A stretch of 64,000 nt of DNA from Saprospiraceae bacterium. GTDB taxonomy: Bacteria > Bacteroidota > Bacteroidia > Chitinophagales > Saprospiraceae. Shown here piece after piece: positions 1 through 64,000 of the stretch. The notes beneath the pieces were generated by a model, which saw nothing but the letters and a program-made list of their open reading frames with translations, did not search any database and was not told where the DNA came from. The translations under genes were made by a program, and so were the position numbers. The stretch is from the NCBI GenBank assembly GCA_013214355.1, contig JABSSL010000003.1, positions 1-64,000 on the forward strand, written 5' to 3'. Numbering within the stretch: position 1 is the first letter of the stretch; every line of letters starts with the position of its first letter.

Positions 1-3000
1 GATCCTGTACTTCCAGCGGCATGTTCACGCCCATCGCAGAATCGAGGTCGATCTGTCTCACCGTTTTGCCAAAGGCATCCCGGACGATCAGCTGAGCTGG
101 CTTATCCTGGAAGTTGTCCAAAACCAACTGCGCCTGTTCAGATGCTGGGTTCGGGAATACTTCCAAAGTTCCATTTTCTACGTCTCTAAGTCCGCTCCAA
201 GCAGTCAACTCTTCTGGCATAGCGGAGGTCGGATCTCTTAGGATTCCACCGGCTAAGGTACCACTTCCGGACAGCGTCACGTTCTTGAAAACCGCTTTAA
301 CTTCTGCACTGCCATTCAGACTGTAAGCCATCATACCGACGTAGATGCAGTCTTCTAGGTTAGTGTAGGTAATTCTATACAATAGTCTCCAGGAAACCCC
401 ATTGGTGCTGGTGTAGGATTTGATCTGGTTGCCTTGGCGAGTAATGCGAAGCCATTTCACGCGGCTTCTATTCGAACGAGACTGCGAAACGATGCCTCCA
501 TAACTAGCCCGATACTCTCTCCTGACGCTACGCGTAGAGAAATTCTTCAATACCCCAGCTCTTCTAGCCAAAGGATCTAGACTTTCTCTAGCCATTAAGC
601 CCGCGTAGCCACTGGTATTGATACTGGCGAGTTCTGCGGTTAAGGTACCGTCACCACAAAGTGGGTGATAGACATAGGTGGCTTTGTCCGGCTGTCGGAA
701 GGCGGGCCAGCAGCCATCAGAAGTTAGCGTAAAGCTTTCGTCATCGACATCGTAGTCAGAGGTCGTTTGGCCAGCACAGTTGAGGCTGCCATCATCCGGT
801 CCTTCAGACCAACCGCAAGGTAAGCCGATCACATCGACATAGGCGGTACAATCATCCTCATTGCCGGCTTCATCTTGGATTGTTACGGGAATGGCTACGG
901 TATTGCCTAGTTCTTCACAACCGATGGTCAAATCAGCCGAGACGAATGCTACAGAGCCGCAGTTGTCAGAGCTGGCAGCCTCATCCCACACCTGATTAAC
1001 ACTTAGGCTGATATCTTGCTCTCCATTGAAATCGATGGTCAGGTCTTTACAAACTGCCTGTGGATCTTCATCATCGTATACATCGACGTAATGAGAACAA
1101 GTTTCCTTATTGCCATAAATATCCTTGGCTCTCCACTGGACTTGGTATCTACCCACCGGGAAGAAACCACTGGGGTTAACCACTCGGCTAGACCAACTTC
1201 CCAAGGTACTGCCGTTTTCATCCACTGGGCGGTAGCGTGCCTTAAGCTGAGCTACTTCACAGTTATCGCTGGCAATGGCTGGGGTAAAGGTGATTTGGGC
1301 TCCGCATACCCCTGGATCGGTACCCATAGAGATATCTGCTGGGCAGTTGATCCGGGGATCTTCCGTATCGGTGACGGAGACAGTAAAGCTACAATCGACG
1401 GCTGGATTACCTGCTTTATCACTACCTGAATAGGTTACAGTAGTGGTACCCACCGGAAAGACAGCGCCAGGGATATGAGTAGCGTTGAAAGATTCCTCAG
1501 GGCAATTATCCTCAAATACCGGAGCGGTCCAGGTGGCAACAGCTCCGCAAGCTCCTTCGTCATTGAAGAGATTGATGGGATCAGGGCAATTGCTGAAGGT
1601 AGGCACCTCCGTATCATTGACGGTCACGGTAAATGCACAATTGCTGGCATCATTACCGGCTGCATCGCTACCTGAGTAGGTTACTACAGTCTGACCTACC
1701 GGGAAGAAATCGCCTGAATCGTAAGTTGAGCTAGAAATTGTACCTGGACAATTGTCATCAAAACTTGGTGCGGTCCAAGTCACATCAGCCCCACAGTCTC
1801 CGGTATCATTGCTGACGGAGATGTTACCAGGGCAGTTGCTGAAGCTCGGTGCTTCGGTATCATTGACGGTTACGGAAAAGCTGCAATCATCTGGATTGTC
1901 AAAATCATCTTTGACAGTAATTGTGACGGTAGTGGTACCGACATCAAATGCTGTACCTGGGGCCTGACTATAGCTGATATCGAGATTGTTATCACAATTA
2001 TCGCTGGCTGATGCAGGGCTAAAGTCCACGACTGCACTACACAGTCCAGGATCATTACTGACCGTGATGTCTGCCGGACAGGTAATGGAGGGGTTTTGGT
2101 TATCATTGACCGTGACCATCGCCGTACATGTAGCACTTAGGTTCCCATCGCTTACCGTTAGTTCAACCGTATGGGTACCTACGGCAAAAGGCCCACTGTC
2201 ATCTAAACTAAGCTGTAATGCATCTCCATCTGGATCACTGGAATTATCGTCTACCTGTGCTGGGGTAACACTGGCTTCGCAAGTATTCGGCGCTGTAGAA
2301 ACGGTAATATTCTTACAATTAGCTACTGGTGGTTGATTACAGGCGCCATTGGGATCATTGACCGTTACATCAACCGTGCAATCCCTTTCATTGCCATGAA
2401 TATCAAAGAAGAAAAATTTGACATCCAGATTTCCTACATCATCGCAGTTCAATGTTACTCTATCTGCATTTACATTGCCCGAAGTACCACAGTTATCGGT
2501 AAAGAAGGTAACGATATTAGTAAGGGCAAAATTAGTGAAGAAGGTATATTGTCCATCATTATCTAAATCTACACTAATAGCATTATTACAAGTAAGCTCT
2601 GGTGCTTCAAGGTCGTTTACTGTTACATCAAAGGAGCAGTTACCCATTCTGCCACTATCATCAGTAGCTGTCACATTTACCGTTGTCGTACCTACATCAA
2701 ATGCTGTACCCGGGTTTTGACTATAAGTAATAGCTACATCACTGTCGCAATTGTCGGTGGCCGAAGCCGTAAAAGGGACTACTGCACTACAAATCCCCGG
2801 ATCACTATTGGAAACAATATCAGCAGGACAGCTTACTATTGGAGCGATGTTGTCCCTTGCTTCTATGGTAGGATTTTTGACTATAGATTCACACCCATTT
2901 GCATCCTTGATACGAGCCTGATAAGTTCCAGCTGCCAGGTTGGTAAAACTAGCTGAGGCCTGATAGCTGTCCCCATTATCAATTGAATACAGGTAGGGGG

Positions 3001-3769
3001 CGGTACCCCCTACCGGATCTACTATTATAATGGCGCCACCATTAGCACCTGGGCAAGTTGAAACAGAAGCTGCTTCGAAGGTTAGATTAGGGCAAAGTAT
3101 ACCCCTGATGCGAATATTATCAAAACCAAATTCTTGTTGCCGCCAACAGTTAGTTCGAACCCGAACTTGCAAACTAGTTCCTGTTACCGGAATAGGGAAA
3201 GTGAAATCGGCAAAGGTCCCTGTAACTTCGGTGCCGAATGGCCCAAAGGTCACAAGATTATTATCCGTATCCTGTTTCAATTGCCCACCAAACTCCGCTG
3301 TGGGGTTGTTGCCCCTGAACAAACCGATGATGTTCCATCCGGTATCATCCATGTTGTATTCCACCATGATAAAATTATCCTTTGTCCATTGATTCTCTCC
3401 AAAGCGACTCATGCCCAAAGCTATTTGGACGTCGAGGAGGCTATAGGAAGAAACATTTAAGGCATTTAGCGTAACAAAACCGTCCTTGTTCCATCTAAAA
3501 CGCAAAGATTCTTGCGTATTCTCTCCAGCCCAATACCATGAGCCATCTCTAGTCCCTGCTCCGATAGTCTCTGCGTGTTGGGGGGCTGGATTCAGATTGG
3601 TTGGGCCCCACCAAGCTCGGAGAGCCGGGTTATCGTCTAATTCGGTCTCGTAGCGGATACCTCTTCCATCGGTCTCGAAGCTCTCCTGTAGTAGCGTGAC
3701 CTGAGCCGTGCTTTGGAAGTGAAGAAAAACTGCACAAAGCAGTAGAAATAGTGACTTAATCTGGTTCAT
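1..3769 (-). CDS. Giant secreted HYR-repeat protein with C-terminal T9SS sorting domain (3' end cut by window edge)
   Basis: An open frame of about 1256 codons runs leftward from ATG at 3769 and leaves the window without a stop. Residues 1-24 form a signal peptide (MNQIKSLFLLLCAVFLHFQS). An N-terminal beta-sandwich region follows, then a SprB-like repeat (ending in GTYQARIKDANGC), then about six HYR repeats plus two degenerate ones. The HYR units are recognisable by CPADI..S.DPG.C at their start and VGTTTV.. and TVND at their end. Nucleotides about 780-265 encode a concanavalin-like module also found in the protein at 59331-61661. The last visible residues (EVFPNPASEQAQLVL) open a type-A T9SS sorting domain. 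HYR repeats are immunoglobulin-like folds in extracellular and adhesive proteins. A surface or adhesive role is inferred; no ligand can be named. The upstream region is weakly promoter-like only. Confidence 0.85.
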   Translation of the reverse strand, partial: MNQIKSLFLLLCAVFLHFQSTAQVTLLQESFETDGRGIRYETELDDNPALRAWWGPTNLNPAPQHAETIGAGTRDGSWYWAGENTQESLRFRWNKDGFVTLNALNVSSYSLLDVQIALGMSRFGENQWTKDNFIMVEYNMDDTGWNIIGLFRGNNPTAEFGGQLKQDTDNNLVTFGPFGTEVTGTFADFTFPIPVTGTSLQVRVRTNCWRQQEFGFDNIRIRGILCPNLTFEAASVSTCPGANGGAIIIVDPVGGTAPYLYSIDNGDSYQASASFTNLAAGTYQARIKDANGCESIVKNPTIEARDNIAPIVSCPADIVSNSDPGICSAVVPFTASATDNCDSDVAITYSQNPGTAFDVGTTTVNVTATDDSGRMGNCSFDVTVNDLEAPELTCNNAISVDLDNDGQYTFFTNFALTNIVTFFTDNCGTSGNVNADRVTLNCDDVGNLDVKFFFFDIHGNERDCTVDVTVNDPNGACNQPPVANCKNITVSTAPNTCEASVTPAQVDDNSSDPDGDALQLSLDDSGPFAVGTHTVELTVSDGNLSATCTAMVTVNDNQNPSITCPADITVSNDPGLCSAVVDFSPASASDNCDNNLDISYSQAPGTAFDVGTTTVTITVKDDFDNPDDCSFSVTVNDTEAPSFSNCPGNISVSNDTGDCGADVTWTAPSFDDNCPGTISSSTYDSGDFFPVGQTVVTYSGSDAAGNDASNCAFTVTVNDTEVPTFSNCPDPINLFNDEGACGAVATWTAPVFEDNCPEESFNATHIPGAVFPVGTTTVTYSGSDKAGNPAVDCSFTVSVTDTEDPRINCPADISMGTDPGVCGAQITFTPAIASDNCEVAQLKARYRPVDENGSTLGSWSSRVVNPSGFFPVGRYQVQWRAKDIYGNKETCSHYVDVYDDEDPQAVCKDLTIDFNGEQDISLSVNQVWDEAASSDNCGSVAFVSADLTIGCEELGNTVAIPVTIQDEAGNEDDCTAYVDVIGLPCGWSEGPDDGSLNCAGQTTSDYDVDDESFTLTSDGCWPAFRQPDKATYVYHPLCGDGTLTAELASINTSGYAGLMARESLDPLARRAGVLKNFSTRSVRREYRASYGGIVSQSRSNRSRVKWLRITRQGNQIKSYTSTNGVSWRLLYRITYTNLEDCIYVGMMAYSLNGSAEVKAVFKNVTLSGSGTLAGGILRDPTSAMPEELTAWSGLRDVENGTLEVFPNPASEQAQLVLDNFQDKPAQLIVRDAFGKTVRQIDLDSAMGVNMPLEVQD

Positions 3770-4333
3770 AGTAACTATGGAGTTTAAACAATTGTGTTTT
3801 AGTATTATACAATAGCATTCCCGCCTAGTGCTCGATTTTGAGCATAGACATATGGTTTTCACAGCTGCTGGGCCGGAAGGAGACTTTAGCAATAGGGGGT
3901 TGAAATGTAGGTGAGTTTGAAGGCTTTAATCCTATGTTCGGATTGCCATCAAAACCTGCTAATATTTGGAAGGAAAAATCTTAGATAGGGAAAAAAATTA
4001 AGGAACACGAATATAAAAAAAACATTTTCGTCCCATAACGCTAATGGATTAAACCTTCCTGAAAAGACCTTCGAAGCCCAAATTTGCTGAAGGCGTCATC
4101 TTCAAAGACTATATTCCAGTGATAACCTTGAAGATTGGGGGTAGCACTTTAATCGTTTTCATCTTTAAGTTAAGTAGTGCGACAAAAGATATTCCTAATT
4201 TTCAGCTGCGTCTTTTGCGGCCATTCATCGTTAGTAAAACTCTCACGTAGCCTACGGCTATGCTTGATTTTACTGCCTCGTCTGACCTCAAAATTCATCA
4301 CCTGAAAATTCACGACTACTTTTGTCACACTAC
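3770..4333. other. Intergenic region holding a decayed gene fragment
   Basis: This 564-bp stretch separates the HYR-protein start from the end of the serine hydrolase gene. It has no credible complete gene. It contains the hydrolase fragment described at 4075-4163. A small inverted repeat lies at 3831-3846 (TGCTC/GAGCA arms). The stretch 4190-4330 (CGTAGCCTACGGCTATGC and neighbours) looks like interspersed intergenic repeat sequence, but only a genome-wide search could show that. Confidence 0.5.
4075..4163 (-). pseudogene. Decayed fragment of a beta-lactamase-family paralogue
   Basis: Positions 4075-4139 align without gaps to 4491-4555, inside the neighbouring serine hydrolase gene, with about 55 of 65 bases identical by eye. 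On the minus strand the fragment reads PNLQGYHWNIVFEDDAFSKF against PNFQSYHWDVVFEDGDFTKF in the intact protein. Just upstream, 4146-4163 matches 5745-5762 (16 of 18 bases), which lies ahead of the intact gene. This suggests a duplicate copy that lost nearly all of its interior. The fragment has no start, active site or continuing frame. The duplication is seen in the sequence; the deletion history is inferred. Confidence 0.6.
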
Positions 4334-5689
4334 TTAGGATTTCTTTGAACTTTCATTAAAATGCGCAAGCAAGGCCAAGCTTCTGACAAGATGAGCCATG
4401 TTCATGTTATTCTGTGTTTCGTCCTTGTTCGCACTAAAGAAAGCAATAACCAGTCTCTTTTCTGGAGATATGTAAACACACTGGCCGCCCAGCCCAAACT
4501 TGGTAAAGTCGCCATCTTCAAAGACTACATCCCAGTGATAACTTTGGAAATTGGGACCTTGACCTGCAAAAAACTTTCCCCACAAACGCTCACCGGTTCC
4601 ACCCTCTGATCTGAATAGTTCTTTATCTCCTGTATGGATTTGACTTAGGTATCTTTCTGTGGCAATCTTGGTAGTAGCGTCATCAGTAAAGGCCAAGCCG
4701 TATCGGGCAAGATCTCTCAAACGCATGAGGATAGTACCGTAACTTCCAGCAACTCCGGTACTAGATAGTGTGACTCGAGCGTCATCCTCAGCGCCAATTT
4801 TTGACCATATATATTGCTGCACCAACGCATGAAAGGGTTGGGAGGATACGCTTTCAGCGATGGCTGTCAGAATAGCAGAGTTAGCGGAAGTATAATCATA
4901 AGTTTGCCCAGCTGGTTCATATTCTCCAGCATTGGCCAATAGTTCCATAAAGCTTTCCTCAAAACCTGAGTCTGGCGCCGGAAAATATTCAGAATGCTGT
5001 AGCAATTTGTAGAAACAATGGTTAGGGTCTGTAAATGAGATCCGATCCGGCACATGCTCCCGGCAGTTGATTCCCGAGGCCATTCTCAGTAATTGCTCAA
5101 TGGTAACCTGTTCCAAAGGCTTTCCTTGAAACTCTGGTAGATATTTTCCAATCGGATCCTGTTCGTTCAGCTTTCCTTCATCTGCCAAATTTGCGATTAC
5201 TGTTCCGATAAATGATTTACTTACTGATCCCAAAAAATGCCTATCTGCGGGATCCATTTCAGGATATCTTTCATATACGATCTCACCTTTGTGGAGAACC
5301 ATTACACCGCTGACCTGCTTGTTTTCACAGATTTGATCGAGGGAGGTTTCTTTTTCAAAGAAAGGACTGGTCAGCACCTCTTGTCCCAGCGTACTACTGA
5401 TGTTCTCTGGAAGCGCTCTGGTTTTGGTACTTCCTTTTTCTATCAAGACGGTCGGTAAATAGTTTTCTAGATGGCTAAATATCTCTGTGCTGTGAGCACC
5501 TCTCCCTTCTATCCATTCTGGAGCGGTAAAACTTACTTTCTGTTCATCTGGAGTTGGAATTTTTCTTGATGCTACGGCTGCCGCTATCTTGTCTTCTAGG
5601 GTAAGCTCTTTAACTTGTTGCTTGCACCCAAGAACCAGCAACATAGTAAAAAGGAGAAGTGAATGCAATCGTATGCTGTGGGTTGACAT
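4334..5689 (-). CDS. Serine hydrolase lipoprotein of the beta-lactamase/esterase family
   Basis: The 451-residue protein starts with a lipoprotein signal; the lipobox cysteine is Cys22 in LVLGC. It then carries a class C beta-lactamase-like fold (Pfam Beta-lactamase). The SxxK motif is S155-V-S-K158, with Ser155 as the expected nucleophile. The tyrosine motif lies at 264-270 (YDYTSAN). The third motif region is GLGGQ near residue 400, in place of the KTG of true beta-lactamases. In this family most members are esterases, peptidases or amidases rather than antibiotic-degrading enzymes, and the missing KTG fits that. It is probably anchored in the periplasm or outer membrane. The gene stands alone, with a degenerate copy of its 3' part 350 bp downstream. 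Substrate unknown. Confidence 0.85.
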   Translation of the reverse strand: MSTHSIRLHSLLLFTMLLVLGCKQQVKELTLEDKIAAAVASRKIPTPDEQKVSFTAPEWIEGRGAHSTEIFSHLENYLPTVLIEKGSTKTRALPENISSTLGQEVLTSPFFEKETSLDQICENKQVSGVMVLHKGEIVYERYPEMDPADRHFLGSVSKSFIGTVIANLADEGKLNEQDPIGKYLPEFQGKPLEQVTIEQLLRMASGINCREHVPDRISFTDPNHCFYKLLQHSEYFPAPDSGFEESFMELLANAGEYEPAGQTYDYTSANSAILTAIAESVSSQPFHALVQQYIWSKIGAEDDARVTLSSTGVAGSYGTILMRLRDLARYGLAFTDDATTKIATERYLSQIHTGDKELFRSEGGTGERLWGKFFAGQGPNFQSYHWDVVFEDGDFTKFGLGGQCVYISPEKRLVIAFFSANKDETQNNMNMAHLVRSLALLAHFNESSKKS

Positions 5690-5943
5690 ATTTTCTTTTT
5701 GTGATAGTCAGTAGGCTGTGTCCCGTAGTAAAACTGAGGCCATTACCTTAATCATTTTCATCCTAATGATCTTGCTTGGTAGATTAGGTTTCACCCTTAA
5801 AGTTAGGAGGGAAGGCAGCCAGATGCGTTGGCTATTGTCTAAAGGGTAGGAATTATTGTCTAAGTGGTAAGTAGGAGAGGATGAGCGGGAAGAAGGGGAT
5901 TTCTTGTTTGGATAAGTATTTGCACACACAGTCATAAGGGCTT

Positions 5944-6498
5944 CTAGGCCTCTGTTCTGAGCTTGTGCTTGACCCAGCGAAGCAACGAGATCACTCCGAT
6001 TGTCATACCAATGGCAAGGGCATTGAATAGGATGTCATTGGGGTCGAAAACTCTATTGGGAATTAAGCCTTGGAGTATTTCATCGAACAATCCCAAGGGA
6101 AAGGCTAAAAGAAAGGTTGCCAAATAAGGGGAGACGAGTAGCTGTCTCTGTTTGGAACGCTCCTGCAGCGCATTGAGTATGAAAATACTTAAAGCACTGT
6201 ACTCGATGAGGTGGCTCCGCTCGGGAAGACCTAATCTAAGGAAGAACATTCCGCAGACGGCAATCAGCGACAACCAGATGATGATTTCCAATACATGAGG
6301 CTTCGATTGCCAGCCCTGCAGGACTACCGCAAGAGCTAGCGTCAGCATCCCCCCAAGAAAAATCACAGCTTGGAGATCTTGACTCGAAAGCAGCCTTCTG
6401 AGTGGCTGACCAATGAAGAGTGTGGACAAGATGGTAGTAGCTACCAGCAGGGCCAATAGCCAAAAACGTTTCTCTTGCGTGGAGGTAAATAGAGACAT
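5944..6498 (-). CDS. VanZ-like family membrane protein
   Basis: This 184-residue integral membrane protein has about five hydrophobic segments (near 12-30, 38-60, 68-85, 105-135 and 150-172). The VanZ-like signature is visible: HLIEYSALSIFIL around residue 97, then FDEILQGLIPNRVFDPNDILFN, which matches the family's E.xQ...P.R..d..D...N pattern. VanZ-like proteins are widespread. The original VanZ gives low teicoplanin resistance by an unknown mechanism, so no specific reaction can be assigned. It lies 56 bp downstream of the sterol desaturase/CDGSH gene on the same strand and may be cotranscribed with it. Confidence 0.75.
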   Translation of the reverse strand: MSLFTSTQEKRFWLLALLVATTILSTLFIGQPLRRLLSSQDLQAVIFLGGMLTLALAVVLQGWQSKPHVLEIIIWLSLIAVCGMFFLRLGLPERSHLIEYSALSIFILNALQERSKQRQLLVSPYLATFLLAFPLGLFDEILQGLIPNRVFDPNDILFNALAIGMTIGVISLLRWVKHKLRTEA

Positions 6499-6554
6499 TA
6501 GGCTGTAATTATATGATCCTTATCCAATGTCTTATGCTGTAGCCAATCCTAATC

Positions 6555-7658
6555 TTACTTCACTTCGGGATTTGCTTTAATCAAGTCTAGATGCGTGTTA
6601 TCACAAAAAGGTCCCACCTTCGACTGTTTACAGTTGCACAACTTCATCTTCTGCTTCTTTTCCAGGGTAAAAGCGATCGGTGTGAATTTGCTGCCATGGT
6701 GTGACCCATCGCAGAAGGGTTGATTTTTGCTGAACCCGCATTGGCACCAGAGATGGGTTCCGGCTTCGAGCTCCACTTGCACAGCTTCCAAGCTGGCTGT
6801 TTTCTCCCGTTGAAAGTCACGCCCTATTTCACTCCCCTCCTTTTTTGACCGTACGAAGGGGTAAAAAAGGTGAGCCGACCAGCTATCCTTGGGGTCGGTT
6901 TGTAAGCCTAATTCGGTAGGGAATTGGCGGGTAAAGGTAGCGGTGCCAAAAAGCTGATCCCAGATAGAGAAGGCATTGCCGAAGTTTCCATTGGGATCAC
7001 TGATGTTATCTGCTTTGGATTTGCCATGGTGGGCATAGTGAAAAGCGGGGGTGATAATGATTCGTTCGACGATCCACATCACGGGACTTAAGAACTTGAT
7101 CCGATATAGATATTCATCCCATTTCCAGGTACTGTGTGAGCTGGTAACGATCAATTGCTTGAAGATCAAACCCATTACCGTGGCTGGAATCATCCCGAGA
7201 AAGGTGCAGATGGCCACCCACCAGATATTGGGAAGGAAAAGGTAATAGAGCCATGAGTTTCTCCAGGAAACCATTACGCCCATTTCCTCTGCGGCGTGAT
7301 GAGGGCGATGGTGCTTCCATAAGAAGTCGTATTCGTGCGCAGAGCGGTGATACCAGTATTGGGCCAGATCATCCACCAAAACGTACAAGGGAACAGCAAT
7401 CCACCAACTCAGTCCAGCCCAACTGTTGTAAGCATCTGGAAATACAGTTTTTCCGAAATAGATGATACCGAAAAGCACGATATAGCTATTGATACTCAAT
7501 AAAAAGAAGCTCAAGAATTCCATGATCCAGTCGTCCCGGGTCCTTTTGGTGCCTTTGTAGTGCCCACCAAAGGTTTCAATGGCTCCAAAAAATAGGAGAG
7601 TGACTAATACCACGTGTTTTCCGGAATCCGGATCATTCAACCAATCTGAGATTACCAT
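6555..7658 (-). CDS. Fatty acid hydroxylase/sterol desaturase-family enzyme fused to two CDGSH iron-sulfur domains
   Basis: The 367-residue protein has four to five membrane segments and the eight-histidine di-iron site of the fatty acid hydroxylase superfamily: HRSAH at 104-108, HHRPHH at 116-121 and HYAHH at 207-211. Residues about 285-360 form an added tail with two CDGSH-type 2Fe-2S sites. The first is C305-x-C307 with C316-D-G-S-H320; the second is C341-x-C343 with C352-D-N-T-H356, where Asn replaces Gly. The family hydroxylates or desaturates lipids using O2 and an external electron donor. The tail may supply electrons in cis, which is inference. It is followed by the VanZ-like gene and preceded, 28 bp away, by the DUF1254/1214-like gene, so an operon is likely. 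Substrate unknown; sterols, carotenoids and acyl chains are all possible. Confidence 0.85.
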   Translation of the reverse strand: MVISDWLNDPDSGKHVVLVTLLFFGAIETFGGHYKGTKRTRDDWIMEFLSFFLLSINSYIVLFGIIYFGKTVFPDAYNSWAGLSWWIAVPLYVLVDDLAQYWYHRSAHEYDFLWKHHRPHHAAEEMGVMVSWRNSWLYYLFLPNIWWVAICTFLGMIPATVMGLIFKQLIVTSSHSTWKWDEYLYRIKFLSPVMWIVERIIITPAFHYAHHGKSKADNISDPNGNFGNAFSIWDQLFGTATFTRQFPTELGLQTDPKDSWSAHLFYPFVRSKKEGSEIGRDFQREKTASLEAVQVELEAGTHLWCQCGFSKNQPFCDGSHHGSKFTPIAFTLEKKQKMKLCNCKQSKVGPFCDNTHLDLIKANPEVK

Positions 7659-7686
7659 ATTGCTTATCGTTCAATGTGATTAAAAA

Positions 7687-8964
7687 CTACTGTTCTCCTA
7701 CTTGTACTTGTTGAGTGCTATATTCCATTAGAAAATCTTCCTTTGACATCCTAAGCCCCTGTGGTGCATAATCCCCCATAAACTTTTGCCCCTCTGTAGA
7801 TTCAAATTCAGTCATCCCTTCAGAGATCGGAGGAACGTCATCGATTTGAGCTTCAAACTCAGGATTAGCGAGCATGTGTCTGAATAGGATGAAGCCCTTT
7901 TGCCAAGGCATATTCCATTCCATGAAATTATAAGCTAGGGCTTGGGCTTGCGCTTCCACGGCCTCGTCGGGACTGGCTAAGACAATATTGACATAACCGT
8001 CGGCATCCAGTATTGCCTCTTCATCCTTCAGGGCATTGAAGTTGTAGGTGGCGGCGTTGCCAAGGTTGAAGGACCAATATCGCACATCCGTCTGATTGAT
8101 ATCCTCAGGGCCATGGGTATAGGAAGGGGATTTAAATCGAAATACAAATACCTCGTCTTCCTTTTTGGTGATGGCTGCGAGTAAGTATCGATTGTCATTA
8201 TTCTCAATATATCCTCTGGTATCAATGGCGTGAAAGGGGAGGGAGTAGTATTTTTTATTGCTACTAGGGCCATCCAAGGAGACGGTATTTTCGGTTTGAA
8301 ATACTAATCCCAAGCGCTTGACCATGCCGGGTAGGCTTACTCTTCTCACAATACTGCGTAGATTCAAAGCCGTCGGCAGGCGCACGGGCTTAAAGGCCAC
8401 CGTTTTTGCTTCTCCTTTGATCGTAAAGGCTTCCACGGTAGGAAACTCCACTCCGCCAAAGTCATCAATATTATAGTCGTACAAGCGGATCACCATCAAC
8501 AATAGTTTCACATCATCTCGGAAGGGGAGGAGATTGGGAAGGTTCTGGGCTTTATGCTTGGCTGGTACAATATGTACAGTGAAGTTCTCGCCTACCTCGG
8601 CGCTATCCTTATGCACCAGGAAAGGATTGGGCTTTCCCGAGTCGGTTTCAATCTGGTAATCTACCAGGGAGCCTTGCGTAGCATTGTCGCCAAGACTGTA
8701 GACATTAAAGCTGAAATAGCGCGTATCCGGAAACTTCCCCTTGATCCGGAAGGCCATGTCGTTATCGGTCCGAGCTAAGGTATAAGTGAAGTAGTTGGCA
8801 TATTGGTCTGGTAAGATACCGACGGTCGTGTCCCGGCCAATGTAGGATTCCCAGACGGTATTATCTGGTTCAAGACTGCCGGCGTTCAGTTTTTTCTCCA
8901 GAATGAACCAGCCGATTGCCAATAGGAGTAGTAGCCCACCTAGGAAATAAAGTAGTCTCTTCAT
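7687..8964 (-). CDS. Membrane-anchored protein resembling the DUF1254/DUF1214 family
   Basis: ATG at 8964 (MKRLLYFLGG) begins the hydrophobic anchor directly. A longer frame to 8991 adds nine hydrophilic residues and is less likely. The roughly 425-residue product has one N-terminal membrane segment and a large soluble domain. Motifs RYFSFNVYSLGDN near 85 and IETDSGKPNPF resemble DUF1254/DUF1214 proteins, where N-[VI]-Y and an NPF-type turn recur. No catalytic residues can be assigned. It is the first gene of the apparent run that continues into the hydroxylase-CDGSH fusion, so a role in the same lipid or hydrophobic-compound pathway is plausible. Family placement is from memory of motifs and moderately certain. 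Confidence 0.6.
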   Translation of the reverse strand: MKRLLYFLGGLLLLLAIGWFILEKKLNAGSLEPDNTVWESYIGRDTTVGILPDQYANYFTYTLARTDNDMAFRIKGKFPDTRYFSFNVYSLGDNATQGSLVDYQIETDSGKPNPFLVHKDSAEVGENFTVHIVPAKHKAQNLPNLLPFRDDVKLLLMVIRLYDYNIDDFGGVEFPTVEAFTIKGEAKTVAFKPVRLPTALNLRSIVRRVSLPGMVKRLGLVFQTENTVSLDGPSSNKKYYSLPFHAIDTRGYIENNDNRYLLAAITKKEDEVFVFRFKSPSYTHGPEDINQTDVRYWSFNLGNAATYNFNALKDEEAILDADGYVNIVLASPDEAVEAQAQALAYNFMEWNMPWQKGFILFRHMLANPEFEAQIDDVPPISEGMTEFESTEGQKFMGDYAPQGLRMSKEDFLMEYSTQQVQVGEQ

Positions 8965-9112
8965 TGTGTTTGAATGCTTAAGTGGTGTCACAATGGCAAT
9001 CGGGATCTATCTATTGTCACACTACCTACTAGTCTAAAAGCTACTAAATTTTACTCATATTGTGGGCATCCTTCCCTTAAGGGCTTGCTTCTGGCGCTCT
9101 AGATTCTTATTA

Positions 9113-9137
9113 CCGGATGACTAATGTCAACATCCGG
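9113..9137 (-). terminator. Weak hairpin after the acyl-CoA synthetase gene
   Basis: CCGGATG (9113-9119) pairs with CATCCGG (9131-9137) over an 11-nt loop, 9 bp past the stop of the leftward gene. No clear U-tract follows, so terminator function is uncertain. Confidence 0.3.
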
Positions 9138-9145
9138 GTGATCAT

Positions 9146-10828
9146 CTACATCCAGATCACCGTATCACTCGCCTCATGCCACCCCAGGTAGTCTTGTCCA
9201 AAGCGGTCATCCATCTTGCCGCGTTTGACTTTTAGGGTCGGGGTTAGTAGCTCGTTGTCAATGGACCAGTGGGTTTGCTGGATCACGACGGTGGATATGC
9301 GCTCGAATTTGGCACGGGTGTTATTGAGCCCATTGATAGTGCTAAGCATTGATTGTTCTACCTGTGCTTTATCAGCAGTAGCCCCGATTTCCGATAAGTT
9401 GATTATGGCTATGGGTTGGGGAATTCCCAAGCCTGCTACACATACCTGCTCCACAAACTCATTCTTCATAATGACTTCCTCCAGCGGATTTGGGGTGACA
9501 TAGCTCCCCTTGGAGGTCTTGAAAGCATCCTTCACTCTGCCGATTACCCGGACAAATCCATTGTCGTCCAGGGTGCCGCGATCGCCACTGTGCATCCAAC
9601 CGTCTACTAAAACTTCGGCTGTTTTTTCTGGGTTTTTGTAGTAGCCGGTCATCATGTAGGGACTTTTCATCAATATTTCCCCTGAACCCTCCTTAATACC
9701 AACTTCACCAAAGGGGACGGCTTGACCGACGGAGTCATTGGGTGTCTTAAGATCTGTTCCATTGGTCATGGAACCGCAAACCTCCGTCATGCCATATGCC
9801 TCGATGAGATGGATGTCTAATTGCTTGAAAAAGTCCTTAATGAAGGCGGGAGTGATGGCGGCACCAGTTGCGGCGATTTGTAGATCGCGCATGCCCATAG
9901 CCGTTCTCAGTTTCTTTTTGATGATGCCAGAGAGAACGGGTATTTTCAGCAGCGTATTGAGTCGCTTTTGTGGAATCTTGGCGGTGACACCCAAGTAGAA
10001 TTTGGTCCAAATACGAGGCACGGCAAACAATAGGGTAGGCTGGGTATCTTGCAGATTTTGGGCAAAAGTATCTAGACTTTCCGCAAAAGACATCATGCCC
10101 CCCATCCAGATCGTCGGTAATTCTACACCAATTCTTTCGCCAACATGATTAAGCGGGAGGTAAGAAAAGGTTCGAACCTGCTTGAGTTGGCCAACGCCGA
10201 TCCAATCCGTTTTCAGCTCATTCTCCATAATCAGGGCCGGAGATCGATGCACGTGCATAACCCCCTTCGGTGTGCCTGTGGTTCCCGAGGTGAACTTAAT
10301 GGTCCAAAGGTCATCGAGCTTGGGCACGAAATTTTCTGTGAAAGCTTGGTTTTCGGCTATGAGTTCGTTCCACTCCTCACCCACATTAACCTCCGCGTTA
10401 CCTGCATAGTGCGGAAATTTGATGGCCAATACAGAGGCAGGGATGGCTGCTGCTCTATCCCCCCACTTGTCCAATTTACCTAAAAAGATAGCCTGCAAAT
10501 CTCCTAGCTCAATTACCTCTGCCAATTGATCCTTGGGCAAACTAGCATAGAGTGGCACAGAGACATAACCTCCCGTCAAGATGGCAAGGTCCGCCAGTAT
10601 CCAGTGATAGCAATTTTTGGAATAAATACCGATATGGTCTCCTGGTTTGAGTCCTTTTTCGCGTAAGGCCGTGACCATCTTTCTGGCTTCTTGTCCCGCC
10701 TCGGCATAGGTTAGCGTTTTCCAATGTCTCCCTTTGGGCTGGCGCAAGAAAATGGCATTGGGAGTGGTGCTTTCCCAATGGTAAAATCGCTCGATGAGCG
10801 TAGGAGTTGTCGTTGTTGAAGGATTCAT
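9146..10828 (-). CDS. AMP-binding long-chain acyl-CoA synthetase
   Basis: The 560-residue protein is an ANL-superfamily adenylate-forming enzyme. The P-loop-like A3 motif is TSGTTGTPKGVMH near residue 178, the A5 motif is EAYGMTEVCG near 345, and the A7/A8 region reads MHSGDRGTLDDNGFVRVIGR, with a C-terminal lysine region near 530-540. The overall pattern (long linker, DxxTIKFTSG, YLPLNHVGER) fits the FAA1/FadD15-type long-chain fatty acid ligases: fatty acid + ATP + CoA gives acyl-CoA + AMP + PPi. The protein should be cytoplasmic or peripheral at the membrane. It lies 181 bp upstream of the DUF1254/1214-like and hydroxylase genes on the same strand. That placement would suit a shared lipid pathway. 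Confidence 0.88.
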   Translation of the reverse strand: MNPSTTTTPTLIERFYHWESTTPNAIFLRQPKGRHWKTLTYAEAGQEARKMVTALREKGLKPGDHIGIYSKNCYHWILADLAILTGGYVSVPLYASLPKDQLAEVIELGDLQAIFLGKLDKWGDRAAAIPASVLAIKFPHYAGNAEVNVGEEWNELIAENQAFTENFVPKLDDLWTIKFTSGTTGTPKGVMHVHRSPALIMENELKTDWIGVGQLKQVRTFSYLPLNHVGERIGVELPTIWMGGMMSFAESLDTFAQNLQDTQPTLLFAVPRIWTKFYLGVTAKIPQKRLNTLLKIPVLSGIIKKKLRTAMGMRDLQIAATGAAITPAFIKDFFKQLDIHLIEAYGMTEVCGSMTNGTDLKTPNDSVGQAVPFGEVGIKEGSGEILMKSPYMMTGYYKNPEKTAEVLVDGWMHSGDRGTLDDNGFVRVIGRVKDAFKTSKGSYVTPNPLEEVIMKNEFVEQVCVAGLGIPQPIAIINLSEIGATADKAQVEQSMLSTINGLNNTRAKFERISTVVIQQTHWSIDNELLTPTLKVKRGKMDDRFGQDYLGWHEASDTVIWM

Positions 10829-10946
10829 AGTCGCATGTTCTATTGCAGAGAAGGTTAATTTACTAACTAATTGCTATCCCTCAAGAAGTTTGATGCGAAA
10901 TTTTGTGTTAGAGATTGGTCAAAAGGGTTTGGCTGTTCCTAAAACA

Positions 10947-10980
10947 AGAAAAGGAGTCGATGCAGATCGACTCCTTTTCT
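10947..10980 (-). terminator. Rho-independent terminator after the DUF4783 gene
   Basis: A perfect 15-bp stem, AGAAAAGGAGTCGAT (10947-10961) with ATCGACTCCTTTTCT (10966-10980), has a GCAG loop. It lies about 50 bp past the stop of the leftward gene at 11029-11409. The T-rich arm makes it usable in both directions. Confidence 0.75.
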
Positions 10981-11028
10981 ATCTTGGGATTATTTCGTTG
11001 AATCTTAGAAGCTAGCTTCTCGAAGCCT

Positions 11029-11409
11029 TTACTCCTGGTCAAATCTAATTTCCTGTATTACAGTGCTACCTGCACTCATTTTCATGTAGATGTACACACG
11101 ATAGGTGTTATCAGACGTTACTAGGTTTCCTATGCAATACTGAGAGTCACTCGCTGGGGATGACCCATGGTGAAGTTGGCTAAAGGACTTGGGTTGATGT
11201 TGAGTGAAGAAGGTCTTTACAATCTGCACGGCTTGTGCTTTGCTGTAAATGTCCTCATTCTCCAGTACAGATAGCTCGATCGAATTGTCGAAATACTGGC
11301 CCAAAGCCTCTGCATCACCGGTATTCATAGCTCTCGAAATACTAGCAAGACTGAACTCGTTAGTAGTAGTTAGCGATGAAAAAAGCATTACAAACAATAG
11401 CGTTTTCAT
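11029..11409 (-). CDS. DUF4783-type exported protein
   Basis: ATG at 11409 (MKTLLFVMLFSSLTT) places a signal peptide at the N-terminus; an extension to 11457 would add 16 polar residues ahead of it. The mature part, about 105 residues, matches the DUF4783 pattern: ..ISRAMNTGDAEALGQYFD, YSKAQAVQIVKTFFTQHQP, and a final strand ending in IQEIRFDQE. The fold is NTF2-like/cystatin-like in this family, and members are found almost only in Bacteroidota. Function is unknown. It is monocistronic, ended by the strong hairpin at 10947-10980. Confidence 0.75.
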   Translation of the reverse strand: MKTLLFVMLFSSLTTTNEFSLASISRAMNTGDAEALGQYFDNSIELSVLENEDIYSKAQAVQIVKTFFTQHQPKSFSQLHHGSSPASDSQYCIGNLVTSDNTYRVYIYMKMSAGSTVIQEIRFDQE

Positions 11410-11906
11410 GGTATTGCTATTTAGTTTAACAGTGTTGGAGGAAGGAGGGCTAGCCACAACTAGCGGTTGATGGGCATTTCAAGAGCAGCCTTGTGGTGTA
11501 CCGTTTTCCTCCTTAATTAGTATGTGATTCAACTCATATTGAAGTTCATACTAATTTATTCAAAAAGATTGAGAATTCCTTGAATAATCAATCCATCTTT
11601 AAGACGATATTTCAATTTGGAAGTAACGCCTTTGAGTTCCGAAAGGTTGAACCTCTTCACATCTTATAACGTCTAGAACTAGTATTTCTTGTATCTGAAC
11701 CCGTCTTTTTTGCAGTGTTTTTGCTTTAATGTATTGATTATTAGCGATTTAGTGTTTAAGGGGCTTAGTATGCGCCGGGTGGAGCCCTGGAATTGTTAAA
11801 AATTTCTAAATAATTGTCTTTCATGGACTTTGGCTTAGTGTAGAATTAACAAGAAGTTCTCTCCTACTTATTTTCTCTTAAGGCTGAAGTTTCTATTTTT
11901 GTGGCC
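11410..11906. promoter_or_regulatory. Divergent intergenic region with a two-part hairpin (11515-11556)
   Basis: The region lies between the divergent DUF4783 gene and gpmI. At 11515-11556, AATTAGTATG pairs with CATACTAATT (10 bp). Inside it, TTCAA pairs with TTGAA around a six-base loop, with a symmetric 3/3 internal loop. It could be an operator or leader structure of the DUF4783 gene. A Bacteroidota-type -7 element, TATTTTTG, occupies 11894-11901, only 5 bp before the gpmI ATG. A leaderless or near-leaderless gpmI transcript is possible, but no convincing -33 element is visible. Confidence 0.4.
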
Positions 11907-13436
11907 ATGAAACAGAATCGTGTCCTTTTAGCTATTCTTGATGGGTGGGGCCATGGCCCGAAGCCCGAAGTCAGTGCCATTGCACAGGCTAATACTCCCT
12001 TTATTGATAACCTATATCAGCAGTATCCCAATGCAGAGCTGGTGACCTACGGTGAAGAGGTAGGTTTGCCAGATGGGCAAATGGGGAATTCTGAAGTGGG
12101 GCATTTGAATATTGGTGCTGGACGTGTGGTTTATCAAGAATTGGCACGGATCAATAAAGCGATTAGGGAAGAGACTTTGGCGAGTAATTCGGCTTTGCAG
12201 GCAGGGATGGCTTATGCCAAGCAGGAGGATAAAGCCCTACATTTGATCGGCTTGGTTTCTGATGGAGGGGTTCATTCGCATATCAGTCACTTGAAAGCAC
12301 TTTCTGATATTGCCGTCGCTGCGGGTTTGACAAAGATCTATATCCACGCTTTTATGGATGGTAGAGACACCAGTCCGAAGGGAGGGAAAGGATACTTGAC
12401 GGATCTGTTAAGCCACATTGAAGATCAACCTACTCAGTTGGCTAGTGTGATTGGACGCTACTACGCTATGGATAGAGACAAGCGTTGGGAGCGGGTCAAG
12501 TTGGCCTACGATCTCTTGGTAAAAGGAGAGGGCGAATCCACGACTGAGGTGCTCGATTTAGTAGGTCAACGCTATGAGGCGGGGGAGACTGATGAATTCT
12601 TGCAGCCCATCCGATGTGTAGATGCCAATGGGGCCCCTATCGCTACCATCAAGGATGGCGATGCGGTGCTATGTTTCAATTTCCGAACGGATCGTCCTAG
12701 GGAGATATCGGAAGTGTTGACGCAAAAGGACATGCCGGATTTCGATATGCAGAAGTTAGATCTGCGCTATATGACAATGACCCGTTATGACGATACCTAT
12801 AAGGGAGTTGATGTCCTCTTTACCAAAGAAGATTTGAAGAATACCCTCGGGGAAGTACTATCCGATGCGGGGAAAACTCAAGTTCGAATTGCGGAGACGG
12901 AAAAGTATCCGCACGTAACCTTCTTTTTCTCGGGAGGAAGAGAAGCTGAATTTACCGGAGAGCGCCGCATTATGATCCCTTCTCCCAAAGTAGCGACCTA
13001 CGATTTACAACCGGAAATGAGTGCTCCAGAATTGACTGCCGCGATCATAGCGGATATCAAAACCAATCAACCCGATTTCATCTGTCTGAATTATGCTAAT
13101 ACGGATATGGTGGGACATACGGGCGTTTTTTCAGCCGCTGTAAAAGCAGCAGAAGTGGTGGATAACTGTACCCGTGACTTGGTTACTACAGCTTTGGAAC
13201 ACGATTATCACATCATTATTATCGCCGATCATGGCAACTCCGATTTTATGCAGAATGAGGATGGTAGCCCAAATACTGCACATACCAAAAACCCTGTACC
13301 TTGTATCTTTGTTAGTAAGGAAGCTGAAGGGAAGCAACTGAAAGATGGTAAGCTAGGAGACTTAGCGCCCACCATCCTGCAGCTATTTGGACTTGAGGTT
13401 CCTCCAGAAATGGACGGAGACCTATTGATCCAATAA
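11907..13436 (+). CDS. gpmI: 2,3-bisphosphoglycerate-independent phosphoglycerate mutase
   Basis: Cofactor-independent, Mn-dependent phosphoglycerate mutase that interconverts 3-phosphoglycerate and 2-phosphoglycerate in glycolysis and gluconeogenesis. The 509-residue length from ATG at 11907 is typical. A GTG two codons upstream (11901) is possible but overlaps the -7-like element. Counting from 11907, the phospho-acceptor is Ser62 in MGNSEVGH, the number usual for the family. Other signatures are LLAILDGWGHG (metal-binding Asp), FMDGRDTSPKG, IGRYYAMDRDKRW and the metal site IIADHGNSD near the C-terminus. The cytoplasmic enzyme is encoded alone. Confidence 0.97.
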   Translation: MKQNRVLLAILDGWGHGPKPEVSAIAQANTPFIDNLYQQYPNAELVTYGEEVGLPDGQMGNSEVGHLNIGAGRVVYQELARINKAIREETLASNSALQAGMAYAKQEDKALHLIGLVSDGGVHSHISHLKALSDIAVAAGLTKIYIHAFMDGRDTSPKGGKGYLTDLLSHIEDQPTQLASVIGRYYAMDRDKRWERVKLAYDLLVKGEGESTTEVLDLVGQRYEAGETDEFLQPIRCVDANGAPIATIKDGDAVLCFNFRTDRPREISEVLTQKDMPDFDMQKLDLRYMTMTRYDDTYKGVDVLFTKEDLKNTLGEVLSDAGKTQVRIAETEKYPHVTFFFSGGREAEFTGERRIMIPSPKVATYDLQPEMSAPELTAAIIADIKTNQPDFICLNYANTDMVGHTGVFSAAVKAAEVVDNCTRDLVTTALEHDYHIIIIADHGNSDFMQNEDGSPNTAHTKNPVPCIFVSKEAEGKQLKDGKLGDLAPTILQLFGLEVPPEMDGDLLIQ

Positions 13437-13584
13437 ACAAGTTTCAGAAACAGACTGCGATCCTTTCTAGAGATATTCTATTTTTGGGTGATTGTATACG
13501 ATTGATTGGTCGAGGGTAAGCAGGTACACCTTGACGAAGTACTCGATTATCATCCCGGAATTTGCATCACTAACCTAAGCATTT

Positions 13585-14145
13585 ATGATCCGTCTTTTTC
13601 ATCTCCTAGTCATCTTTTTACTCGCTGTAGTTTCTTTTCAATGCCAATCAAATGCAAGTGTAAGTGTAGAGCAAACAGAAAAGACCTTCTTTGATCTACG
13701 TGCCTTTTTTGAGGAGGAGATTGCCCGGCTGGAGGAGGAGAATCCAAAGGTTAAGAAAGAGATAGAGATCAATGGAAAGAAGGAGCAAAAGACCCAAGAG
13801 GAAGTCGATTTTCAGAAAGAGTTAGCCATCTTTATCCGCTCCGACATAAATAAGCCGGCATGGACCGAAAAGTACGGCGTTGATAGCATCCTGTCCGCCA
13901 ATAATCTGGTACGAGTAGATTATGTGGCCCTAGATTCTACGCTAAAAACTAGATTACTTTCGATCGAGTTCGAAAATGCGGCAGTACAGAAAGTTTCGAT
14001 TACCAATAAGACGGATTCACCACTAATCCAATCTAAGCAGCAACTCACCTTTGAACCTAAAAAAGGCTACGAGATCGCTAATCAACAGGACCTATCTCTC
14101 AGTAACGATAGTCAACTGCGGATCCTTGCTACTTTTGAGCGGTAG
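13585..14145 (+). CDS. Hypothetical lipoprotein
   Basis: The 186-residue protein begins with a lipoprotein signal (MIRLFHLLVIFLLAVVSFQC; lipid-modified Cys20). A strongly charged helix follows at about 35-65 (EEEIARLEEENPKVKKEIEI), then a beta-rich domain ending in LRILATFER. I do not recognise the family. The helix-plus-beta pattern and the lipid anchor suggest a periplasmic or outer-membrane-attached protein. It follows gpmI by about 150 bp on the same strand and could be expressed alone. A hairpin at 14172-14209 lies just past its stop. Confidence 0.7.
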   Translation: MIRLFHLLVIFLLAVVSFQCQSNASVSVEQTEKTFFDLRAFFEEEIARLEEENPKVKKEIEINGKKEQKTQEEVDFQKELAIFIRSDINKPAWTEKYGVDSILSANNLVRVDYVALDSTLKTRLLSIEFENAAVQKVSITNKTDSPLIQSKQQLTFEPKKGYEIANQQDLSLSNDSQLRILATFER

Positions 14146-14171
14146 CAAAAGGAAATAGCAAGAAAAGAATG

Positions 14172-14209
14172 TAGCAGAGCGAAAGTAGAAATCACCTGCT
14201 GCTCTGCTA
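14172..14209 (+). terminator. Possible terminator after the lipoprotein gene
   Basis: TAGCAGAGC (14172-14180) pairs perfectly with GCTCTGCTA (14201-14209) over a 20-nt loop, 26 bp past the stop. It lacks a good U-tract on the plus strand. Confidence 0.35.
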
Positions 14210-14308
14210 ATCTTCAGGTACCATCAGAGGGCCGATGGCCTGATCCTTCCTATTATTGATCAGGAAGAGCGACATTCCTATAAAACCGTGTTTCACAATG
14301 TGTGAGGG

Positions 14309-14365
14309 TTACGCCTCCAGCGGGAAACCTTTGTCTGGTTCCGGTGGATTTGTGTTCATGTTCAT
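14309..14365 (-). CDS. Possible 18-residue microprotein
   Basis: On the minus strand an ATG at 14365 opens MNMNTNPPEPDKGFPLEA and stops at 14309. It lies in a gene-poor gap. A TATATTTG box (about 14610-14603, minus) sits 240 bp upstream. Length and lack of homology information make this weak. It is listed because short proline-rich peptides of this kind are easily missed. Confidence 0.15.
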   Translation of the reverse strand: MNMNTNPPEPDKGFPLEA

Positions 14366-14696
14366 AGTACTGCTATAGTATGTAATGTTTTGGTACTGTT
14401 TCCGTCTCTTATAGCTATACAACAGAGCTTTGCATGACTCTTTGAAGTTAGCAAAATGCATGAGTAGGTGTCGGGTTTAACCCGGACTAAGCTAGAGGAT
14501 TATGTGTAGTTGGGGAGGGGAAGCTAAGAAATTAGCCAAGGTTGGAGTGGATCCAGCTGTAAGAATTACCTAATGGGGTGGAGAGCAATACTTACCATGC
14601 AAATATATGAAAAAATATAATATTTAAAAGAATACACTAGTTTTCCTACGAGAAAAAGGAATGAGATGAGAAAAACAATATTGGGGAAATAAAAAA

Positions 14697-14805
14697 GAGG
14701 CAGCGCCACCACAGCACTACCTCAGCCCTAACCAAATAAAACCAAATTATATTTTAAAACAGCCTTCGCTGATTTTTTCTGTTTCTTACTTATTGTAAGT
14801 TTTAC
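14697..14805 (-). ncRNA. Candidate small RNA ending in an intrinsic terminator
   Basis: On the minus strand a hairpin, 14723-14697, has a 10-bp stem (GAGGTAGTGC with GCGCTGCCTC) that pairs fully only on this strand, through two G-U pairs. It is followed by TTTTTTATTT (14696-14687), the signature of an intrinsic terminator for leftward transcription. No leftward gene precedes it: the frames between 14724 and 15139 are broken and AT-rich. A -7-like box TAAATTTG (14818-14811) would start a transcript of about 110 nt near 14805. The RNA would also contain ATTGTAA-GTT-TTACAAT. A convincing -33 element is absent. This is a prediction only. Confidence 0.3.
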
Positions 14806-15139
14806 AATTACAAATTTATTAAAAAAAACTCAAACTTTTTTCAATTGCGCCACTAAAATTACCTTTTTCTTCTGAAAAATTTATAAAACGCGGTTTTGGC
14901 GCTTTTTGGGCAGATACATATGTTGAAATTGTCATTTTTTATTCCGGTATTTTGTTTTATTAATGGGTTTTGGGCAGAATTTTCATTGGTAAGGATCTTT
15001 TAGGCGGAATTTTTTTCTGTTCCCATTGTAGCTGCCTTTTTGGGTCAGTTTTGGAAAGTTTTTTTTGTTTTCCTGCCTTTTTGATAAATTCATAAAAATT
15101 CCTTTCAAAGGCTTAGCTTCGCCCGTAAAAAGCGTTAAG

Positions 15140-16546
15140 ATGAATTTCCGTCCTTACTTATTGTGTTGTTTTTTGTTTCTAAGCTCCTTATTGTCTGCTA
15201 GTTATGCGCAGTCGGCAAAGTATGAGGAAGATGCTCGATTCATTAGGAAGATTTATGATGAAGCCATGACAGAGAGCCAGGCATACGAGTGGTTGAGGAG
15301 CCTGACTAAGGATATTGGTGCGAGATTGGGTGGGTCTCCACAGGCTGCTGCTGCCGTCGAGTATACAAAACAAATGCTGGATACCATGGCGCTGGATAGC
15401 GTCTATTTGCAAGAATGTATGGTACCACACTGGGTGCGTGGGGAGAAAGAGGTGGTTCGAGTAGTGAATTCCTTTAAGATGGGTTCTGTGGACTTGGATG
15501 CTTTGAGTCTAGGTAACTCCTTTGGTACTGGCCCTACAGGAGTAACGGCCCCAGTGATAGAAGTCAAAAGCTTGGATGAGTTGGAAAAATTGGGCAGAGA
15601 AAAAGTGGAAGGCAAGATTGTTTTTTTCAATAGACCGATGGATCCAAGGCAAATGAATACTTTCGCTGCCTACGGTGGGGCGGTGGATCAAAGAGCGCTT
15701 GGCGCCTCTCGAGCTTCTCGCTTGGGAGCTGTTGCTGCCCTGGTTCGCTCCATGACGAACGGAATAGATGATATCCCGCATACTGGTGGTTTGGTTTATG
15801 AGGAAGGCGTTGTTCCTATTCCTGGTTTAGGGATTAGTACTATGGATGCAGATCTACTGAGTAGTCTTATAGCCGAGGAAGAGGTACGAGTATATATTCG
15901 CAATACTAGCAGAATGCTCAGCCCTAAATTATCCTATAACGTAATTGGTGAAATTAGGGGCTCTACCCATCCAGATGAAATTATCGTAGTGGGAGGGCAT
16001 TTGGATTCTTGGGACGTAGGAGAGGGCGCGCATGATGATGGTGCGGGTTGTGTGCAATCCATGGAAGTATTCCGCCTGTTGAAAGCTTTGGGGTATCAGC
16101 CGAAGCGGACTTTGCGCTGCGTGATGTTTATGAATGAAGAAAATGGCTTGGCCGGAGGTAAAGCCTATCAGGTGGCCTCCGATGCTGCTGGAGAGTATCA
16201 CATGGCCGCCATTGAATCGGACCGGGGGGGATTTACCCCGAGGGGCTTCACGGCAGACGGTCATGAAAGTGTATTCACGAAAAAGTTTCGAAAGGTCAAT
16301 AAATGGCTCCCGCTCCTGGAACCTTACGGTCTACGATTAGCCAAGGGGGGATCCGGAGCTGATATCAGTGGTTTAAAGTCACAGAAAGGCCTATTGTTTG
16401 GTTTCGAACCCGATTCGCAACGCTATTTTGATTACCATCATACGGCTGCTGATGTATTGGAGGTGGTCAACAAGCGAGAACTTGACGCGGGTGCGGCAGC
16501 GATGGCTGCCTTAGTATATCTTCTGGATAAGTATGGTTTGGACTAA
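15140..16546 (+). CDS. Exported M28-family zinc peptidase
   Basis: ATG at 15140 starts a clear signal peptide (MNFRPYLLCCFLFLSSLLSA, cleaved near ASYAQ). The upstream extension to a TTG at 15065 would bury it and is rejected. The 468-residue product has an inserted protease-associated domain (about residues 120-245) and an M28 catalytic domain. Visible zinc-site residues are H287 and D289 in GGHLDSWD, D299/D300 in AHDDGAG, the glutamate pair E333-E334 in MNEENG, an aspartate in ESDRGG, and a late histidine in DYHHTAAD. The family includes plasma glutamate carboxypeptidase-like aminopeptidases/dipeptidases. A role in periplasmic or extracellular peptide breakdown is likely. It converges with the gene at 16560, with only 13 bp between the stops. 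Confidence 0.88.
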   Translation: MNFRPYLLCCFLFLSSLLSASYAQSAKYEEDARFIRKIYDEAMTESQAYEWLRSLTKDIGARLGGSPQAAAAVEYTKQMLDTMALDSVYLQECMVPHWVRGEKEVVRVVNSFKMGSVDLDALSLGNSFGTGPTGVTAPVIEVKSLDELEKLGREKVEGKIVFFNRPMDPRQMNTFAAYGGAVDQRALGASRASRLGAVAALVRSMTNGIDDIPHTGGLVYEEGVVPIPGLGISTMDADLLSSLIAEEEVRVYIRNTSRMLSPKLSYNVIGEIRGSTHPDEIIVVGGHLDSWDVGEGAHDDGAGCVQSMEVFRLLKALGYQPKRTLRCVMFMNEENGLAGGKAYQVASDAAGEYHMAAIESDRGGFTPRGFTADGHESVFTKKFRKVNKWLPLLEPYGLRLAKGGSGADISGLKSQKGLLFGFEPDSQRYFDYHHTAADVLEVVNKRELDAGAAAMAALVYLLDKYGLD

Positions 16547-16559
16547 TATCCAATGCCTG

Positions 16560-17759
16560 CTATTGTTTGAGAAGCTGTTTTGAGCCAATCAGTTTGTGGT
16601 TCTGTTTAATAAGGAGGAAATAAAAGCCACTTTGTAGTGCACTAATATCGATGGGACTTCCTGTCCATTTCTTCCGGAGTACTTCCTGTCCTAGATAATT
16701 CTGGATGCTCAAATCGAGTTGCGAATAAGGAGCAGTAAGTTCAAGGTAGTCGCTCGCAGGATTTGGATAGACTTTGATGTCGTTTTCGGTAGGTCCTTCG
16801 GAGGTATTGGTCGTTAATGTACAGAAATTAGACTGATATTGTTCGAAGTAATGGAGTTTGAGATACTCATTAATGCTGTGCGTCAGACTATCTGCGAACC
16901 GCTCTCGGTTGTCTTCATCTAAGCGAATGTTTCGGTCGCACTCTACTTGGATTCCGTCAATTTTACCACCATTCTCGGAGCTGTGTCTTCCTGTATTATA
17001 ACCACCGCTGAAGTAATCCTCGTCACCTAGTGGATAAGGGTCTTGCATGCTAGGAACACTTGGGAAACCTTTATCCCCCAACATAGTCCCTAAACTTTGC
17101 GATCCCCTTAAAAGCGCTGCGTGTGATAAGGCTTGTCGATTCTCGCCAGCCAAAGCTCTGATACTACTCTCCTCTATCAAACCTTGCTCATTCAGCTGAT
17201 TATCTGTTAGTCGTAATTGTGTCCGACTCAATCGATAACCCAGCTCCACTCGTTGGATCAGGTGACCATGACCATGCAGGTCCAAAAATAAGCCTCGACC
17301 ATAGTCTTCCTCGATACGGGCCTTGGCCAGGTCGATGAAGGCATGATAATTATGGTAGGCCTCTTCAACTATTGGGTTCCCATCTGCTGCGGTGACAATG
17401 GAGCGGTTCGCATCGAATCGACTTCGATGCAATAGATTGATAATGACATGCGGATAACAGCCGGTAGTCGCGAAGAAGTCATCAATGATACTACGGGCAA
17501 GTTCCTGAGTATACAGATCCCGATTGTATACACATCCGCTACATTCTCGCCTAGGAATGCTCAGCGGTTGTAGATATCCACCATGGGGTACGGATAGGAT
17601 GACGGGGAGGTTACCAGGTAAATATTCTACGTAGCCGGTTGTATCAAAGATGGACACACCAGGGGTCAGGTTTTGAGCGGAAACACCATTAGAAAAGACT
17701 TGTAGGGAAATGATGAGGGCAAACTGTAACAGAATAGAATAGCTGAGCTGCTTCCGCAT
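16560..17759 (-). CDS. Secreted N-formylglutamate amidohydrolase-like protein with T9SS sorting tail
   Basis: The 399-residue protein has a signal peptide (1-28, ending VSAQN) and an FGase-like domain (about 45-300). That domain shows SVPHGG at 56-61, LHRSRFDANR at 110-119 and DLHGHGH near residue 163. These match the His/Arg/Asn-rich active-site pattern of the N-formylglutamate amidohydrolase family (PF05013), which is related to zinc carboxypeptidases. Residues about 325-399 form a type-A T9SS sorting domain (IKVYPNPASDYLEL ... GFYFLLI). Classical family members are cytoplasmic histidine-catabolic enzymes, so the export signals indicate a different substrate, perhaps a peptide or amide outside the cell. 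Only the fold is inferred, not the reaction. Confidence 0.75.
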   Translation of the reverse strand: MRKQLSYSILLQFALIISLQVFSNGVSAQNLTPGVSIFDTTGYVEYLPGNLPVILSVPHGGYLQPLSIPRRECSGCVYNRDLYTQELARSIIDDFFATTGCYPHVIINLLHRSRFDANRSIVTAADGNPIVEEAYHNYHAFIDLAKARIEEDYGRGLFLDLHGHGHLIQRVELGYRLSRTQLRLTDNQLNEQGLIEESSIRALAGENRQALSHAALLRGSQSLGTMLGDKGFPSVPSMQDPYPLGDEDYFSGGYNTGRHSSENGGKIDGIQVECDRNIRLDEDNRERFADSLTHSINEYLKLHYFEQYQSNFCTLTTNTSEGPTENDIKVYPNPASDYLELTAPYSQLDLSIQNYLGQEVLRKKWTGSPIDISALQSGFYFLLIKQNHKLIGSKQLLKQ

Positions 17760-17925
17760 ACGTATTGGATTACTTTGAGCTAATGTACCAGGAATCAGTG
17801 TTGATCACTCTAATGTATTAAGCTTCTAGGACAAATTCTGCAGGTCCTGCTTAAATGGGCTGGAAAGAAGAAGAAAATTTTGGATGAAATGCGAAGGGAA
17901 GAGCAACCAAGGGGTAAAGATAGCC

Positions 17926-17963
17926 GGCCTAATCAAGTGGGGTTTTCCCTGCTTGATTAGGCC
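17926..17963 (-). terminator. Terminator of the PadR-permease operon
   Basis: GGCCTAATCAAG (17926-17937) pairs with CTTGATTAGGCC (17952-17963), a perfect 12-bp stem with a 14-nt loop, 15 bp past the leftward permease stop. A TTTT follows on the plus side; on the minus side the tract is short (TATCTTT). Confidence 0.6.
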
Positions 17964-17978
17964 TTTTGACAAGAGCTA

Positions 17979-20600
17979 CTAGTTATCTTTTAGGTAATGG
18001 GTCGGATTGGCAGTGGCTGTGGAAAAGCTTTGACTAAATACGGCAATGAAGCTCAATAGCATCCCGATGAGCCCAGCCCCGAGCAAGACGAGCCAACTGA
18101 CATCAATATGATAAGTAAAGTCATTTAGCCATTGGTTGAGTAGGTAGTATACGGGAAAAATCACCACGAGCCATCCCCACAAGACGGGTTGACTAAATCG
18201 GTGAAACAAGGACCATATGATCTGAGCTACTGATGCTCCAAATACCTTTTTCACAGCAATATCCTTGGCTTTACGTCGACAGCTGTAACCCACCAACGCC
18301 ATCATTCCCAGTAAAGCAATAAAAATAGCAATGATGGAAAAGAGTAAACTCAAGCTAGCGAAGCGTTGATCCTTTTCATACTGCTGCTCCAAGCGATCAT
18401 CTAGAAAACTATATTGGAATGGGAGATGCCCTGCTACCTCATTCCATTTTTGCTGGAGCTGAGCCAGGGTATTCGGAATCGAGGCCGCACCAGAAAATTG
18501 TACAGTCAACTTTTCAAATAAGTTGGGTCGGAGCTGAAAACTTAGGGGGCCAATTTCTTGATGTAAGGATTGAAAATTGAAATTCTCAATGACGCCTACT
18601 ACTCTTCCCCTGGTATCCCATTGATAGAATTCTTTGCCAATGATCTCCTCCGGACTTGCAAAGCCCAACAGCTCAACCGTAGCAGCGTTGACAATTAGCT
18701 CTGCCGTTGAATCGGTACAAACCAATTTGGTATAGTTCTGACCAGCCAATAACTCGAGTTCGTATAGCTCCAGAAAGTGCTGATCCACTGCGTACATAGC
18801 TATTTCCGCATCCCGGCTATCCCCATTCTCTTCTTCTACGCTCAAAAATACTCCAAATGGGCTCTCTGATGGGATATGAGAAGAAGAGGATACCTCCTCT
18901 ACAGCTGAGAGTTTTAGCAGTTCTTCCCGAATCTGCGGAAGTTGGGCAAGCATACTGTTGTCTTTTCCAAAATTCAATACAATCTTCCGATCGGCTGGGA
19001 ATCCAGGGTCTTGATGTAGAAGAAATTGGACTTGTTGCCAAGCTACTATAGTACAGATAATTAAGCTGGTAGAGGTGGCAAACTGAAAGCCCGATAGATA
19101 GGACCAAAAGGAAGCCCCTTTTCGGGGGGTGGAGGGTTTGAGTAACCCGGCTTGCGAATAAGAGGAAAGGAAAAAAGCGGGATAGAGGCCTGCTAAGAGG
19201 CTAATTAAGAGACAAGTGATTATTCCTCCTCCAATAGCTGCGAAAGTAGGGAGCTGATGCAAATTCAACTGCCGATCAATCAGCCCATTAAAGCTTGGCA
19301 GTATGATCGAGGTGAGGAGAAGGGCTAAAATAGCAGCGGTAAAAACCAACAATCCACTTTCCATTAAGAATTGCTGAATGAGTTGTTGTCGCTCAGCACC
19401 TACGGTTTTTCGCACGCCGATCTCCTTGGCCCGAATACTCGCTCTGGCAGTAGAAAGATTCACAAAATTTAGCAGTGCCATAATCAGGATAAAGCCTGCT
19501 GTTACGCCGAGAAATAAGAGATAAGTCTTACTGCCCTTTTGATCCAATTCTCCCAACTGATGCGCATTAAAGTAGATAGAGGTAAAGGCTTCTAAGTTCA
19601 GATGGGTGGCAGTTTCAGCCCACGCTTCCTCGCCCATTTTTTCCCTGGGGAAAGTGGCAATTTTTTGGTTGAAGGCAGCGACATTTGTCTGTGGTTTAAG
19701 CAATAAATAAGTGGGAAAACTGGTCCAGGTCCAATTCGTTTCGGTATGTGGGCGCTCTCTTAGCCAGGTGGAAAAGGAGATGAAGCAGTCTGCTTGTAGA
19801 TGCGTTCGTTGCGCCCTGGGACCGATGACTCCCCTGATCGTGTACAGGTCGTCATTGATCGCTAACTGTTTTCCCAATGCAGGAGTCTCCCCAAAGTATT
19901 TTTGGGCAAAGTCCGAAGTGATGACAAGTGAAAAAGGGGCTGTCAATGCCTGCTGTAGATTCCCCGCAATCAAAGGAAATTCAAATAGATCAAAAAAAGT
20001 GGAGTCTGCGTACAGAAGATTTTTTTCGTAGAACTGCCGTTCCCCTTGCTTCACCAAAGGATCTGACCAAGGAAACGCTAAGCGCACCACAGATTCTACT
20101 TCAGGAAAGGCTTCTTGCAGGGCCTGAGCCGTAGGGCCTGCTGCCAGAGCCAGATCTAGTTGTTGATCAGGAAGCTGCATGCGGGTATTGAGTCGATAGA
20201 TATTGGCCCCTTTTTCGAACCCCTGGTCATAACGGGATTCATCCCAGATGTACAGTAAGATGAGCAAACAGGCCGTGAGGCCCAACACCAAGCCCGTGAC
20301 GTTAGTCAAGGTATAGCCCACTTGCCTACTCAAGCTGCGCAGGGCGATTTTTAGGTAATTTTTTAACATAACAGTATCGGGTATAAAATTGGGTAATGAT
20401 AATCGCTTGATTACCGAGGGGCGGATGAGCAATAGGATTTCTCTTCGGTAATGAGCACGGGCTTTGCTCAAGCCTTTTTGCTGAACTTCTCGGAAAAACT
20501 GTTCCTCGATATCCCCGGCCAATTCCTCGTGGAGATCAGGGTCACAAAACCATTGAAATAGCCGTTGAAAAAACTTCGGTGGGGTGATTTGATGGCTCAT
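17979..20600 (-). CDS. FtsX/MacB-type permease with permease-prefix domain 2
   Basis: The 873-residue protein begins with a cytoplasmic prefix of about 85 residues (QWFCDPDLHEELAGDIEEQF), the 'permease prefix domain 2' seen in Bacteroidota transporters encoded after PadR regulators. The rest is a duplicated MacB-like unit: one membrane segment, a large periplasmic MacB_PCD domain, then an FtsX bundle. The first FtsX bundle includes AKEIGVRKTVGAERQQLIQQ near 400. The second half repeats the plan and ends with another FtsX bundle containing KDIAVKKVFGAS near 770. It should be an inner-membrane permease needing an ABC ATPase that acts from another locus, since none is adjacent. The gene starts 9 bp after the PadR stop, so the two are an operon. 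Confidence 0.88.
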   Translation of the reverse strand: MSHQITPPKFFQRLFQWFCDPDLHEELAGDIEEQFFREVQQKGLSKARAHYRREILLLIRPSVIKRLSLPNFIPDTVMLKNYLKIALRSLSRQVGYTLTNVTGLVLGLTACLLILLYIWDESRYDQGFEKGANIYRLNTRMQLPDQQLDLALAAGPTAQALQEAFPEVESVVRLAFPWSDPLVKQGERQFYEKNLLYADSTFFDLFEFPLIAGNLQQALTAPFSLVITSDFAQKYFGETPALGKQLAINDDLYTIRGVIGPRAQRTHLQADCFISFSTWLRERPHTETNWTWTSFPTYLLLKPQTNVAAFNQKIATFPREKMGEEAWAETATHLNLEAFTSIYFNAHQLGELDQKGSKTYLLFLGVTAGFILIMALLNFVNLSTARASIRAKEIGVRKTVGAERQQLIQQFLMESGLLVFTAAILALLLTSIILPSFNGLIDRQLNLHQLPTFAAIGGGIITCLLISLLAGLYPAFFLSSYSQAGLLKPSTPRKGASFWSYLSGFQFATSTSLIICTIVAWQQVQFLLHQDPGFPADRKIVLNFGKDNSMLAQLPQIREELLKLSAVEEVSSSSHIPSESPFGVFLSVEEENGDSRDAEIAMYAVDQHFLELYELELLAGQNYTKLVCTDSTAELIVNAATVELLGFASPEEIIGKEFYQWDTRGRVVGVIENFNFQSLHQEIGPLSFQLRPNLFEKLTVQFSGAASIPNTLAQLQQKWNEVAGHLPFQYSFLDDRLEQQYEKDQRFASLSLLFSIIAIFIALLGMMALVGYSCRRKAKDIAVKKVFGASVAQIIWSLFHRFSQPVLWGWLVVIFPVYYLLNQWLNDFTYHIDVSWLVLLGAGLIGMLLSFIAVFSQSFSTATANPTHYLKDN

Positions 20601-20609
20601 GGTATCAAT

Positions 20610-20942
20610 TTATTGTAAGCCGAGCTTGTAATTGGGTACGGCTTTCCAGAGAGATTCGCGCATGTTGCGGACGGCCTCTAATACCGTCTTCCCTTCCTGC
20701 GTTAGCTGGTAGTACTTTTTTCTACGCCCTCCTCGAACCGGAGTGGCTTCACCGAAGGCAGATTGTACGTATCCCTTCTTTTCTAGTCGAGTTAAAGAAG
20801 TATGTAGCGCCCCTCGACTAATGGAGCGTTGGGTGCGTTGTAATATTTCTTCTTTAATGCTCACTCCGTAGGCCTCGTCAGCCAGAATCAAGATCACCAG
20901 TAAGAGTAATTCCTCAAACTCTCCCAAGTAGGTTCCTTTCAT
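20610..20942 (-). CDS. PadR-family transcriptional regulator
   Basis: The 110-residue protein is a PadR-type winged helix. It shows GEFEELLLLVILILADEAYG at the N-terminus, SISRGALHTSLTRLEKKGYV as recognition helix and wing, and RGGRRKKYYQLTQEGKTVL. The short C-terminal helix would serve for dimerisation. PadR proteins are usually repressors released by small molecules. It is the first gene of a two-gene operon with the prefix-type permease 9 bp downstream. An inverted repeat at 20985-21002, 43 bp upstream of the start, may be its own operator. Confidence 0.9.
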   Translation of the reverse strand: MKGTYLGEFEELLLLVILILADEAYGVSIKEEILQRTQRSISRGALHTSLTRLEKKGYVQSAFGEATPVRGGRRKKYYQLTQEGKTVLEAVRNMRESLWKAVPNYKLGLQ

Positions 20943-20984
20943 ATTATATTCTATTTTGCAGACCTTATGAAGTGGATTATGTTT

Positions 20985-21002
20985 TATTTTGTAGGCAAAA
21001 TA
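20985..21002. promoter_or_regulatory. Candidate PadR operator
   Basis: TATTTTG-TAGG-CAAAATA is a perfect 7-bp inverted repeat with a 4-bp spacer, placed 43 bp before the PadR start. A further half-site, TATTTTG, lies at 20952-20958, within the likely promoter. Autoregulation by the adjacent repressor is inferred. Confidence 0.4.
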
Positions 21003-21285
21003 CGGTTTTTTCAGATTTAGATCAAGTTCACCCTCTCCCGAAGTCCTATCTTACCTTTTAACAACACTTCCTTTACCGCCTGAAATTCAGTATCGTAAGC
21101 AACTTTTGTTACAATTGTGGGTCCCTAATGATAAAGTTTCTTTGTCGAGTCTCCTGATTGGAGCTAGTCAAAAATGAGATTCAGGGCTTCATCGACGGTA
21201 AGCATCAGTGTCGCTCTTTCCCTCATTTTATGCTTGTCCACAAGATTTGTCGAAGAAGGACAATTAATCACCTTAACTCCTCGCT
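21003..21285. other. Divergent promoter region between two permease units
   Basis: This region and the operator beside it separate the leftward PadR-permease operon from the rightward permease gene. No further gene or strong structure is visible. Confidence 0.4.
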
Positions 21286-23685
21286 ATGCTCAAGAATTAC
21301 CTGACTATTGCCCTCCGCAATTTGTGGAAAAGTAAGACTTACACCGTAATCAATATCTTGGGACTTGCCGTTGGTATGGCTATTTGTATGTTGGTCTTCC
21401 TGTTTGTAAATCACGAGCAGAGCTTTGACCAAATGCACGAGCGGGCCGATCAGATTTATCGACTAAATGAGGTACAGCAATTCGGAGAAAGCAGTACACA
21501 GAAGGTGGCACTCTCAATGCCCTTAATGGGAGAGACCTTACAGGAGGAGTTCCCCGAAGTAGTCAATTTTACGCGTTTCTACGATCAAGGTAGGGAATTA
21601 CATAAAGTAGGAGAGACCGAGCTTTTTATTGATAAAACGGTGGCGGTAGATTCTACTTTTTTCCAAATATTCGATTTCAACCTAAAGAAGGGAGACCCGG
21701 AGCGAGCGTTAATTGAGCCTTACAGCATGGTGATTAGCGAGAAGGTAGCTCGGAATTTTTTTGGAGATAAAAATCCAATTGGATCAGTGATCCAGGATGA
21801 GGCACGAAATCCGCTAAAGGTGACCGGGGTGATTGAGGATTTGCCAGATAATTCCCATTTACAATTTGATGCCTTGGTTTCGATTAGTTCAATGACGCAC
21901 GATACTTCCAATGTCTGGATGCGTAGATGGGGCAGTAATTTTCTGACCACCTACTTAGTCCTACAGCCAGAAACTGATATTGAGGCTTTGGAAAAGAAAT
22001 TTCCGGATTATCTGGTCCGCCACATGGATGAAGAAGTGTTGGATTATCTTCAGCTTTTTCTACAGCCAATAGGAGAGGTACACTTGGGGTCAAAAGACAT
22101 TACGCACGATTATCACAACTTTAGAAAGTACGATCGATCTTATGTGTCTCTATTCGTGATGTTGGGGCTCTTTGTACTCTTTATTGCCAGTATCAACTTC
22201 ATGAACCTTTCCACGGCCCGTTCCATGCATCGGGCCAAGGAAGTAGGGGTAAGGAAAACCATTGGGGCGCGTCGCTGGCAATTAATCGGCCAGTTTTTAG
22301 CGGAATCCACGTTGCTTGCTGTGATCAGTATGATTCTGGCGGTCTTCTTAGCTGAAGCCTTGGTGGGCACCATGAATGATATCGCCAATCGTGATTTACA
22401 GCTAGCCATTTGGCAGCGTCCGGTCTGGATAATTGCCGTTTTGGGTATTGGAATCCTAGTGGGATTGTTATCCGGCGTTTATCCTGCCATTGTCTTATCC
22501 GGTTTCCGCCCCTTAGCTGCTATCCGAAAGCAGAAAGAACGCCGTGGTTCTGGGCAAATTAATCTTCGCTCAGGTTTGGTTGTCTTGCAATTTGCTATCG
22601 CCATTGGCTTGATCATTAGTACGGTAGTGGTCACTCAACAGCACGCCTACATGCGAACCTTAGATACCGGCTTTGATCGGGATCAAACTTTGTTGATCAC
22701 GATGAATCGGGCTGTCAATGACAAATATGATTTACTGCGGGAGCAGTTTCTGCAAACACCACACGTAGAAGCCGTTACCAAGTCTGGCCAGCGGTTAGGG
22801 AATAACCTACACCAAACCAGTTTGAGTTATGAATCCGAGCAGGGAATTGAATCTGGATCTTCCTCCTTCCTGAATGTGGATTACAACTACGTTTCCTTTT
22901 ATGATCTCGAATTGCTTAAGGGGCGTGAGTTTTCACAAGAGCAAGGCACCGACATGGGGAATGCCTACATTGTCAATGAGACCCTATCCAAAGAATTAGG
23001 TTGGGGAGATGATCCGATTGGAAAGAAAATGAAAGTGGGCGGCCCAGAAGGCCCTATGGGACAGGTCGTTGGCTTGGTAAAGGATTTCAATTACAATTCT
23101 CTGCATCATAAAATAGAACCCCTTTTTATTACCGTTCAGAATTGGCGACATAGCGAGATATCTATTCGTCTAGAAGGTGGAGAAATCGAGAGTGCCATTG
23201 CGGGGGTTGAGGAGAAATGGAGAGCAATCATGGGTGATCGCCCCTTCGAATATGAGTTTCTGGATGAGCATTTTGCACTCCTTTACGAATCCGAGATGCA
23301 GGTGAGTAGTGTGGTAAGTATCCTTGCCTTTCTGGCCATCTTCATCGCCTGTTTAGGATTGTTCGGTTTGGCTACGATTGTGACGGAGCAACGTACCAAG
23401 GAAATTGGGGTAAGAAAGATCTTGGGTGCTAGTATCCCGCAATTATTAGTCTTACTATCGAAGGATTTTACCCGGCTAGTCTTTTTTGCATTCCTGGTGA
23501 CTGTTCCTCTAGTATGGTATTTCCTTGGCGATTGGCTGCAAGGTTTTGCCTATCGGGTCGATATGCAGTGGTGGGTATTTGCGTTGGCTGGAATAGCGGC
23601 ATTAGCCGTGGCTTGGCTGACCATCAGTTTCAAGTCTTTGCACGCAGCCCGAGCTAATCCCGTAGAAGCCTTGCGCTATGAATAG
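21286..23685 (+). CDS. FtsX/MacB-type ABC permease without prefix domain
   Basis: The 799-residue protein starts directly with MLKNYLTIALRNLWKSKTYT, the usual N-terminus of Bacteroidota MacB-like permeases. A membrane segment with NILGLAVGMA follows. Then come a periplasmic MacB_PCD domain, an FtsX bundle with AKEVGVRKTIGARRWQLIGQ near 320, a second membrane and periplasmic unit, and a C-terminal FtsX bundle with TKEIGVRKILGASIPQLLVL near 705. The end, ARANPVEALRYE, is also typical. Such permeases work with a LolD/MacB-type ATPase in lipoprotein handling, peptide export or cell-wall signalling. No ATPase gene adjoins it. It is transcribed divergently from the PadR-permease operon. Confidence 0.88.
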   Translation: MLKNYLTIALRNLWKSKTYTVINILGLAVGMAICMLVFLFVNHEQSFDQMHERADQIYRLNEVQQFGESSTQKVALSMPLMGETLQEEFPEVVNFTRFYDQGRELHKVGETELFIDKTVAVDSTFFQIFDFNLKKGDPERALIEPYSMVISEKVARNFFGDKNPIGSVIQDEARNPLKVTGVIEDLPDNSHLQFDALVSISSMTHDTSNVWMRRWGSNFLTTYLVLQPETDIEALEKKFPDYLVRHMDEEVLDYLQLFLQPIGEVHLGSKDITHDYHNFRKYDRSYVSLFVMLGLFVLFIASINFMNLSTARSMHRAKEVGVRKTIGARRWQLIGQFLAESTLLAVISMILAVFLAEALVGTMNDIANRDLQLAIWQRPVWIIAVLGIGILVGLLSGVYPAIVLSGFRPLAAIRKQKERRGSGQINLRSGLVVLQFAIAIGLIISTVVVTQQHAYMRTLDTGFDRDQTLLITMNRAVNDKYDLLREQFLQTPHVEAVTKSGQRLGNNLHQTSLSYESEQGIESGSSSFLNVDYNYVSFYDLELLKGREFSQEQGTDMGNAYIVNETLSKELGWGDDPIGKKMKVGGPEGPMGQVVGLVKDFNYNSLHHKIEPLFITVQNWRHSEISIRLEGGEIESAIAGVEEKWRAIMGDRPFEYEFLDEHFALLYESEMQVSSVVSILAFLAIFIACLGLFGLATIVTEQRTKEIGVRKILGASIPQLLVLLSKDFTRLVFFAFLVTVPLVWYFLGDWLQGFAYRVDMQWWVFALAGIAALAVAWLTISFKSLHAARANPVEALRYE

Positions 23686-23985
23686 CTAAATCAGAATCAG
23701 ATGGGGTGATTTGTGGCAATAACATCCTGGTAGGCAATTACAAAGTCTAACTACCTCATATTAATCCGGTAAATTACAACTTAATGTGGGTGGCCTGGCA
23801 AAACATTGTTTGAAGCGTTGTGCTTGAGTTGATTACTCAACCAGCCTAGCAAGTTTCGTTTTGCCTAGCGTTTTTTGCATACTTTTTGTGGCAATGCCAA
23901 AAAGTATGTCGCCGAAGGCTGTCCGATAGAAATAGAAAAAGGCCGAATGCCTACACATTTTATGAAAGACAGGCGATGGCAGTGA
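23686..23985. other. Intergenic region with hairpin at 23878-23908
   Basis: CATACTTTTTG (23878-23888) pairs with CAAAAAGTATG (23898-23908). The hairpin sits between the rightward permease and the leftward gene at 23986, so it may be a shared terminator. A T6 tract lies just before it (23871-23876). Nothing else is seen. Confidence 0.4.
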
Positions 23986-25143
23986 TCATCGATTCAGAAT
24001 ACTATCCAAATGATCCTCTAAGCCCACCTCTCGTGCACGGTCGCGAAGTTTAGCGGTGAATTCAGGTTCAGCTCGGCGTGGCCCCAGACTTCTTAAGTCG
24101 GAGGCGGGGGCATTATCAGATTCTTCTTTCAGCATATTCTTGATGAGTTGCAGGATTTGAGCGTCCTTGTCCTTCCATTCGGGTTGTTCTAGTAAACGGA
24201 TTTTTTCGAGTACTTCTTGGCGGAAATCTGTCTCTAAGCCTTTACTCTCCATGTCTTGCTGGATAGAGCGCGTCAATTCATCGTAGCTCTTCTGGGAAGT
24301 AAGGCCGTCAATATTTTTGGCAATGACCGTAGTCATATCGTGGAAACGTTCCTTCTGTTGTGTTTCTTCCACCAAAGCCTGCTGCTTCTGATCCAATTCT
24401 CTCTGGTTACGTATTAGAAAGTACCAAAGGAGCAATATGATTACGCCTAGAATAACTAGTCCAAAGATTAAATAGCGGATGATATCTTTAGAGGTGTCCT
24501 CTGCCTGTTGGAGAACTCCCGTCCCGCTTAGGCTCAAAGAATCCAGAAGCGGCAAAAGATGTTGATTGGCATTGATGGCCAAAGTAAGAATCGCAGCCTG
24601 GATGACGGAATCTAATTCTTGCGAAAGCACCGGCCGAAATTCTCCCAATCGTTGCTCCATTTGATTCCCCGTCAGATTATCAAGTAGATCATTGGTAAGC
24701 TGTTGCAATTCTACACTGAGGATATCTCGGCTGAGATGTTGCAGATATTCTTCCAATTGTTCATCGAGCAGACGCCCTTTGAAAAGCAGCAGTGTACTAT
24801 CCAGCTTGCTGATGAGTTGATCGGTACGCGCATCAATCCATTCCTCCGTATAGGTTCCAATCAGATTGGCCGTCAATCGTTGACTAAGTTGATCTAGCGT
24901 ATCCCCTGTCATAGCCAGGAGCGAATCCAATTGCCGGCGTAAGGTCTGCTGAGTGCTGTCGCTGAGCAATTCTGCTAGCGCTCCTTTGACCAAGGCTGAA
25001 GAGGAATTGGCCAGATAGGTGGAGTCCAATTCACTGGTTACTCCTTCCGTGAGGTTTTCTCCAATGGCTCTAAAACAACCACTGTTTCCAATCAAGAACA
25101 TTCCGCAAAACAAGATCAGGAGGGGAAAAGCATAGGTCTTCAT
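23986..25143 (-). CDS. Membrane-anchored coiled-coil protein of unknown function
   Basis: ATG at 25143 (MKTYAFPLLILFCGMFLIG) gives a signal-like start, whereas a start at 25224 adds 27 residues ahead of it. A cysteine in GNSGC could be a lipid-attachment site, though the lipobox is poor. The roughly 385-residue protein has a long leucine- and glutamine-rich region of repeating amphipathic helices (about 40-215). A strong membrane helix (YLIFGLVILGVIILLLWYFL, about 226-246) is followed by a cytoplasmic coiled coil (RELDQKQQALVEETQQKERF) and a charged tail ending DHLDSILNR. I do not recognise the family. The layout suggests an envelope scaffold or sensor-like protein with helical periplasmic part, but no catalytic motif is visible. 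Confidence 0.65.
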   Translation of the reverse strand: MKTYAFPLLILFCGMFLIGNSGCFRAIGENLTEGVTSELDSTYLANSSSALVKGALAELLSDSTQQTLRRQLDSLLAMTGDTLDQLSQRLTANLIGTYTEEWIDARTDQLISKLDSTLLLFKGRLLDEQLEEYLQHLSRDILSVELQQLTNDLLDNLTGNQMEQRLGEFRPVLSQELDSVIQAAILTLAINANQHLLPLLDSLSLSGTGVLQQAEDTSKDIIRYLIFGLVILGVIILLLWYFLIRNQRELDQKQQALVEETQQKERFHDMTTVIAKNIDGLTSQKSYDELTRSIQQDMESKGLETDFRQEVLEKIRLLEQPEWKDKDAQILQLIKNMLKEESDNAPASDLRSLGPRRAEPEFTAKLRDRAREVGLEDHLDSILNR

Positions 25144-25463
25144 AGTAAGGTGGCTTGGAGATGGCAATAGATGGAGGGCTTTGGTTCTTTTCAGTAAGGT
25201 AGAACAAAGGTGGCAGTTTAGCAAGTGTGCAGGAGTCAGCCCAGGACAATCGCAGATAAGATATTTCCGTCATTTTGCTCCTGCTTAAAAAGGAACTGAA
25301 GGAAGAATCGTGCTTATTCCTCGAGGTCCGGAGGCAAAATGGGGATTTTTTGCACTACCCGGTGCCAAGAACCACTAAGATGCGATTGCCCTGAGGATCA
25401 GTCTGGGTGCAGTGCTTAGTGCTCTTGATGTTTTATGGAGCCCAGCTGACTGCTGCGAAAGAT
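25144..25463. other. Intergenic region, nothing recognised
   Basis: A gap of 320 bp separates two leftward genes. It contains only weak complementary segments (CACTAAG and CTTAGTG near 25373-25421) and no clear gene, promoter or terminator. Confidence 0.35.
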
Positions 25464-26864
25464 TTAGCGGGCGATAATGATTTGCTGACTTTCTAGGAGT
25501 TGTTGTTGGCTATACAATTTGACCAGGTAGCTGCCAGTCGGCAATTGCTTTAGGTAAATGGGTTGACCATTGAGCTGCTGGTGCTTGAGCACTATTTTTC
25601 CCTGCATATCAAAAAGTTCGAATGCTACTTCCCCGAGGCTAGCAGGTATGTCAAATCGAAGCATGCTGTCCGCGGGATTTGGACTAATCTTGATTTGGTA
25701 GTGTTCTGGCTCTTCGGTAGAGGTAGGTAAGGTATTGGCAAAAAGCCATTCGTAGGCAGCGGGAAACTCCCGGGCCCAATACCATTCGCTATGCTGACCA
25801 TCTTGATGCGTAAGTAATTGTAATTCTTCGGTTTGAAAGCCGACAGTGCGCAGGCTGTTGTACATCCGATTTAGGTCATTGACCATAGAACTACTTTCGG
25901 TTACTCCCCCGATCATGTAGATGCGTACATCATCCTGTTTGCCTAGCTCCTCCACGAATCGGTAAACCTCATCAGTGAACCAAAAGGACGGGGAAAATAT
26001 GCCGGCCTTGCTAAAGATGTCCTGGCGGTTGATTACGGCATACATTGATATTAGACCGCCCAGAGAGGAGCCCATGATTCCGGTATATTCCCGTTCTGGT
26101 CGTGTTCTGTAATTGCTGTCAATGTGTGGCTTAAGGGTTTCGACCAAAAAGTTGACGTAGGCTTCTCCCTCGCCCCCGCCATAAGTGGGATTGGACCAAG
26201 GGGTATACTCATTCAGCCGGTCTCCTCCGCCATTATCGATTCCTACTACAATCACCCCTTGATCCCCCTGCTCAAATAATTGATTTAGGGATTCGTCTAC
26301 CTGCCATTCTTGCCCAAAACTGGTAGAGGCATCGAATAGGTTTTGGCCATCCTGCATGTACAATACCGGATAAGACTTGCCAGAAGATTCATAATCAGGA
26401 GGAAGATAAATCCAGATTCTACGCTGTCGATCTAGTTGGGGAATAGCAAAGTCCTCCGATAGAACCTGAACATTCTCCGCCGCTGTACTATTTCCCGTAG
26501 ATTGACCTTCCCAGCTAAGAATGGATAGTTCCAGGCTTTGTGCTGTCCCATCATACTGCAGTTGGCGATCTGGGAGAAAACCGCCTGCAGCATTACCTTC
26601 TACGGAGTCCCATCCTCCGCGAGTAAATTTGAATTTAACTAAACCGGGGGCAGGACTTATGATAATTTGCCGACTTCCATCTTCTTGCTTTTGTAAAATG
26701 AAGTCGGGGTTATCTGGGGTCCAGTTATTGAACGTACCAGTTACATAAATATCAGCATCGGATGGGGTGTTCTGGGGAAGCGAAGTGACTTTTAAGGTTA
26801 GCTGAGCGAATACTAGGACTTGTAGGAGAAGACCTGCTATTAATAAGGGAATCCTTTTTTTCAT
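25464..26864 (-). CDS. Secreted esterase (esterase-D/enterochelin-esterase-like) with starch-binding-like N-domain and T9SS tail
   Basis: ATG at 26864 (MKKRIPLLIAGLLLQVLVFAQ) begins the signal peptide; the longer frame to 26936 is unlikely. Three parts follow in the 466-residue product. Residues about 20-115 resemble a CBM20/CBM48-type domain (VTGTFNNWTPDNPDF, FKFTRGGWDSVEG). Residues 130-375 are an alpha/beta-hydrolase of the PF00756 type, with nucleophile Ser267 in GSSLGG, YMQDGQNLFD before it and a late histidine in QDGQHSEWYWAREFP. Residues about 390-466 are a type-A T9SS sorting domain (KISPNPADSMLRFDIP). The enzyme probably acts on an ester of a polysaccharide or siderophore outside the cell; the exact substrate is unknown. 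Confidence 0.85.
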   Translation of the reverse strand: MKKRIPLLIAGLLLQVLVFAQLTLKVTSLPQNTPSDADIYVTGTFNNWTPDNPDFILQKQEDGSRQIIISPAPGLVKFKFTRGGWDSVEGNAAGGFLPDRQLQYDGTAQSLELSILSWEGQSTGNSTAAENVQVLSEDFAIPQLDRQRRIWIYLPPDYESSGKSYPVLYMQDGQNLFDASTSFGQEWQVDESLNQLFEQGDQGVIVVGIDNGGGDRLNEYTPWSNPTYGGGEGEAYVNFLVETLKPHIDSNYRTRPEREYTGIMGSSLGGLISMYAVINRQDIFSKAGIFSPSFWFTDEVYRFVEELGKQDDVRIYMIGGVTESSSMVNDLNRMYNSLRTVGFQTEELQLLTHQDGQHSEWYWAREFPAAYEWLFANTLPTSTEEPEHYQIKISPNPADSMLRFDIPASLGEVAFELFDMQGKIVLKHQQLNGQPIYLKQLPTGSYLVKLYSQQQLLESQQIIIAR

Positions 26865-27052
26865 CTTTAGTAATTTGGTTTCTGGCCAGAATTGGACTGC
26901 AAAGCAACAAAAAAAGTTGAGGATTAGAAACCTCAAACTAGCAATTGCTAACTCGAGAAGAGAGAATTAGGAAGCTCTCAATAAATCCTCTTATTTTTGA
27001 TCAGTACATTTTGCATCATTTCAAAACGAACTTAAAACCAATCTATTACAAG

Positions 27053-27862
27053 ATGAATCGCCCATTAAAAATTCTTTCGTTATTGCTGCCAATAGCACTG
27101 CTATTTCCTGGCCCCGTGCAGGCTCAGTCCAAAGTAGATAGTACCAAGATTGTCAGGGTCTTGTCTTTTAATATTCTGCATGGTAGAACCACCAAAGGAG
27201 ATTTTAATCTGGATGTTTTGGCTAACCTCATCAAGAAATATGACCCGGATTTAGTGGCTATGCAGGAAGTGGATTTCAAGGCGAACCGCTCAAAACGCTA
27301 TGATCTGGCCACAGAGTTAGGTTGGCGAACGCATATGGTTCCTTTATTTGGCAAAGCGATGGATTTTGATGGGGGGGAATACGGAGAAGCTGTTTTGTCC
27401 CGTTACTCCATTCTTCAAAGCCGAGTTGTAGCACTGCCAAATCTCCCCAAGCAGGAGCCGAGGGCAGCCTTAGAGGTGTTAACCATTATTCCCGCTGGAG
27501 ATACCATAGCTTTTGTTGGTACCCACCTGGCACATGAGGGAGAAGCGGGCAGGATCTTGCAAGTAGAAAAGATCAATGAAGCATTTTCTCAAAACGGATA
27601 TCCTACAATTCTTGTTGGGGATCTAAATGCCAAACCTGAAAGTGAACCCATTCGCATTCTACAAAAGCATTGGACCACTAGCTATGGAGACGAAGATCCC
27701 GCGCCTACCTACCCCTCGGATAATCCTAGAATCAAGATTGACTATGTGATGTTTTCTCCAGCGAATCGCTGGAAAGTACTGGAACGAACGGTGATTAAAG
27801 ATACGGTAGCCTCCGACCATTGTGCCTACCTGGTTAGCCTGCAGTTACTACCACAACAGTAG
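27053..27862 (+). CDS. Exported endonuclease/exonuclease/phosphatase (EEP) family hydrolase
   Basis: ATG at 27053 precedes a signal peptide (MNRPLKILSLLLPIALLFPG ... VQAQS). The TTG at 26945 would place 36 polar residues ahead of it and is rejected. The 269-residue protein has all EEP signatures: LSFNILHG, MQEVDFKANRS, GTHLAHEG, ILVGDLNAKPES, IDYVMFS and the catalytic VASDHCAYLV. The family uses divalent metal to cleave phosphodiesters or phosphomonoesters of nucleic acids, sphingomyelin or inositol phosphates. Its export and its SDHCAY ending resemble the extracellular metal-dependent hydrolases of Bacteroidota. It is divergent from the esterase gene. Confidence 0.85.
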   Translation: MNRPLKILSLLLPIALLFPGPVQAQSKVDSTKIVRVLSFNILHGRTTKGDFNLDVLANLIKKYDPDLVAMQEVDFKANRSKRYDLATELGWRTHMVPLFGKAMDFDGGEYGEAVLSRYSILQSRVVALPNLPKQEPRAALEVLTIIPAGDTIAFVGTHLAHEGEAGRILQVEKINEAFSQNGYPTILVGDLNAKPESEPIRILQKHWTTSYGDEDPAPTYPSDNPRIKIDYVMFSPANRWKVLERTVIKDTVASDHCAYLVSLQLLPQQ

Positions 27863-27968
27863 GCTTTGTCGTGCGGTTTCTGCTTTATCAATGCAAACAA
27901 AAGGTTAATGCCTCCAATTAAGCGTTAATAGTGTAGCCAGCAAGACTTAAATTAACTAAATTGTAGGT

Positions 27969-29279
27969 GTGAGTAGAAGGCTTGTAGTTGGATTGGTAGC
28001 TCTGTCATTGATGGGGCTGGTGTTGGTGCAATATCAGTTGTTGCGCACGGGCCTTCTATTGGAAAAGGCAAAGATTGATCAAGGTATGCGGGTGGCACTA
28101 GCGGACGTGAACATTTCGATCAACCGATCCTACGAAACACAATTGATGTTGCAACGGCTGCATCAAAAAAAGGAGCGTGCCTTAGCTAGTCCGGAATTGT
28201 TGATTCCTCACCGCTTGGAAGATAGTTTACAGCTATTTGTGGATCAAGCCTTGTCTAGGGGAGGTATACTCATGGAGTATGAACTAGGCTTATTAGCCCC
28301 TTTTCAAAAGGATACCTTGCTTGTGACGGCTGACTTTCATAAGGACAATGCTCGTTTTGAGGAATTTCGAAGACGACTCAATGGACAGCTAACTAGCACC
28401 TGCCAATGCCAGCCAGAATTGCATCTCCATGTAAATCACCTATTCAATTATCTGTTGGGAAGGCTGGCTATCCTCATTGTTCCATCTATTCTATTTCTAT
28501 TGCTTTTAGTCTTCTGCTTGGCCTGGCTGATCCGGAACCTCAACCGGCAAAAGCGTTTAGATGTAGTGAAAAACGATTTCATAAATAATCTAACGCACGA
28601 ATTGAAGACGCCCGTTTTTTCTAGTTCACTCCTGCTAAAGATGTTGCGCCAACGTCTGCAGAATCAACCACCGAAGGTGCAGGAGTATTTGCAGCTGATG
28701 GAAAAAGAAAATGAGCAGATGAAAGGGCATATTGAAAAAGTATTGGAGCTGGCTTCCTTGGAGAATGGAAAATATGAACTAGATCAGCAATTAAGGGATG
28801 TACATGTGCTGATAGAACAACTAACGGAGCGGTATCACTTGCAGTTGGAGGCACAAGGAGGGAGGCTATTGCTTGACTTACAGGCTGAGGAAAGTCATGC
28901 GCAGGTAGATCAAGTACACCTACAGAACGCTTTGCAGAACATCATTGAAAATGCCATAAAGTACAATCCTGCTCCGCTCCAATTGCGTATTCGCTCTTAT
29001 AATACCGAGGCGCATCTACATCTGGAAGTAGCAGATGATGGCATTGGAATTGCCTTGGAACACCAAAAAAAGATTTTTGAGAAGTTCTATCGCGTTCCTA
29101 CGGGTAACTTGCACACTGTCAAAGGTTTTGGTTTAGGTTTAAGTTATGTAAAACACATTATTGAAGCGCATGACGGCCTGCTAGAATTGCAGAGTATGCC
29201 TGGGCAAGGGAGTACATTCAGCATTTTATTGCCTTATCAAAAAAGAGAAAGTTTACAAAAAGAGACCATTAACGCTTAA
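27969..29279 (+). CDS. Two-component sensor histidine kinase
   Basis: The 436-residue kinase most likely starts at GTG 27969, since the first membrane helix (VVGLVALSLMGLVLVQYQLL, 6-25) follows at once. A periplasmic sensor loop (about 30-160) is followed by a second helix (164-188). The HisKA domain has the H-box FINNLTHELKTP with phospho-acceptor His210. The HATPase domain shows NIIENAIKYNP (N-box), DDGIGI (G1) and GFGLGLSYVK (G2). It phosphorylates the response regulator encoded 10 bp downstream. The sensor domain is not a recognised type, and its signal is unknown. Confidence 0.9.
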   Translation: MSRRLVVGLVALSLMGLVLVQYQLLRTGLLLEKAKIDQGMRVALADVNISINRSYETQLMLQRLHQKKERALASPELLIPHRLEDSLQLFVDQALSRGGILMEYELGLLAPFQKDTLLVTADFHKDNARFEEFRRRLNGQLTSTCQCQPELHLHVNHLFNYLLGRLAILIVPSILFLLLLVFCLAWLIRNLNRQKRLDVVKNDFINNLTHELKTPVFSSSLLLKMLRQRLQNQPPKVQEYLQLMEKENEQMKGHIEKVLELASLENGKYELDQQLRDVHVLIEQLTERYHLQLEAQGGRLLLDLQAEESHAQVDQVHLQNALQNIIENAIKYNPAPLQLRIRSYNTEAHLHLEVADDGIGIALEHQKKIFEKFYRVPTGNLHTVKGFGLGLSYVKHIIEAHDGLLELQSMPGQGSTFSILLPYQKRESLQKETINA

Positions 29280-29289
29280 ATATCATCAA

Positions 29290-29985
29290 ATGCGTAGACC
29301 CCATCTGTTACTGGTAGAAGACAATGATACACTTGGTTATGTGCTGCGTGAGTATCTGGAAATGAAAGGCTATCAATTGAGCTTAGCCAAGGATGGCCGT
29401 GCCGGACTCAATACCTTTAGGAAGGAATCATTTGACCTTTGTATTCTTGATGTCATGATGCCAGAAATGGATGGGTTCACTTTAGCAGAAGAACTGCGGC
29501 ATCTTGATCCGAGAGTGCCGATCATTTTCCTCACCGCCAAATCCCTCAAAGTTGATAAGCTCAAAGGCTTTAATCTAGGTGCCGATGATTATATCGTTAA
29601 ACCCGTAGATGAAGAGGAACTGGTAGCCAGGATCAAAGCCGTACTGCGCCGATCTGTCAATTCCATCGATCAACCGATCTCCTATCAAATCGGTGAGTAT
29701 CAATTTGATTTCTCCAACCAGAAACTCACCTACCATGATAAGGAACAATTGCTTACTGAGCGCGAAGCTCAATTACTCCGCTTACTTTGCCAGCACAAAG
29801 GTCGACTCCTGGCACGCCGCCACGTCCTAAAGGATATTTGGAACAACAACGACTACTTTACCCGTAGAAGCATGGATGTCTTCATTTCTCGCCTCCGTAA
29901 ATATTTAGGACAGGATGAGAATATCAAGATTACCAATGTTTATGGTAGTGGGTTTATCCTGACGGATGAAGTAGAAGCACAATAG
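29290..29985 (+). CDS. OmpR-family response regulator
   Basis: The 231-residue protein has a receiver domain (1-120) with the acidic pair E10-D11, phospho-acceptor Asp54 in LCILDVMMPEMDGF, Thr82 and Lys104. A winged-helix DNA-binding domain follows (about 130-228) with LLTEREAQLLRLLCQHKG and RRSMDVFISRLRKYL. It is encoded 10 bp after its kinase in the same operon. It should bind DNA as a dimer; the targets are not visible here. Confidence 0.93.
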   Translation: MRRPHLLLVEDNDTLGYVLREYLEMKGYQLSLAKDGRAGLNTFRKESFDLCILDVMMPEMDGFTLAEELRHLDPRVPIIFLTAKSLKVDKLKGFNLGADDYIVKPVDEEELVARIKAVLRRSVNSIDQPISYQIGEYQFDFSNQKLTYHDKEQLLTEREAQLLRLLCQHKGRLLARRHVLKDIWNNNDYFTRRSMDVFISRLRKYLGQDENIKITNVYGSGFILTDEVEAQ

Positions 29986-30017
29986 GGCTCAATTGGCATA
30001 ATCCCAGCCTACAATTT

Positions 30018-31208
30018 TTATCCAGCAAGCATTTTCTCCAAAACCCGATAAGCTGACTCCGCTGCTCCATGCACTGTAGACGTATCGCCCCCCTCATTCA
30101 AAGCTTCACCCGCAAAGTAGACCTTATTCCCTAAAGGCTCCAATAGTATTTGCATGGTCGAATTGAAATTGCTTCCGTAATGTGAGTAAGAACCTTGGAT
30201 ATAAGGTTCTGCGGACCAGTTCTGGACTACTGCCTCTTGTAAGAATCTGGAAGCTTTACCATCAAATATAGTATCTAGTTCACGAAGTACTGCTGCGATA
30301 ATAAGCTCATCTGAACCTAAGTCAGTATATCGTTTAGCTGGTTCTCCTACCGTAAAGAGTCCTAAGACGGCATCATTGGTATCTTTCCCAAAAGCAGCAT
30401 CATAGAAAGTCTTTTCCGTACCGGAGGTCAAACTTTCCATTAGGATATCTGGGTAAAACCGTTCTGAAAAGGATAAGAATACTTTTAGTCCAGCAGGCAT
30501 ATCGATCGTATTCAGCGCATCCCTTTTTTCCTGAGGCCAGGCTGGTTCAAAGTTGATCATCTCATTTTGCAGCATCTTTATCGGAACCGTCACTAATACG
30601 CTATCCGCCAGATAGGTTTCGCCAGCCTCCGTAGTAACTCGAACTTGCTCCCCGCGGTAGTCAATATCTGTAACAACTTTTTCAAACTCCATTTTATCTG
30701 CAATAGAAGGCACCATGAATTGCTCAAAAAAACCGTACCAAGTGCTGCGCTTAAATTTATATTCCCGATAGAAATGGCTGGCGAAATTCATCCGACGTAA
30801 CTTATTGTTGCGCCAGATGGAAATGGTCTTCGGGCGGTAATTGATGATGTCTACATTTGCCTGTACAGAGGGGTCGGCAATTAAATCTGAAAGAATAGCG
30901 GGGTCTGTATGAATCCATTCTCCTCCCAGGTCGATTGGGAAATCTGCAAACCCATCCAGCCGCTTTACCCTACCGCCAAAATCCGTATTTGCTTCCAGGA
31001 TTTGGAAATCTACATTGTGCTTTTGTAAAATGTAGCCTGCGGTTATCCCCGCGGCTCCAGCGCCGATAATGAGTACCTTCCCTTTAAAGGAGGGTTGGAA
31101 ATCCGTCCCAAAAAGGCTTTGATCATTACAGGCAGAGAGCAAGGAGGATAAGAAGGGGAGACCTAGTCCCATCGTGAGGGAATGCTTCAGAAATTCGCTT
31201 CGATTCAT
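30018..31208 (-). CDS. Flavin amine-oxidase-family lipoprotein
   Basis: ATG at 31208 (MNRSEFLKHSLTMGLGLPFL) gives a signal with lipobox SLLSAC (Cys27); the longer frame from 31304 overlaps the upstream gene. The 396-residue protein has the FAD dinucleotide-binding motif VLIIGAGAAGITAGYIL at about 45, the EANTDFGGRV glutamate/GGR motif, and a C-terminal FAD motif (KVYFAGEALNEGGDTSTVHG). This is the flavin-containing amine oxidase family. It should be exported, so substrates may be amines or a cell-envelope compound. It lies 16 bp after a beta-barrel-like gene, and the two probably form an operon. Confidence 0.83.
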   Translation of the reverse strand: MNRSEFLKHSLTMGLGLPFLSSLLSACNDQSLFGTDFQPSFKGKVLIIGAGAAGITAGYILQKHNVDFQILEANTDFGGRVKRLDGFADFPIDLGGEWIHTDPAILSDLIADPSVQANVDIINYRPKTISIWRNNKLRRMNFASHFYREYKFKRSTWYGFFEQFMVPSIADKMEFEKVVTDIDYRGEQVRVTTEAGETYLADSVLVTVPIKMLQNEMINFEPAWPQEKRDALNTIDMPAGLKVFLSFSERFYPDILMESLTSGTEKTFYDAAFGKDTNDAVLGLFTVGEPAKRYTDLGSDELIIAAVLRELDTIFDGKASRFLQEAVVQNWSAEPYIQGSYSHYGSNFNSTMQILLEPLGNKVYFAGEALNEGGDTSTVHGAAESAYRVLEKMLAG

Positions 31209-31224
31209 AGCTGTAGATTTATTT

Positions 31225-31800
31225 TTATTTGAAGTAAAAGCGCAATCCCATTTCTGCGAAGAGGGTTGCGGAGGTGCGTTCTGTATTTTCAAAAAGTTGA
31301 CCAATTAGTAGGCGGTAGTATCCACTTAATTGGGGTTGGATGGGAACCCCTTGTGAGTAACTGATCGAAGGCATCCAGCCGCTGGTATAGACCCTATTCC
31401 GTGCGGATCTACTTCCATCTGCAAGACTTACAGAAAAGCCCTCTTGTATGGCACTCAATTGATAGCCAATCCCAAGACTAAGCGACTGATGGGCCCAGCC
31501 TCGTCTTTTTCGCTTTTGGACAGCGTACCCAAAAGCAAGCTTGGCGAGGTAGGATTGGTGGGAATTAGCCTGGAAATAATAGCCAAATTGTGGCCGGACA
31601 AATAAGGATCGCTTAGCGATGCCTCCTGTGATTGCCCAGGATTGTATATCGATAGAGCTACTAATGCTTAGCCCAGGTTGGACCAGAAATTGACCAAAGT
31701 AGGCCACCTCTAGATGCTTTCCCGGCGAGGAAGATTGAGCCATCAAGGGAAGTACCGCCAGGCTAAGGATTAGAGAAAAGATGATTCTTTTGCGTTGCAT
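31225..31800 (-). CDS. Hypothetical outer-membrane beta-barrel-like protein
   Basis: The 191-residue protein has a signal peptide (MQRKRIIFSLILSLAVLPLMA) and alternating short beta-strand segments with aromatic ends (SWAITGGIAKRSLFVRPQFG, YQLSAIQEGFSVSL), ending in a terminal strand (TLFAEMGLRFYFK). That pattern and the final aromatic residues fit a small outer-membrane barrel. No named family is recognised. It lies upstream of the amine-oxidase lipoprotein in the same direction, so the two may cooperate. Confidence 0.65.
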   Translation of the reverse strand: MQRKRIIFSLILSLAVLPLMAQSSSPGKHLEVAYFGQFLVQPGLSISSSIDIQSWAITGGIAKRSLFVRPQFGYYFQANSHQSYLAKLAFGYAVQKRKRRGWAHQSLSLGIGYQLSAIQEGFSVSLADGSRSARNRVYTSGWMPSISYSQGVPIQPQLSGYYRLLIGQLFENTERTSATLFAEMGLRFYFK

Positions 31801-32032
31801 ATTAGGTGCTTTATAAAAGGATTATGACCACAAGATTAGGGGATAAGTACCTGCTTTGCTTTTTTTTTCAAAGGGTGGGCGTATTTATTCTTCTAGTGGA
31901 TAGATGTAGGCGATAAGCGGGAATTTTTGGTCCACTGCCCGCTCATAGGAGGAAGTGGGACACTCATGAGTTACATGGGGCTTTTCAAGGGAAACTCTTT
32001 TGAATCAGCACTATTATTGCTAAACTTACTTC

Positions 32033-33073
32033 ATGATGCGAGCTTCGGCCTTTAAGCGATATAGTATCTTGGGACAGTTAGGGGTGTGGACGATTCTACT
32101 GCTGATTTTCAGTGTAGAGGAAATGGACTACAGCAGCGTTGGGGTTTCTTTGGCTTATGGTTTTTGTAAAACCTTGGTTTGGCCCTTGGCGGTCTACCCA
32201 CATTATTATGGTCTGCTCCCCATACTACAAAAGGGGCGTCTATGGCTGTATTTTGGCTTGACCTTTCTCTTGATATTCTTCACAGCTAGTTTATCTGTAG
32301 GGGTAGATCAGATCTTTCCTTTTGGTTATGATTACGATTATGATCCAGAGGCGGATTTCTGGGGGAATGTCTTTTACTATTTTCTGTTGGTAGGCCTTAT
32401 AACGGCTGTCTCAAGCCTGTATTATTTTATAGAGGTATGGCAGACTAATCAAGAGCGATCTTTTCAACTACGTCAGCAAAAGCTAGAAGCGGAACTAAAT
32501 TTTTTAAAGTCACAAATCAACCCCCATTTCCTATTCAATACCTTAAATAACATCTACTCTTACGTGCAAACCGGGAACGCACAAGCGGCAACGATGCTTG
32601 AGCGGCTGTCCTCTATCTTACGTTTTATGGTGTATGAGGGTAGTTCGGAACTGGTGAGATTGCAACAGGAATTAGAAGCCGTGGAAAACCTCTTGGAGAT
32701 CAATAAAATGAAGAACTCCAAGCAAGCCAATATCGTCCTGAAAACGGAGGGCGTAAAGGGGTATCATCTGATTGCGCCACTGATTATCGTCAACTTTGTA
32801 GAAAATGCTTGTAAACATAGCGATGCTATCAACAATCCTGAAGGGTTTATCCGGGTAGCCGTTCAAGTGAAAGAGGGCGATCTTTGTGTTTTGCAGATTG
32901 CGAACTCTGTTAGAGCACAGAAGAAGGTGGATAATGCCTATGGGGGAGTGGGGTTAGAGAATATGATGAAGCGTCTGGAACTGCAGTATGGTTCAAAGTT
33001 TCAATTGGAACAAAAGGAGGTGGGGAATCGGTATGAACTGAACCTAGAACTGCCATTGAATCGTAAAGAATAA
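32033..33073 (+). CDS. LytS/YehU-type sensor histidine kinase
   Basis: The 346-residue protein has four membrane segments (about 14-28, 38-60, 70-90 and 113-133), then the PF06580 His_kinase domain. The phospho-acceptor is probably His165 in INPHFLFNTLNN. A HATPase domain follows with IVNFVENACKH (N-box) and a final glycine-rich GGVGLENMMKRL. Kinases of this type pair with LytTR response regulators, and the gene for one starts 35 bp downstream. A second ATG lies one codon in (32036). The signal is unknown. Confidence 0.9.
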   Translation: MMRASAFKRYSILGQLGVWTILLLIFSVEEMDYSSVGVSLAYGFCKTLVWPLAVYPHYYGLLPILQKGRLWLYFGLTFLLIFFTASLSVGVDQIFPFGYDYDYDPEADFWGNVFYYFLLVGLITAVSSLYYFIEVWQTNQERSFQLRQQKLEAELNFLKSQINPHFLFNTLNNIYSYVQTGNAQAATMLERLSSILRFMVYEGSSELVRLQQELEAVENLLEINKMKNSKQANIVLKTEGVKGYHLIAPLIIVNFVENACKHSDAINNPEGFIRVAVQVKEGDLCVLQIANSVRAQKKVDNAYGGVGLENMMKRLELQYGSKFQLEQKEVGNRYELNLELPLNRKE

Positions 33074-33107
33074 GGTCTAATAAGCCACTTAGAACTAATA
33101 GTAAGAT

Positions 33108-33851
33108 ATGAAATATAAGGTGCTGATTGTAGACGATGAGGAGCCCGCACGGGACCTACTGCGAATCTATGCAGAAAAGCTGGAAGAGCTGGAAGTGGTA
33201 GATACATTATCCAATGCACTATCTGCCAAGAAATTGTTGAGCCAAGAAAAGGTAGATATCCTGCTTACCGATATCCAAATGGATGATTTAACGGGTATAG
33301 AACTATTGCAAGTATTGAAGCACCCGCCTACCACCATTTTTACCACGGCTTACTCAGAATATGCCTTAGAAGGGTATGCCTTAGATGTAGTTGACTACCT
33401 GGTGAAACCGATACCCTTTCAGCGATTCTGCCAAGCAATAGACCGGGCCAAAGAACTCATTGACTATAAAGAGCGAAAAGGAGACGTTCAGGACACTACA
33501 AATGAGAAAGCTAGCCTTATAGACACCACAGAAGATTACTTCTTTGTCAAAACCAATCGTAAAATAGTACGCTTAAACTATGCAGATTTACTCTTTGTAG
33601 AGAGTTATGGTGAATATGTGAAGTTGTACACTAAGGACGATATCATCTTAGCCCTTCAAACCACTGCCTTTATGGAGAATATGCTACCGGCAGCAGACTT
33701 CGTGCGTATTCATCGTTCTCACATTGTTAATTTAAGCCACATCCGCGAGATTGATGGGAATGAGGTCTATATAGATGAATATCGCCTTATCATTAGCAAA
33801 CGTATGAAGGAAGGCTTTTTGGCCAAAATCCGAGATAAGGGCATGATATAA
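33108..33851 (+). CDS. LytTR-family response regulator
   Basis: The 247-residue protein has a receiver domain with D9/D10 and E11 in VDDEEPA, phospho-acceptor Asp55 in LLTDIQMDD, and Lys100 in VDYLVKP. A LytTR DNA-binding domain occupies about 145-245 (FVKTNRKIVRLNYADLLFVE, FVRIHRSHIVNLSHI). LytTR domains bind direct repeats in promoters, often controlling surface or virulence functions. It partners with the kinase just upstream. Confidence 0.93.
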   Translation: MKYKVLIVDDEEPARDLLRIYAEKLEELEVVDTLSNALSAKKLLSQEKVDILLTDIQMDDLTGIELLQVLKHPPTTIFTTAYSEYALEGYALDVVDYLVKPIPFQRFCQAIDRAKELIDYKERKGDVQDTTNEKASLIDTTEDYFFVKTNRKIVRLNYADLLFVESYGEYVKLYTKDDIILALQTTAFMENMLPAADFVRIHRSHIVNLSHIREIDGNEVYIDEYRLIISKRMKEGFLAKIRDKGMI

Positions 33852-33875
33852 TTTCCCTCTTTTCCAAGGCTTAGG

Positions 33876-33903
33876 CAATGAGTTAAGTCATTGTTATTTT
33901 TTT
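33876..33903 (+). terminator. Weak terminator after the LytTR operon
   Basis: CAATGA (33876-33881) pairs with TCATTG (33888-33893), followed by TTATTTTTTTT. The stem is short but the U-tract is strong. Confidence 0.45.
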
Positions 33904-34015
33904 TAATTGATGACCTATGTCATTAGGGTAGGTAGGGCATTTTCAGTAATATTGGATATCAAACGATTGATAGTGAGTAAAATCATCAACAAGCCTACGA
34001 TCAAAATTCAAGACC

Positions 34016-34855
34016 ATGAAAAAGATCTTATTTCCTACTGATCTTTCTGATGCTGCAAATCACGCCTTTATCTACGCCTTGCAATTGGCAGACAAATGGA
34101 ACGCTAGTATAACAACTATTCACGTGTACCAGGAAATGCAGATCGGAGACATCCACCTGCCGGGTAGCCTCTACAATTTCTATCAGAGTATGGATCTCTA
34201 TTCTTTCGAGAATTACCGAGACTCTATTCCTGTGCTGGTTGAATTAGCTAGAGCAAAGGGATTGGAACACGTGGAGGTCCGACACATGTTGGAGCAAGGG
34301 GAAGTAGTGGAAAGCATTTTGGAGGCAGCACAGAAGGAAGGGACAGATCTGATTGTGATGGGAACGACAGGAGCGCGCGGATTGAAGGAAATTTTCCTCG
34401 GAAGTGTAGCAGGGGAGGTATTGGAAAATGCTTCTTGCCCGGTCTTGGCCGTGCCAGCGAAGACAGAATTTGATGGTAAAATAGATAACATAGCTTACGC
34501 TACCTCTTATAAAGATGAAGATGTGGAAGCCATCAAACGTTTGGCGGGGCTGCTAGGTAGTTTTCATCCTCAACTTCACTGCGTTAATGTGGATTTGGCA
34601 CACACCGAGGAGATTACCCAGCAAATGGATCAGTTCCAAGACAAAGTTGGGGCTACCGAAGTACCCATCAGCTATAAAGTGTTAGAGGGAACGGATATGA
34701 AGAAAGCCTTGACGGACTTCTTGGAAGCCGAAAAGGTGGACATCATTGCTATGCTTACACGCAAACGCAGTTTTGTACAGGAGCTCTTTAACTATAGCAA
34801 GACTAAAATGATGGCCTATCATGCCAATACGCCAGTTTTGGCTTTACATATTTAA
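34016..34855 (+). CDS. Tandem universal stress protein (UspA family)
   Basis: The 279-residue protein contains two Usp domains (about 1-150 and 155-279). The first is canonical: KKILFPTDLSDAANHAFIYA, then the ATP-binding signature MGTTGARGLKEIFLGSVAGE and ENASCPVLAVPA. The second is more divergent and lacks the G-x2-G-x9-GS motif. Usp proteins bind ATP and support survival under stress; the partner is unknown. It is monocistronic, ended by the hairpin at 34881-34933. Confidence 0.88.
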   Translation: MKKILFPTDLSDAANHAFIYALQLADKWNASITTIHVYQEMQIGDIHLPGSLYNFYQSMDLYSFENYRDSIPVLVELARAKGLEHVEVRHMLEQGEVVESILEAAQKEGTDLIVMGTTGARGLKEIFLGSVAGEVLENASCPVLAVPAKTEFDGKIDNIAYATSYKDEDVEAIKRLAGLLGSFHPQLHCVNVDLAHTEEITQQMDQFQDKVGATEVPISYKVLEGTDMKKALTDFLEAEKVDIIAMLTRKRSFVQELFNYSKTKMMAYHANTPVLALHI

Positions 34856-34880
34856 GATAGGTCATCGCTATGGCTTATAA

Positions 34881-34933
34881 CGCTAGATATGATGCAGGAA
34901 AAGTCTAGCAGGACTGATGCATCATATCTAGCG
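34881..34933 (+). terminator. Terminator after the universal stress protein gene
   Basis: CGCTAGATATGATGCA (34881-34896) pairs perfectly over 16 bp with TGCATCATATCTAGCG (34918-34933). The 21-nt loop itself holds AGTC/GACT. CTTTCTTTTCT follows. Confidence 0.65.
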
Positions 34934-35068
34934 CTTTCTTTTCTCCCATTCAGTACTTTCTTTTATTTTGGTTCTCTGACAAATGTGTACGTTGGAGAAT
35001 ATCTTTTTCTACCCCTACCGTGAAGTTTTTCCCCTGCTCAGCATTAATAGAGTAAAGAGGATACGAAA

Positions 35069-35659
35069 ATGCCGTGGGATCCATCTCAATCAGATCATAG
35101 CCTGCTAGCGGCTTGGGCTAGCGGTGACCAAGCAGCTGCCAGTGTATTTGTTCAAAAGTACTATCGTCATGCCATGGTACTTAGCCTGGGCTATTGCAAA
35201 GGGGATACGGAGCAGGCTGAAACGGCCACGCAAACCTTCTTTGAGCGATTGGCTCGACGTTTGCCGAAACTAGGGCAAGAGGAACCCGCGAAGCTCCAGG
35301 AGATTGGGCAGCATTTTTCAGCTTACTTACTGACCGCCATCAAGAACAATGTTAATGAACAAAGGCGCTCAGCAGTTCACTACCGAACCAAGATCATTGC
35401 CACGAGTCCTCGTACAAAGCCGGTAGCTGAGCCTCCCGCAGCTGAAACTTTTGTGAGAGAGGATGCTATCCGTCATGTCTTATCCTTTTTGCCAGAAAGT
35501 CAGCGAACGGTATATCGACTCTATCTAGAAGGGTATTCCCACCAAGAGATTGCCCAGAAAATTGGTCTTAAGCAAGGCCAAGTGCGCGGAAGAATTGACC
35601 GGGGCAATCAGAAGCTCCGGCAGCATCGACAGTTAATTCATCAATTGCTAAAGCCTTAA
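35069..35659 (+). CDS. RNA polymerase sigma factor (sigma-70/ECF-like)
   Basis: The 196-residue protein has a divergent region 2 (LLAAWASGDQAAASVFVQKY, then TFFERLARRLPK) and a clear region 4 (VLSFLPESQRTVYRLYLEGY followed by HQEIAQKIGLKQGQVRGRID). The linker at about 110-130 is proline-rich. This fits an alternative sigma factor of the ECF type that redirects RNA polymerase. The next gene starts 10 bp after its stop and encodes a membrane protein with an anti-sigma-like N-terminus. That pairing is the usual layout for a sigma factor held inactive at the membrane. See the finding on 35069-36395. Confidence 0.85.
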   Translation: MPWDPSQSDHSLLAAWASGDQAAASVFVQKYYRHAMVLSLGYCKGDTEQAETATQTFFERLARRLPKLGQEEPAKLQEIGQHFSAYLLTAIKNNVNEQRRSAVHYRTKIIATSPRTKPVAEPPAAETFVREDAIRHVLSFLPESQRTVYRLYLEGYSHQEIAQKIGLKQGQVRGRIDRGNQKLRQHRQLIHQLLKP

Positions 35660-35669
35660 AGTATAGGAT

Positions 35670-36395
35670 ATGCAGACACCCAAATCAGTGTATGTGCCAT
35701 TTGAGCGGATTATGGCCTACTGCGAAGGGAACTTGGCAGAGGAGGAGGCTGCGCAAATTCGAGAGTTGGCAGCACAAGAGCCGCTCATCCAGGAAACGAT
35801 TGTTCACCTACAAGATCTTTTACAGGAGAGAAGTAGCCAAAATATTAAACAAATGCTCGATCATTCTTTACAAAGCTTCTTACAGCAACCTTTAATTATA
35901 GAGCCGCCAATTACTAAGACACCTTCTTGGTTTCAGCGGATGACACTTGATGTGGAGACCATCTTTTCAGCTAGCCATATCGCATGGAGAAAAGTCTTGA
36001 TCCTCGGCAATATTGTACTGGCCTTACTGCTAGGACATATGTTCTATCAAACCCTAGTCTTCCCGGCAGAAGCACAGGATACCGAACTCACCGCTAATGA
36101 TCCAACCTTGCTGTTTCCGGATGGTTTTACACCCAATGGAGACGGTGTAAATGATGTTTTCCAACCCAAATTGGTGAAGAAGGTGAAGATATTCCGTGAA
36201 TTCTCCATCTACAATCGCTGGGGAGAGCAGGTGTATACGGCGACTAACTTTTCCTCGAAGAGTGCAAAGAAAGCTTGGGACGGTACCGTAAATGGCGAAC
36301 CAGCAGAAGCAGCATCTTACTACTATATCGTTCGACTGCAGAACGCATTAGGTTTTGAGGAAACATTTAACGGTATGCTTAGCCTGAAGCGCTAA
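35670..36395 (+). CDS. Putative anti-sigma factor with CHU_C (T9SS type-B) sorting-like ectodomain
   Basis: The 241-residue protein has three parts. Residues 1-70 are helical (FERIMAYCEGNLAEEEAAQI, then a glutamine-rich helix) and look like the cytoplasmic part of an anti-sigma factor, though without zinc-binding cysteines. One membrane helix lies at about 108-129 (KVLILGNIVLALLLGHMFYQ). Residues 148-241 form the gliding-motility-associated C-terminal domain (CHU_C, PF13585): FTPNGDGVNDVF, IYNRWGEQVYTA, KAWDGTVNGEPAEAASYYYI and a final NGMLSLKR. That domain normally terminates large secreted proteins and serves as the T9SS type-B signal. Here it follows an internal membrane helix, with no N-terminal signal peptide. 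It is co-operonic with the sigma factor 10 bp upstream. Confidence 0.8.
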   Translation: MQTPKSVYVPFERIMAYCEGNLAEEEAAQIRELAAQEPLIQETIVHLQDLLQERSSQNIKQMLDHSLQSFLQQPLIIEPPITKTPSWFQRMTLDVETIFSASHIAWRKVLILGNIVLALLLGHMFYQTLVFPAEAQDTELTANDPTLLFPDGFTPNGDGVNDVFQPKLVKKVKIFREFSIYNRWGEQVYTATNFSSKSAKKAWDGTVNGEPAEAASYYYIVRLQNALGFEETFNGMLSLKR

Positions 36396-36416
36396 ACCCT
36401 CTCCTCATGGCTTGGG

Positions 36417-37199
36417 TCAATGGGTAAAATAACTATCGGGGGAGCGGAGGGTATCTCGATAGAAAGGATATTTCTCCATCTCCGCCGCTAGTTCTTTTGG
36501 ACTTAGGTAGGTGCCTCCTTCCTCATTGGCAATTTCTTCTTGCGTATTTCCGAAAGATTTCCGCACAAAAAAAGCATAATCATACAGCTGATAGCCTAGG
36601 CCATGTGCTACTGCTCGTTTATCTGTATCCTGTTCAAAGCGATCGTGAAAGTCACCGTTTTTTTCGTACTGATAGGCGATTCGTGCGAGTTGAAATGAGT
36701 TCTTGTCTAAATAGAACAGCGTGTGTGCCAGCTCATGCCCTAAGACTCCCACTTGCTCGTTAATGGGAAGATTATGCATCAGAATGCCCTCAAAGAAGGC
36801 GGCCGACTTGCTGCTGATGACCACGAGGTATTTTCGTTTGAGCCAAGGTAAAAGCACCGTGATGGGGGCTGGCCGAGAAGCCAAGGGAATGAAGGTTTCT
36901 TGGATGACAAAGTCAATGGGTACTTCTTTTAATTCGGGGTAGTGGGATAAGGCCAGCAGGCACTGCAGTTCATAACCTTTGGCCAGGCTTTTATGTTGTC
37001 CAAACTCCTCCAGTAGTAAATTGTATAAATTGGATTCTACATCAGCACTGTAGACAGGGGGTGCTTTTATTTCTGAGGGTGGGGGAGGGGCTGGTCTTTC
37101 AACTGCTCCACGGTCTAAGAGCAGTAGTAGGATAAGCAATAGAACTAGCCCCAATAAGCTTAGGGATATCCATTTGAGGATGCGTAGGGTGATTTTCAT
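36417..37199 (-). CDS. Membrane-anchored zincin-like protein
   Basis: The 260-residue protein starts with one strong membrane helix (LKWISLSLLGLVLLLILLLL, about 8-27). A proline-rich linker (ERPAPPPPSEIKAPP) and a soluble domain follow. The domain contains HELAHT near residue 155, the HExxH zinc signature, followed about 37 residues later by FEQDTDKRAVAHGLGY, whose acidic residues could supply the third ligand. It is probably a membrane-tethered metallopeptidase. The family is not named with confidence, and the catalytic role is inferred from the motif alone. It converges with the sigma/anti-sigma operon, 21 bp between stops. Confidence 0.65.
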   Translation of the reverse strand: MKITLRILKWISLSLLGLVLLLILLLLLDRGAVERPAPPPPSEIKAPPVYSADVESNLYNLLLEEFGQHKSLAKGYELQCLLALSHYPELKEVPIDFVIQETFIPLASRPAPITVLLPWLKRKYLVVISSKSAAFFEGILMHNLPINEQVGVLGHELAHTLFYLDKNSFQLARIAYQYEKNGDFHDRFEQDTDKRAVAHGLGYQLYDYAFFVRKSFGNTQEEIANEEGGTYLSPKELAAEMEKYPFYRDTLRSPDSYFTH

Positions 37200-37283
37200 G
37201 ATTTTGGCAGTTTAAAGGAGACAAGCCCTAGCTAAGATACTGCTCAAAACCAACATAGGGAATTCAGAACTACCTAGATAAGA

Positions 37284-37934
37284 CTATTCCTTTGTCAGAC
37301 TCTTGAATTTCAAATAAGAATAAACCAATGGGATGATAGTGATGATCCCCGTAATGATTAAAAATAAGGTGAAATTGGTGCCTTTGCTTAAAATTAGACT
37401 ACATAAAATGACTACAATTCCGCCAACGAACCACATTTTCCCACCTAGTTTGTGTGTTTCTCTCCACACCGTTTCATTCTCTAGTGTCCAAGGGGTTCTA
37501 ATACCGATAAAATAATTGGCCTTGATGGTCTGAAAGTAATTGCCAAGAATGATATAAAGGAGCCCGATCAAAATGAGGATATAGTTCGGGTTAGTCAAAG
37601 TCTCTTTCTCTGCAGAATAAATAATGAAGACGGCCAATCCTGAGATAAAAGTCGTCAATATCACCTTGATAGATTGGTACTTACTCCCCATTTGCTTCAA
37701 CTTGTTTTTCGGGTCAATATTGGGAATGATCAGGAAGAGACCGTAAACCAGGAGAGGAAGTAAAATGGCAAGAAAAATGAGTTCTGTTTTATTTCCGTAT
37801 CGATCAACTTCTCCATTCAGGTTCCAATGCAAAGGAACCTGATCGGGTAGTCTATTCCAAATAATGGCTAGATACGCAGACGGTATCAAAGCAATAGCAA
37901 TCAAGGGTAGTTCCTTCTTCAATCTTTGGTTCAT
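37284..37934 (-). CDS. SdpI/DUF1648-family membrane protein
   Basis: The 216-residue protein has six membrane segments. The N-terminal signature IWNRLPDQVPLHWNLNGEVD is the DUF1648 motif, and the C-terminal half (FIGIRTPWTLENETVWRETH) is the SdpI motif. In Bacillus subtilis SdpI gives immunity to the SdpC toxin and sequesters the SdpR repressor. A similar role here is inference, since no sdpC-like gene is near. It is encoded 27 bp after an ArsR-type repressor, the same order as sdpR-sdpI. Confidence 0.87.
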   Translation of the reverse strand: MNQRLKKELPLIAIALIPSAYLAIIWNRLPDQVPLHWNLNGEVDRYGNKTELIFLAILLPLLVYGLFLIIPNIDPKNKLKQMGSKYQSIKVILTTFISGLAVFIIYSAEKETLTNPNYILILIGLLYIILGNYFQTIKANYFIGIRTPWTLENETVWRETHKLGGKMWFVGGIVVILCSLILSKGTNFTLFLIITGIITIIPLVYSYLKFKSLTKE

Positions 37935-37961
37935 GATGTTATTTTTCGTTCTCCAATAGGG

Positions 37962-38216
37962 TTAGGATTTCAAAGAAATTATCCAATTGAGTAGGTCTTC
38001 TAGTATGGTCGTGTTTAGCGAGTATTCTATGAATTGCCCTTTCTTCTCACTTGTCACTAGATCAGCTCTTTTCAAGATGTCCAAATGATGAGAAATACTG
38101 GGTTTCGACATGTTGAAGTTCTCGGCAATTTCTCCAGCATTTAGATCCTTCTCCTTTAGCAAATCTAGAATTTGCCGCCTCGTGGGGTCATTCAGTGCCT
38201 TGAATATGGAGTTCAT
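37962..38216 (-). CDS. ArsR-type (SdpR-like) autorepressor
   Basis: The 84-residue winged-helix protein reads IFKALNDPTRRQILDLLKEK followed by GEIAENFNMSKPSISHHLDIL, the ArsR/SdpR pattern. It lacks the metal-binding cysteine pair of metal sensors (ELCVC), so a metal signal is unlikely. It is encoded just ahead of the SdpI-type gene. The perfect inverted repeat at 38227-38248, 10 bp before its start, is the expected operator, so it probably represses its own operon. Membrane sequestration by SdpI is the model from Bacillus. Confidence 0.9.
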   Translation of the reverse strand: MNSIFKALNDPTRRQILDLLKEKDLNAGEIAENFNMSKPSISHHLDILKRADLVTSEKKGQFIEYSLNTTILEDLLNWIISLKS

Positions 38217-38226
38217 TTCATTTAGT

Positions 38227-38248
38227 TATTTAGATAAATATCTAAATA
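38227..38248. promoter_or_regulatory. SdpR/ArsR operator
   Basis: TATTTAGATA-AA-TATCTAAATA is a perfect 10-bp inverted repeat with a 2-bp centre, 10 bp upstream of the repressor start codon. The ATTTAGATA half-site type is common for ArsR/SdpR autorepressors. The rest of the gap to 38519 shows nothing further. Confidence 0.65.
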
Positions 38249-38519
38249 TTATTCGAGATAAGCAAGTGCAAAAACTCCGTTTGCCGCAGCGAGAGATAGA
38301 TACACATGCTGTGTAATCAAGATGAACAGGAGCGTGATTAAGGATCAGGAATCTATATCTAGTGGTAGATCGGCGGCCAGGATGGCTGGAGACAGACTGC
38401 TACACCAGCTCTAGGAGGACCTTGCCTGCTTGGCGAATCCTAGATCATAGACTGTACCCTAAACTTATGGCCTCATACAGTTGATGCCTTTCACTCAAAT
38501 AATGATTGCTCCCAAAGCC

Positions 38520-40967
38520 TTATTCATCACGTATAGCTTCAACGGGGTTACTTAGGGCAGCACGGAGAGATTGCGTACTGATCGTAAGAAAGGCTATCCC
38601 CGCTACTAGCAGCCCGCTGAGTAGTGCTAACCACCAAGGGAATTGAATGCGGAAGGGAAAATCTGCCAGCCAGTTTTGTAAGCCATACCAACTCAGCGGT
38701 AAAGCCACCAGGATGGCCAATAGTACCAATTGAATAAAATCTTTGGCGATTAAACCTAGAATCTGTTGAGCGGAGGCGCCCAAAACTTTCCGGATACCTA
38801 TTTCTTTGAAGCGTCTTTGGGTCAAACGAGCCGCCAGTCCCAGTAAGCCAAACAAGGCAATACAAATGGCCAAAAAGGCCGCATAGCCAATCACCTTTCC
38901 TAGCTTGCGTTCTACTTGGTAGGCTTGATCAAGTTCTTCATTTAAGAAGCTATATTCGAATACCTTTTCTGGAAATGCCGCTTTCCATTCCTGCTCTAGA
39001 AAGCTTAGCGTCTCCGGTAGCGATTGTCCCGTGACTTTCATGGCAAAGTAACCGAAGCTGCCAGGGTTAACCTCCATCGCCATCGGCTGAATGTTGTGGT
39101 GCAGGCTCTCTAGATGAAAATCTCGTACTACCCCAATGACCATACCTTCCTTTCGTCCCACGATCAACTTTTTCCCAATAGCGTCTTCTGGACTTGCCCA
39201 AGATAATAGCCTTAGCATCTGCTCATTGATTAAGAATGAGCTCACATGATCCACACCAAAAGAGGCATCAAAATCACGCCCTGCGATAATGTCTAGGTCA
39301 AAGGCTTCGCTGAAGTCATAATCTACGGCGAGGATGGGAGCCGTTAGATGTTCTTCTGGAGGGATTTCATCTGTGGCAAGGGTGCGGGCTGTCGTGCCTA
39401 AGCCCGGTAAGGCAGAACATTGCGTAACGGCTGTGATCTGTGGATGGTTTAGTAACCGTTCATCTAGCGTATTCATTCGTTGTCGAATCTGAGGGTCGCC
39501 AGGTCTGAGGAGGGCGTTGAGATTGTTTTGACTATTTAGCGGAACACTCAGAACCAAGTCCTGTTGAAAGCCTAATGGTTGATCTCGGAGATGTTGCAAT
39601 TGCATAAAGACCGTACCCGCAGCAGTGATGAACACAATGGCTACCAAGAACTGGACCGTGATCAAACCTTTTCTCATCCAAGTGTTCCAGGGCCTTTCAC
39701 GTGAGGTTAGGCTACCTTTCAGAATGGCAATCGCCTGGAATTGGCTCAAAAAGAAAGCTGGATAGATTCCGGCTAGTAGACCCGCAGACAAAGCTAATCC
39801 TCCAAAGGCAAGAAGTAACAAAGGGGAGAATATAACCGTAGATGGAATTTGGCTACCCGTGATTTGATTGAGGTAAGGTAGGGTAAGGCTGGTAAGCCCT
39901 AAGGCCGCGATAAATGCGATAGCACTTAGCAGCGTAGATTCTCCTAAGAATTGCAGGATCAAACTAGCCCGGCGAGCACCGAGTACTTTGCGCATTCCCA
40001 CCTCCTTGGCTCGACGCATGGCATCTGCCGTCGATAAATTGACGAAATTGATAGCGGCGATCCCTAAGGTAAGCAGCCCCGCAATCAAGAAGAGATACAG
40101 GTAGTTTTCATTTCCTAAAGGTTTGGGCCCACCGCGATCTGCATATAGATGGATATCCTGAATTGGGATTAAGCTTAGATGCTGTCTATCCTTTAACCGT
40201 TCATCACCATTCTCCTTGACAAAAGAAACTAGCCTTTGATTGACCTCCGCCGGGCTTTGCTGTGGATTTAACTTGATGTAGGTATAGGAATGTGTGGCAC
40301 TCCAATTGTATTGGGTAAACCCTTTTGTGCGTTCACGAGCGTGCTCGGGCTCTACCGTGATCATAGTCTCAAAAGGGAGTAACATATTGATCGGTAAATG
40401 GGTCTGGTCGGGCCACTCTTTGATCACCCCGCTTACGGAGAAACCATCTTCCCCGGCTAAACGCAGCGAGTTACCCAATACTTCCACCTTGCCGAACAGC
40501 TGTTGCGCTAATTTATCTGTTAGCACCACGCCTTTAGGGTCCAGAAACGCGGTATTGGGATTTCCGTGAATAAAGTCGAAGGTGAAGACCTCCGTTACGC
40601 CCGTGTCCACGAAATAGACATGCTCTACTTCCTGTTGCCGCTGTTGTTCCACTACGGCTACACTAAGGTCTCGAGGATAAAATCGGCTGACGGCATCGAT
40701 TTCTGGAAAATAGGCTTGTAGGGCTGGGCCTACGGCTGGTGGTATGCGTCCCCTTTTTTCACCGCTAGGGCCATCCATGCTATATTCTATCCGATAGATG
40801 TGCTCAGCTTCGGAATGGAAGGTGTCATAAGTGAATTCATGCCAGCAATACAGTACGGCCAGAAAGCAGCTGGCCATTCCCAGGGCCAAACCGAATATGT
40901 TGAGTGCAGAAAATCCTTTGTTTTTGCGTAGGTGGAGGAAGGCGTATTTCAAGTTTTTTTGCCACAT
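38520..40967 (-). CDS. FtsX/MacB-type ABC permease
   Basis: The 815-residue protein has the duplicated MacB layout without the prefix domain: MWQKNLKYAFLHLRKNKGFS, NIFGLALGMAS in the first membrane helix, then a periplasmic domain. The first FtsX bundle contains AKEVGMRKVLGARRASLILQ near 335, a second unit follows, and a final bundle contains FKEIGIRKVLGASAQQILGL near 725. It ends SNPVEAIRDE like its paralogues. It is a probable inner-membrane permease needing a separate ATPase, which is not adjacent. Compared with 21286-23685 it is clearly homologous but divergent, so an old paralogue rather than a recent copy. Confidence 0.88.
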   Translation of the reverse strand: MWQKNLKYAFLHLRKNKGFSALNIFGLALGMASCFLAVLYCWHEFTYDTFHSEAEHIYRIEYSMDGPSGEKRGRIPPAVGPALQAYFPEIDAVSRFYPRDLSVAVVEQQRQQEVEHVYFVDTGVTEVFTFDFIHGNPNTAFLDPKGVVLTDKLAQQLFGKVEVLGNSLRLAGEDGFSVSGVIKEWPDQTHLPINMLLPFETMITVEPEHARERTKGFTQYNWSATHSYTYIKLNPQQSPAEVNQRLVSFVKENGDERLKDRQHLSLIPIQDIHLYADRGGPKPLGNENYLYLFLIAGLLTLGIAAINFVNLSTADAMRRAKEVGMRKVLGARRASLILQFLGESTLLSAIAFIAALGLTSLTLPYLNQITGSQIPSTVIFSPLLLLAFGGLALSAGLLAGIYPAFFLSQFQAIAILKGSLTSRERPWNTWMRKGLITVQFLVAIVFITAAGTVFMQLQHLRDQPLGFQQDLVLSVPLNSQNNLNALLRPGDPQIRQRMNTLDERLLNHPQITAVTQCSALPGLGTTARTLATDEIPPEEHLTAPILAVDYDFSEAFDLDIIAGRDFDASFGVDHVSSFLINEQMLRLLSWASPEDAIGKKLIVGRKEGMVIGVVRDFHLESLHHNIQPMAMEVNPGSFGYFAMKVTGQSLPETLSFLEQEWKAAFPEKVFEYSFLNEELDQAYQVERKLGKVIGYAAFLAICIALFGLLGLAARLTQRRFKEIGIRKVLGASAQQILGLIAKDFIQLVLLAILVALPLSWYGLQNWLADFPFRIQFPWWLALLSGLLVAGIAFLTISTQSLRAALSNPVEAIRDE

Positions 40968-41298
40968 AACAGTCGATGGGTTTGTGTTTTACGAGTTTTT
41001 TTGCTCGAAACTGCATTTTTTTTGAAGCTGTAGCCCGCTAAAAATTGCAATTAAATCCGGGAGTTGAGCCATATTGAAAAGTGCAGGTGAAATAGGAGTC
41101 AAAACCTAAGAATACCAGGAGTTTATGGGTGTTGACTACTTAACCAAAAGTAGTAAAAAACTGAGGAGGCAAGGCGATATAGGGCAATTTTCCTTTATAT
41201 TTTCCTTAACAGACTTTGTGAATTCCTTCACATTATTCTGCGAATTAGGATCGTTTTAGTGGCGTAATTTGATTCAATCATCACAAACCAAAGCCATC
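40968..41298. promoter_or_regulatory. Divergent intergenic region
   Basis: This gap separates the leftward permease from the rightward barrel gene. AT-rich segments at 41150-41215 are likely promoter sequence; I could not assign a specific box. No gene or strong hairpin is visible. Confidence 0.35.
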
Positions 41299-41898
41299 AT
41301 GAAACAATCTATGAAGTTGTTGGCAGCATTAGCACTGTTATTTATGATTACCCCCTCTTTCGCACAGGTCACCGTAAATCCTAAGGTCGGCTTAAACGTC
41401 TCCGCACTCGACGCCAAATTGCAAGATTTGGATGCTGAGGTTCGCGCTGGTTGGAATGCGGGTCTAGATTTACGCATAGGAGAAGGCTTCTTCTTCTTGA
41501 ACCCTGGGGTACACTACTACAGTTATACTGCACGTCTTTTGAAAGAAAATGAGATTGACAATCCTGAGGACATTAAGTTGAAAGATGAGACCACTATTCA
41601 GAGTGTACGTCTACCGATTAATATCGGCTTCCGTCTGACAGGAGATAATGGACTTTTGGGTATTCATGCCAAGGGTGGTATTACGCCCTCTTATGTCCTA
41701 GGTGTGAATGAGAAAGCAAATTTCGACTTCGATGTAAAGGATCTTAACCGATTCAACTATGGCGCCAACCTAGGCGTGGGCATCGATGTGGCCTTCCTTA
41801 CCGTTGATGTGACTTATGAGATTGGTCTTAAAGACTATTTCCAGAACGCGGAAGGTCGAAACAATATGCTGACCGCAAGTGTCGGTATAAAGTTCTAA
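41299..41898 (+). CDS. PorT-like outer-membrane beta-barrel protein
   Basis: ATG at 41299 opens a signal peptide (MKQSMKLLAALALLFMITPS, cleavage after SFAQ); the frame upstream to 41269 adds only ten polar residues. The mature protein, about 180 residues, is beta-rich with paired strands (VTVNPKVGLNVSALDAKL, RAGWNAGLDLRIGEGFFFLN), ending in LTASVGIKF with a terminal aromatic. This matches the outer-membrane beta-barrel family PF13568 of Bacteroidota. It is monocistronic and ended by a strong terminator. Confidence 0.8.
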   Translation: MKQSMKLLAALALLFMITPSFAQVTVNPKVGLNVSALDAKLQDLDAEVRAGWNAGLDLRIGEGFFFLNPGVHYYSYTARLLKENEIDNPEDIKLKDETTIQSVRLPINIGFRLTGDNGLLGIHAKGGITPSYVLGVNEKANFDFDVKDLNRFNYGANLGVGIDVAFLTVDVTYEIGLKDYFQNAEGRNNMLTASVGIKF

Positions 41899-41965
41899 GG
41901 TTTTTCTCCCGAGAGGAGGAAGAACTACAAAAAGTTAATATAGTCGGGTAATTTATGATAGTCAG

Positions 41966-41996
41966 AGTCCGGGTGCTTCGTGCGCTCGGGCTTTTT
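41966..41996 (+). terminator. Terminator after the barrel gene
   Basis: AGTCCGGGTGC pairs with GCGCTCGGGCT over a TTCGT loop. The 11-bp stem includes G-U pairs, and TTTTTA follows. Confidence 0.75.
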
Positions 41997-41999
41997 ATT

Positions 42000-42046
42000 T
42001 AGCCGCACTCAGGGGGTGAGTGAATTCACCCCCTGAATGGCGGCTA
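42000..42046. repeat. Extragenic palindrome (copy 1)
   Basis: A two-part hairpin: TAGCCGC/GCGGCTA outside, CAGGGGGTGA/TCACCCCCTG inside. It lies directly after the barrel terminator and before the leftward papain-like gene. Its core, GGGTGAGTGAATTCACCC, resembles the core of the palindrome at 52389-52429. Confidence 0.45.
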
Positions 42047-42062
42047 GCGATGCGGCTAAGCC

Positions 42063-43631
42063 CTAGCGCTTATCCAACGCCAGCACCGTACCAACGATAT
42101 TCTTACCATTAGTCGTAGCCTCAAAACCTACTGTTTGACCCGCTTCAAATTTTATATTGGTGATGCGTTCATTAGCCATGGCCTCCTTGAGTTTGCCTGC
42201 ATAGGAAGGTTGTCGACTTTGTGAAATCCGGCGGTTGAAAGCATCGAAGTCTAGTTCTTTTTTGGATACTACCACTGCGATGTAATCTGTATTTCCGATC
42301 TCATCAGCTTTCATCGAATAATCGCGAGGAAACAGGCGCGTTCCGGTAATTCCGCAATAGGCAGAGTGCTTCTGCGTATAAGGGAAAAGTACGTAACTCG
42401 AGCCATCCGTTTCTTGGCCAAACACATATACATAGCATTCGACGCTATTCGCCACTAAGATCTTGAACTTATCTCCTTTATTGATTGGGCGTGCGGTACG
42501 GAATTCGATATCCGATACTTGCTGCATGGCGATGGTGCTTTGTGTGGCTAAGTCCGCTAAGCCAAACTTCACTTGTAGTTTGTTGGGATCGTACTGTTCG
42601 GTACTACCCATTGGGTGCAGGCCGTAAGCTTCTTTGGTAAAATGCTCAAAGTCACGATAGGTCACCCAGAAGTTTCCGCGATTTCCCCAATCTTCTCCCC
42701 AACTATTCATTACATGGAAGGAGCCTCCATTCTTGTTATCATCGTAGCCAATCACACACATAGCATGTCCTCCGAAGCCCCTCATGGAGTAGTCGCGCTG
42801 AGAAGGAACCCAAGAGTCCTGCCCAAGCATGCGGCTCATGAAGGAACCTCCTACCATCATACCGATCACCACTGGTGCACCCTGCGCCAAGTTCTGTTTC
42901 ATTCCTTCGATATCCACCTTGTAGTTGTTGGCACCGAGGGTCAGGCGATTGTAACCCTTGATTCTGAACTGACGCCCCTTACTGATAAGGTTGTTATTAG
43001 GTTGAGCAGAGCAGCTCCGTTCATTATAGCGGAAGTCGCTGAAAGGAACCCCCCCATTTTGTGACATGGCCTTCATCGCGTCAAGCATATAGGCCCCTTG
43101 GCAACCATCTAAGTGGATTTGGTTATATAGATAGGAAGGACTAAAAGCAGCCTGATTGGGGTCTTGTCCAGTGGCGCGAGAATGGAGGATAGTACGTGCA
43201 GCATAGGCACTAGCCCAACCTACACAAGATCCCTGTTGCCCTTGATGTAGTCTTCTAGGAGCATAGTTTTGTAGGGATACTCTTGGGGGAAGTCCTGCTC
43301 CTCCGTACCCGTAGGACAATGGCTCAAATACTTTAGCTTGATCAAACATTTCCTCGCTCAAAGACGCACCTAGAGAGAAGCTTGCATCCTGGAAGCTATC
43401 CTCAGCAGTAGGACCCCCACTAAGCATCGCTTGACCTCCAAAGAAAAAGTACCATAGACCTCCGATAATTAAAACAGGAAGAATGAGCTTGGGGCGTTTG
43501 AATAAGAACATGATTAAGAAGGGGAGTAATTTGCGGATCATTCCGCCCCCGCCTCCTGGATTGTTTCTTGGGCCAGTAGGATTATTGTTTCTCCGATTAT
43601 TATCGGGATCCTTTTCCATTCTTACAGGCAT
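42063..43631 (-). CDS. Membrane-anchored papain-like (C1) cysteine peptidase with DUF4384-like C-domain
   Basis: The 522-residue protein has an asparagine- and glycine-rich N-terminus (1-30) and one or two membrane helices (LPFLIMFLFKRPKLILPVLI, about 36-66). A C1 peptidase domain follows (about 110-335) with active-site Cys136 in GSCVGWASAY, His289 in GGHAMCVIGYDD and Asn309 in VMNSWGEDWG. The remaining 160 residues resemble DUF4384 (KGDKFKILVANSVECYVYVF, LFPRDYSM). ATG at 43619 (MEKDP) is an alternative start. The active site looks complete, so it is probably active on the outer face of the inner membrane. Substrate unknown. Confidence 0.82.
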   Translation of the reverse strand: MPVRMEKDPDNNRRNNNPTGPRNNPGGGGGMIRKLLPFLIMFLFKRPKLILPVLIIGGLWYFFFGGQAMLSGGPTAEDSFQDASFSLGASLSEEMFDQAKVFEPLSYGYGGAGLPPRVSLQNYAPRRLHQGQQGSCVGWASAYAARTILHSRATGQDPNQAAFSPSYLYNQIHLDGCQGAYMLDAMKAMSQNGGVPFSDFRYNERSCSAQPNNNLISKGRQFRIKGYNRLTLGANNYKVDIEGMKQNLAQGAPVVIGMMVGGSFMSRMLGQDSWVPSQRDYSMRGFGGHAMCVIGYDDNKNGGSFHVMNSWGEDWGNRGNFWVTYRDFEHFTKEAYGLHPMGSTEQYDPNKLQVKFGLADLATQSTIAMQQVSDIEFRTARPINKGDKFKILVANSVECYVYVFGQETDGSSYVLFPYTQKHSAYCGITGTRLFPRDYSMKADEIGNTDYIAVVVSKKELDFDAFNRRISQSRQPSYAGKLKEAMANERITNIKFEAGQTVGFEATTNGKNIVGTVLALDKR

Positions 43632-44086
43632 AGTTCAATTTTTGTATGGTTGTATAAGGTAATATCGACCACGGACGATACTGGCGGCCGCTTGCGTTTT
43701 TCTGACGATACAATTGCACGAAAGACACACCTTTGCGTTCGCTCGCACTCAAAATTACATGTATTCCTAGAATTTTTTGTCTTTGATTGCTCGAAAAGAG
43801 CGTATCAAATTTCCTAAAACCTTCCGTTGGCCATTGATTTTCGACCATTTCCTAACAAACTCCCTACAAATTAAATAGATTATTAATATGACAGAGGGCA
43901 TAGGGCCATTATAACGAAGTAGAAAAATATGAATACACTTGAAACTCTACCCCAATACCTTCGTTTACTATATATCAAAGAGTAAGATAAGTTTACAACA
44001 CAATAATCACCGAAGCATGGCCTGGCTCTACCGTTGCAAAACAGTTGAGCACGCCAACTAAGCTATTTTCACATAAACCTACTCTT
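43632..44086. other. Intergenic region
   Basis: The gap separates the leftward papain-like gene from the rightward winged-helix gene. A leftward frame at 43600-43848 overlaps the papain-like start and is not convincing. No structure stands out. Confidence 0.35.
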
Positions 44087-44422
44087 ATGCACGCATGGAA
44101 CACTATTTCGCGAACCAGTGACGACAAAGTCACCTTAGCCATTCAGTTACTTGAGACCGTTAGCAAAGATGAAAGTATTCCCATCTTAGAATTTATGCGA
44201 AAAAGAGGGGGAGGCACCTTTCACGAAATTTTACTAAGCTTGAAGATCAATGCACAAGACCTAGAAAGGCAACTAAAGCAACTTATCGCGGCCGGTGCAT
44301 TGAAAACTAAGAAGAAAACTACGGCAACTTACTACACACTTAATCAAGGTCGCCTAAGCACGATCTCCCAAGTCGCCGGAAGATTAAACGAACTGCGCCT
44401 GGAAGGAGTAAAGAAATCCTAA
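44087..44422 (+). CDS. Small winged-helix (ArsR-like) DNA-binding protein
   Basis: The 111-residue product from ATG 44087 (MHAWNTISRTSDDK) carries one ArsR-like winged helix. The helix-turn-helix is FHEILLSLKINAQDLERQLK, and the wing reads AAGALKTKKKTTATYYTLNQ. A TTG at 44045 could extend it by 14 residues, which are not part of the fold. The family is not named. It probably binds DNA; its targets are unknown. It is monocistronic and ended by the hairpin at 44582-44616. Confidence 0.65.
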   Translation: MHAWNTISRTSDDKVTLAIQLLETVSKDESIPILEFMRKRGGGTFHEILLSLKINAQDLERQLKQLIAAGALKTKKKTTATYYTLNQGRLSTISQVAGRLNELRLEGVKKS

Positions 44423-44581
44423 GTACAGCATCGAAAACTTACTTGTGATTATTCCTAAGCAGGAAAGTACAAACAACTTCGTTCATAGTTGTTAAAGACC
44501 CAACAAAACACAGAAATTGTAACTAGGACCAGTTTTTGTCAGTCTCTCATGGGAGATTCAAGATTGGGATAGCTGCAAGAG

Positions 44582-44616
44582 AAAAAGGAGTAAGCTGCAA
44601 AAGCCTACTCCTTTTT
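44582..44616. terminator. Bidirectional terminator
   Basis: AAAAAGGAGTA (44582-44592) pairs perfectly over 11 bp with TACTCCTTTTT (44606-44616), with a 13-nt loop and TT following. It serves the winged-helix gene from the left and fabG from the right. Confidence 0.7.
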
Positions 44617-44624
44617 TTGTGCGC

Positions 44625-44671
44625 GAGCCTCACACTTCCGACATCTTTGAGATTTCGGAAGTGTGGGGCTC
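44625..44671. terminator. Second long hairpin between the winged-helix gene and fabG
   Basis: GAGCCTCACACTTCCGA pairs with TCGGAAGTGTGGGGCTC over 17 bp (one G-U) with a 13-nt loop. It sits 9 bp past the fabG stop. There is no U-tract on either side, so it may stabilise the mRNA end rather than terminate. Confidence 0.5.
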
Positions 44672-44680
44672 AGGCTTAAC

Positions 44681-45427
44681 TTACGAGTTCATCCCACCGC
44701 AAACACTTAAGGTTTGACCAGTGATATAACTTGACATATCTGATCCTAAGAAGATACAAGTTTGCGCAATCTCTTCAGCTTTACCCAAACGTTTCAAAGG
44801 AATATTAGCTAAGTAACTTGCCTTGGCTTCATCAGATAGCTCATCGGTCATATCCGTTTCTATAAAACCAGGAGCAAGCACATTGCATCGCACATTTCTA
44901 GATCCCATCTCCTTAGCAATTGATTTGCTAAAACCAATGATACCAGCTTTAGAAGCGGCATAATTAGCCTGTCCCGCATTACCATTGATTCCTACTACCG
45001 AGCTCATATTGATGATCGACCCACCACGGTTCTTCATCATAGAACGCAAAGCATGCTTCGTTAGGTTGAATACAGATTTGAGGTTGGTCTGGATCACCTG
45101 GTCCCACTGCTCTTCCGACATTCTCAACATTAGGTTATCACGGGTGATTCCTGCATTATTTACCAGAATATCGATGCGGCCAAATTCTTCTAATACGGAC
45201 TTGATCAGGGTCTCAGCTTGCTCAAAAGAACTAGCATCAGACTGCAGGGCTTTAATAGTCACTCCATCACCCGATAGTTCATCTACCAGCGCATCCGCAC
45301 GAGTAGAAGAAGAAATATAAGTAAAGGCCACGGTGGCCCCAGCATCAACAAATGCTCTTACAATGGCCTCTCCAATCCCTCTGGAACCGCCAGTTACTAG
45401 TGCTACTTTGTCTTGCAAAATTTTCAT
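44681..45427 (-). CDS. fabG: 3-oxoacyl-ACP reductase
   Basis: The 248-residue protein is a classical short-chain dehydrogenase. It has the NADP-binding TGGSRGIGEAI near 12, NNAGITRDNLMLRM near 92, catalytic Ser142 region (IINMSSVVG) and YAASKAG with Tyr155/Lys159. The NAGITRDNL and GFIETDMTDEL motifs are characteristic of FabG. It reduces 3-ketoacyl-ACP to 3-hydroxyacyl-ACP with NADPH in fatty acid elongation. It acts in the cytoplasm and is encoded alone here. Terminators lie just downstream at 44582-44671. Confidence 0.93.
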   Translation of the reverse strand: MKILQDKVALVTGGSRGIGEAIVRAFVDAGATVAFTYISSSTRADALVDELSGDGVTIKALQSDASSFEQAETLIKSVLEEFGRIDILVNNAGITRDNLMLRMSEEQWDQVIQTNLKSVFNLTKHALRSMMKNRGGSIINMSSVVGINGNAGQANYAASKAGIIGFSKSIAKEMGSRNVRCNVLAPGFIETDMTDELSDEAKASYLANIPLKRLGKAEEIAQTCIFLGSDMSSYITGQTLSVCGGMNS

Positions 45428-45764
45428 TACAACTCAATTTTTATTTGCTTGAGTGGACATGGCAATCGGCTCTCAGCGATTTCTCATATGAAGTCGGAAT
45501 TCCGAAATTGGAAGTCGGAATCTCGGTTGGGTTGGGTTAGTTTTCCAACTTCCCCCTTCCGATTTCCACTTTCCCAATACTGTTTGACCCTGTTGATCCA
45601 CTGTTGCTGTCTAATAATGAGGCACTTTTGGGGAATCTGGCGCGAAAATAGGATTTTCGAGTGAGCTAATAGACAATGAATGTTAAAAAAATCGGGAGTC
45701 GAGAAAAAAGTAGTAAATTAAAAACTGTAGTATTCGACTGTTTAGAAAGACCTAAATAAAGCTT
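45428..45764. repeat. Intergenic region with short direct and inverted repeats (45490-45575)
   Basis: GAAGTCGGAAT occurs at 45490-45500 and again at 45511-45521, including the palindrome CGGAATTCCG. A similar sequence in reverse (TTCCGATTTCCACTTTCC) lies at 45557-45574. This looks like a decayed copy of an interspersed repeat; more copies in the genome would confirm it. Otherwise the region should hold the promoters of fabG and of the peroxidase gene. Confidence 0.35.
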
Positions 45765-46955
45765 ATGAAAATTAAAACCCTATCTCTCTCTATGGGATAC
45801 CTGTTGATAGGTTCCCTTCTTTTCGTTTCCTGTCTAGAAGATCGAGTTGATCTCACCAAAGTGAGTTATACGGATGAAGAATATGCCATTCTATCTCAGT
45901 ATTTGAATATACCACAGGCCAGAGCTAGTTTCCAGGTGGAATTTCCTTTGCACATGACGCGTACAGGGGCAGTAGTGCCAGATATTGATGACGCCAAAGC
46001 CACTTTGGGTTCGGTCTTGTTTTATGACAAGCAATTATCGGCCAATAACAAAGTTTCTTGCGAATCCTGCCACAAACAAGCCTTAGCTTTTTCAGATGAT
46101 GTGGCTTTGAGTGAAGGATTTAATGGTCAGCTGACCAAACGAAATTCGCTGCCGCTCGCCTCTACACCCAACTTTGAATCTTCCTATAATGGCAATGGAA
46201 ACGCCTTCTTTACGGGCTTACAGGCCGGTTTCTTTTGGGATGAAAGAGCCCACTCTATTGCCGAGCAAAGTAAAATGACCTTGGAAGATGAGATTGAGAT
46301 GGGAGTAGATATTTATGAATTAGCAGGAAAGCTGAGCGAGATGCCCTACTACCGAATTCTTTTTGAAAAAGCCTATGGCTCTCCCTCCGCCACACCCGAT
46401 AAGATCACAGATGCGTTAGAGGTATTCATTAACTCGTTTGTATCGGTATCTTCTCCTTTTGATGAAGGTTTGGATCGACATCAAACTCCCTTCGCCGATT
46501 TTAGCAACTTCAGCCAGCAGGAAAATTTGGGTAAGACGCTATTCAATACGCATTGTAATGGGTGCCATGCTTCCGACTTCACTGGCCTCGTAGAAACGGT
46601 AGCCAATAACGGTTTGGACATTGAATATGAGGATAAGGGGCTAGGCGAACGTACAAGACTGGAATTTGATAATGGCCGGTTCAAGGTGCCTTTTCTCCGA
46701 AATATAGCGCTAACGGGACCCTATATGCATGATGGTCGTTTTGATACCTTGGAAGAGGTTATCGATCACTACAGCGAGGGTATCCAGGATCATCCTAACT
46801 TGGACATACGACTTCGGGAGGGCTTCAATAATGAAGCATCGCCTACGCGGATGAACTTCAGTGAGGAAGAAAAAGCGGCCCTAATCGCCTTTCTTCATAC
46901 CGTAACAGATGATAAGTTTGTACAGGATGAGCGGTACGCTGATCCTTTTAAATAG
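45765..46955 (+). CDS. MauG-type di-haem cytochrome c peroxidase lipoprotein (copy 1)
   Basis: The 396-residue protein has a lipoprotein signal with Cys23 in LLFVSC. The two c-haem sites are C99-ESC-H103 and C264-NGC-H268. The region FLRNIALTGPYMHDGRF near 310 is the conserved CcP/MauG motif carrying the distal methionine/histidine. Members reduce H2O2 with electrons from cytochromes, or carry out oxidative modification of proteins. Lipid attachment places it outside the inner membrane. The next gene encodes a close paralogue, 42 bp away, so the pair is a tandem duplication. Confidence 0.9.
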   Translation: MKIKTLSLSMGYLLIGSLLFVSCLEDRVDLTKVSYTDEEYAILSQYLNIPQARASFQVEFPLHMTRTGAVVPDIDDAKATLGSVLFYDKQLSANNKVSCESCHKQALAFSDDVALSEGFNGQLTKRNSLPLASTPNFESSYNGNGNAFFTGLQAGFFWDERAHSIAEQSKMTLEDEIEMGVDIYELAGKLSEMPYYRILFEKAYGSPSATPDKITDALEVFINSFVSVSSPFDEGLDRHQTPFADFSNFSQQENLGKTLFNTHCNGCHASDFTGLVETVANNGLDIEYEDKGLGERTRLEFDNGRFKVPFLRNIALTGPYMHDGRFDTLEEVIDHYSEGIQDHPNLDIRLREGFNNEASPTRMNFSEEEKAALIAFLHTVTDDKFVQDERYADPFK

Positions 46956-46997
46956 GATTTTAGTAAATTTATTAGAATCTCGTAAATACCTGCCCTC

Positions 46998-48182
46998 ATG
47001 AAATATGTAAACCATCGCTATTCTTGGCTCAGTCTGTTTTTCCTTTCCATCTTCCTCATGGCCTGCCAAGAAGATAAAGTTGTCATCACTAAATCAGATT
47101 ATACGGATGCCGAATATGAGGTTTTGTCTAGAACACTGAATTTACCGCAAGAAAGGGCTGACTACTCTGTTACCCTCCCACTGCACATGGCCAGAATGGG
47201 AGCAAAAGCGCCAGTAGTGAGTAGTGCCAAAGCAACGCTTGGAGCAGTCTTGTTTTATGATACTAAACTATCAGCCAATAACACGGTCTCTTGTGCCTCT
47301 TGCCATAAGCAATCCTTAGCCTTCTCTGACGATGTAGCCCTCAGCAAAGGCTTTAACGGCGAATTAACTAAGCGTAATTCCTTGGCTTTAGGCTCGGCAC
47401 CTAATTTTGAGGTATCTTATAATGGAAGTAGCGTGAGCGCCCAGACGGCTGCGTTCTTCTGGGATGAGCGCGCCCATAGCATTCAAGAACAATCCATCTT
47501 AACACTACAGGATGATATTGAGATGGGGATGGATTTAAATGAGTTAAAAAGCCGCTTGGAAAGCATTCCCTACTACAATATCCTTTTTACGAAAGCCTAT
47601 GGTTCTGGCGCTGTTTCAACAGATCGAGTGACGGATGCTTTGCAGCAATTTATCAATGGCTTTATATCTGGTACTTCGCGCTTTGATGAAGGCTTGAATC
47701 GTTCCACTGGTGATCCTTTTTCCAACTTTGCTGAGTTCACTGCTCAGGAGAATTTAGGTAAGATGCTTTTCAATACCAATTGCAGTAGCTGTCATGGAGC
47801 TGATTTTACCTCTGTGGTGGAAACGGTTGCCAATAATGGGCTGGAAATGGAATATGTTGATCAAGGAATTGGCGCTAGAACGCACCTAGACTTTGACAAT
47901 GGAAAGTTTAAAGTCCCCTTCCTTAGAAACATAGCGTTGACTGGTCCTTATATGCATGATGGTCGTTTTGCTACCTTAGAGGAAGTAATTGACCACTACA
48001 GTGAAGGTGTTCAGGCGCACGAAAACTTAGATGTTCGCCTAAGAAAAGATTTTCAGCATGATGGGGGTCCACTCAAAATGAATTTTTCAGAGGACGAAAA
48101 GGCGGCGCTAGTAGCCTTTTTACATACCTTGACGGATTATGAATTCATCCAGGACGAACGCTTTGCTGACCCGTTTAAATAG
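46998..48182 (+). CDS. MauG-type di-haem cytochrome c peroxidase lipoprotein (copy 2)
   Basis: The 394-residue paralogue has lipobox FLMAC (Cys23) and haem motifs CASCHKQ near 99 and CSSCHGA near 264. The same FLRNIALTGPYMHDGRF segment is present. Length and order match copy 1 throughout, with the main differences between the haem motifs (about residues 125-165 and 195-225). Conservation is strong at haem and distal sites, so both copies look functional. It is probably cotranscribed with copy 1 and ends at a strong terminator. Confidence 0.9.
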   Translation: MKYVNHRYSWLSLFFLSIFLMACQEDKVVITKSDYTDAEYEVLSRTLNLPQERADYSVTLPLHMARMGAKAPVVSSAKATLGAVLFYDTKLSANNTVSCASCHKQSLAFSDDVALSKGFNGELTKRNSLALGSAPNFEVSYNGSSVSAQTAAFFWDERAHSIQEQSILTLQDDIEMGMDLNELKSRLESIPYYNILFTKAYGSGAVSTDRVTDALQQFINGFISGTSRFDEGLNRSTGDPFSNFAEFTAQENLGKMLFNTNCSSCHGADFTSVVETVANNGLEMEYVDQGIGARTHLDFDNGKFKVPFLRNIALTGPYMHDGRFATLEEVIDHYSEGVQAHENLDVRLRKDFQHDGGPLKMNFSEDEKAALVAFLHTLTDYEFIQDERFADPFK

Positions 48183-48217
48183 GATGTAAAGCAGAAATTA
48201 CAACAAAAGCTAAAGCG

Positions 48218-48264
48218 AACAGGGGCTGCTTTCAATTATCTGAAAGCAGCCCCTGTTGGCTTTT
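48218..48264. terminator. Bidirectional terminator between peroxidases and uvrA
   Basis: AACAGGGGCTGCTTTCA (48218-48234) pairs perfectly over 17 bp with TGAAAGCAGCCCCTGTT (48241-48257), loop ATTATC, followed by TTTTAT after GGC. Confidence 0.8.
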
Positions 48265-48280
48265 ATACTTCATAAAAGCA

Positions 48281-51130
48281 CTATTTCAACTTCTCCTTGA
48301 GATAATGCCCTGTATGAGATTCCTTCACTTTCACGAGCTTTTCTGGGGAACCCTGAAAGACCAGATTCCCACCATTCTTCCCACCATCAGGACCTAGATC
48401 GATAATCCAGTCTGCGGACTTGATCACTTCCATGTTATGTTCTACGATAATCACAGAGTGTCCTTTTTCTACCAAGGCATTGAGGGCGTCAAGAAGCTTT
48501 CTTATATCGTGAAAATGCAGACCAGTAGTGGGCTCATCAAAAATGAAAAGTATATGCTCGTTAGATTGCTCTTTGGCGAGGAAGGAGGCAAGCTTTACGC
48601 GTTGGGCTTCTCCTCCGGAAAGCGTACTGGAGGATTGTCCTAGCTTTACATAGCCCAACCCCACATCATAAAGCGGGGTTAGTTTACGAACAACGTCTTT
48701 AGCATCCTTAAAGAACTCTATGGCTTCTGTAATGCTCAGATTTAAGATTTCGTGGATGTTCTTGCCTTTGTATCGAACTTCTAGGATCTCGGGTTTGAAA
48801 CGCTGTCCTTTACAGGTCTCACATACCAAACGAACATCGGCAAGGAATTGCATTTCAATCACTTGTTCTCCTTCTCCCTTGCAGGTATCACAACGTCCAC
48901 CATCAACATTGAAGGAAAAATGCCCTGGCTTGAATCCACGCACCTTTGATAGTTGTTGGCTGGCCATCAGGTTTCGGATGGTGTCGTAGGCCTTGACGTA
49001 GGTAACCGGATTAGAACGGGAAGATTTACCGATAGGGTTCTGATTGACCAACTCAATTCGGGTAATCTGATCTAGTGCTCCGGTGAGCTCGCGATGAACG
49101 CCGGGAGATTTCGAGTAGCTCTCACCCAAGTGTTTCTTGAGGGCTGGGAATAGAATTTGTTTGACTAAAGTCGTTTTACCTGATCCCGAAACACCCGTGA
49201 CAACAGTCATGGCATGAAGTGGGAATTTGGCGTCAAAGCCTTTTAGGTTGTTTTGGCGAGCACCTTTGACTTCGATAAAGTCTTTGGGTTTCCGGCGAAC
49301 TGCTGGAAGGGGGATTTGCATCCGATCGCTCATGTATTTGGTGGTCAAACTCTCTGTGGCCTCTGTATATATATCCTCGTATGGACCAGCAAACACAACC
49401 TCTCCTCCATTAATACCTGCGTGTGGTCCGATATCAATGAGGTAGTCGGCACTTTTGATTATATCTTCCTCATGTTCTACTACGATCACCGTATTACCAA
49501 GATCTCTCAAGGATCGCAATACAGAAACTAGGCGATTGGTATCCTTTGGATGAAGTCCAATACTGGGTTCATCCAGGATGTACATAGAACTAGTAAGGTT
49601 ACTGCCTAACGTTCGGGTAAGATTAATTCGTTGGGTCTCTCCGCCACTCAGGGTGGAGGATAGGCGATTGAGGGTGAGATATCCCAAGCCTACGCTGCAC
49701 ATAAAGGAAAGTCGATTATTGATTTCTAGAATCAGACGTTTGGCAACTTTAGCATCAAAATCACTCAATTCTAAGGTTTGAAAGTAATCCCGTAGCTCAT
49801 CTACTGGCATTTCTACTAGCTCAGGGATGTTTTTTTCCCCCACCTTAACGTAGGTGGCTTCCTTTCTCAATCTTCCCCCATCACAAGTATGACAAGTGGT
49901 TCGTCCTCGGTACCGAGCCAGCATGACCCGATTTTGGATCTTGTAGGTTTTTTCTTCCAATTCATCAAAGAAGGCATTGATACCGTAGAAGTATTTATTG
50001 CCTTTCCACAGCAGCTTCTTCTCCGCTTTGGTTAGATCTTGATAGGGCGTATGAATCGGAAAATCAAAATGATGAGCGCTTTCTAGTAATTTGGTTAGCC
50101 ACAAACCATACTTCTCTCCTTTCCAGCAGGCGATAGCTCCTTCAAAAACAGACATCGCCATATTGGGAATCACTTTCGCTTCATCGATACCCATCACTCG
50201 ACCAAAGCCCTCGCAGGTAGGGCAAGCGCCGTATGGGTTGTTGAAGTTGAAAAGGTGTGGAGAGGGCTCCAAGAAGGTCATACCATCCAGTTCGAATCGA
50301 TTGTTGAAATCTTTGACTTCCCCATCAATAATCTGAACGATACAATCGCCTTCACTTTCATAGAAGGCGGTCTGAATGGAATCCGCGATTCGTTTTTTGT
50401 TCTCCACATCTTCGGTCTTGACCGCAAATCGGTCAATCAGAATCATGACGTCTTTCTTTCCAAGTTCTGAGAGGGGCTTCTTCAGTAGCTTTTCATTTTC
50501 TTCAAGAAAATCCTCGATACGCTGCAGCTTTTCTTGAAAGATAATCCGCGTATATCCCTTTTGTAGCAGTAAACTCAGTTCCTGTTCCAGCAGTCGTTCC
50601 TTATACTTGATTGGGAGTGGAATAAGGAGTTGTACTTTAGTGCCATCTTCGAATTGATGAATGTAATCCGAAACATCGGCTACTTCGTGTTTTTTCACCT
50701 GCTGCCCGGTGACGGGGGAGAAGGTTTTTCCCACTCTAGCATACAAAAGGCGTAAATAATCGTAGAGCTCGGTTAAGGTTCCTACCGTGGATCGCGCGTT
50801 GGCCGTGCTCACCTTCTGCTCAATGGCAATAGCGGGGCAGATCCCCTTGATGTAGTCTACATCAGGTTTTTTCATCCGCATCAAGAACTGGCGAGCATAA
50901 GAGGAAAGGCTTTCTACGTAGCGACGTTGCCCCTCCGCATACAGCGTATCCATAGTAATGGAGGACTTACCCGAACCAGAAACTCCGGTTACCACCACCA
51001 ATTGATTCTTGGGAATAGTAAGATCAACATTCTTAAGGTTGTTGGCTTTGGCTCCTTTGATATAGATGCCTTTTTTGAAGTCGATTTGGGTAGGCTCTTC
51101 CGCTACAGCACTTGATGATTTCTTAGCCAT
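48281..51130 (-). CDS. uvrA: UvrABC system protein A
   Basis: The 949-residue ATPase is the damage-recognition subunit of nucleotide excision repair. Both ABC units are seen: first Walker A GVSGSGKSSITMDTLYAEGQ near 50, first signature LSGGETQRINLTR near 500, second Walker A GVSGSGKTTLVKQ near 645, the zinc motif CDTCKGEGEQ ... CETCKGQRF near 740, and the second signature LSGGEAQRVKLA near 835. Around residues 290-310 it reads FNFNNPYGACPTCEGFGR. The first CxxC pair of the N-terminal zinc site known from E. coli UvrA is not visible. This also seems usual in Bacteroidota proteins. It acts in the cytoplasm with UvrB and UvrC and is encoded alone. Confidence 0.96.
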   Translation of the reverse strand: MAKKSSSAVAEEPTQIDFKKGIYIKGAKANNLKNVDLTIPKNQLVVVTGVSGSGKSSITMDTLYAEGQRRYVESLSSYARQFLMRMKKPDVDYIKGICPAIAIEQKVSTANARSTVGTLTELYDYLRLLYARVGKTFSPVTGQQVKKHEVADVSDYIHQFEDGTKVQLLIPLPIKYKERLLEQELSLLLQKGYTRIIFQEKLQRIEDFLEENEKLLKKPLSELGKKDVMILIDRFAVKTEDVENKKRIADSIQTAFYESEGDCIVQIIDGEVKDFNNRFELDGMTFLEPSPHLFNFNNPYGACPTCEGFGRVMGIDEAKVIPNMAMSVFEGAIACWKGEKYGLWLTKLLESAHHFDFPIHTPYQDLTKAEKKLLWKGNKYFYGINAFFDELEEKTYKIQNRVMLARYRGRTTCHTCDGGRLRKEATYVKVGEKNIPELVEMPVDELRDYFQTLELSDFDAKVAKRLILEINNRLSFMCSVGLGYLTLNRLSSTLSGGETQRINLTRTLGSNLTSSMYILDEPSIGLHPKDTNRLVSVLRSLRDLGNTVIVVEHEEDIIKSADYLIDIGPHAGINGGEVVFAGPYEDIYTEATESLTTKYMSDRMQIPLPAVRRKPKDFIEVKGARQNNLKGFDAKFPLHAMTVVTGVSGSGKTTLVKQILFPALKKHLGESYSKSPGVHRELTGALDQITRIELVNQNPIGKSSRSNPVTYVKAYDTIRNLMASQQLSKVRGFKPGHFSFNVDGGRCDTCKGEGEQVIEMQFLADVRLVCETCKGQRFKPEILEVRYKGKNIHEILNLSITEAIEFFKDAKDVVRKLTPLYDVGLGYVKLGQSSSTLSGGEAQRVKLASFLAKEQSNEHILFIFDEPTTGLHFHDIRKLLDALNALVEKGHSVIIVEHNMEVIKSADWIIDLGPDGGKNGGNLVFQGSPEKLVKVKESHTGHYLKEKLK

Positions 51131-51653
51131 GGATCGAGAAACACTTATGGTGATGAAGGATGATTAAGTGGTGAATTTACACACCTTCAAGAACAAAAAA
51201 TCAAACTTATGGTTTTCTGCTGATTATTTTTTCTTCTATCGAAAGAGAATGAGGATTTATCCATGAAATGTCGACTTTTATCGGGAAATCGCTTTGGCAA
51301 GTGTAAGCTAGTTTGCAAATAAATGAAAAAACTTATAATAGGAAGATTCTATGGAAAATGGCGCTTATATATTTCTTTTATTCTGTTTGTGTTATATAAT
51401 ATAGGCTTTGCAAAATTTTATGCCATAAAAACTGAAATTTTATTTTGTTAGATTAGTTAAACAAGTGTTAAGGTTTCAAAAAAATGGGCAATAAACTTGT
51501 ATCAATTGCTAATATGATCCTATATTTGGCGCTGTATTCAATTCTATTCCATTTATCTCTTTCATCAAAACTGTTGACTATAGATAGTAACTTTTACACT
51601 AAATAATTCTTTCAAGAAGGATAATCCCAAGCACGCTTTTAAATTATTTAGTT
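51131..51653. promoter_or_regulatory. AT-rich divergent promoter region
   Basis: The 523-bp gap between uvrA and the sigma factor is strongly AT-rich at 51320-51560. No gene, SOS-type box or strong hairpin is visible. It should contain the promoters of both genes. Confidence 0.4.
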
Positions 51654-52235
51654 ATGCAAGTTACGCCGCTTAATGATCAACAGCTTATTGCACGCTATCT
51701 TGAAGGTGATGAAAGAGCATTCGAAGAGCTTCTCAACCGTCACCAGCAAAAAATTTACACTTCCATTTATCTGTTTGTCAAGGAACAAAGCCTTGCCGAA
51801 GACATTTTTCAAGAAGTTTTCATCAAGATCATCGACACCCTTCGTAAGGGTAAGTACAATCATGAAGGAAAATTCCTACAATGGGCCCTTCGGATCTCGT
51901 ACAATATGTGCGTAGATTACTTCCGAAGAACCAAGCGTAGGCCACAAGTTTCCCCTACTGAGACTTTCGACATTTTTGATGTACTACCTTTGACTGAAGA
52001 AAATGCGGAACAGAACATCATCCGCAGCCAGACGCATGATAAGGTGCGTAAGTTGGTGAATATGTTACCTCCTGAGCAAAGAGAGGTCGTTATTCTCCGC
52101 CACTACGCAGACATGAGCTTCAAGGAAATTGCGAAGTTGACTCGAGTAAGCATTAATACTGCCCTAGGCAGAATGCGCTATGCCTTGATCAACATCAGAA
52201 AGATGGTAGAAGAAAAGGAAGTTATCTTACAGTAA
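51654..52235 (+). CDS. RNA polymerase sigma factor (ECF-like)
   Basis: The 193-residue protein has region 2 (LIARYLEGDERAFEELLNRH, EQSLAEDIFQEVFIKII, WALRISYNMCVDYFRRTKR) and region 4 (LPPEQREVVILRHYADMSFK, then ISINTALGRMRYALIN with R in place of the first I). Layout and length fit an ECF sigma factor. Unlike the sigma gene at 35069, no anti-sigma gene follows. Regulation is unknown. Confidence 0.92.
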   Translation: MQVTPLNDQQLIARYLEGDERAFEELLNRHQQKIYTSIYLFVKEQSLAEDIFQEVFIKIIDTLRKGKYNHEGKFLQWALRISYNMCVDYFRRTKRRPQVSPTETFDIFDVLPLTEENAEQNIIRSQTHDKVRKLVNMLPPEQREVVILRHYADMSFKEIAKLTRVSINTALGRMRYALINIRKMVEEKEVILQ

Positions 52236-52345
52236 TTTCCACTCAAACCATTTTGTTTGCACACCGAAATGGATAGCGCATAGGCGCTGGCGCCATTCCC
52301 CCTTATTCCGGTTTAAGCAAGTTTGCCAGTAACAATGTGCTACTT

Positions 52346-52389
52346 ATGGGCCTTTCAGATTTACTTCTGAAAGGCCCATTGTTTTTTTC
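52346..52389 (+). terminator. Terminator after the ECF sigma gene
   Basis: ATGGGCCTTTCAGA (52346-52359) pairs perfectly over 14 bp with TCTGAAAGGCCCAT (52366-52379), followed by TGTTTTTTT. Confidence 0.8.
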
Positions 52390-52429
52390 CTACCTCACCG
52401 GGTGACTCGAAGTCACCCGATGAAGTAGG
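52389..52429. repeat. Extragenic palindrome (copy 2)
   Basis: CGGGTGACT (52399-52407) pairs with AGTCACCCG (52411-52419) over CGA. Outer arms CCTACCTCA and TGAAGTAGG (52421-52429) pair with one mismatch. As with the copy at 42000-42046, it stands directly after a strong terminator, and its core resembles that copy. Confidence 0.45.
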
Positions 52430-52446
52430 GAAAAAAGACTTACTTG

Positions 52447-52493
52447 TAGTCTATTTCGTTTTAAATGACTACATTTAAGTCTAAAATAGACTA
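52447..52493. promoter_or_regulatory. Candidate PadR operator
   Basis: Two inverted repeats precede the PadR start at 52495: AGTCTA-AAA-TAGACT at 52478-52492, and the longer pair TAGTCTATTT (52447-52456) with AAATAGACTA (52484-52493). This suggests one strong site over the start and a distant half-site. Autoregulation is inferred. Confidence 0.5.
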
Positions 52494-52494
52494 A

Positions 52495-52821
52495 ATGAGC
52501 AAATATCGCTTAGGTGAATTCGAAGAAGTGGTGCTACTGACAGTAGCCATATTGTACGGTAAGGCTTATGGAGTAGCTATCCTGAATGAGATTGAGGAGC
52601 GCTTACAACGGGAGGTAAGCATTGGTTCTCTGCGTACGGTCCTGAAAAGATTAGAAAATAAAGGCTGTCTCTCTTCTGAATTCGGGGAGTCTACCGCTAT
52701 GCGTGGAGGTAAACGCAAGCGTTTTTTCAAGGTAACGAAATACGGTCAAAAGGTACTACAAGAAACGAGAGAGCAACGCCAGCAGCTTTGGCAGGCTATT
52801 CCTAAAGCTGCCTTTGAATAA
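52495..52821 (+). CDS. PadR-family transcriptional regulator (second module)
   Basis: The 108-residue protein is a PadR winged helix: GEFEEVVLLTVAILYGKAYG, then SIGSLRTVLKRLENKGCLSS, then RGGKRKRFFKVTKYGQKVL. It shares the same plan and many residues with the regulator at 20610-20942. It is first in an operon with the prefix-type permease 18 bp downstream. The inverted repeats at 52447-52493 are likely its operator. Confidence 0.9.
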   Translation: MSKYRLGEFEEVVLLTVAILYGKAYGVAILNEIEERLQREVSIGSLRTVLKRLENKGCLSSEFGESTAMRGGKRKRFFKVTKYGQKVLQETREQRQQLWQAIPKAAFE

Positions 52822-52839
52822 TTTATTAGAGAAACACCC

Positions 52840-55503
52840 GTGTCAGATCACAACAATCAACCTCCTCCCACTTGGGCCCTCCGCTTTCTGCGATGGTTTT
52901 GCCAACCAGATATGCTGGAGGATATTGAAGGAGACCTCCTAGAAAGATACCAGGCCCGACGGTCTGCGCAGGGTTTGCGCAAAGCCAATCAATACTTCCT
53001 AAAGCAAGTGTTTTTGCTTTTCCGTCCTGGTATTATTCGCAAAATTAGACTGCCCTTCTTACGAAATAATCACACCGACATGTTAAAAAAGTACATTCAA
53101 TACACCGTGCGGCAGTTGCTCAATGCCAAGAACTATGCGGTCATCAACATCTTTGGCTTGGCCGTTGGTATCGCAGCTTGCCTAATCATTTTGCTATACA
53201 TCAATGAGGAATGGAGTTATGATTCCTTTCATGAGGAAGCAGACACCATCTATCGAGTGACTACAGATGAGACCGAAGATGATGGGATTGTTCGACATCT
53301 AGCAAATGCCTATCCACCTTTGGCGCCGCTGTTGGCTTCCACTTATGCTGAAATAGAGCAAGTTTGCCGTTATTTTCCTAGCAACTTATCTGTTAAAAAT
53401 CCGGAGAATAACACCCTGAACCAAGAGAGCCAATTCTTCTTTGCTGATTCCGTATTCTTTGAGTTTTTCTCTTTCGCGTTCAAGCAGGGGATTGCAGAAA
53501 CGGCCCTGGATGAGCCTAATGCAGTAGTCCTAACGCAATCCACCGTCAAAAGGTATTTTGGGAATGTAGATCCAATCGGTAAATCCCTAATACTGGAGGG
53601 AGGAATAGACGTGAAGGTGACTGGGGTGATTGAGGATATTCCCACCAACTCGAGTTTGCAATTTGACTTTCTAGCAGCGATGCCGATTGTACGGAAAGTA
53701 ATGGGGGATTGGGCGCTACATCCACAGCATTCCTGGTATTATCCTCCCATGTATACTTTTATTAAGGTTCCGAACAAGGATGACGCGCAACGCCTACAAG
53801 AAGGAATAGAGCGTTTTAGTGAAAACCATCTCTCTGAGCGTTTGGCGCAGCAGAAAAGCTTTAGGATGCAGCCCTTGAGTCGAGTTCATTTTGAAAGCCT
53901 TGAAGGGGATTTAGAACCTGCAACTAATCCTTCTTTGCTACATATTCTTTTGGCTGTAGCCTTTCTTATTCTAGCGATCGGCTGTTCCAATTATATCAAT
54001 CTGGCCCTTTCCAGAGGATTTCAACGCTTTCGCGAAATCGGAATGCGCAAGGTACTAGGAGCAGGTAATGGCCACATTCTTACCCAGCTTAGTGTGGAGA
54101 GTTTTGCGTATTTGATCATTGCCCTAGTGCTGGCAATAGGTATAGTGCAGCTCGCTTTACCGCATTTCAATGGAATTATGGAAAGGGATTTGAGCCTCCG
54201 GTCTAATGGGGGATGGGCCCTTGCCTTGGGTACGATTCTCGTATTGGGTTTGATGGGGCTGATCAATGCCTTCTTCCCATATTTGGCGGTGACTCGTTTT
54301 AACCTCAACAACGTTATCAAAGGAGGTAAAAGCCTGAGAACTAAGCTAGGTGGTGGTGGAGTGATTAAGAATGGTTTTGTTCTGTTTCAATTTGTCACAG
54401 CTATTGTATTGTTGGTGGCTACTTTTACTATTCAGCAGCAATTGCGGTTTATTCAACAAAAGAATTTGGGTTTACAGGCCGAGCAGGTGATGATTGTACC
54501 GATTAGAGATGATAGTATTCAGAACAACTTCAAAACAGCAAAAGAGCTAATGTTGAGTGTGCCCGGAGTGAATTCGGTTTCAGCCATATCGAATTTTCCT
54601 TGGGAACGCGGGTACTATAACTTTCAATCTACTATCAATGGGCAAGGGAAATCCATCGATGCCAATTTACAAACCTTATTGGTAGAGGAAGACTTCATTC
54701 CTACACTGGATATGAAAGTGTTGCAGGGACGCTCCTTTTCCAAGGATTTTGGCAGTGATGGTAGCGGGGCATTTATTCTCAATGAGGCGGCCGCAAAAAA
54801 ATTCAACATCGAAACGATAGAGGGTATGCGGATAAATATGGCTAGCATAGACGCAGGCGATCCCAAAGTTGGAGAGGTAATCGGAGTAGTAAAGGATTTT
54901 CATCTCAAATCCTTGCACCATGAAATGGAGCCGATCGTACTCACGGTTGCGCCTCAGACCTATTTTTTAGACAATTTTGTTATCCGCTTGCAGACAGATA
55001 ATCTGGAGCAGTATATCCAACAACTTTCACAGCTTTGGCAGTCGGAGATTTCAGAACGACCTTTTGAATACTTCTTCTTGGATGAGGCCTTCCAAGCTTT
55101 TTACCTCAAAGAAAGTCGACTGGCTAAGATTTTCAGTTACTTTTCCCTTTTGGCCTTGATCATTGCCGGTCTTGGTTTGTTTGCCCTGGCGGCTTACTTG
55201 AGTGAGCGCAGAATGAAGGAAATGAGTATCCGAAAGATTTTGGGAGCTGCGGTTTGGCAAATCATTAGTCTCTTATCCAGGGACTTCGTCCGTCTAGTAC
55301 TCATAGCCATAGTACTAGCATCTCCTTTAGCTTGGCTAGGTATGAGATACTGGCTGAGTGATTTCGCCTTCCATGTCGATCTGCAATGGTGGGTCTTTGT
55401 TGGCGCAGGCTTGATGACCCTAGCTATTGCGGTAGGAACGGTTAGTCTACAGGGTTTGAAAACGGCAAGGACAAATCCAGTGGAAAGTATTCAACAAGAT
55501 TAA
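52840..55503 (+). CDS. FtsX/MacB-type permease with permease-prefix domain 2 (second module)
   Basis: The 887-residue protein probably starts at GTG 52840, 18 bp after the PadR stop. Residues about 10-80 form the prefix domain (RWFCQPDMLEDIEGDLLERY). Then a membrane segment, MacB_PCD domain and FtsX bundle (FREIGMRKVLGAGNGHILTQ near 395), a second unit, and a final FtsX bundle with MKEMSIRKILGAAVWQIISL near 790. It is the same architecture as 17979-20600, with moderate sequence divergence. Its last codon overlaps by 4 bp with the stop of the convergent amine oxidase gene (55500-55503). Confidence 0.88.
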   Translation: MSDHNNQPPPTWALRFLRWFCQPDMLEDIEGDLLERYQARRSAQGLRKANQYFLKQVFLLFRPGIIRKIRLPFLRNNHTDMLKKYIQYTVRQLLNAKNYAVINIFGLAVGIAACLIILLYINEEWSYDSFHEEADTIYRVTTDETEDDGIVRHLANAYPPLAPLLASTYAEIEQVCRYFPSNLSVKNPENNTLNQESQFFFADSVFFEFFSFAFKQGIAETALDEPNAVVLTQSTVKRYFGNVDPIGKSLILEGGIDVKVTGVIEDIPTNSSLQFDFLAAMPIVRKVMGDWALHPQHSWYYPPMYTFIKVPNKDDAQRLQEGIERFSENHLSERLAQQKSFRMQPLSRVHFESLEGDLEPATNPSLLHILLAVAFLILAIGCSNYINLALSRGFQRFREIGMRKVLGAGNGHILTQLSVESFAYLIIALVLAIGIVQLALPHFNGIMERDLSLRSNGGWALALGTILVLGLMGLINAFFPYLAVTRFNLNNVIKGGKSLRTKLGGGGVIKNGFVLFQFVTAIVLLVATFTIQQQLRFIQQKNLGLQAEQVMIVPIRDDSIQNNFKTAKELMLSVPGVNSVSAISNFPWERGYYNFQSTINGQGKSIDANLQTLLVEEDFIPTLDMKVLQGRSFSKDFGSDGSGAFILNEAAAKKFNIETIEGMRINMASIDAGDPKVGEVIGVVKDFHLKSLHHEMEPIVLTVAPQTYFLDNFVIRLQTDNLEQYIQQLSQLWQSEISERPFEYFFLDEAFQAFYLKESRLAKIFSYFSLLALIIAGLGLFALAAYLSERRMKEMSIRKILGAAVWQIISLLSRDFVRLVLIAIVLASPLAWLGMRYWLSDFAFHVDLQWWVFVGAGLMTLAIAVGTVSLQGLKTARTNPVESIQQD

Positions 55504-56576
55504 GCGGAAGCCCATTGCTTCTTGATTTTGGTAAAAACATGCTGTGCACTACGCACAGCTCCTTCCATATAGCCGGGGAATTGTGCTGCTGTTTCTGCTC
55601 CGGCAATAAATAGCTTGCCGTCCAGGTATGATGCCTGATAGAGAGGGTGCCCATTGTTCTGATGGGGAAGCACATGTCCCTCATAGGGGGCGTAGGTGAA
55701 GGTTTCCTCGCGCCAGACTGCTTCCTCATAGGCTGTATATTGCTCAATTTCTTTGCCGTAGTATTTGCGTAACTGCAGCAGGATGAGATGTAGCCGATCT
55801 TCCTTATTCATGGAATAATAGGCTCCATTTAAGAATCCTTTTAGCGCATAGGCTTGATCTTCGAAGTCAGCGTGCTCATACATTTCAGGGATGGGCCCAA
55901 CATTGCTGAAAATGGTACCACTAGAGCCGCCCTCCCGCCAAAAGGGGGATGAAAATCTAAGTCCCACCTTAATGGATTCGCCCATCCAGGTATGTGTCTT
56001 CTTCATTAGATTCATGAGGTCAGTTGGAAGACCTGGCTCGACTTTGATGTTGGCCAAAAGTAGGTGAGGGGGGAGTGTAGAAACCACGATGGGGGCCTGA
56101 AAAACCTGATCCTCGCTCATTACTTGAAGATCTCCCTCCAATTGTTGGATAGATTGAACCACTTGATTGAGGTGGATTTGATCGGGAGGAAGGGAAGCCG
56201 CTAATTGATGGATTAAGGAGGAGGTCCCTCCTTTGATTCGAAAACTAGGTTCGCTGTTAGGGGGGAGCGTTACTAGTTGATGGGGGCTCGTAGAAATGGG
56301 TTCATAGATGGCCTTCTGACCTAATACTTGCTCAAAGATTTCCAGCCCAAGTTCTTGTAGTAAGGCATTCAGCTTTGTGTGCTTACTTCCCAGCCAGGTA
56401 GCGCCCATCTCGATAGGGGCGCCTTTATCCGGATAAGTGGTTAAAATTCTCCCACCTAGACGTTCACGGCCTTCAATAATACAAACTTGGAGGGGGGACT
56501 CCCGCAGAAGATAGGCAAGTGTCAGTCCCGTAAGACCAGCACCAATAATGATCACATCAGATTTAATCGGCTCCAT
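55500..56576 (-). CDS. FAD-dependent amine-oxidase-family oxidoreductase
   Basis: The 358-residue cytoplasmic protein has VIIIGAGLTGLTLAYLL at 9-25 (FAD-binding), EGRERLGGRILT, and the C-terminal KLFIAGAETAAQFPGYMEGA. It belongs to the flavin-containing amine oxidase family, without signal peptide, unlike 30018-31208. It lies 26 bp after hemB on the same strand. A link to tetrapyrrole oxidation (protoporphyrinogen oxidases share the fold) is possible but unproven. Confidence 0.85.
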   Translation of the reverse strand: MEPIKSDVIIIGAGLTGLTLAYLLRESPLQVCIIEGRERLGGRILTTYPDKGAPIEMGATWLGSKHTKLNALLQELGLEIFEQVLGQKAIYEPISTSPHQLVTLPPNSEPSFRIKGGTSSLIHQLAASLPPDQIHLNQVVQSIQQLEGDLQVMSEDQVFQAPIVVSTLPPHLLLANIKVEPGLPTDLMNLMKKTHTWMGESIKVGLRFSSPFWREGGSSGTIFSNVGPIPEMYEHADFEDQAYALKGFLNGAYYSMNKEDRLHLILLQLRKYYGKEIEQYTAYEEAVWREETFTYAPYEGHVLPHQNNGHPLYQASYLDGKLFIAGAETAAQFPGYMEGAVRSAQHVFTKIKKQWASA

Positions 56577-56602
56577 TAATTGACTTCAGGCTGGTGTACT
56601 AT

Positions 56603-57586
56603 TTATTGGGAAAGCGTAGCAAAATCCTTGGCAAAATAGGTGATAATGGCATCTGCTCCAGCTCGATGGATGCTAAGCAGGGCCTCTGGCATGGCCTTTT
56701 CATATTCCAACCATCCATTGCGGCAAGCCGCCATGAGCATGGCACATTCACCACTAACATGGTAAGCTGCAATCGGAAGTTCGAAGTTATCCTTGAGTAA
56801 AGCAATGACGTCCAGGTAATGCAAAGCAGGTTTTACCATCAGAAAATCTGCCCCTTCTGCCGAATCCAACTCTGCCTCAATCAAGGCTTCTCGTTTATTG
56901 GCGGGATCCATCTGATAGGTTTTCTTATCTTTTGGAATGTCATCACTCGCCTTTGGAGCACTATCTAAAGCATCCCTGAAAGGACCATAAAACGCACTGG
57001 CATATTTGGCAGTATAAGACATGATACCGGTGTCGGTAAATCCAGCTCCGTCCAAGGACTCACGGATATACTGTACTCGACCGTCCATCATATCTGAAGG
57101 GCCTATTAGATCAAAGCCTGCTTCAGCTTGTGCTACGGCCATCTTACCCAGTATCTGTAGCGTTTCATCATTCACAATCTTACCTCCTCTCACAATACCA
57201 TCATGTCCATCTATACTGTAGGGGTCTAAGGCTACGTCACTAATGAGGCAAGCTTCGGGAAAGCGCGCCTTGATTTCTAAGGCTATCTTCAGGTAAAAGT
57301 TATCGGGATGATAACTGAAAGTGCCCGTTTTGTCTTTGTGTTCTTCAGGAATTGCGGGGAATAAAATGAAATTCGAAATCCCTAATCCCAGGCATTCCTC
57401 TACCTCGTGCAATGCTTTGTCCAGCGACATGCGGAAGTTATTCGGTAAGGAAGGAATCTCTTCTTTGATGCCTTGGCCATTGACTAGAAAGAGGGGTTGA
57501 ATGAGGTGATTGCTAGTTAATTGTGTTTCACGAACTAAACCGCGAATAGCGGCTGAACTTCTATTTCGTCTGGGTCTTTTCAACAT
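56603..57586 (-). CDS. hemB: Porphobilinogen synthase (delta-aminolevulinate dehydratase)
   Basis: The 327-residue enzyme condenses two 5-aminolevulinates to porphobilinogen in haem synthesis. It has the active-site lysines in DFLMVKPALHYLD near 250 and in SYTAKYASAFYGPF near 195, and the metal region LISDVALDPYSIDGHDG near 117. The last segment has Asp and Ala where zinc-dependent enzymes have cysteines, so it is probably of the magnesium-using type. It lies between yidD (12 bp) and the amine oxidase gene (26 bp), so cotranscription is likely. Confidence 0.96.
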   Translation of the reverse strand: MLKRPRRNRSSAAIRGLVRETQLTSNHLIQPLFLVNGQGIKEEIPSLPNNFRMSLDKALHEVEECLGLGISNFILFPAIPEEHKDKTGTFSYHPDNFYLKIALEIKARFPEACLISDVALDPYSIDGHDGIVRGGKIVNDETLQILGKMAVAQAEAGFDLIGPSDMMDGRVQYIRESLDGAGFTDTGIMSYTAKYASAFYGPFRDALDSAPKASDDIPKDKKTYQMDPANKREALIEAELDSAEGADFLMVKPALHYLDVIALLKDNFELPIAAYHVSGECAMLMAACRNGWLEYEKAMPEALLSIHRAGADAIITYFAKDFATLSQ

Positions 57587-57598
57587 TGTTGTAGGAAA

Positions 57599-57844
57599 TT
57601 ATGACTTTGTTTGATCTTTTTTAGGGACGGGGTCATGACCATGCGGTCCCCAAGGATGACATTTACCTATACGCTTGATACCCAGCCAGGTTCCCTTTAA
57701 GATGCCCCATTCTTGAATCGCTTCGATAGTATATTGGGAGCAGGTAGGCTTGAAGCGGCATTTACTGGGCCCAAGGAGCGGAGATATCGACAACTGATAA
57801 AACCGGATCGGAAGGATATATATATTTCTAAGTATCTTTTTCAT
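57599..57844 (-). CDS. yidD: Membrane protein insertion efficiency factor YidD
   Basis: ATG at 57844 gives an 81-residue protein; a TTG at 57862 would add six residues from the tandem repeat. The family signature is visible: [19 protein letters not shown] followed by [15 protein letters not shown] and the end [14 protein letters not shown]. YidD is a small membrane-associated protein that aids YidC-dependent insertion. Here it lies next to hemB rather than beside rpmH/rnpA/yidC, an uncoupled location that is common in this phylum. Confidence 0.93.
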
Positions 57845-57849
57845 TTTTA

Positions 57850-57877
57850 ATTCAATATTCAATATTCAACATTCAAC
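57850..57877. repeat. 7-bp tandem repeat, four units
   Basis: ATTCAAT, ATTCAAT, ATTCAAC, ATTCAAC run in order directly upstream of yidD (leftward), between it and the DUF6702 gene. Copy number could vary between strains. Confidence 0.6.
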
Positions 57878-57878
57878 A

Positions 57879-58370
57879 TCACTTAAACTTTACTTCACCT
57901 GTGCTCTTCCCTTTTGAAAACAACCACATGCCGCTTTGGTTGCTTGGACCTTTTACAGAAACGATATTTTGTTGATCTGGATAGGCTTCCATTAGGATAT
58001 CATTACTTACGTTTAAGCTACTAATTTGTGGAATGCCTTCTATTTCTAAGTAGCACCAAAGAGAAAGTAGATCTTCGGATATTTCTTTGCCGAGATAATT
58101 GTAATTGCGTGGTTCTCCATTAACTGTTAGCAGCAAGTGTTTCTTGAGGTATTCCTCGAAGTAGATCTCAGCCTCTGGGGCTTCTTTCGAGGTACAGAGG
58201 GCTAACTTATCGTGTCCCTGAAGCCGTAAGGCCTCTTCTAAGTCATCTATGAAGAGCTGCATACTCACTTGAAGTGCCTGGTCCGTAGTACTATACTCGA
58301 TCAAGCATTTGCTGAGATGGTAATCGTGTTTGAATCCAAGCAATAGTAAGCTGAATAAAAGATATCGCAT
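57879..58370 (-). CDS. DUF6702-family exported protein
   Basis: The 163-residue protein starts with a short hydrophobic signal (MRYLLFSLLLLGF) and has the DUF6702 features: HLSKCLIEYSTTDQALQVSM, FIDDLEEALRL, and YFEEYLKKHLLLTVNGEPRN. The family is of unknown function and often sits beside HupE/UreJ-type genes, as here (19 bp downstream of one). A helper role for metal or envelope transport is a guess. Confidence 0.75.
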   Translation of the reverse strand: MRYLLFSLLLLGFKHDYHLSKCLIEYSTTDQALQVSMQLFIDDLEEALRLQGHDKLALCTSKEAPEAEIYFEEYLKKHLLLTVNGEPRNYNYLGKEISEDLLSLWCYLEIEGIPQISSLNVSNDILMEAYPDQQNIVSVKGPSNQSGMWLFSKGKSTGEVKFK

Positions 58371-58389
58371 ATGGCTAATTTTGGGCTTA

Positions 58390-58989
58390 TTAAAAAGGAA
58401 TTCGTTCTAGGCACATGATTAAGGCTGGGCCTGCAGCCATCCCTGATACAAAGAGATTCCAATCTAAAGACTTAACGCGTAACAAGTGCGTAAAAGTGAA
58501 CGCGACACCAAGAATCATAGCAACAATTCCCAATTGCCCGAGCTCTACTCCTACATTAAAAGCAAAAAGCTGACTGACTAGGCTGTCTTCTTCGCCAGGC
58601 ATTAGCATCGATCTCAAGAAATTTGAAAATCCTAGTCCATGAATCAAGCCAAATCCCAGAGCCAGCAGGTAGTTGATTCTCCATTTCTTGTTCTGATTGA
58701 GTTCCGGGTCAGGCCTTGAGATGACGTTGTATAGTGCAGTAGCCAGAATGGTAACTGGAATCAAGAACTCGATCCATTTTGCGGAAACGCGAATTACATC
58801 GAGCGCAGCCAGCGCCAAGGTCAGGGAATGACCAATGGTGAAGGCGGTTACTAGGATGGTAACCTGCTTCCACTGCTTCAAACTATAGATGGCACATAAA
58901 GCTACGAGGAATAAGATATGATCATATCCTTCTAGATCCAGAATGTGATTGAATCCTAACTCTAAGTATGTGGTAAACTGCGATTGCAT
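58390..58989 (-). CDS. HupE/UreJ-family membrane protein
   Basis: The 199-residue protein has about six membrane segments and the family motifs: FNHILDLEGYDHILFLVALC near 15, AFTIGHSLTLALA near 50, and GLIHGLGFSNFL near 120. HupE and UreJ are nickel permeases; this branch (HupE_UreJ_2) has the conserved His/Asp residues but its metal is unproven. It is probably the first gene of the leftward run through DUF6702, yidD, hemB and the amine oxidase. Confidence 0.85.
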   Translation of the reverse strand: MQSQFTTYLELGFNHILDLEGYDHILFLVALCAIYSLKQWKQVTILVTAFTIGHSLTLALAALDVIRVSAKWIEFLIPVTILATALYNVISRPDPELNQNKKWRINYLLALGFGLIHGLGFSNFLRSMLMPGEEDSLVSQLFAFNVGVELGQLGIVAMILGVAFTFTHLLRVKSLDWNLFVSGMAAGPALIMCLERIPF

Positions 58990-59330
58990 TTTTGCTGCTA
59001 AGGTAAGAAAAAAGGTGTCGAGGAGTAGGTGGGATTAATTGCTAATTAATGCAAAATTAATATATAAAATTTTAACAAATAAGAGAATAATCTGTAACTT
59101 TACGAAGCTTCGCAAAGATATTGCTGGTAGTCCATTAGTAATGATTAATTGGACGCCCTTGAGAGTTATCGCCTACATATTCCTCCCTAAACAAGACTGT
59201 ACATCCCATTGAATAAGACTATCCATTCGAGAAATCAAATGCACAGGCTATCTGTGTGTTGACATAAAGATCTATTTGTTTAACCCGGTTTGAGCAAGTA
59301 CCCACTTGAGATTGAACCAAAATCCAGAAT
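58990..59330. promoter_or_regulatory. Divergent intergenic region
   Basis: This 341-bp gap lies between the leftward HupE gene and the rightward lamin-tail gene. It is AT-rich at 59040-59100, with a palindrome CGAAGCTTCG near 59104. No gene is visible. Confidence 0.4.
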
Positions 59331-61661
59331 ATGGAAAACTTTACTAAGCAATTTTTTTCTTACGCTTTTCTGCTAGCCTCTGCTCTAGGGATCAGCTTCA
59401 ATCTGCAGGCGCAAGATTGTAGTGAGCTCTTTATATCGGAGTACATTGAGGGGAGTAGTAACAATAAGTGTATTGAGATTTACAATCCTACCGACGCAGC
59501 GGTGGATTTAAGTAGTTACCAATTGGCATTCTACTTCAACGGAAATAACTCCCCAAGCAATCCACAGATCCAACTGGTAGGTAGCTTGGCATCCGGAGAT
59601 GTATATGTAGTATGTGATAATAATTCTGCTTCGCAGTTCTTGGCTCAAGCTGACCTTACACCTACTCGCTCCTTCTTTAATGGTGATGATGCGATTGCCC
59701 TAACCAAAGATGGCGAGAATATCGATGTGATCGGTGTAATTGGAAATGATCCTGGATCTCAGTGGGGAAGCGGATTAGCAAGCACCCAGAACAACACCAT
59801 CAGAAGAAAAATAAGTATCACAAAGGGTAATCCTAATGGTTCTGCAGATATCGCAGCAGAATGGGATGGTTTTGCACAAAACGCAGTAGATGATTTAGGT
59901 ATTTACATGAATAACTGTAACATGCCTAGCTGTGTGATTGACGATATCGTAATGAGCAACTTGGGAAGTTGTGACGACAATTCCACTCCGTACGTCGGAG
60001 ATGATACCTTTACGGCTTCCGTGACCGTTTCTTTTATTTTGGAAGAGCCTGTAACTAGCGGTACTTTGGACCTAAGTATTCAGGGAGAGTCTTACAGCGT
60101 AAACGTTGCCAGCATCAGCGGCAATTCTCATACTTTCCAGGTTACTTTAGCTGCCACGGGGCAAGCAGTAAGTGCAACGGCTGGTTTCTCTGACGAACCT
60201 GCCTGTGTCCTTGCTAAGAGCGTAGGCAATGCAGCCGCTCCATGTTCTGATTTTACGAGCTGCAGCGTCTTGATGATCTCTGAATATATTGAAGGATCAG
60301 GTAACAACAAGTGTATCGAGCTTTTCAATCCTACCAACAGTAGCATAGATCTTTCTGACTATACCTTGAACGTATACTTTAATGGCGCTACTACGGCAGG
60401 TCGTACCGAAGAATTATCTGGCTCTTTGGGAGCTGGGGAGGTTTATGTGGTATGTAACCCAGGTGCAACGAGTGCTTTCCGTCAAGTATCTGATTTATTG
60501 TCTAGCGATATGTTATTCAATGGCAATGATGTGGTGAGTTTGGAAGATGAAACCGGAATCGTTGATGCTGTTGGTCAAATAGGAAATAGTAGCAACTTTG
60601 CTGCTAACAGGACTTTGCATCGCCGATCAAATGCCACTCGTCCTGACAACAACCCATTTGATAGCTTTAGCGCTCTAGGAGGAGACTACTTAAGCTTGCC
60701 AAATAATGCTTCCTGGGGACTAGGCACAGTGGAGTCAGACTGTAAGCCTGTAGATAATATGGATGGCGGCTTCTTTGTGTCTCCTTTGATGTGTGACGAA
60801 GGTAGTATAGATGCAGGTCCTGGTTATGTAGAATTGACTTCCTCTTGCGGCCCTGGACTACTACGATCTGATGCCGCTACAATTGCAATGAACGAGTACT
60901 GTGGAAATTTTGATATCAAAGTAAAAGTTGAGGATATAGATAATCCTGGTTTTGCTGGTATTCAGGTGCGAGAGAGTCTAAGTCCTGGTGCTAGAATGGT
61001 TGGGATCAAAACTAAATTGGGCTCTTTTCTATATAGAGAGATCAGGCCCTCTTTCGGTTTTTCAAAAACTGTTAGCCCAAAAAGTAGGAGGCGTGGTTAT
61101 GAATACCTTCGCCTGAGTAAAACAGGGGATCGCGTACGTTTGTATAGCTCTCGAAATGGTTCCAGTTGGAGGCTAGAACTGTCAGTTACGATGTCTCTAC
61201 CTAGCACGGTATTCGCCGGATTCATAACAGAAAGTCCAAATGTTAACACAACGACAACTGCTGAATTCCGTAACATTTACACGAATGGTGCTTGTGGTGG
61301 AGTGAGCTTGGTTGAAACGGTAAGAGAGGAGGAAAGTGTAACTGCTTTGGAGAGCTTCAAATCTACCCCAGAAATCCCTAGAGCTGCTGAAACCCAAGAA
61401 AGGGTACAGGATCTTACGTTAAGTCCTAATCCAGCACGTGACTTCTTGCGTGTAGCACTTCCACAGATGGAAGGACAGAGAGGTACCGTAGTGATCACGG
61501 ATTTGAACGGCCGTACGCTATATAGTAATGTCTACAACGGAGAAGCTCAGACTTTAGAAGTTGACTTAGCAAGCTTAAGACTAACGCAAGGTATGTATGT
61601 ATTGAGCTTGCGCACTGCTGATAAAATAATGACGAAACGATTTGTGAAAACTGGCTTCTAA
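59331..61661 (+). CDS. Secreted protein with two lamin-tail domains, a concanavalin-like module and T9SS sorting domain
   Basis: The 776-residue protein has a signal peptide (1-28, ending LQAQD) and a first lamin-tail domain (about 30-195; LFISEYIEGSSNNKCIEIYN). A beta-rich linker and a second lamin-tail domain follow (about 312-460; LMISEYIEGSGNNKCIELFN). The module at 487-653 is shared with the protein at 1-3769 (GFAGIQVRESLSPGARMVGI). A type-A T9SS sorting domain occupies about 694-776 (LTLSPNPARDFLRVALP). Lamin-tail domains in bacteria occur in secreted nucleases and surface proteins. No nuclease motif is present, so the function is unknown. It is alone and ended by a terminator. Confidence 0.88.
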   Translation: MENFTKQFFSYAFLLASALGISFNLQAQDCSELFISEYIEGSSNNKCIEIYNPTDAAVDLSSYQLAFYFNGNNSPSNPQIQLVGSLASGDVYVVCDNNSASQFLAQADLTPTRSFFNGDDAIALTKDGENIDVIGVIGNDPGSQWGSGLASTQNNTIRRKISITKGNPNGSADIAAEWDGFAQNAVDDLGIYMNNCNMPSCVIDDIVMSNLGSCDDNSTPYVGDDTFTASVTVSFILEEPVTSGTLDLSIQGESYSVNVASISGNSHTFQVTLAATGQAVSATAGFSDEPACVLAKSVGNAAAPCSDFTSCSVLMISEYIEGSGNNKCIELFNPTNSSIDLSDYTLNVYFNGATTAGRTEELSGSLGAGEVYVVCNPGATSAFRQVSDLLSSDMLFNGNDVVSLEDETGIVDAVGQIGNSSNFAANRTLHRRSNATRPDNNPFDSFSALGGDYLSLPNNASWGLGTVESDCKPVDNMDGGFFVSPLMCDEGSIDAGPGYVELTSSCGPGLLRSDAATIAMNEYCGNFDIKVKVEDIDNPGFAGIQVRESLSPGARMVGIKTKLGSFLYREIRPSFGFSKTVSPKSRRRGYEYLRLSKTGDRVRLYSSRNGSSWRLELSVTMSLPSTVFAGFITESPNVNTTTTAEFRNIYTNGACGGVSLVETVREEESVTALESFKSTPEIPRAAETQERVQDLTLSPNPARDFLRVALPQMEGQRGTVVITDLNGRTLYSNVYNGEAQTLEVDLASLRLTQGMYVLSLRTADKIMTKRFVKTGF

Positions 61662-61696
61662 ATGGGAGTTGGTAACACGTTAAATACCTAAAATCG

Positions 61697-61727
61697 AAAG
61701 GGCTTTCGGAATCTCCGAAAGCCCTTT
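61697..61727. terminator. Bidirectional terminator between the lamin-tail gene and ahcY
   Basis: AAAGGGCTTTCGGA (61697-61710) pairs perfectly over 14 bp with TCCGAAAGCCCTTT (61714-61727), with a three-base loop. Confidence 0.8.
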
Positions 61728-61760
61728 ACTATAATTAAATGCGTCTGAGTAGTCAATTAA

Positions 61761-63071
61761 TTAGTATCGGTAGTATTCTGGTTTGAATGGTCCTTCTTGT
61801 TTTACACCAATGTAATCTGCTTGATCTGAACTCAACTCTTCCAATTCTACACCGATTTTTTCTAAGTGTAGGCGCGCCACTTTCTCATCCAGATGCTTAG
61901 GAAGCATATATACTTTGTTTTCGTACTTGTCACCATTTTGCCAAAGCTCAAGCTGAGCCAAAACTTGGTTGGTGAAGGAGTTGGACATTACGAAACTAGG
62001 GTGTCCAGTAGCACATCCCAGGTTTACCAAACGTCCTTCCGCTAGTACGATGATGTCGTTGCCATCAACTGTGTACTTATCTACCTGAGGCTTGATCTCT
62101 ACTTTAGAATCACCATGCGTATCGTTTAACCAAGCCATATCGATCTCATTATCGAAGTGGCCGATATTACAAACGATGGTCTTATCCTTCATCATCTTGA
62201 AATGCTCACCCGTTACAATGTCTTTGTTACCGGTAGCGGTCACTACGATGTTCGCTCTAGGAATTGCGTTAGTCATTTTTCTTACCTCAAAACCGTCCAT
62301 AGCTGCCTGAAGAGCGCAAATAGGGTCGATTTCAGTTACGATCACTCGACAACCAGCACCACGCAGTGAAGCTGCTGAACCTTTCCCAACATCACCGTAA
62401 CCGGCTACTACAGCTACTTTACCAGCTAACATGACATCAGTCGCTCGGCGGATCGCATCTACACAGCTCTCTTTACATCCGTATTTATTGTCAAATTTCG
62501 ACTTCGTTACTGAGTCATTGATATTGATGGCCGGAAGTTTTAGTGAACCGTTGTTTTGTCTTTCATACAGACGGTGAACACCAGTTGTCGTCTCTTCTGA
62601 GATACCTCCGATACCTTCCACCAATTCTGGGTGTCTGTCCAGAACGCAGTTGGTCAAGTCACCTCCATCATCAAGGATCATATTTAATGGCTGTCCATCA
62701 CTGAAGGCAAACAGGGTTTGCTCAATGGCCCACCAAAATTCTTCCTCATTCATACCCTTCCAGGCGTAAACAGGCACGCCCGCAGCAGCAATAGCAGCGG
62801 CTGCATGATCTTGTGTGGAAAATATATTGCAAGAGGACCAGCTTACCTCTGCACCAAGCTCTACCAAGGTCTCAATAAGTACAGCTGTCTGTATCGTCAT
62901 ATGCAGACAACCTGCAATTCGGGCTCCCTTCAACGGCTTAGAGGGACCAAATTCTTCTCTCAAAGACATAAGGCCTGGCATCTCCGCCTCGGCTAATTCA
63001 ATCTCCTTACGCCCCCAATCAGCTTGATTGATATCTTTAACCTTGTACTTTAAAGCTGCTGTTGATTGCAT
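61761..63071 (-). CDS. ahcY: Adenosylhomocysteinase
   Basis: The 436-residue enzyme hydrolyses S-adenosylhomocysteine to homocysteine and adenosine, in the methyl cycle. It contains [20 protein letters not shown] at about 49-68, [16 protein letters not shown] near 190 (substrate-binding lysine/aspartate), the NAD-binding [15 protein letters not shown] near 220, [10 protein letters not shown] near 300, and the C-terminal KPEYYRY. Length and motifs fit the bacterial form. I see no SAH riboswitch upstream; the region to 63321 instead holds a palindromic element. Confidence 0.97.
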
Positions 63072-63155
63072 TAATATTTGATTTAGATTTTATTGATCTG
63101 AAAGATGAAGGTGCAAAACTACTGAATTCCCTAATCATTTTCAATAATAGGTCCT

Positions 63156-63322
63156 AGAACTGATTTAAACTTATTGACTGTCGACGAGGCCAAAGCATTG
63201 GATTTACTGGCGAAGCTCTTTTTGAGTTGCATACCTGGAAGGTATGGGGCGAAAAAAAGCTGAAGTCCAGGAGATGCAATGCTTTAGGCTACAGTCCAGA
63301 TGAATAAGTTTAAATCAGTTCT
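63156..63322. mobile_element. 167-bp near-palindromic element (MITE-like or long hairpin)
   Basis: The ends are perfect 20-bp inverted repeats: AGAACTGATTTAAACTTATT at 63156-63175 and its complement at 63303-63322. The similarity continues inward through both arms (about 80 and 82 nt, for example AAAGCATTG/CAATGCTTT and CATACC/GGTATG) to a five-base loop, TGGAA, at 63236-63240. It carries no gene. It lies between ahcY and the START gene, with its right end touching the START stop codon. No clear target-site duplication is visible. Either a miniature transposable element or a very long RNA hairpin. Confidence 0.55.
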
Positions 63323-63915
63323 TATTTCTGGATCATTTCGCGTAAGTTCTGCAGAGACTCAAAGGGAAGCTTTACCACCGCCGAGTTCGCTAGCCATCCG
63401 GGGATACTCCCACCAGGCTCAGAGTGGTTTTCGTATACGACGTGAATGCGCCCATTGGACTGCTCCTCAAATTGCCAGTATCCCTCAGACTTGGGTACAC
63501 GAACATGGTTTTTCCTCGGAGGTAGATATTCCGGCAAACAAGTAGCGGTGATCGTCAATTTCCCGGCTTCTCTGGCAAAGGTAAAATGGTAGATCCCATC
63601 TCGATCTGTCACCGGCCAGGGAGCCTCCGTTTGGAGATAGAAGGTGCGGGTGTTGGCCTCTTGCTCCAGCGGTTCTACTTTCTTGGCTCCTGGTGACCAT
63701 TCCGTAAAACGTCCTACATCTTTGAATAGGTTTTCAATATCATCTAGAGTAGCGGTGAAATCCATCTCCCCACGGAAAGCGTTCATGGGAGAATCGGGGA
63801 CTTTCTTGATAAAGACACGAATCCCGTCTTTATCCTTCTTTAGCTCCCATTGGTTTTCTACATTGAGCAGTGGACTGAGTCCTATCAGGGCGACGGCTAG
63901 CAAGGCAAATTTCAT
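63322..63915 (-). CDS. START-domain protein with signal peptide
   Basis: The 197-residue protein has a signal peptide (MKFALLAVALIGLSPLLNVE) and a START/SRPBCC domain over the rest. The domain shows KKDKDGIRVFIKKVPDSPMN, FKDVGRFTEWSPGAKKVEPL, WPVTDRDGIYHF and the final amphipathic helix LPFESLQNLREMIQK. START domains bind lipids or other hydrophobic ligands in a deep pocket. Export suggests a periplasmic lipid carrier; the ligand is unknown. Its stop overlaps the palindromic element by one base. Confidence 0.85.
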   Translation of the reverse strand: MKFALLAVALIGLSPLLNVENQWELKKDKDGIRVFIKKVPDSPMNAFRGEMDFTATLDDIENLFKDVGRFTEWSPGAKKVEPLEQEANTRTFYLQTEAPWPVTDRDGIYHFTFAREAGKLTITATCLPEYLPPRKNHVRVPKSEGYWQFEEQSNGRIHVVYENHSEPGGSIPGWLANSAVVKLPFESLQNLREMIQK

Positions 63916-64000
63916 TGGATCATTTTGTTGTTCTGAAAGAATAGAACGGTGGAGGTATCCTCTTTTATTGGCTTACTAACAGCTAAAATGAGTAAGTGGT

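Follow-up and report, generated by a model that had tools for sequence, protein, structure and literature searches.

A sigma factor gene and a predicted membrane anti-sigma partner carrying a type IX secretion sorting domain in a Saprospiraceae bacterium

The window considered here, that is the whole stretch of 64,000 nucleotides that was analysed, belongs to a genome of 11.2 Mb in 224 contigs (G000); among its named relatives an uncultured Lewinella (L031) is the closest. It carries a sigma factor gene followed, after a gap of 10 bp and on the same forward strand, by a gene for a membrane protein that ends in a CHU_C domain, the type-B C-terminal domain (CTD) of the type IX secretion system (T9SS). 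Such a tail ordinarily serves these bacteria in exporting adhesins by way of the T9SS. The coordinates and the spacing of the two genes, as given in a first-pass annotation made from the DNA letters, were verified from the open reading frames. The features of the locus, with the evidence for each in brackets, are the following:

34016–34855, + strand: universal stress protein, left neighbour (PF00582, 2.3e-36; synteny)
35019–35049, + strand: candidate autoregulatory promoter, CGTGAAGTTTT-N15-TAATA (conserved in three species)
35069–35659, + strand: ECF-type sigma-70 factor, 196 aa, regions 2 and 4 (TIGR02937, Sigma70_r4_2)
35670–36395, + strand: putative membrane-anchored anti-sigma factor with CHU_C ectodomain, 241 aa (orthologues L031 and L032)
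35670–35897, + strand: residues 1–76, putative zinc-less anti-sigma domain, predicted cytoplasmic (sigma-adjacent relatives; fold match; pN/pS)
35898–35978, + strand: residues 77–103, poorly conserved juxtamembrane segment, predicted cytoplasmic (low identity, low pLDDT)
35979–36071, + strand: residues 104–134, transmembrane (TM) helix, N-in by charge (hydropathy, modelled helix)
36072–36107, + strand: residues 135–146, short tether, predicted periplasmic (low pLDDT at 134–143)
36108–36392, + strand: residues 147–241, CHU_C / T9SS type-B C-terminal domain (PF13585, TIGR04131)
36417–37199, − strand: convergent membrane-anchored protein with HELAH motif, right neighbour (sequence; synteny)

In profile searches the product of the first gene matched TIGR02937 across residues 23–185 (E=1e-15) and Sigma70_r4_2 (2e-10), and its closest solved structure is the ECF sigma factor SigL (E 9e-7). 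It has sigma regions 2 and 4 only and a length of about 200 aa, as an ECF factor does, and its pN/pS in the between-species comparison is 0.18–0.21. Upstream of the gene, the block CGTGAAGTTTT-N15-TAATA has one exact match per genome in three genomes, each at the sigma/partner operon, and this candidate promoter probably puts the operon under its own control. When two mismatches were allowed, the matches were not in excess of the control and no regulon was inferred; since the candidate promoter is confined to its own operon, no regulon ties the sigma factor to the T9SS.

The 241-aa partner has the order of a type II membrane protein, namely a helical N-domain, one TM helix, a short tether and a complete CHU_C/TIGR04131 domain. 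Specifically, the N-domain was modelled by AlphaFold2 as helices 11–18, 24–36, 38–52 and 54–72, with pLDDT values of about 84–95 over residues 11–50. When the isolated N-domain model was compared with solved structures by VIA-align, the five top PDB entries were RslA (Z 6.2), RsiW (5.5), RskA (4.7) and ChrR (4.7 and 4.4), all of them anti-sigma domains complexed with ECF sigma factors, while the first unrelated entry scored 3.7. Foldseek superposed ChrR at 1.0 A over 50 columns, with E-values above 2 that are not significant, and the N-domain profile run against PDB sequences gave RskA and RslA at 0.41, likewise not significant. The likeness to RskA, RslA, ChrR and RsiW is thus one of N-domain fold, without significant sequence similarity, and their sensor parts differ from that of the window protein. 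The domain holds one cysteine (C18) and no Hx3CxxC motif, and its Pfam zf-HC2 match is sub-threshold (E=0.08); on these grounds it is not a zinc anti-sigma (ZAS) domain, in line with the first-pass annotation, which had seen an anti-sigma-like N-terminus free of zinc cysteines. A zinc site is also missing from RskA.

The gene neighbourhood of N-domain relatives points the same way. Among 150 family genomes, seven of the eight weak relatives of residues 1–147 lie directly downstream of a sigma-70 gene, with the eighth (L119), in a different gene, apparently a chance match; among 395 class genomes, all nine relatives of the N-domain of a Flavobacteriales locus (L038, described below) are so placed. 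Pooled, 16 of 17 relatives adjoin a sigma gene, for which the probability is near 1e-31 on the assumption that about 1% of genes have a sigma gene before them. The N-domain pN/pS (0.17–0.23) is near that of the sigma gene. Because the neighbourhood of the relatives, the predicted fold and the joint inheritance reported below agree, the anti-sigma reading is well supported, and 35069–35659 and 35670–36395 very probably form a sigma/anti-sigma pair, whose contact we infer.

Between the N-domain and the membrane, the model has pLDDT values of only 54–56 for residues 71–100, and residues 77–104 have an identity of 32–46% and a pN/pS of 0.39–0.72. The sole hydrophobic segment of the protein lies near residues 104–130 by hydropathy and was modelled as a helix over 104–134; a signal-peptide-like segment was looked for at the N-terminus and none was seen, so that the membrane helix without signal peptide described by the first-pass annotation stands. 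The helix is preceded by WRK and followed, over 15 residues, by four negative and no positive charges, which is why the protein is predicted to be N-in. By the same prediction the CHU_C domain would lie in the periplasm, and a signal peptide is absent.

About 12 residues separate the modelled helix from CHU_C in the window protein and in its L031 orthologue. The linker (residues 131–147) is identical to that of L031 at 17 of 17 positions despite high synonymous divergence. In the L032 orthologue (genome G121) the tether is longer by about 138 residues, owing to three 46-aa units inserted between the TM helix and CHU_C, each similar to the linker joined to roughly the first twenty residues of CHU_C (pairwise z 5.7–8.0). 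These tandem spacer units (L032 5001–6137, the same locus as L112/L123 in G121) are degenerate copies, visible as repeats at the protein level only; repeats were sought at the DNA level and not found. From these insertions it follows that tether length is free to vary. The L032 domain could reach the outer membrane, as its tether would be long enough to cross the periplasm if extended, while a tether of about 12 residues cannot span it.

The C-terminal part of the protein is a complete sorting domain, as had been claimed for residues 148–241: PF13585 matches residues 149–235 (E=3e-17) and TIGR04131 residues 149–241 (E=1.1e-15), both above the curated cut-offs. With the 29 other CHU_C domains of the same genome as the reference for invariance, P155, D158, N161, D162, R183, W184, G185 and G205 are kept in the three orthologues. 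The residues commonly shared among CHU_C domains are nearly all kept as well, with 151, 215 and 216 as notable departures, and the retained motifs include PNGDG.ND, RWG, W.G and the terminal L.R. The modelled domain superposes on the translocon-bound T9SS substrate CTDs 8gl8, 8glk and 8gl6 with Z 8.7–8.8 (74–76 residues, 2.0–2.1 A) and on the CTDs of PorZ and PorU with Z 8.3 and 7.6, respectively; streptococcal protease Ig-like domains reach Z 11.3. Its pN/pS (0.16–0.23) is similar to that of the sigma gene. Judged by the between-species comparison, the anti-sigma domain, the linker and CHU_C are under purifying selection, and the juxtamembrane segment is not. Owing to this selection, to the conserved linker and to the retention of the invariant residues, CHU_C is best regarded as a maintained functional part of the protein and not as a relic.

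The two-gene unit, with its 10-bp spacing and domain order, recurs in two other genomes, at 66–79% protein identity (79% overall for the L031 orthologue of the 241-aa protein and 66% for that of L032), a recurrence beyond what chance would give. Lack of co-conservation had been named as grounds for rejecting the pair; of the four species of the genus, three have both the sigma and the partner gene and the fourth, G014, has neither. In G014 the universal-stress gene and the gene for the HELAH protein are direct convergent neighbours, 236 bp apart (L228 2701–4454). The 236-bp spacer holds no relic of the pair and no similarity to the window flanks beyond the gene ends, and neither sigma nor partner was found elsewhere in this 80%-complete genome. 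Being together in three species and jointly absent in G014, the two genes are gained or lost as one unit. No second copy of the pair was found in the 11.2-Mb genome of the window.

The architecture was searched for more widely, at two scales, and it was found in three genomes of one Lewinella-like genus, a stop-bearing case in L038 being left uncounted. A scan of one genome per species over 84,980 species returned only L031 and L032 as full-length relatives, and a profile search of 398 family genomes, which scored few candidates per genome and may have missed distant cases, returned the same genus only. The architecture may be rare and young, or else its N-domain may diverge too fast for such searches. 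Several further candidates were rejected. Nearly all the short CHU_C frames that were read among the 398 family genomes are large proteins cut by contig ends, the remaining ones are ordinary secreted proteins, and no sigma gene lies beside any of those read. In L003 a large CHU_C gene has a sigma gene on its 3' side, which is the wrong one, and the adjacency looks incidental. The Flavobacteriales locus L038 (3290–5276) has a sigma gene, an anti-sigma-like N-domain, one in-frame TAA, a TM helix, a Fn3-like region and CHU_C; its relatives have a 170-aa anti-sigma frame, too short for CHU_C, and its ectodomain matches the tail of proteins of about 1660 aa. For these three reasons it was not counted as a second independent unit of sigma factor, anti-sigma factor and CHU_C, and it is possibly a recent fusion, maybe a pseudogene or an assembly fault.

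In the genome of the window, CHU_C matches over the cut-off number 57. PorP/SprF proteins number 19, of which seven are encoded directly downstream of a CHU_C gene. Beside the pair no PorP/SprF or other T9SS gene was found among the neighbours scanned, and the window CHU_C is an orphan. Type-B CTDs are received by PorP/SprF-type shuttles, which orphans can share, and five motifs are needed in them (PMC12618676, PMC9143113). Measured against such cargo, the window protein has the C-terminal CHU_C/TIGR04131 domain and lacks the N-terminal Sec signal peptide. It shares that domain and its conserved residues with the type-B cargo proteins SprB and PG1035 (PMC12618676, PMC9143113), but unlike them it has no Sec signal peptide, no passenger and no adjoining PorP/SprF gene, and it has a predicted anchor in the inner membrane. 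As G014 has CHU_C proteins and no sigma/partner pair, the pair is not needed for the T9SS.

The pair is a variant of the known membrane anti-sigma factors, and the nearest logic is that of Dma and RsgI. The Dma/Das ECF21 pairs of Bacteroides are alike in having a sigma-adjacent gene, an N-terminal sigma-binding domain, one TM helix and a tether, and the C-terminal domain of Dma and the window CHU_C are both tied to outer-membrane biology (PMC13088901). Dma is a precedent for a Bacteroidota anti-sigma factor that reaches towards the outer membrane (PMC13088901); the window protein ends, however, in an Ig-like CHU_C domain and not in an outer-membrane beta-barrel, and its tether has about 12 residues whereas that of Dma is long and disordered. 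In the RsgI / SigI systems of Clostridium thermocellum, the anti-sigma factor senses with an outer domain of a type that also occurs within the secreted system under its control, and the sigma factor is released by proteolysis (PMC12203970). These differ from the window pair in that the organism is Gram-positive, SigI is not an ECF factor, the sensor binds polysaccharide and the regulon is known. In Porphyromonas gingivalis, a protein with a T9SS CTD acts upstream of an ECF sigma factor through the chain PorA - PorXY - SigP (PMC7712824), a precedent that the first-pass annotation had not cited. PorA stands on its own as a surface protein, has a signal peptide and signals via a two-component system, while in the window the CTD, of type B, is inside the anti-sigma factor itself.

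The gene pair, the anti-sigma domain, the predicted topology, the intact CTD and the joint inheritance are all well supported, and we infer from them a switch of the following kind. The helical N-domain would hold the sigma factor at the cytoplasmic face of the inner membrane, one helix would cross this membrane, and the Ig-like CHU_C domain would serve as a periplasmic sensor. The trigger at CHU_C would most likely be its engagement by the usual handler of type-B CTDs, or else its proteolytic loss. Either event would inactivate the anti-sigma domain, probably through regulated proteolysis of the kind that acts on other membrane anti-sigma factors. The sigma factor would then be freed. We give a probability of about 0.6 to this reading as a whole, in which a T9SS type-B CTD is the periplasmic sensor of a sigma/anti-sigma switch and a CTD-handling partner acts on it. 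The nature of the domain suggests that the sensor may read the state of the cell's own secretion or envelope machinery. That the T9SS or CTD-handling factors are themselves what is sensed is a tentative proposal, put at less than even odds because the tether is short, T9SS genes are not nearby, no regulon was obtained and the pair is dispensable in G014. More specific is the idea of a cargo mimic. The first-pass annotation had proposed that CHU_C could compete with or mimic T9SS cargo and thereby sense secretion status; in the form considered here, PorP/SprF-type shuttles or the translocon would act on the sorting domain, and transcription would depend directly on how occupied or intact the type IX secretion machinery is. 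This is possible but doubtful; the short tether, the lack of an adjoining PorP/SprF gene and the dispensability in the sister species point against direct contact of CHU_C with the outer-membrane translocon.

Of the alternatives, the one that survives best is that of an ordinary anti-sigma factor in which the Ig-like CHU_C was co-opted for a periplasmic or cell-wall ligand, with no functional tie to the T9SS. The short tether, the narrow distribution and the fact that T9SS genes are not adjacent would all fit, as would the free variation among the C-terminal parts of the anti-sigma relatives (RskA-like, TPR-like and cupin-like by eye). This is a possible reading, to which we lend limited credence, and it has to accommodate a CHU_C that keeps every residue shared without exception by the genome's secreted type-B CTDs, beyond what the fold alone needs.

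The ectodomain might otherwise be held by an outer-membrane partner and measure envelope distance or integrity, in the manner of Dma, whose anti-sigma proteins consist of an anti-sigma domain, a TM helix, a long tether and an outer-membrane barrel (PMC13088901). The three extra 46-aa units of the G121 orthologue speak for such an arrangement, which is nevertheless unlikely, since the window protein and its L031 orthologue have tethers of only about 12 residues. More improbable still is that CHU_C is severed behind the TM helix and leaves the cell like any other T9SS cargo, the cutting being the signal or the fusion merely tethering a cargo gene to an anti-sigma gene. In the window protein and its L031 orthologue, a PAEA-QD sequence after the helix does look like a site for signal peptidase, but L032 has PEEA-KG at the same place, so that the site is not kept, a cytoplasmic N-region of 104 residues is unusual for a signal peptide, and CHU_C stands alone without a passenger. 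Finally, the CHU_C fusion might have persisted as a neutral relic in a protein, that of 35670, which is no anti-sigma factor, as the N-domain Pfam match of 0.08 at best might hint. This is very improbable and already disfavoured by purifying selection on the N-domain and CHU_C, the operon structure with joint gain or loss of the genes, and the fold match of the N-domain to anti-sigma domains.

Under the preferred reading, a switch with CHU_C as its sensor, the repertoire of sensors in anti-sigma factors of Bacteroidota would gain this domain. The open-access papers searched gave no account of a T9SS sorting domain in an anti-sigma factor, and PorA-PorXY-SigP is the one worked case that we found of T9SS-state sensing in Bacteroidota. 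If true, an anti-sigma factor that senses with a secretion signal would make the link within a single protein and could serve directly as a reporter, and the five CTD motifs needed for secretion could be mutated and read out as sigma activity.

Some observations were made alongside. The convergent gene at 36417–37199 encodes 260 aa with an N-terminal TM helix and a GHELAH motif, possibly a membrane-anchored metalloprotease; a Pfam profile search gave no family for it, its conservation is 89–91% in two congeners, and all four species of the genus have it in synteny. The window has another ECF-type sigma gene, at 51654–52235, with no anti-sigma-like gene adjoining; it is followed by genes for a PadR-like regulator and a MacB/FtsX-like permease. 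Among the sigma-linked anti-sigma-like proteins, those of L114 (499–1830) and L187 (1261–2403) seemingly carry two tandem copies of the N-domain before the TM helix. In other Bacteroidia, sigma-linked proteins of L189 (304–1860) and L190 (427–1740) have an N-terminal TM helix and a long, Dma-like C-terminal region, in which an outer-membrane barrel was assigned by eye only.
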